Shown: piece after piece, positions 1 through 21,239 of the stretch | Numbering within the stretch: position 1 is the stretch's first letter | Layout: the number at the start of each line of letters is the position of its first letter | Program-made: the position numbers and the translations under genes | Notes under the pieces: model-generated | Seen by the model: the letters and a program-made list of their open reading frames with translations, nothing else | Databases searched by the model: none | Told to the model about the DNA's origin: nothing | Virus record (IMG/VR): IMGVR_UViG_3300027974_000189 | Coordinates: 1 to 21,239 of that record | DNA length: 21,239 nt | From: a virus | Strand: one strand, 5' to 3'

Positions 1-228
1 TAGTTCAAATAAAGATTCTAATTCTTCTTTTGATATTATGTTAGTATTCTTCTCAAAGTTTTCCGTTGCTAGTTGTGATTTGGATTTTGGTTGTATGTCA
101 TATTTTTTAAACCACCGAGTAACCACCTGGCGAGTTTTGTATCCATATTTATCGGCAATTTCTTGATATGTTAAATTTGACTTGAAGTAATCATTGACCA
201 GTTCAGTTTTCGTCGGAGAGTAATTCAT
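1..228 (-). CDS. Helix-turn-helix protein, probable free-standing homing endonuclease (3' end outside window)
   Basis: An ATG at 228-226 opens a frame that stays open to the window edge, giving 76 residues. Residues 20-42 (LTYQEIADKYGYKTRQVV and following) read as a helix-turn-helix of the kind found at the N-terminus of phage free-standing homing endonucleases; a basic stretch with several Lys follows (KKYDIQPKSKSQ). The nuclease domain, if present, lies outside the window, so its class cannot be named. The start overlaps the last 26 bases of the preceding terminase fragment, including its stop, which suggests translational coupling. Position supports the endonuclease reading: fractured phage genes interrupted by split inteins often carry an endonuclease gene between the two halves, and this gene follows a split-intein N-fragment. 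It could instead be a small DNA-binding regulator. Confidence 0.65.
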   Translation of the reverse strand, partial: MNYSPTKTELVNDYFKSNLTYQEIADKYGYKTRQVVTRWFKKYDIQPKSKSQLATENFEKNTNIISKEELESLFEL

Positions 229-1183
229 ATAGTTTTCCAATTTGGATGTCCACCATTATACCACCTAATTGGGTATTTAGACAAGTTTCATATGAGACCG
301 ATTCAAACTCCTGTCTCCATTGGCTTTCGCTCGTGTTGGCGATGGTTGTCTGCTTAAAATTCTCATCGCGCCCAGGAATATCAGTCCAATGGACCTCAAT
401 GGGCGTATAAGAATTCTCCTTCTTAATAGCCTCAGACCATAACTTATAAAAAAGATTTAGTCCGTGAGGAGTTGATGTTATAATAACCTTAGAAGATTGT
501 CCAGATGTAATAGTTGGATAAACTGAACTAAAGAATGAGTCTGCTACTTGATTTGGAACAAACGCAAATTCGTCTAGGTAGATGATATTGTAAGTATTAC
601 CACGTACAGATGACGCAGACGTAGAAGCAGCGAATATTTTAGAGCCGTTCTCAAGTTCTAATGACCCCTTATTCCAGGAACAAATGCCTTGTTGTAGCCA
701 TCTTGGTAGATTTTCATATCCAATTTGTAATCTACCCAGTAAATCTCGTGCTGTTTGTGCCTTATTGGCCAATAGAGCGATATTTACATTATCGTTAAAA
801 ATCGCATAATGTAGCAAGTACGCCACAACTACTGAGGAGTTATGAGAAACTATATTATTTGTATAATATATACTACCATTTTGTACATTGAGTAAGTCAT
901 ACATATTTGACTCATCGGATGTAATTTCAATTGAAGATATTTTATCTATTCCGGTAGATGTTTGTATATAATCACCAACTATTAATTCATCACAGAATAT
1001 TTCATTCCAGTTTTTATCTATAAAAATATGTTTATCCGCACATATTAAAAACTTCCCAGATTCTGTTGTTACTACCCACTCAGTATATTTGATGGTTTTT
1101 GCTATACCAGAAAAAGATTGCCAACCAGAAGGAGTTTCAACTTCCCATTCATCAGAATTAAATTGTTCTATGAATTCAGCCAT
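203..1183 (-). CDS. gp17: Large terminase gp17, middle fragment: IntC1 - ATPase core - IntN2
   Basis: This 326-residue polypeptide has three parts. Residues 1-115 are a split-intein C-fragment ending IVSHN. Residues 116-294 are the central ATPase part of the T4-type terminase motor that pumps DNA into the prohead. It begins SSVVVAYLLHYAIF, the continuation of the P-loop, and contains Walker B (IIYLDEFAF, Asp204/Glu205) and the coupling motif TSTPHGLN (236-243), and ends WRQEFE. Residues 295-326 look like a second split-intein N-fragment (SVSYET...IGKLYELL), after which the frame stops. The RNase H-like nuclease domain is absent and expected beyond the window. The start ATG directly follows an in-frame TAA, so it cannot extend further upstream; no strong Shine-Dalgarno is seen. 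Two late-promoter words lie 286 and 359 bases upstream. Alone this fragment lacks Walker A and cannot hydrolyse ATP, so trans-splicing is required. Confidence 0.93.
   Translation of the reverse strand: MAEFIEQFNSDEWEVETPSGWQSFSGIAKTIKYTEWVVTTESGKFLICADKHIFIDKNWNEIFCDELIVGDYIQTSTGIDKISSIEITSDESNMYDLLNVQNGSIYYTNNIVSHNSSVVVAYLLHYAIFNDNVNIALLANKAQTARDLLGRLQIGYENLPRWLQQGICSWNKGSLELENGSKIFAASTSASSVRGNTYNIIYLDEFAFVPNQVADSFFSSVYPTITSGQSSKVIITSTPHGLNLFYKLWSEAIKKENSYTPIEVHWTDIPGRDENFKQTTIANTSESQWRQEFESVSYETCLNTQLGGIMVDIQIGKLYELLSDEN
206..301 (-). other. Split intein 2, N-fragment (IntN2) at the end of the ATPase core
   Basis: After WRQEFE the terminase similarity stops. T4-like terminases normally continue there with a Cys/Thr-Glu-Phe-(Leu/Ile)-Gly-Ser type segment. 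The last 32 residues instead resemble an intein block A: SVSYET aligns with the CLSYET start of Npu DnaE, and IGKLYE matches IGELYE in intein 1 of the same gene. The first residue is encoded by TCG (301-299), so this would be a Ser1 intein rather than the usual Cys1. The fragment ends at a stop after 32 residues, a very short IntN like that of the atypical AceL-TerL class. An alternative start at the Cys six residues later is possible but fits the alignment less well. The matching IntC is not in the window. Confidence 0.75.
839..1183 (-). other. Split intein 1, C-fragment (IntC1)
   Basis: The first 115 residues form the larger half of a HINT-fold intein without an endonuclease domain. Block B is seen as LICADKHIF, with the conserved His. 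Block F/G is seen as NMYDLLNV followed by YYTNNIVSHN, with penultimate His and terminal Asn; the +1 extein residue is Ser. The overall pattern (short hydrophobic N-terminus, a segment like ETPSGWQSFSGI, block B, VGDY, then block F/G) resembles the IntC of AceL-TerL, an atypical split intein in a phage terminase. Its partner is the 36-residue IntN at 1567-1674. Confidence 0.9.
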
Positions 1184-1229
1184 TTAAGAAATCCACACAC
1201 TTTAATACACATTCTTGAGGATTATTTCT

Positions 1230-1310
1230 TTGAAACACTCACCGTGCTGAAGCAACGGTGATTCTTAACGCATCATAGAGACTTGCTACCGAAGCAGTCT
1301 TATTGTCTCT
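1230..1310 (-). ncRNA. Possible omega-RNA scaffold (IS605 right-end hairpins)
   Basis: On the minus strand AGAGAC (1310-1305) can pair with GTCTCT (1282-1277) around an inner TGCT/AGCA stem with a UCGG-containing loop. The terminal hairpin CACCGT...ACGGTG (1260-1255 with 1245-1240) overlaps the tnpB stop, and TTTCAA follows. Omega-RNAs of TnpB systems are made from exactly this place, the 3' end of tnpB plus the right end, with the guide formed by the bases just downstream. Expression and function are not shown, and the tnpB copy here has lost its catalytic C-terminal core. Confidence 0.35.
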
Positions 1311-1505
1311 CCGCGTTCGTTTAGAGTCGTGGCAGTTCCCTATCCCGACTTTATCTATATTCAGATCTTCTAAAGTGATTGCTTGGTTTTTGCGTACCAC
1401 TTCAGTAGAGACTTTATGTAAAAAATGGAACTTGGTATCGTAATTCAACTCTAACTTGTTGGCAACACTATTTATATGAGAAAGGAGGGCACTTATACCC
1501 TCCAA
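1239..1505 (-). pseudogene. tnpB: tnpB remnant (RNA-guided nuclease of IS200/IS605 type), internally deleted
   Basis: An 88-codon open frame from a TTG. The segment FLHKVSTEVVRKNQAITLED, followed by LNI, matches the RuvC-II region of TnpB (FLHKLST..IV.....I.IEDLNV), including the catalytic Glu of EDLN. It passes directly into DSKRTRRDNKTASVASLYDA and ends in ITVASAR, which looks like the extreme C-terminal tail of cyanobacterial TnpB proteins, normally located after the zinc finger and RuvC-III. The zinc-finger Cys pairs, the RuvC-III Asp and the whole N-terminal half with RuvC-I are missing, so two deletions are inferred. No nuclease activity is expected. The first roughly 20 codons resemble nothing known to me and contain a late-promoter word, so the frame start is probably incidental. 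Confidence 0.6.
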
Positions 1506-1530
1506 TCTTTACCCGAAAAGCGCCAACAAG
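1455..1530. repeat. Inverted repeat with nested GC hairpin
   Basis: A perfect 9-bp inverted repeat, CTTGTTGGC at 1455-1463 and GCCAACAAG at 1522-1530, encloses a second perfect 6-bp stem, GGAGGG at 1484-1489 and CCCTCC at 1498-1503. On the minus strand the inner stem is followed by TTTCT, so it could act as a weak terminator or RNA processing stem. It sits at the upstream side of the tnpB remnant, where an IS605 left-end hairpin would be expected, which is an alternative reading. Confidence 0.5.
1469..1476 (-). promoter_or_regulatory. T4-type late promoter word TATAAATA (proximal)
   Basis: Exact match to the T4 late-promoter -10 consensus TATAAATA, read on the minus strand towards the middle terminase fragment. 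Late promoters of T4-like phages consist essentially of this octamer, recognised by gp55 sigma with gp33/gp45. A transcript from here would run through the tnpB remnant into gp17-middle. In AT-rich DNA such octamers also arise by chance. Confidence 0.45.
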
Positions 1531-1541
1531 TCAGGTAATGT

Positions 1542-1549
1542 TATTTATA
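1542..1549 (-). promoter_or_regulatory. T4-type late promoter word TATAAATA (distal)
   Basis: A second exact TATAAATA on the minus strand, 15 bases after the stop codon of the N-terminal terminase fragment and directly after the proposed TTGAT boundary. It lies in non-coding DNA. By eye the only other exact match on the coding strand is at 8974-8981 inside a codon run of the giant structural gene. Two copies in 80 bases of intergenic DNA suggest a dedicated late promoter for the downstream terminase fragment. Confidence 0.5.
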
Positions 1550-1563
1550 TCAATTAAACTTAA

Positions 1564-1935
1564 TTACAAATCGCTTTCTTTCTTGATTTTTTCATAAAGT
1601 TCTCCAATTGGTAATTCAATAATTTCGCCAGTAAGTTTATTTCTTACTTTTACTATTGTTTTAATATAAAAACATTTCCCACTCTGCCTCGGGAGTTTAC
1701 ATATATTAAATCTATTAGTATGAAAACTAGATAACATCCGTTTCTGAAACGGATATAGCGTAAATGGCTGTAATCCATAATCCAGGGTCACAATCTTCAT
1801 ATAGTTCTCAGCGAAATAAATTGGATCATTAGAACACCGGGCAAATTCTAAGACCTGCTCCTCGGTAAACTCTAACTTTGTATTAGCTTTTTTAAGAAGC
1901 GGATTTCTATTGTAACTAGCGTCATAACCACTCAT
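1564..1935 (-). CDS. gp17: Large terminase gp17, N-terminal fragment: N-extein - IntN1
   Basis: This 123-residue polypeptide is the first piece of the DNA-packaging motor ATPase. Residues 1-87 are the terminase N-terminus (MSGYDASYNRNPLL, then an acidic/aromatic region and FTLYPFQKRML), ending in the Walker A half LPRQSGK. Residues 88-123 are a split-intein N-fragment, after which a stop ends the gene. The Ser that completes the P-loop (GKS) is the first extein residue of the next fragment. I place the start at the ATG at 1935 rather than an upstream in-frame ATG at 1983. The later ATG overlaps the stop of the preceding small gene (ATGA) and has GGAGG about ten bases upstream, whereas the extra 16 residues of the longer form overlap that gene and look non-native. 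The fragment cannot work unless spliced. Confidence 0.93.
   Translation of the reverse strand: MSGYDASYNRNPLLKKANTKLEFTEEQVLEFARCSNDPIYFAENYMKIVTLDYGLQPFTLYPFQKRMLSSFHTNRFNICKLPRQSGKCFYIKTIVKVRNKLTGEIIELPIGELYEKIKKESDL
1567..1674 (-). other. Split intein 1, N-fragment (IntN1) in the Walker A motif
   Basis: Thirty-six residues starting with Cys1 directly after the P-loop Lys: block A reads CFYIKTIVKV, followed by TGEIIELPIGELYEKI. A stop follows at 1566-1564. The short IntN (most natural split inteins have about 100 residues there) puts it in the atypical class with AceL-TerL. It pairs in frame with the IntC at 839-1183: joining the exteins restores PRQSGK-SSVVVAYLL, a complete terminase Walker A motif. 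Confidence 0.92.
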
Positions 1936-2054
1936 AAGTGATGTACCTCCATTCCTACCATTTGTTCTTTTGTTAATCCCCAATGTTCCATAGCCATCTT
2001 CCGTACTTGTGTTGGATTTAATCTTTCTGATGGAACTTTTATAAGATTACACAT
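1932..2054 (-). CDS. Small hypothetical protein upstream of gp17
   Basis: A 40-residue frame (starts MCNLIKVPSERLNPTQVRKM, ends with GMEVHHL). The sequence is well-behaved, with an amphipathic region around KMAMEHWGLTKEQMVG. Its stop overlaps the terminase start as ATGA, a typical coupling arrangement, and the terminase Shine-Dalgarno (GGAGG) lies inside it. A stop codon precedes the ATG closely in frame, so it cannot be extended. No Shine-Dalgarno is visible for this gene. I do not recognise the family; its place between the packaging genes only suggests late expression. Confidence 0.55.
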   Translation of the reverse strand: MCNLIKVPSERLNPTQVRKMAMEHWGLTKEQMVGMEVHHL

Positions 2055-2120
2055 AATATAATTAATTTATGATACTACTATTTAGCTTCTATTGGTTTCA
2101 TTATATCATAAAAATCCATT

Positions 2121-3326
2121 TCAGTAACCCCCATTATTCAGTAGGAAGTTTTTGGATTTGGTATTTTGTACCTGAATTAAGGGTTGTTGTGTGTTTAGTT
2201 CACATACTCTAAAGGTTAGTACTTTTGAGTCTGGATATATTTTTTGGATTTCATTGGTCACTTCCCGTTTATTTGGTACTTTTATTTGTGGGAAGAACAT
2301 TTGGGTCTGATAGGTTTTTCCTCTCCAAGAAAGAACTGTTGAAATTACCTGGCCATTTTTGGTTGGGATTCTAGTTGCTTCTACTATAGGTGGTGCTCCA
2401 ACCTGAATTACTTTCTTTGCTGCAGCTAATGCATCTGCTTTTTGTTGTATGAGTGCTAATGTGGCTGCTTTTTGTGGGGAGGTTTGAGTAACTGGATTAA
2501 ACCCATTTACTGGAGCTGCCTCCCTAAAAAGCTTAGATTTTTTAGATTCCTTAATAATAGAATCACACTTAATAAGGTCTATAAACTCATAAACAACATT
2601 ACCAAACATATCTTCAATGGTAACACTTTCCTTAGTCTCCATCTTTTTTAATCTAGTATAATAATCAGGAATCTCATCTAGATGTTGTAGGGCGATATCC
2701 GCAGCCAAATCTTTATCGTTGGTATGTTCATGCTCACTTTGAATTCCCAATTTGAGTTGGGCTTTAATTTCAGCTACTGTAACACCATGCTTCTTTGCTA
2801 TTTGCTCAATTGATTTATGTGGTTTTATAGATGGACATTCTTTTGTTCCGTGAGATGGACAAGACCTGCCTTTTTTAGTATTATTACACTTTGGTTCCTC
2901 ACCATTTTTTATTTCCTCAAGAATTTTATTTACTAAACTCTTGTGTTCTTTTTGGATAGTTGGTAATTTTATTTTTCCTTTTTCTGCTGGTGGTAAACTG
3001 GGTTTTTTTGTTGGTATTGGGCGGCCCGGTTCACCTGGTAGTAATACTTCCGTAGGCGGTGTGGTTCCTGGTATTTCAGATTGACGACCGAGTGGTAATA
3101 CTCCCGTTCTTTTGCCTACTACTAGTTTCATTTGATTTTGTATCCAAGTATCTGGTGTTTGTTTATGTTTACTCACAAATGAATTATGAAGTTCTTTTGC
3201 TGTTAGATTATGTTTCTTCATAATCCGTCGCATCAAAGTATCAATTGAATCATAAGAAGTATTATTCAGTTTCAATAAACTAAATTCTAATTCTTCAATT
3301 ACTTTACTTCTATTTATCTGCGGCAT
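2121..3326 (-). CDS. DUF5661-domain phage protein between gp16 and gp17
   Basis: A 401-residue protein. Residues 1-65 form a helical N-terminal region. Residues 75-120 are a Pro-rich linker (PGTTPPTEVLLPGEPGRPIP). A compact Cys/His cluster follows (Cys147, Cys156, His159, Cys164), which could bind a metal. Residues 172-230 match the DUF5661 pattern found in many phages (SIEQIAKKHGVTVAEIK, GIQSEHEHTNDKDLAADIAL, HLDEIPDYYTRL). The C-terminal part (320-385, GKTYQTQMFFPQIKVPNKRE) resembles a domain seen in large cyanophage proteins. The function is unknown. It overlaps the end of gp16 by 17 bases and is followed after 66 bases by the small gene before gp17, so it is co-transcribed with the packaging genes. 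Confidence 0.75.
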   Translation of the reverse strand: MPQINRSKVIEELEFSLLKLNNTSYDSIDTLMRRIMKKHNLTAKELHNSFVSKHKQTPDTWIQNQMKLVVGKRTGVLPLGRQSEIPGTTPPTEVLLPGEPGRPIPTKKPSLPPAEKGKIKLPTIQKEHKSLVNKILEEIKNGEEPKCNNTKKGRSCPSHGTKECPSIKPHKSIEQIAKKHGVTVAEIKAQLKLGIQSEHEHTNDKDLAADIALQHLDEIPDYYTRLKKMETKESVTIEDMFGNVVYEFIDLIKCDSIIKESKKSKLFREAAPVNGFNPVTQTSPQKAATLALIQQKADALAAAKKVIQVGAPPIVEATRIPTKNGQVISTVLSWRGKTYQTQMFFPQIKVPNKREVTNEIQKIYPDSKVLTFRVCELNTQQPLIQVQNTKSKNFLLNNGGY

Positions 3327-3753
3327 CTTTTAATTGATTCTTAAGAAGTTTAGATAATTCAGCAGTGGAACCAACAAATAGTGCGTTTGTGACGTTTGTT
3401 GGCCCTCTTGTTGTTTTTATATCATCTAGACTCTTCAATTTCTTCTGAAGGTCCATTAATTTATCTGTAGCATCAGATACATTTTTAATTAATTGCCCAA
3501 CAACTTCATATGCTCTTGGTGTATCTGTTTCCTGTGCTAATTCTAGAATACCATTGATTGCTTCTTGTCCTTTCTCAATCAATGAGTATAAATTACCTCT
3601 GGTGTAATCATAATCTTTACGAACATCATCTATAGAAGATGATATTTTTTCAATTTTTTCTTCGGGTGTTTCAATTTCAACTTCACTAGAAATTACTTCA
3701 CTAGCAATATTAAAAGTTTCATTTAGCTTGTTGAATTTTTTCGTCATTTTCAT
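3310..3753 (-). CDS. gp16: Small terminase subunit gp16
   Basis: 147 residues, close to the T4 gp16 size. The small terminase forms a ring that recognises concatemeric DNA and regulates the large subunit. The sequence is largely helical: a coiled-coil-like central region (residues 45-110) with the typical phage pattern RGNLYSLIEKGQEAINGILE and QETDTPRAYEVVGQLI, then a short C-terminal tail. Either Met1 or Met3 (MKMTKK) could be the start. It begins 8 bases after gp15 and its 3' end overlaps the next gene. Confidence 0.85.
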   Translation of the reverse strand: MKMTKKFNKLNETFNIASEVISSEVEIETPEEKIEKISSSIDDVRKDYDYTRGNLYSLIEKGQEAINGILELAQETDTPRAYEVVGQLIKNVSDATDKLMDLQKKLKSLDDIKTTRGPTNVTNALFVGSTAELSKLLKNQLKDAADK

Positions 3754-3761
3754 AGTTCAGT

Positions 3762-4769
3762 TTAGTTGAATGACCCAGAGAATCCAAAGTCGTCCCCTGG
3801 TTGAATAAGAGCATCGTCTGTTGTGGTGATTAGTCTAACATCAGACCCAGTAACATGAGTGGTTATTGGTGTGGAATCAGCTCCTCTCGTTACAGTTAAT
3901 ATATTACCAGATTTTGCAGAAACATAAATCTCCTCATTATCAATATCAATATAAGAATTAATTGGAATATTTGTGGAATCTATAACTTCTATTAGAACAT
4001 CTGTTATAATAATATCTTTTGCTAATGTAGTTGTAGTAGTTCCTGTATAATTCTGAATAGCTCTTGGTAATGCTGTATAAGTAACTTCTCTTCTTGGTGT
4101 ATTTGTTGAATCACCAGAAACGAGTCCAATGGAAACCTTTTTAATAATATCTTTAGTAGTATTACTAGAAGATTCAATTGGGCCAAATATATATGTTTTT
4201 GCGGTGAACTTTAGAGTATAAATTAATGCTCTTCTTTCTTTAAAATCACCCTCATAATTATCTGTCATAGTAATATTATCCAATACTATTGGAATATCTC
4301 TCTTTTCTCCAATCTCTTTCACTAAATCAATGGTTAATGTATAGTTTGGCTGAAAGTATGGAATTATTTGTTCTATAATTTCAAGCATATCTTCATTTAA
4401 CTTAGTCATAATACTCAACTCAAAGTTAACATTATATGGAACTGGTAGATAGGCTTTTCTTGTTGACCCATCATTTACGTCTTGAGTAACAAAAGTTTGA
4501 GTTGATGTTAGCTTTCTAGATGGATCATATGAAATTCCAATAATTTCAAATGACATTCTTGGTAATGACATTTGAATTGGTTTATTTAAATCTGGTACTT
4601 GAGTTAATCTTGCTAGAAACTTCTGCGTTGGTCCATAAGAAATGGGAACTTTAGTAATAGATACAACATCTCCATTATCATTTACTTTTTGTAAATGAAT
4701 GTTGTTGAACAGTGTACCAAATGCCACTACTGTTTTTTCTAGTATCTTATTATAAAAGTAGTTGAACAT
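3762..4769 (-). CDS. gp15: Tail completion / sheath stabiliser gp15
   Basis: 335 residues. The N-terminal 200 residues match T4 gp15, which caps the contracted-tail tube and sheath and joins tail to neck: MFNYFYNKILEKTVVAFGTL, GPTQKFLARL, and the region of YLPVPYNVNFELSIMTKLNE and EDMLEIIEQIIPYFQPNYTL. T4 gp15 has 272 residues; the extra length is C-terminal and contains a small tail-protein module (IDIDNEEIYVSAKSGN, LTVTRG, then H and G-S-D-V) before the acidic end (QPGDDFGFSGSFN). It starts 21 bases after the stop of gp14. Confidence 0.88.
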   Translation of the reverse strand: MFNYFYNKILEKTVVAFGTLFNNIHLQKVNDNGDVVSITKVPISYGPTQKFLARLTQVPDLNKPIQMSLPRMSFEIIGISYDPSRKLTSTQTFVTQDVNDGSTRKAYLPVPYNVNFELSIMTKLNEDMLEIIEQIIPYFQPNYTLTIDLVKEIGEKRDIPIVLDNITMTDNYEGDFKERRALIYTLKFTAKTYIFGPIESSSNTTKDIIKKVSIGLVSGDSTNTPRREVTYTALPRAIQNYTGTTTTTLAKDIIITDVLIEVIDSTNIPINSYIDIDNEEIYVSAKSGNILTVTRGADSTPITTHVTGSDVRLITTTDDALIQPGDDFGFSGSFN

Positions 4770-4790
4770 ATGATTACATTAATTTAATAT

Positions 4791-6164
4791 TTATGGTGAT
4801 CCAAAAGGATTACTTTGAGTGAAATCTAATATGGTATTTGCTTCTGTCTGTATATCTGCATTTTCGGCAAATGAATCATTTGTTATATTATCATTTACAA
4901 CTCTTATTTTATAAGTTGCATTAGAAACACCACCAACCAGAATTTCTCCTGGGTAGAATTGTCCAGTAATATTAGATAGTTCTAATTGATTTGTACCAGC
5001 ATCCCAAGACTTAACTCTGGCTGTATGTGAGCTTATTCCACCAGTAACTGTCTCATTATATTGATATGTACCAATTCCTATCATATAAGGACTATCAATA
5101 ATAATTTGTGGTGCTACTGTATATCCTAATCCAGAATTGATAACATTAATTGTTGTAATTGTACCATTAACTAAAGTAACTCTAGCAGAAGCAGATACAC
5201 TTGAAATCCCAACAAAAGAAACAATAGGTTCTGTTGCATACCCAGAACCACCACTATTAACTGTAATGGCACCAACAATACCATCTCCAATAGTTGCATA
5301 TGCATCTGCTCCAGTTCCACTACCACCATAAAAAGCAACGGTTGGAGCAACAGTATATCCATATCCAGAATTTGTTAATTCAACTCCTTGAACCCTAAAC
5401 AATGTTGAATCTGGTTCACATAAATCTACAATTCCCCCAATCATAGTTGCTATACCAGTGGCAGTTACTCCACTTATTGGTGAGCCAAATTTCACTTGAG
5501 GCGTTGTTTTATATCCATCTCCTCTATTAGTGAGAGTAACTAATCTAACCCCACCATTTACTATGGTTGCAGATGCGGTTGCGGTAATACCAGCACCAAT
5601 CATATTAAATGTCTCACTATATCCTTGTCGTTCTACATTATCATCAATAAAATCAACTCCCGTATCAATAAGTTCATCACCATACCGGAATAGTTCACAT
5701 TTTAAATTATAGACATATGTTTTTTGTAATTGATAGAAAGGATTTTCGTGTTCTATGTATTTTATTTCAAACAATCTATCTCCTAATGGAAAATATATCA
5801 AATCTCCTTCTTTTGGTCTTGAAGATAATTCAATATTTGGAACATTGGCTATTAATGGAGCAATATACATCTCATAACGTTCTCTTGATATAATAAGAGT
5901 CAAATCATCCATTGGCTGAATGCCAAATTTGGTCATTAAAGTTCCCGCACCCTCATATCCATCAAACGTATCTACATATGCCTCAATTGGATATGCGTGA
6001 TTAAACTCAGATTCAATAACCTCTTTTATTATTCTTCTTTTTGTTATATATTGTCTTGGAATATAATATACTTCTATTCCGTACATTTTTAATTGTTCAT
6101 TAATTAAATCTTGAATTAATCCCTGTTCTGATTTTGACCCTTGTAAGAAATATGGATTTAACAT
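4791..6164 (-). CDS. gp14: Neck protein gp14 with G-x-G-Y repeat insertion
   Basis: 457 residues against about 256 in T4. gp14 closes the head portal together with gp13 and receives the tail. Residues 1-185 carry the conserved neck fold (MLNPYFLQGSKSEQGLIQDL, YGIEVYYIPRQYI, DTFDGYEGAG, QLQKTYVYNLKCELFRYGDE). Residues 198-360 hold four beta-type repeats with GDGY, GYGY, GSGY and GLGY. Residues 365-420 are another small module (SSHTARVKSW, FYPGEILVGG), and the C-terminus (NDSFAENADIQTEANTILDF) is conserved in cyanophage gp14. The gene starts two bases after the GIY-YIG gene. Confidence 0.9.
   Translation of the reverse strand: MLNPYFLQGSKSEQGLIQDLINEQLKMYGIEVYYIPRQYITKRRIIKEVIESEFNHAYPIEAYVDTFDGYEGAGTLMTKFGIQPMDDLTLIISRERYEMYIAPLIANVPNIELSSRPKEGDLIYFPLGDRLFEIKYIEHENPFYQLQKTYVYNLKCELFRYGDELIDTGVDFIDDNVERQGYSETFNMIGAGITATASATIVNGGVRLVTLTNRGDGYKTTPQVKFGSPISGVTATGIATMIGGIVDLCEPDSTLFRVQGVELTNSGYGYTVAPTVAFYGGSGTGADAYATIGDGIVGAITVNSGGSGYATEPIVSFVGISSVSASARVTLVNGTITTINVINSGLGYTVAPQIIIDSPYMIGIGTYQYNETVTGGISSHTARVKSWDAGTNQLELSNITGQFYPGEILVGGVSNATYKIRVVNDNITNDSFAENADIQTEANTILDFTQSNPFGSP
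5085..5573 (-). repeat. G-x-G-Y beta-repeat array in gp14
   Basis: Four diverged units at gp14 residues 198-360 follow the pattern (I/V)xx(L/I)TNxGxGYxxxPxVxFxG, for example LTNRGDGYKTTPQVKF, LTNSGYGYTVAPTVAF, VNSGGSGYATEPIVSF and VINSGLGYTVAPQIII, each followed by a GTGA/SAxA-type turn and a hydrophobic strand. This array accounts for most of the extra length over T4 gp14. Confidence 0.85.
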
Positions 6165-6166
6165 AA

Positions 6167-6712
6167 TTATACTCTACTAAAGGTATATCCACGATGACGA
6201 GTTTGTCCTTTTTTATTCAAACACTTACAAATCGCACTAGTATCCCCACTAATATAATCTGCACATTCCTTTATTGATTCAAATTTTTTATTTAATTCAT
6301 TTATCATAACTGATTTTGATGGTATATGATTTCCTTTACCTTTTTTTGTATTTGATATTTTTTTTCCTCTTTTTTTTCTGTCTTCAACCGACAAATTATC
6401 CCAAAATTTTTGTACTCCTGCAATATGATTATTATTTCCTTTTTTCATACGAGGGGGATTCTCTCCACCATCAGTTTTATTATAAAGAATACCTGTTCCC
6501 AAATCCTTTCTTCCATATTTTTTTATATACATTTTTTCCATTTGCATCGCATCTTCCTCTGTAAGATTATCTGCAACTTTTATTCTTCTTTCTTTTAGGG
6601 GAAGACTTATTCCAGGATGAGCTTTACTATCTATCCTACCATTGCACCCTTTACCAACATAGTAAGGAGTACCATCTTCTCGGTTATAAAAGTAGCAATA
6701 GTATTTTTTCAT
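6167..6712 (-). CDS. GIY-YIG homing endonuclease between gp13 and gp14
   Basis: 181 residues. The N-terminal GIY-YIG nuclease domain is visible: a GIY-like strand at residues 5-9 (YCYFY), the YIG-like strand YYVGKG (17-22), catalytic Arg at 26 in GCNGRI, a helix with Glu59 (QMEKMYIKKYG) and Asn78 in LYNKTDGGE. The C-terminal half carries a basic NUMOD3-like motif (GKKISNTKKGKGNH, 116-129) and a NUMOD1-like DNA-binding segment (KKFESIKECADYI, RGYTFSRV at the end). Such Seg-type enzymes cut phages lacking the gene and spread by recombination. The gene lies 3 bases after gp13 and 2 bases before gp14, so it was inserted without disturbing the operon. All expected catalytic positions are kept, so it is probably active. 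Confidence 0.92.
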   Translation of the reverse strand: MKKYYCYFYNREDGTPYYVGKGCNGRIDSKAHPGISLPLKERRIKVADNLTEEDAMQMEKMYIKKYGRKDLGTGILYNKTDGGENPPRMKKGNNNHIAGVQKFWDNLSVEDRKKRGKKISNTKKGKGNHIPSKSVMINELNKKFESIKECADYISGDTSAICKCLNKKGQTRHRGYTFSRV

Positions 6713-6715
6713 ATC

Positions 6716-7573
6716 TTAACCTATAAGGTCCAGTGGTGGAAGTTCATACGTATTAGACATTCTTTCTGCTATAATATCTAATTCTCTCTGTGCATCATCA
6801 TAAATTTGCCTTCCGTTTAGTTCAACACCACCAGGTAATTTAACACCCTGGAATTTAATAAGATTTTGTCCCCATTGTTTCTTAATTAAAGCTGTTAAAT
6901 ATGGTTTAATAAAAGAATCATTCCATACTCTAGGAAAATCATTTGGGTCTAACAGCCGATAACAATCTATTATTAGAAACTCACCAACCTTTAATGAAGA
7001 CCAATCAATATCAAGATATAATCTATCCATTCTTTGATTGAATCTAATTTGCTTTTCTGTACTCAATAGCCAATCAATATCCTCTAGATATCTCTTAACC
7101 ATTGAATAAGAAAGTAATTCAGTTGACCCCCAGTAGTAAATATCGTTTAGAAATAATTGATATTTAATACTAAACATTCCACTAGATACACTATTAGCAC
7201 CACCAAATTTGAATATCTTATTAATGCCGATTACAGATGGTGGAACCTGAAGATAGTTACTATTTTCATAATAAGAGAAAGTAGTGGAAGAACCAGCAAT
7301 ATTAGTGGTCGCAGTAGTTGTTACAATACCAGAAGATGTTGTACCGGCATTAGGAGCAATTGAAGCACGACCTCTATCTATATCATTTTGAGTAATTTGG
7401 TATTTTAAATATATTTGAGTTACACCATCAAAGTGTCTCTCTTGGAAATATTGAATAGCATCATCTACACGGTCTTCTAATTGTTCTTGCGCTACGTTAA
7501 CCTCCAGAACTGGAGCACCCAATTGTCGTAGGCAGTAGTCTATTAGTTCTTGTCTAGATGATGGTTGTGCCAT
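6716..7573 (-). CDS. gp13: Neck protein gp13
   Basis: 285 residues (T4 gp13: 309). gp13 binds the portal and with gp14 completes the head before tail joining. The sequence shows typical cyanophage gp13 features: SSRQELIDYCLRQLGAPVLE, VDDAIQYFQERHFDG, the central WSSLKVGEFLIIDCYRLLD and the C-terminal KKQWGQNLIKFQGVKLPGG. Residues 74-100 are a Thr/Ser-rich variable loop. Its ATG overlaps the stop of the preceding small gene (TAATG). Confidence 0.92.
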   Translation of the reverse strand: MAQPSSRQELIDYCLRQLGAPVLEVNVAQEQLEDRVDDAIQYFQERHFDGVTQIYLKYQITQNDIDRGRASIAPNAGTTSSGIVTTTATTNIAGSSTTFSYYENSNYLQVPPSVIGINKIFKFGGANSVSSGMFSIKYQLFLNDIYYWGSTELLSYSMVKRYLEDIDWLLSTEKQIRFNQRMDRLYLDIDWSSLKVGEFLIIDCYRLLDPNDFPRVWNDSFIKPYLTALIKKQWGQNLIKFQGVKLPGGVELNGRQIYDDAQRELDIIAERMSNTYELPPLDLIG

Positions 7574-7737
7574 TAGAAACTCAGAATTACTTCTTGTTGT
7601 TTAAGGTATAATTTTACATACGATTTTGCGAAATTTCGCAATAAATCTACATCACATATACTATCTATATCTCTTGATATTTTCTCATATTCAAATAATT
7701 TATTTACATTCTCAAGAACTATGTCATTTGGGTTCAT
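7573..7737 (-). CDS. Small conserved-looking phage protein upstream of gp13
   Basis: A 54-residue frame (MNPNDIVLENVNKLFEYEKI, then an acidic region DIDSICDVDLL and KSYVKLYLKQQEV, ending ILSF). It is rich in Asn, Lys, Leu and predicted helical. Its ATG overlaps the end of the preceding gene by 14 bases and its stop overlaps the gp13 start by one base, the tight coupling expected of a real gene. Similar tiny helical proteins with a KLYLKQQE-like end occur at this place in marine T4-like phages, as far as I recall. The function is unknown. Confidence 0.7.
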   Translation of the reverse strand: MNPNDIVLENVNKLFEYEKISRDIDSICDVDLLRNFAKSYVKLYLKQQEVILSF

Positions 7738-7951
7738 TTATTAAACTCCGTAATAAGGTTTTAATTTCAGATAAATCGTCTTTAACTATTTTCACATCAG
7801 ATTCTAAATTTTTTATTCGTTGTTTTTCATCATTCATTTTTTCTCTTTGTTGCACATACACATTATAATCGTGTTCATTTTTATTTACTATAACATTTGT
7901 TACCGAATTTCGGTAGAGTCCAGGTCTACCTTCAACTGGAATTAAATTCAT
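7724..7951 (-). CDS. Small coiled-coil protein (virion-cluster hypothetical)
   Basis: 75 residues. The N-terminus NLIPVEGRPGLYRNSVTNVI resembles a conserved opening of small cyanophage proteins; residues 36-70 form a likely coiled coil (EKQRIKNLESDVKIVKDDLS, EIKTLLRSL). The gene starts one base after the stop of the giant DUF4815 gene and overlaps the next small gene. It may be a minor structural or chaperone-like factor, but nothing in the sequence decides this. Confidence 0.75.
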   Translation of the reverse strand: MNLIPVEGRPGLYRNSVTNVIVNKNEHDYNVYVQQREKMNDEKQRIKNLESDVKIVKDDLSEIKTLLRSLINEPK

Positions 7952-7952
7952 A

Positions 7953-10900
7953 TTATGCTAAAGCGATGATTCTCAAATTTCTGAATAATGGAACAACTGC
8001 TTGATTTGTGGTTGTTCCAATTAATTTTATTCTGAATGAATTGAATGAAGTAAGTTTATCAATAGTAAATTTGTACTCATTAAACAGGGATAATGGTGGA
8101 TTAAATACATAAGAGTCTACTTTAGCTATTTTTCTATCCGGTAATCCATCATTTAATGCGCTATCAATTACTATTCCATTATTATCTAAATTATTATATC
8201 CAGGGAATGGTACAAATATTGCTTCCTTGGCACTTGCTCCAGGATTAATGGAATAGAATGCTCTTACATCACTGTAATTATTAATATATGCATCAACAAG
8301 TAATTGTATGGATGTTGCTGGATTTTCTAGATTAATTGTTTTGGTAGCATAATAAAATGCATTTGGGTCATCAATAATACTGTTAACCCTAGGGTCATTT
8401 GCATAATCTGTAATAGGATTATTTATTCGGTTTGAAGTAAATACAACTTTACAGTGCTGTAAATCAATAGCTGGTGATAATTTAGAATCAGAAGAAGATA
8501 AATTCATATTAACCGTAAATGATTTATTTGCGGGTAAACTACTAAGATAAGTAGATTGATTAATATCGGATGCAACAATTCTTGGGGAATCAAAGTAATT
8601 TGGATTATTTAATGTAATATCCTGGAATCCTTTATCCACAAATTCAGATTCTGTCCCATTTAGACTTCTTCCGCTAATTGTTCTGGCTGAACAATTAATT
8701 ATTGTACCAGTAGGAGTTATAGTTTTGATTGATGGTGTAATTAGCTCAAATGGAATATTATAAGTTGATTTAGCTAATGTTCCGCCGGTATTGGTAGTAG
8801 AATTAAAATGAAGTATTGGAAATCCAGAGGACGTTGTACTTCTATTTACTCCATTTGTTGAAGTATCCACCTTCACGTGATAATAGTCAAGATTTGTTTG
8901 TTCTATAACATCAATAACGTCACTCATTGCGTGTGATGTATTGATTCTTCTTAGTGATACTCCATTAAGTTCATATTTATATACTAAATCACCTGAAGCA
9001 TATGAGAATGGTTTTGTATCATCTATACCTCGTGTTATACTAGTTAATGTATTTCCGGAAATTCCAGTATATTTAATGATTTCATCACCTATTAATACAT
9101 ATCCTGGATTAGTAGTAGCAACACCAACATTTTCAAATGTACCAAAATTAGTTGAACTTGTAATATTAATAGACCCACTGTCTCCCGAACCATAATTGGT
9201 GGTGAGTGTGGTTGGTAATGTATCCGAAGTTACATTACCAACATTAATCAAATTAGAAGCCGCTGTTAAATTCGTATTAACGTGCATTCCGTGATTCTTT
9301 TGATATACTTTAAAATGTAATCCATCACTTAATGTGGTAATGGGGGATGATGGAACAACAGTTGCTCCATTTAAATTAGTAGTAGTTCCAGAATTATTGA
9401 CGTATTTAATATAATTAGTTATTCCAGTTAAAAATTCTCCCTGTACATTATCAACAATTAATTGATTCTGTCCAGTTAAAGTAGCGACACTTAATTTCAT
9501 TCCCAATCCTAGGGTATTTGACCCAATTTGAATTGGTGATAATACATCTCCAATAGTATATCCTTGTCCACCAGCTAATATAGTTGCCCCAACAGCAACT
9601 CCATTAGCTACTGTTATATTTGCTGTAGCATTTATACCACTACCAATATAGCTAGTTAATGCAACTCCGGTAAATGTATAACTCCCCGAAGATGGGGTAT
9701 ATCCAACTCCAGCATTTGTTATAGTTAAAGTATTGGTAGCACTTCCACCATACCCAACTAATTTCCCAGTTGCGTTTGATCCATTTTGGAGAATGGTATT
9801 ACCAACAGTTAGTCCAGAATCATTAACTGTTGTTCCAATTCCAATTTTTACATTATTTGATATAGTGATTAATGAATCCTTCGCTAATAGCTCTAAATCT
9901 GATGGTAATGATGGATTAAACAATTGAACGGATCCATTAGGAACAAAGTTTGCTCTATAAATCTCAAATGTTAAATCATCATATTGGCTGGGTGTCCAAG
10001 TAGATGCATTTTGTGAAGTAAATAATGAACCAAGTAATCTTTGGGTACTTACTGGAACTTTTCCACCATTTTGACTGTTAACATTAAATTCACCCAATCT
10101 AGATATCCATACATTGTATTCGGATGAGTCTGAAATAACTACCAAAGCATACTCTTTTTGCCCCTGTAAATACACTGGTGCATCAAAGGTGAAAGTGGTT
10201 GGAATACTAGCATCATCGGATAAATTAATTTTATCTGGTGGTAATATTACTTGAGAATACGCAAGTATTTTTCTACTTGGAGTTCCAAGTTCTACTTCTC
10301 TTATTTGTAGAGTTACTGGAAGAATTGGGTCTTTGGTGTTAAAATATAAATCAACTTTTGTGACAAATATTCCAGTATTTTCATCTACAGCAAAACTTTG
10401 TGCCAATGGGTCTTGATATACTCCAGTTAAACTAGATGAAGTTCCTGATGTGAATGTAGTGCTAGCGGTATCTGACCCATCTAACGTTCTATGTTGTGGT
10501 GTTTGATCTATGTGGTCAACAGTAGCATTTCTTAGAGTTAATGTAGTTTCTTGGGTATTATCTATATCTCCCTGTGAGAAAAATATTTCCTCGGCGGAAG
10601 TTGTTACTATCCCTGGGATTTTTGAATCTATTGAACTACTTGTTAATCTTAATCTATTTCTTCCAGTTTCAAATATTGGATTAGCCGTATTTTTACTATC
10701 AGGAACTAGGAAGGAACCAATTATTGTTCCTAAACTATCGGTAATTAATCTATTATTAGTAATAGTTGCTTCAGCACCACTAGTTTGTCCCTTAAGTATC
10801 ATTCCAGTTTTAATACATCCAGTGAGTGTAGGTAAACTTTCGGAAGATAGGGATGCGGTATCAACATTTAATATAGTAGAAGTTGCTGAATATGCTGATT

Positions 10901-13900
10901 GTATTGTATTTGTTTTGTCATATGGATTTTTATCAAAGGTAGAGCTTGGTATATTATATGCACCTTCTTTATGATTAGAAGTAGCAACCCTAAAAGATAT
11001 AGTAGTAGTTGAACCTGATGTACTTGTTTGATTAGCGGTTGGTGTTGTTCCTTTAACAGTTTCTCCAACTAGGAATACTCCAGAAGACATTGAAATTTCA
11101 AGAAGTTTACTGAAGCAGAAACTGTTTACATCAATATTATCAAAGAAACCATAGACTTGAGTATATGGTTTTAATCTCTTTCCAGTAAATTGGATATTTC
11201 TGGACCTCATAGTATGAATAATATTTCTACTTATTATTCTATTACCAAGATTTGATGTATCTAGTTTTTCAGTTACCTTTGTTTGTGTTCCTGTTCGTTG
11301 TTGATCTAATGTTACTTTAACTTCTCCACTTACTGTGGATTTTGTTTCTGAATTTGTTGTTTCCGCCAAGAATGAACTTGGAACAACTCCATTTCTAGCA
11401 TCTAGAGCATCAGATCCAAATTGCATTGCGAATTCATCCGCAGTTCCAGCCCTAGATGATGTTGTTGGAGTTGTACTGGATGATGAATTTAGATTAAAAT
11501 CAACATTAACTCCAGTTGTTTCCCACGAATTCCAAATAACTGGACTAATTCCACTTCTTGCACCATTCGCATCTGCTGTGACAACAGCCCGCATTGCCTG
11601 AGCAACACCAAGAAATGACCCCTCCATTGTTACTGCATTTACTTTTTGTTGAGCAACATCAATCCACACATCTACCGTTGGGTCAAGTTCAATTGAACCT
11701 TCCCATAATTTTACTAGAAATGGAGTTACATTCTCAGTTCTTGTAGCAAATGGTTGTTTTAGCCAAGATGTATCACTATAATCAAGTGTGACTACATCTT
11801 TATTTCTTTTTGTGTTAGTTCCTAGGATATCTGCATATCTAGTATCTTGATTGGCTGTTGCTTTTGTTCCTATTTCCAGATTTAATGCGGTACTATAATG
11901 AGATGGTCTTAATTCTTTTCTTGTTATATCAATACAGTTATTGACTCCAATACTAACATCTTGATTATCCATAGATGTGAAATTATCTACGGAGATACCA
12001 GATTTAAATCTATTTAATCCATTAGAATCTGAAATAAATGAATTAAATGTTGCATTTTCAACTATTGATAGTGAAGTATAATATTCTAGATTTTTAATTC
12101 TCGTCTCTAATCTAGAAATATCATCCATTTGATATCTTCTATGTGGAATAGAAGTAATTTTGACATTTTCTGCAGAATAAAGATATGCTGGTAATGCTAT
12201 ATTAGCAATATTCATTGCACCAGAAACTTCTTCTGGTAATTGTGGATTATCAGAAGGAGTTCCATATTTTACAGTAAGAATTCCAGATTTATCTATGAAA
12301 ATTCTATCAATTCTTGGCAAATAATAAGAATATGATAGAGACATAGACTCACCAGACGCTATGATGTTCTTAGAACTATGTTGTCCGGTAGTACCCAAAT
12401 CAAATGATCTACCATAAAATTCAAATGGTGATCTAGAATCTACAGTTACTGTATAATCAACTACTCTAGGTCTAGCATCTATTATATCTGTATTTCTAAT
12501 AGAATTAACAGTTGGGATTTCTGACGTGTAATTGTATCCATTATATGATTCTACTGTTGTAATATCACCAATATCTGAAGAATTATATACTCCCTTAGAA
12601 AAATAAACAATTAATTTACCCTTTGGTTCTTCTACTTCAGACTTTCTTAGTATTCTTGAATAATCATAATGAGTTGATGTTTGTCCATTTGTGAAAGTAT
12701 AATTTTTTGTTATATTCTTACTACCAGAATTTAATTGAGATACAATAGCACTAACATTAGAGGTAGTGAATGTAATAACTTCGCCATTCTCAAATGAAAT
12801 TGAATTTTTTTGTATAAATTCAATACTGGAATCTCCAGTCCTGACAATATATAATGCTCTTGCTCCACTTACAGTACCAACAATCTCCTCACCAAGTATT
12901 AAATCATTTGTTGTTGATGTTGGTCCATCTAAGGAACCAACAGTCATATATGGAGCAGTTGGGTTTGCAGTTGTATTGGATTCAAATATACCATATATCC
13001 TGACAACATCTGGAACATTTAAACAAATTACATCATCTTGAACTCTTGTTCCAAATGGGTAATTTCCATATGTTAATCCATCATTTACTGTTGCTTGTCC
13101 GGTTCCAGAATATGAATATTTTGATTTACTTATTACTAGATTAGATACAATATGTTGTTTTTTAGATTTTGATTTTATTTTATCTTTTCTTAACGTTGCT
13201 ATTAATATTGCCCCAGTATTATTTGTGCCTAGTCCATTAATTACTAATTCAGTTGAACCAGGAGTAAAACTAAATTTATCTGAAGATAGTGGTTCAATAG
13301 CACCATCTGAGCGAATTAGAATATATCTTTCTTCATCAAATGGTAAAAATACTTCATTTTCTCCAGAAAAAATAGTTGCAGTTGATTTACTTGTTATATT
13401 TGTAGTAAATTGCTTGCGGATTGTTAAACTAGAATTTATTAAGTCTATAGATTCTATATTTTCTTTTGGTAGAATACTGAATAATGATCTATTATCTGCT
13501 GCATTACCACTACCAGAAATTTTTTGTATATCAGATGATACTACAGTTAAATCTGTAACAGCGGTAAGTGCGGATGGTAGTCCACCATCACATACTCCAG
13601 TAACTGTAGTAACACCAGATATAACAATAGAATTTGTAGATACTGTGGTCACTTTTGCATATGATTTATCTGTAAATCCAACTCTAGAATATCTTACTAT
13701 ATTTCCAACGGATACTGTACCTGGAAATGTAATTTGAGAAGTACTAATGGTAGAAATTCCACCACTAGTAGCAGATATATCCGCTACTCCAATAAATTTA
13801 GATTGTGTCTGAATAACATCTGCAGTAAATGTACTTGATGTGCCAACAATACCATATACAGACTGAACATCGGAAATACCAAAATTAGTAACGGCAATAC

Positions 13901-15506
13901 TTACTCTACTATTATTAGATACCCCATTGAATACTAAATTTTCTCCAATAAAGAAATTACCATTTACTTGATATGCAGTTAATCCAGTTCCAACACTAAC
14001 GGCAGATTTTAGGAATGCTGTTGCTCCACTAGATTCACCTTTAATATAAGTTGGTAATGTAAGAGTTACTGGAGTATTAACTGTAATATCAGTATATGTT
14101 TGTACATCAAATAAAGATACGCTCCATTCATTTATATTTAAATTAGATGTATTATATGAACCAGATTCCATTTTGAAATCATATATTCTGGCAATACCGA
14201 TTTCTTTACCAGCAGCAGATGTTTGAGTTGACCCAACTCTATCATTTCTTAAACTTAATGTGTTGGATGTATTAAATCCAATAGTTGCTGATCCATATAC
14301 TCTATTTACAGACAATGTTGGACCAAATCCAAAATTTACTGCCTGGTTATTTATTTTATTTGTGGTTCTTGGTTTTGGTACATCTAGAAAAGTTGGTCCC
14401 TCAGTCTTAACTTCATATCCTCTAACATATGCTTTTCCTGGACCTATTTTATAGATTGCTATAGAATCGCTTGGGACATTTCCACTGGATGTCTGTTGAT
14501 TGGAATTATATAATCCACGGTTACCATATCCATTATTTAAACTTTCCTTACAAAAAACAGAAAATTCTCTTATATAATAATGTCCAGATTCATCAAATGT
14601 CCTTGTTGCTAACGCATCCCCTAAAATATTATACTCAATGGAATCATTAATATCTCTCAAAATCCCATTCTCAACTGTAGCTAGTTGAATAAAATTTTGG
14701 TCTTCAAAATCATTTATTGATTTTTTGGCAAGTGTTGCTGTTATTTTTAGTCTATCTGCTCCAGGGGCAGCATAATTATTAAATCCTTGGGAATTATCAT
14801 TCAGTGTTGGATCTAGTTCTTGAGTTATTATTTGTTCATATACATCAAATCCAACTCTATAACTAGGTGTATTGGTATATTGATCTAATATTAATATCTG
14901 GTCATTAACATTAACAAAGTGTCCTCTTAGAAAATATACCCCACTACTAATAGTAAATGCCGATCCAGTTGAAGATGCATTTGATGATATTACCGTAGAG
15001 AATCCCTCTCCAGCAGAAATAGAGGTAGTTGAATATTCTAAATTCTCATCTGTAATTAAAATTTCGCCATCAGTAAATTCTCTCGTTGTGAAATTTACTG
15101 AATTTGATTCTAGATAATCAATATATATTGTATAATTATTCTTCTCAGATACCGAATTGGTGATATAAGTCACTACTTTGGCAACTACCCCAGAAGATTG
15201 CCCACGTATCTTTTTACCAACTAGTTGATCTAAGTATAAAGATACTGGAATTCCAAGAAATTCACTCTCAATTTGTACTGAATAAAAATTACTAGAGTAC
15301 TTTGTTTGTCCCGGAATTACTTTAGCTCCCTCTTTAAAGAAGTGGGTACCAAATTGTTCTACTTGATTCTGTAATATTGACTGTAAACTAGTTAATTCCC
15401 TAGCTTGAACAGGGGATGTTGGTTTGAATAATACCCTATAATAATCACTTTTGGGACTAAAGTCATCAAAATATGGAGCAACATTAAGACTAGTTTCTTG
15501 TGGCAT
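7953..15506 (-). CDS. Giant DUF4815-type baseplate/tail structural protein (2517 aa)
   Basis: An uninterrupted frame of 2517 codons. The N-terminus (NVAPYFDDFSPKSDYYRVLF, then PTSPVQARELTSLQSILQNQ and VEQFGTHFFKEG) is the DUF4815 signature of large structural proteins in cyanophages. Around residues 1080-1200 lies a second conserved block (LPRIDRIFIDKSG, HRRYQMDDISRLETRIKNLE, YYTSLSIVE). Around 1700-1830 is a jelly-roll-like block (DPLAQSFAVDENTGIFVTKV, LYFNTKDPILPVTLQIREVE). The C-terminus (FRIKLIGTTTNQAVVPLFRN) is also typical. By gene order it stands where T4 has genes 9-12, after gp8, so a wedge or peripheral baseplate role is inferred. It begins 6 bases after the stop of gp8 and contains several small repeat modules. 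Confidence 0.85.
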   Translation of the reverse strand: MPQETSLNVAPYFDDFSPKSDYYRVLFKPTSPVQARELTSLQSILQNQVEQFGTHFFKEGAKVIPGQTKYSSNFYSVQIESEFLGIPVSLYLDQLVGKKIRGQSSGVVAKVVTYITNSVSEKNNYTIYIDYLESNSVNFTTREFTDGEILITDENLEYSTTSISAGEGFSTVISSNASSTGSAFTISSGVYFLRGHFVNVNDQILILDQYTNTPSYRVGFDVYEQIITQELDPTLNDNSQGFNNYAAPGADRLKITATLAKKSINDFEDQNFIQLATVENGILRDINDSIEYNILGDALATRTFDESGHYYIREFSVFCKESLNNGYGNRGLYNSNQQTSSGNVPSDSIAIYKIGPGKAYVRGYEVKTEGPTFLDVPKPRTTNKINNQAVNFGFGPTLSVNRVYGSATIGFNTSNTLSLRNDRVGSTQTSAAGKEIGIARIYDFKMESGSYNTSNLNINEWSVSLFDVQTYTDITVNTPVTLTLPTYIKGESSGATAFLKSAVSVGTGLTAYQVNGNFFIGENLVFNGVSNNSRVSIAVTNFGISDVQSVYGIVGTSSTFTADVIQTQSKFIGVADISATSGGISTISTSQITFPGTVSVGNIVRYSRVGFTDKSYAKVTTVSTNSIVISGVTTVTGVCDGGLPSALTAVTDLTVVSSDIQKISGSGNAADNRSLFSILPKENIESIDLINSSLTIRKQFTTNITSKSTATIFSGENEVFLPFDEERYILIRSDGAIEPLSSDKFSFTPGSTELVINGLGTNNTGAILIATLRKDKIKSKSKKQHIVSNLVISKSKYSYSGTGQATVNDGLTYGNYPFGTRVQDDVICLNVPDVVRIYGIFESNTTANPTAPYMTVGSLDGPTSTTNDLILGEEIVGTVSGARALYIVRTGDSSIEFIQKNSISFENGEVITFTTSNVSAIVSQLNSGSKNITKNYTFTNGQTSTHYDYSRILRKSEVEEPKGKLIVYFSKGVYNSSDIGDITTVESYNGYNYTSEIPTVNSIRNTDIIDARPRVVDYTVTVDSRSPFEFYGRSFDLGTTGQHSSKNIIASGESMSLSYSYYLPRIDRIFIDKSGILTVKYGTPSDNPQLPEEVSGAMNIANIALPAYLYSAENVKITSIPHRRYQMDDISRLETRIKNLEYYTSLSIVENATFNSFISDSNGLNRFKSGISVDNFTSMDNQDVSIGVNNCIDITRKELRPSHYSTALNLEIGTKATANQDTRYADILGTNTKRNKDVVTLDYSDTSWLKQPFATRTENVTPFLVKLWEGSIELDPTVDVWIDVAQQKVNAVTMEGSFLGVAQAMRAVVTADANGARSGISPVIWNSWETTGVNVDFNLNSSSSTTPTTSSRAGTADEFAMQFGSDALDARNGVVPSSFLAETTNSETKSTVSGEVKVTLDQQRTGTQTKVTEKLDTSNLGNRIISRNIIHTMRSRNIQFTGKRLKPYTQVYGFFDNIDVNSFCFSKLLEISMSSGVFLVGETVKGTTPTANQTSTSGSTTTISFRVATSNHKEGAYNIPSSTFDKNPYDKTNTIQSAYSATSTILNVDTASLSSESLPTLTGCIKTGMILKGQTSGAEATITNNRLITDSLGTIIGSFLVPDSKNTANPIFETGRNRLRLTSSSIDSKIPGIVTTSAEEIFFSQGDIDNTQETTLTLRNATVDHIDQTPQHRTLDGSDTASTTFTSGTSSSLTGVYQDPLAQSFAVDENTGIFVTKVDLYFNTKDPILPVTLQIREVELGTPSRKILAYSQVILPPDKINLSDDASIPTTFTFDAPVYLQGQKEYALVVISDSSEYNVWISRLGEFNVNSQNGGKVPVSTQRLLGSLFTSQNASTWTPSQYDDLTFEIYRANFVPNGSVQLFNPSLPSDLELLAKDSLITISNNVKIGIGTTVNDSGLTVGNTILQNGSNATGKLVGYGGSATNTLTITNAGVGYTPSSGSYTFTGVALTSYIGSGINATANITVANGVAVGATILAGGQGYTIGDVLSPIQIGSNTLGLGMKLSVATLTGQNQLIVDNVQGEFLTGITNYIKYVNNSGTTTNLNGATVVPSSPITTLSDGLHFKVYQKNHGMHVNTNLTAASNLINVGNVTSDTLPTTLTTNYGSGDSGSINITSSTNFGTFENVGVATTNPGYVLIGDEIIKYTGISGNTLTSITRGIDDTKPFSYASGDLVYKYELNGVSLRRINTSHAMSDVIDVIEQTNLDYYHVKVDTSTNGVNRSTTSSGFPILHFNSTTNTGGTLAKSTYNIPFELITPSIKTITPTGTIINCSARTISGRSLNGTESEFVDKGFQDITLNNPNYFDSPRIVASDINQSTYLSSLPANKSFTVNMNLSSSDSKLSPAIDLQHCKVVFTSNRINNPITDYANDPRVNSIIDDPNAFYYATKTINLENPATSIQLLVDAYINNYSDVRAFYSINPGASAKEAIFVPFPGYNNLDNNGIVIDSALNDGLPDRKIAKVDSYVFNPPLSLFNEYKFTIDKLTSFNSFRIKLIGTTTNQAVVPLFRNLRIIALA
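9520..9735 (-). repeat. G-x-G-Y repeats in the DUF4815 protein
   Basis: Two units of the same pattern as in gp14: LTITNAGVGYTPSSGSYTF and ILAGGQGYTIGDVLSPIQIG, separated by a GSGINATANITV-type strand. They sit in the C-terminal third of the protein, after the jelly-roll-like block. Confidence 0.75.
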
Positions 15507-15512
15507 AATACT

Positions 15513-17072
15513 TTAGAACTGCAAGATGATTTTTATATCTTCTTTCTGAGAAGTGGATCTAGTTATAGATGGTCTATTATCAACATAAATTATGTTGCCA
15601 GAATATTTTTTAACTTCTGGTTGTGCAACACCTTGATTAAAATTTTGACCAAGATAATATGTTCTACTATTTATTACAGTAGATATACCAGTAAATCCAG
15701 TATCAATTCCAAGATTTATCGTACCACCGTGAATGATTAAATTCCCACTAGTTGTTGGTGATGCGGTAAATCTATTTAAATTAAATCCATAAATTGGAGA
15801 TGAATTTAATGAATTATCTGTATTGAATCCAACAACGGATCTATCTTGCCAATATTTTAATACCCCAGTATTTTGGTCATATGATATTACTCTACCAACT
15901 GCAGTTGAACCAATTCCAATTGTTTGTGTGACAAATGTATCTGCAGTAAATATTGCTCCATTATATCCAGTTCCACTCAATTTAAGTGCATAAACAGCAC
16001 TTGCTTTATCGGGAGTTAAATTTTCACTTGACCCATATGATTTTGGATTTTCAATTATACCAACTCTGGCTATTTGATTACCAATTATAAAATCTGGATT
16101 TTCTGTATCATTTTCAATTCTTGAATATATTAGTACATTATATGCACCCAATTCACGATAAATGTCATATCCATGCCCACCGTCTGGTGGAATTATTACA
16201 TCAAAAGATGGTTGTATGGACCCAGTTGGTACACCACCAGCGACCAAATCTAGAGTACCATAAGTGTATTGAGAACCACCATTAGAAACAACAACGGATT
16301 CTATTTTTGAATCACCATTGATTACAACAGTTGCTTCCGCCCCATATCCATCACCTCTGATGGGGACTTTTGTGTATATTTTATTTGGTAAACCTATTCC
16401 AATTCCTCTATTTGTTATTGTGATTATTTTTAATTGTCCACTAGATGTTGCATTATTTCTAATGGATACACTATCAATAGATGATTCCCAATTTTTTGGT
16501 ACTGGAATATAATTGGTGGAATCAAATTTAATAACTTCACTTGGTTTAATTGTATAGAGATATTTCCAAATATACCCATCTCCACTTGTACCCGCCTCTC
16601 TTGGTTCTAAATCTGTAAATGTTGGCTCATCAAGAGATGGTCTTCCAGAAATATTATCAGGACTTATTCCATTATGTAGACAAATGTATACTCTATAGTC
16701 ACTATTAAGAATATAATAATTGGCAGAATATAAATTTGTTGAGCCAGATGGGTTAGCTCCTTTATTTGGATCAACACTTATATCATGACGATACATATCG
16801 TATGTTGTGCCAGAAGTCCACCTCAATTTTTTAATAACTTGACTAACATCATTGGAATTGATTTTCTTCAATCCAATCATTGTATCCCAATAATTGTTTT
16901 CTTCATCAAAATTATCTTTTGGTGAAGGTGGAGACACATCCCAGTCGGATTGGAAACTAGTGGCGTTTGGTAATCCAACAAAAGTATAGTATGAATTGTT
17001 AGTGGATGATACTCCAGAAACAAAGTTCTTGGCGTTTAGTATACGCAATTGGTCAGTTATAATAGCAGGCAT
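15513..17072 (-). CDS. gp8: Baseplate wedge protein gp8
   Basis: 519 residues against 334 in T4. gp8 is a wedge subunit that binds gp7 and gp10. Matching features include the N-terminal region (TDQLRILNAKNFVSGV, WDTMIGLKKI), YRVYICLHNG (126-135), and the strongly conserved EAGTSGDGYIWKYLYTI (159-175) with NYIPVP, equivalent to GDGYVWEYLFEI in T4 gp8. The second half (200-519) is additional and contains degenerate glycine repeats (RGDGYGAEATVVI, VVSNGGSQYTYG). It starts 19 bases after the stop of the gp7-like gene. Confidence 0.88.
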   Translation of the reverse strand: MPAIITDQLRILNAKNFVSGVSSTNNSYYTFVGLPNATSFQSDWDVSPPSPKDNFDEENNYWDTMIGLKKINSNDVSQVIKKLRWTSGTTYDMYRHDISVDPNKGANPSGSTNLYSANYYILNSDYRVYICLHNGISPDNISGRPSLDEPTFTDLEPREAGTSGDGYIWKYLYTIKPSEVIKFDSTNYIPVPKNWESSIDSVSIRNNATSSGQLKIITITNRGIGIGLPNKIYTKVPIRGDGYGAEATVVINGDSKIESVVVSNGGSQYTYGTLDLVAGGVPTGSIQPSFDVIIPPDGGHGYDIYRELGAYNVLIYSRIENDTENPDFIIGNQIARVGIIENPKSYGSSENLTPDKASAVYALKLSGTGYNGAIFTADTFVTQTIGIGSTAVGRVISYDQNTGVLKYWQDRSVVGFNTDNSLNSSPIYGFNLNRFTASPTTSGNLIIHGGTINLGIDTGFTGISTVINSRTYYLGQNFNQGVAQPEVKKYSGNIIYVDNRPSITRSTSQKEDIKIILQF

Positions 17073-17091
17073 TTTAAATATTTTTCTTTAT

Positions 17092-20000
17092 TTAGGATAG
17101 ATAGTTTAGATATTTTAGTGGATTGATTCTAGTTACTACCGAAGAGGTAGTTAATCCAATAATTCCGTTTCTAGTGTACGCATTAAATTCTTGTGGTATG
17201 GATCTATCCCCCAATACTATCTTACCCCAAGAAAATTCACCAAAATAGGAACTATATCCAGTTCCAGTCAATGAATTATAATTAGAAACACTAACAATTA
17301 CTCTAGATACATGAGTTATTCCAATTCCAGTAACACTTGTTTGAGCAATAGATACGTCAGCAACTTCATATACATTATCTAGATATTGTGTACTAATACC
17401 AAGAATTGATGAATTCTGATATAACGAAGTTACTCCATTTCCAATATTTGTATTAAATGTTGAGAAATAGTATCCAGTTTGTATTCCACTTATAGTTGTC
17501 ACTCCAGTTATAACTGAATTTCTTAAATCCGAATTCATAGGAATATATAAATCAAATATTATTCCAGTAGAAGCTACACCAACAGAAGTAGTCTTAACAC
17601 CAACAATAATACCATAGTCCCCAGAATAGGATACATTTTTAATTTCTTCATATACTAATGATGGAGATTCAATCAATACAGATGGTGAATTTGTGGGGGT
17701 ATATCCGATTCCTGGATTTATAATACTAATGCTAGTAACAATTCCGGATGTTATGGCTGATTGTGCAGATGCCATATAAGTGGAACCAATTCCTATGGGG
17801 TAACTAATCGTTACTGATGGAATAGATGCGTATCCACTACCACCATTTGATATATTAATTGAAGAAATTGTTCCGGCTATTGATACAATAGCTGTTGCTG
17901 CTGCACCAATTCTCTCGTCTTGTGATATTAATACAATTGATTTTTGTAATTGGTCTGTTGAATTCTCATTTAAACTATCAAATAGTGGTCTTGCATTTTG
18001 CACGAACATCACATCAGACCCAATACCAACTGATTGAATCATATAAGTCGTTGGATTAATTAATGGTTCATATTTTACTCTTGATTTTCCAACAACTTTT
18101 CCATTAATAATTTTATCTACTAGTTGTCTACACCAATTAATTGGTCTAACTATTAGTTCATCATTAGATAATCCTGGTCCCGGATATGGATTTGTTTGTA
18201 TTAAATCTGTTGCATTTATTCTTGTTACTGCTCTTTCATCTTGAAGTAAAGAATTATTTTGACCAAGTTCTGGTGAATTTCTTAATTGTACATCGTCCCC
18301 AATTTTTATAGTTTCTAATATATCATTATAGATGACATCTATTTCTCCGCTACCCTTATAAAACAATAATTTAGATAAATCACCTGCTTTTGGTGATTCA
18401 TTAAATGTTATTGTGCTACCACCATCAAATAAATATGCATCTCCGGGAATTTGTAATACATTATTAATAAACACAAATAGTGTTGCTTGGATATCTATAT
18501 TTGATCCTTTTTTAGCACGAATAGTTATTGGCGATTCGTTTAGTGATATTCCAAATGTCTTAGCTGTACCATCAAATTGTGGATCTAATCTATCCAATAC
18601 TTGTAATTGCCCTATAGACCACGCGGAGAAACTAGTGTTATATGTTTTATCTATAAGTATCTGAAATTCTTCAAATGGTTTTGAAGAATCAGTAGGTATA
18701 CCAGACAATCCTCCAAAATTTACAGTAAGTATTTCATTTGGTTGATAACCATACCCAAAATTATTAATTGTTAGGTCAATTATACTAGAACCACTACCAA
18801 CAACAATATCAATATTTGCTTCAGTTCCTACACCAACTGAAGAAGATGTGCTATAAATTAGTGGGATATTGGAGTAACTAAATGGCGCATCAAAAAATAC
18901 AGTTGGTGGATTTGTGGTTGTGTATCCAGTTCCTGGATTTGTTATAGCAACACTAACAATGTGTCCATTACTAATTGCTGCTGTTCCTATAAATTGTATA
19001 GTAGCCGCGATATCATCATCAGTTCTTACTCCAACATTTACGTGAGTTTGAATTCCCGCCCTATATCCAGCTCCACTATTACCAATACTTATTGATGATA
19101 TTGTACCCGCAATGGAAACAATCGCAGTTCCTCCAGCAGATACTAGTGGTTGATATCCAAATCCACTAGAAGATCCAACAGAAACTATAATTCCACCAAC
19201 AGGAAGACTAGATGTATTGATATCATAACCAACAGATGAAGCTGCTCCTATGAATGATATTGTACTTATTCCAGAATTTTCTGAAATAGTATAATTTTCT
19301 AATGCACTCTGTACTCCTTGTGGTTGTTGAAATACCCCACCAACCAAAACTATTGCATTATCTGTTGAAAACCCAGTAACATTTTGTTGGCTAGATGTTA
19401 GAGTAAAATCACTATCCATCCCAGTAAATTCATTTGAAAAATCATCAAATACATAATTTTTAGAATATGTTTCACTTACGCCATTTACATCTCCAGATCG
19501 TAGGAATACTCTTCCGTGGAAGGTATAACTAGTAGAAATTCCAATCCAATCTCTTTCATTTGGTGGATTTGTTGTTGAGCTTATTGGAGTTAGTCCAGTT
19601 GGTGCCTCAACAAAATTAATAATATTATTTACGATATTATAATTTCCTTGATACTTTCTAACCACTGAATTAGATGGATGTGATGAGATTCCCGTTCCCA
19701 TCCAATGTCTATCAACAAGTAATACATTAGTACTACCGAATCCAACAGTTTGAATCTTCATCAATTCATCATCTATTTTTATTAAATCACCACCAAAGAA
19801 TGAAGTTATTTGATTAATTTTTATTGTTGAGTCATATTCATTTGAATAATCTGCAAGTGTTGTGGTTATTGCGGTTGATACAATAGGTGATTGAATTATA
19901 TTGTTGAGTGATATTAGAGTTTTAGCATTTTGATTAGTTGCTGTAAATATGTGTACAGATCCAATTCCAACTGAAGTAATGTCTAAAGGCTTTGGAATAA

Positions 20001-21239
20001 ATTTAAGTGCATCCTCAGCGGATCCAGCTAATTTTATTTTCGTATCATCAATTTTTATAGCATATACATTTGTTGGTAATTTATCAATAATACCAACTCC
20101 AACAAAGCTAGTTGATGCTATACCAATTGCCTGAGTATTTCCAATTCCAGAATTGTTATATGCTAATTTTTCTCCAGTTACATAATAATGATATGGAATT
20201 AAAATTGTATCATCTATAGTGTTAATAATAGAAGAATCTGATCCATCTATTGTTCGTTCAAATATTTTATTCAATCTATGTGTTAAATCAAATTCTCTAA
20301 GAATTGTAGTTTCTGTACCATCATAATCACCATATCCACTTACGATATTGGAATTACCCAAATCAATAATATCTGTTGATGTACTTTCTCCATATAGAGA
20401 TAGTGCTAATTGAAATACTCTAACCTCAATATTCACATTAGCAATTGGAGTAAACGTTAATTGAGTTACCCCAGAAGAAATAATGGCTCCAATAGTACCA
20501 AGATTACTATTTGTTTCTAAATTCGCAAATTCTGAAAATGATACTGTAGTATCATCAATCAGGACAACTTCAGATAATTGATATTCATTATTTGTGGTAT
20601 CTTCAACACTTATTAAATAATATGCTCCTCTATATGTTCCATTTTCATATTCTGCTATAACATTTTCAGTTGGAGAAACGGATGATGGAATAGAGGTGTA
20701 ACTTGAGTTTAGTACCCCAGTGTTCATTGGTATAGTTCCAATTCCAGTTGCTAATGTATTTGCTATAGATACTCTTACCGTATTTGCAGTTAGTGCTACC
20801 CCAGCACTAGGAATAAAATCAATATTAATATTTGATCCAGAATAATAGGTTGAATATGTTCCTAATCCACTACTAGAGTATGAATTTAGTGAGTGATTGG
20901 TTAATTGTCCATATTCAAGAACATTTATATTTGTTCCATCGTGAACCAAATTTAATTCACTAAACTCATATATATTTCCACTTCCAGTAATTTCAACCAA
21001 TATTTTAGATGACCTATATGTTGATGCAATACCAACAATAGTAGTTGTTGTTCCTATAGAAATATTTGTATTTGTTGTCTGGATATCAATAATATCACCT
21101 AATGATGTAGTTCCAATTCCAGCTGTTGTGTCTTTCAAGTCAAATGATATATAACTTAAATTATAATCATTAATACTATATTTTGTCGGGTAAAATAATA
21201 ATTGTCCATTAGAACCAGCTATACTAAAATCATATGAAC
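17092..21239 (-). CDS. gp7-like giant baseplate wedge protein (5' end outside window)
   Basis: The frame is open to the right edge without a stop, giving at least 1381 residues; an internal TTG at 21138 is not the start, since coding sequence continues upstream (SYDFSIAGSNGQLLFYPTKY). Gene order (directly before gp8) and cyanophage-type motifs (TYRSSKILVEITGSGNIYEF, LVHDGTNINVLEYGQL, YHYYVTGEKLAY, PINWCRQLVDKIINGKVVGK, C-terminal RINPLKYLNYL) indicate the large wedge protein annotated as gp7 in T4-like cyanophages, where T4 gp7 (1032 aa) organises the wedge. The repeated YRS...YEF and GTYRGAYYLISVED segments suggest duplicated domains. Similarity to T4 gp7 itself cannot be judged by eye. Confidence 0.75.
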   Translation of the reverse strand, partial: SYDFSIAGSNGQLLFYPTKYSINDYNLSYISFDLKDTTAGIGTTSLGDIIDIQTTNTNISIGTTTTIVGIASTYRSSKILVEITGSGNIYEFSELNLVHDGTNINVLEYGQLTNHSLNSYSSSGLGTYSTYYSGSNINIDFIPSAGVALTANTVRVSIANTLATGIGTIPMNTGVLNSSYTSIPSSVSPTENVIAEYENGTYRGAYYLISVEDTTNNEYQLSEVVLIDDTTVSFSEFANLETNSNLGTIGAIISSGVTQLTFTPIANVNIEVRVFQLALSLYGESTSTDIIDLGNSNIVSGYGDYDGTETTILREFDLTHRLNKIFERTIDGSDSSIINTIDDTILIPYHYYVTGEKLAYNNSGIGNTQAIGIASTSFVGVGIIDKLPTNVYAIKIDDTKIKLAGSAEDALKFIPKPLDITSVGIGSVHIFTATNQNAKTLISLNNIIQSPIVSTAITTTLADYSNEYDSTIKINQITSFFGGDLIKIDDELMKIQTVGFGSTNVLLVDRHWMGTGISSHPSNSVVRKYQGNYNIVNNIINFVEAPTGLTPISSTTNPPNERDWIGISTSYTFHGRVFLRSGDVNGVSETYSKNYVFDDFSNEFTGMDSDFTLTSSQQNVTGFSTDNAIVLVGGVFQQPQGVQSALENYTISENSGISTISFIGAASSVGYDINTSSLPVGGIIVSVGSSSGFGYQPLVSAGGTAIVSIAGTISSISIGNSGAGYRAGIQTHVNVGVRTDDDIAATIQFIGTAAISNGHIVSVAITNPGTGYTTTNPPTVFFDAPFSYSNIPLIYSTSSSVGVGTEANIDIVVGSGSSIIDLTINNFGYGYQPNEILTVNFGGLSGIPTDSSKPFEEFQILIDKTYNTSFSAWSIGQLQVLDRLDPQFDGTAKTFGISLNESPITIRAKKGSNIDIQATLFVFINNVLQIPGDAYLFDGGSTITFNESPKAGDLSKLLFYKGSGEIDVIYNDILETIKIGDDVQLRNSPELGQNNSLLQDERAVTRINATDLIQTNPYPGPGLSNDELIVRPINWCRQLVDKIINGKVVGKSRVKYEPLINPTTYMIQSVGIGSDVMFVQNARPLFDSLNENSTDQLQKSIVLISQDERIGAAATAIVSIAGTISSINISNGGSGYASIPSVTISYPIGIGSTYMASAQSAITSGIVTSISIINPGIGYTPTNSPSVLIESPSLVYEEIKNVSYSGDYGIIVGVKTTSVGVASTGIIFDLYIPMNSDLRNSVITGVTTISGIQTGYYFSTFNTNIGNGVTSLYQNSSILGISTQYLDNVYEVADVSIAQTSVTGIGITHVSRVIVSVSNYNSLTGTGYSSYFGEFSWGKIVLGDRSIPQEFNAYTRNGIIGLTTSSVVTRINPLKYLNYLS
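17665..17905 (-). repeat. G-x-G-Y repeat cluster, C-terminal, in the gp7-like protein
   Basis: Contains ATAIVSIAGTISSINI, NGGSGYASIPSVTISYPIG and INPGIGYTPTNSPSVLIESP, that is two G-x-G-Y units following an AIVSIAGTISSI strand that also occurs in the other cluster about 1.2 kb away. Confidence 0.8.
18710..19170 (-). repeat. G-x-G-Y repeat cluster, central, in the gp7-like protein
   Basis: Four units: SSGFGYQPLVSAGG, IGNSGAGYRAGIQ, ITNPGTGYTTTNPPTVFFDAP and INNFGYGYQPNEILTVNFGG. The AIVSIAGTISSI strand here is identical in protein to the one in the C-terminal cluster, but the DNA differs at many third codon positions, so the duplication is old or under protein-level selection. Confidence 0.8.

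What the first reader, a model, noticed from the sequence alone, without database searches (positions are those of the whole stretch)
203..1935. Doubly fractured large terminase needing two split inteins
The terminase is encoded as at least three polypeptides. The middle one carries IntC of one intein at its N-terminus and an apparent IntN of a second intein at its C-terminus, and the nuclease domain is missing from the window. Single fractured phage genes with split inteins are known from marine metagenomes, including a terminase (AceL-TerL). Two split inteins in series in one packaging motor would be more unusual; I cannot tell whether it has been described.
Basis: partly seen in the sequence, partly recalled or inferred. 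Interest (0 to 1): 0.92.

Follow-up and report, generated by a model that had tools for sequence, protein, structure and literature searches.

The report
Phage packaging motor in three pieces
A T4-like phage encodes its essential DNA-packaging motor protein as three separate polypeptides that two different self-splicing split inteins must join; complete relatives show the arrangement recurs, twice with four pieces and three split inteins.

Summary
Confirmed and extended. On the minus strand the large terminase (TerL, T4 gp17 type) is broken twice. Break A lies inside Walker A (PRQSGK|S; Cys1/Ser+1). Break B lies at the end of the ATPase part (QEFE|, Ser1). Piece 2 reads IntC-A, ATPase, IntN-B. 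A profile of site-B IntNs built without the window finds IntN-B at E=5.8e-11 among 499 ORFs. The window is a whole 21-kb viral fragment, so the third piece cannot be read from it. The ORF at its left edge is the N-terminus of the homing endonuclease that sits in the site-B slot of relatives. In every relative found without using IntC-B as query, and long enough to show it (15 loci), an IntC-nuclease gene follows. Complete doubly split terminases occur in about ten lineages, and two loci (L143, L180) are split three times. Site B matches the biochemically tested GOS-TerL/AceL-TerL inteins; site A is a separate site. Synonymous divergence shows that both inteins move between phages independently. 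The site-A endonuclease is dead: an 88-aa TnpB relic plus the endonuclease's last codons. Best reading: a fractured gene with two orthogonal split inteins in series, a new variant of a known kind. Splicing itself is inferred.

The parts
1675..1935 (-). TerL piece 1, N-extein (87 aa, ends ..PRQSGK, first half of Walker A)
   Evidence: PHROG terminase 7e-26; no gap across the junction against intact TerL
1567..1674 (-). IntN-A, 36 aa, Cys1 (stop codon 1564-1566)
   Evidence: HMM of 29 relatives' IntN-A, E=1.3e-18
1542..1549 (-). TATAAATA, T4-late-promoter-like, 15 nt after the IntN-A stop
   Evidence: suggestive only: 3 matches in the window against 6.3 expected by chance
1469..1476 (-). second TATAAATA in the site-A spacer
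   Evidence: suggestive only
1239..1505 (-). relic of a TnpB (IS605 OrfB) gene in the site-A endonuclease slot
   Evidence: PHROG transposase 2e-4; tblastn to the intact TnpB in the same slot of L002, 4e-4
1176..1238 (-). last codons of the former Vsr-like homing endonuclease (..NPQECVLKCVDFLNG*), its stop overlapping the ATG of TerL piece 2
   Evidence: same tail in the same place in L112, L094, L116, L115, L002
839..1183 (-). IntC-A, 115 aa, ends SHN
   Evidence: Cat intein 2e-13, VidaL 3e-6; groups with site-A rows, nearest L112, 79%
302..838 (-). TerL piece 2, ATPase extein (second half of Walker A to QEFE)
   Evidence: Foldseek to T4 gp17, 1e-16
206..301 (-). IntN-B, 32 aa, Ser1 (stop codon 203-205)
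   Evidence: HMM of 18 relatives' Ser1 IntN-B, E=5.8e-11
1..228 (-). start of the site-B homing endonuclease gene (HTH part, 76 aa seen); overlaps the IntN-B ORF by 26 nt
   Evidence: 55-56% identical to the endonuclease between IntN-B and IntC-B in L004/L005
3310..3753 (-). terminase small subunit (gp16-like), upstream partner
   Evidence: phrog_445, 5e-53

Best explanation
This is a fractured gene carrying two split inteins in series. Three TerL polypeptides are made: TerL(1-87)-IntN-A; IntC-A-ATPase-IntN-B; and, just left of the record, IntC-B-nuclease. IntN-A pairs with IntC-A (Cys1, Ser+1) and closes the chain inside Walker A, creating the ATP-binding site. IntN-B pairs with its IntC-B (Ser1, Cys+1, the GOS-TerL chemistry) and joins the ATPase to the nuclease domain. 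Only after both reactions is a full-length packaging motor made. The two pairs must be orthogonal: piece 2 has the order IntC-extein-IntN, so cross-reaction between IntN-B and IntC-A would make rings or chains of the ATPase part, and IntN-A with IntC-B would skip it. The state arose by two independent homing invasions. The endonuclease in slot A was later replaced by TnpB and decayed, while the one in slot B still has an open reading frame as far as can be seen. Shown: anatomy, homology, recurrence, purifying selection and separate mobility. Inferred: that both trans-splicing reactions occur, their orthogonality, and the third piece in this genome.
For: Both IntNs and IntC-A are recognised by profiles or structures. 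Pieces 1+2 restore an uninterrupted TerL. In relatives, Ser1 IntN-B is followed by IntC-B ending ..HN|C plus the nuclease domain, often with the same endonuclease between. Complete A+B double splits: L094, L102/103, L105/106, L114, L117/118, L120, L143, L179, L180, L184, several recovered from separate assemblies. No second TerL in any of 15 relatives' records searched, up to 306 kb. Nonsynonymous change is far below synonymous in intein parts. Within double-split loci IntC-A and IntC-B share only 25-37% identity.
Against: The third piece is outside the record. No expression or splicing data exist. No near-identical contig was found. The 76 aa of the site-B endonuclease do not include its catalytic domain. 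Selection could be measured only against relatives whose exteins are near or at saturation at synonymous sites. Orthogonality is inferred from divergence alone; AceL and GOS IntN fragments are reported to be interchangeable (PMC11766414), so related pairs can cross-react.
Confidence: 0.88

Rival explanations
1. Decayed terminase: the pieces are relics of a dead gene and the phage uses another terminase or is defective.
For: One inserted gene (TnpB) is plainly decayed; the contig is a fragment.
Against: All extein and intein frames are open and meet exactly at intein borders; dN is far below dS; the same double split recurs in about ten lineages; no second TerL in 15 relatives' records; the neighbouring small terminase and structural genes are open.
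Confidence: 0.04
2. Only break A is an intein; the tail after QEFE is a chance extension and the nuclease half is made otherwise (separate subunit, RNA intron or frameshift).
For: IntC-B cannot be seen in the window; pieces could in principle act as subunits.
Against: The tail fits a site-B IntN profile end to end at E=5.8e-11; the next ORF is the site-B endonuclease; no Rfam intron in the first 7 kb; all long-enough relatives have IntC-B ending HN|C.
Confidence: 0.05
3. Real trans-splicing, but kept because it gates motor activation (a timing or AND switch), not only as a selfish burden.
For: Break A is inside Walker A and break B just before the nuclease domain, so no partial product could be a full motor; the split persists after the slot-A endonuclease died.
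Against: Break points fit the known preference of inteins for conserved sites; strong signs of homing explain presence without benefit; many close relatives have intact TerL.
Confidence: 0.1

Closest known systems
GOS-TerL split intein (Bachmann and Mootz 2015, read through the review PMC11766414)
   Same: Phage terminase intein, short IntN (37 aa against 32 here), IntC about 115 aa as in the relatives, Ser1/Cys+1 pairing, same place in TerL judged by its +1 Cys (inferred).
   Different: Described as a single split; here it is the second of two in one gene. The window's own IntC-B is unseen.
AceL-TerL and the consensus Cat intein (6DSL)
   Same: Atypical split near the N-terminus, terminase host; Cat is the best PDB sequence match of IntC-A (2e-13) and of the relatives' IntC-B (2e-20).
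   Different: Cys1/Cys+1; single split. Site A here is Cys1/Ser+1 at Walker A, another insertion site.
Fractured genes with split intein and free-standing Vsr-like endonuclease (Dassa et al. 2009; not readable here, known from memory and citations)
   Same: Enzyme gene broken by a split intein, with an endonuclease gene between the halves.
   Different: Two or three fractures in one gene; slot A holds a TnpB relic.
Aeromonas phage PX29 gp17A/gp17B
   Same: Isolate terminase annotated with a putative N-intein and C-intein and an endonuclease domain between.
   Different: One split.
Campylobacter phage IBB_35 terminase (L197; PMC3322345)
   Same: Isolate in which I read IntN / endonuclease / IntC-CNIIVVDE-IntN+endonuclease / IntC, two breaks 8 residues apart.
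   Different: Its authors described an intein plus an intron; other break sites; one IntC is frameshifted in the record.
Engineered tandem trans-splicing (three-segment labelling PMC12707363; dystrophin from three fragments PMC11271493)
   Same: Three segments joined by two orthogonal split inteins.
   Different: Designed in the laboratory; this is a natural case.

Membership tests
T4-type large terminase (gp17) | Walker A / ATPase domain | tested here: met
   Walker A complete only after joining pieces 1 and 2
T4-type large terminase (gp17) | RNase H-like nuclease domain | not testable with these tools
   outside the record; present after IntC-B in the relatives
Atypical (short IntN) split intein, site A | IntN and IntC on separate ORFs, Cys1, terminal HN, Ser/Thr+1 | tested here: met
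GOS-TerL-type split intein, site B | IntN with Ser1 after QEFE | tested here: met
   29 other Ser1 loci
GOS-TerL-type split intein, site B | IntC ending HN followed by Cys+1 | not testable with these tools
   outside the record; found in every long-enough relative
Fractured gene (Dassa type) | free-standing endonuclease gene between the halves | tested here: inconclusive
   slot A: relics only; slot B: first 76 aa match the endonuclease of L005, catalytic part outside
Vsr-like homing endonuclease family | Vsr-like catalytic domain | tested here: inconclusive
   relatives' slot genes hit DUF559 above cut-off, and Vsr only below cut-off for one; window copy truncated
Active split intein | protein trans-splicing | not tested
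   needs experiment

The most novel reading that the evidence does not exclude
Phage terminases form a recurrent natural class of proteins assembled from three, in some loci four, separately encoded chains by two or three mutually orthogonal split inteins that invade and decay independently. The middle chain has the IntC-extein-IntN order otherwise used to make cyclic proteins, so selection must hold the intein pairs orthogonal.
Probability: 0.7. Interest if true: 0.75.

Novelty: new variant of a known kind. Interest (0 to 1): 0.66.

Why it matters
Single fractured genes were known; in the papers I could search I found no natural protein described as assembled from three or four chains by split inteins. 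It provides natural candidate sets of orthogonal split-intein pairs, including mixed Ser1/Cys1 chemistry, for multi-part protein ligation. It also makes testable how two parasites coexist in one essential gene, and whether intein orthogonality is under selection.

Tried and rejected
An exact 25-base pattern from the left edge found no contig to extend the window, and a P0004 scan found none. The genome scan gave one distant MAG contig with no clear host hint. No Rfam intron in the first 7 kb. Late-promoter motifs are not enriched in spacers over background (0.14 against 0.12 per kb), so the two TATAAATA copies in the window spacer are only suggestive. My recollection that PolB16 OarG is the Ser1/Cys+1 intein was wrong: it is Ser1/Ser+1; the match is GOS-TerL. 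I expected L165 to show pieces scattered 15 kb apart, but its N-piece lacks a recognisable IntN, so I do not use it. The tree of IntCs has few columns and long branches; I use it only for the placing of the window IntC-A. Dassa 2009 could not be read. Structure prediction gave pTM 0.54, so I use only the domain folds.

Full report
What is there. The window is an entire IMG/VR record of 21,239 bases from a T4-like myovirus: neck, sheath-stabiliser, baseplate and small-terminase genes lie on the minus strand. Its TerL gene is in pieces. Piece 1 (1564-1935) ends PRQSGK and continues into a 36-aa Cys1 IntN. Piece 2 (203-1183) begins with a 115-aa IntC ending SHN, carries the ATPase from SSVVV to QEFE, and ends in a 32-aa tail beginning with Ser. 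Joined, pieces 1 and 2 align with no gap across the splice junction to an intact TerL, L008.

Is it chance? IntN profiles were built from relatives without the window. The site-A profile finds piece 1 at 1.3e-18. The site-B Ser1 profile finds the tail of piece 2 end to end at 5.8e-11 among 499 ORFs. IntC-A matches the Cat and VidaL inteins in sequence and, in the predicted model, in fold.

What lies to the left. The last ORF (1-228) overlaps the IntN-B ORF by 26 nt and is 55-56% identical to the start of the endonuclease gene that follows IntN-B in L004 and L005. There the next gene is IntC-B ending ..SHN, then CEFLGSVDTLISG and the nuclease domain. The loci found by the piece-2 scan or the IntC-A scan were selected without looking at IntC-B. 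All 15 of them that have a site-B IntN and reach far enough show the IntC-B/nuclease gene (4 from the first scan, 11 from the second). Two more (L119, L121) end before it.

Recurrence. Complete TerL genes split at both sites are L094, L102/103, L105/106, L114, L117/118, L120, L179 and L184, and with a third split in the ATPase L143 and L180, i.e. four polypeptides. L102/103, L105/106/108, L117/118 and L143/144 were recovered from separate assemblies, which argues against assembly error. Other loci combine split B with a cis intein at A (L034, L062, L092, L100), split A alone (L002, L003, L112, L115, L116) or split B alone (L004, L089, L096, L098). Among the 80 closest TerL relatives most are intact, so the state is scattered, not ancestral to all. 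Searches of 15 relatives' records found no second terminase.

Function and history. Synonymous change far exceeds nonsynonymous change in IntN and IntC in most comparisons. Inteins are often much closer at synonymous sites than their exteins: between L094 and L117 the IntC-A synonymous difference is 0.11 and the ATPase 0.77. L092 and L094 share the B intein but carry different A inteins. This is what independent homing at two sites predicts. In the window the A slot holds an 88-aa relic of TnpB and the last codons of a Vsr-like endonuclease whose stop overlaps the start of piece 2. L002 has an intact TnpB in that slot followed by the same endonuclease tail. So the slot-A endonuclease was replaced and lost while the split stayed.

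Mechanism. Break A separates the Walker A lysine from the following serine. Break B lies at the end of the ATPase part, just before the nuclease domain. No piece alone can be a full motor. Piece 2 has the order IntC-extein-IntN; if its two ends reacted with each other they would make rings or chains. Hence I infer the pairs are orthogonal, in line with 25-37% IntC identity within a locus and, here, different nucleophiles (Cys1/Ser+1 against Ser1/Cys+1). Splicing itself is inferred.

Known counterparts. The review PMC11766414 reports GOS-TerL as a Ser1/Cys+1 terminase split intein with a 37-aa IntN and 115-aa IntC, with measured trans-splicing, and AceL-TerL as its Cys1/Cys+1 homologue. The 2012 paper on Campylobacter phage IBB_35 describes its terminase as having an intein and an intron; I read two split inteins there, with one frameshift in the record. 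Ten full-text searches found no account of a natural gene with two split inteins in series, but the library lacks subscription papers and the 2009 fractured-gene paper.

Limits. The window's own third piece, its expression, and the activity and orthogonality of either intein are not shown.

Noticed in passing
L002:4689-5906: An intact TnpB (IS605 OrfB, Cas12f-like) sits between IntN-A and IntC-A where relatives carry a Vsr-like homing endonuclease, with the old endonuclease's tail still behind it. Whether the RNA-guided nuclease takes part in homing was not tested.
   Followed up: partly
L143:4607-9276; L180:4604-9527: Terminases in four pieces with three split inteins; the middle ones carry GIY-YIG-like endonucleases (fused to IntN in L143, a separate ORF in L180; domain read by eye).
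   Followed up: partly
L197:3458-8333 (Campylobacter phage IBB_35): Two intein breaks only 8 extein residues apart (CNIIVVDE), published as intein plus intron; one IntC is frameshifted in the record.
   Followed up: partly
L165 and L198 (one 306-kb record): TerL N-piece lies about 15 kb from the IntC-A/ATPase piece and ends without a recognisable IntN.
   Followed up: partly
L005:7705-9999; L045: A further cis intein in the nuclease domain at NDDLVMC; another cis-intein site in the ATPase (extein residue 210) in L085, L086 and L114.
   Followed up: no
window:6167-6712: Putative free-standing homing endonuclease (NUMOD-like domain, PHROG homing endonuclease) between the neck and head-tail adaptor genes.
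   Followed up: no
L092, L094, L096: Site-B split kept with no endonuclease between: IntN stop and IntC start lie a few bases apart in different frames.
   Followed up: no
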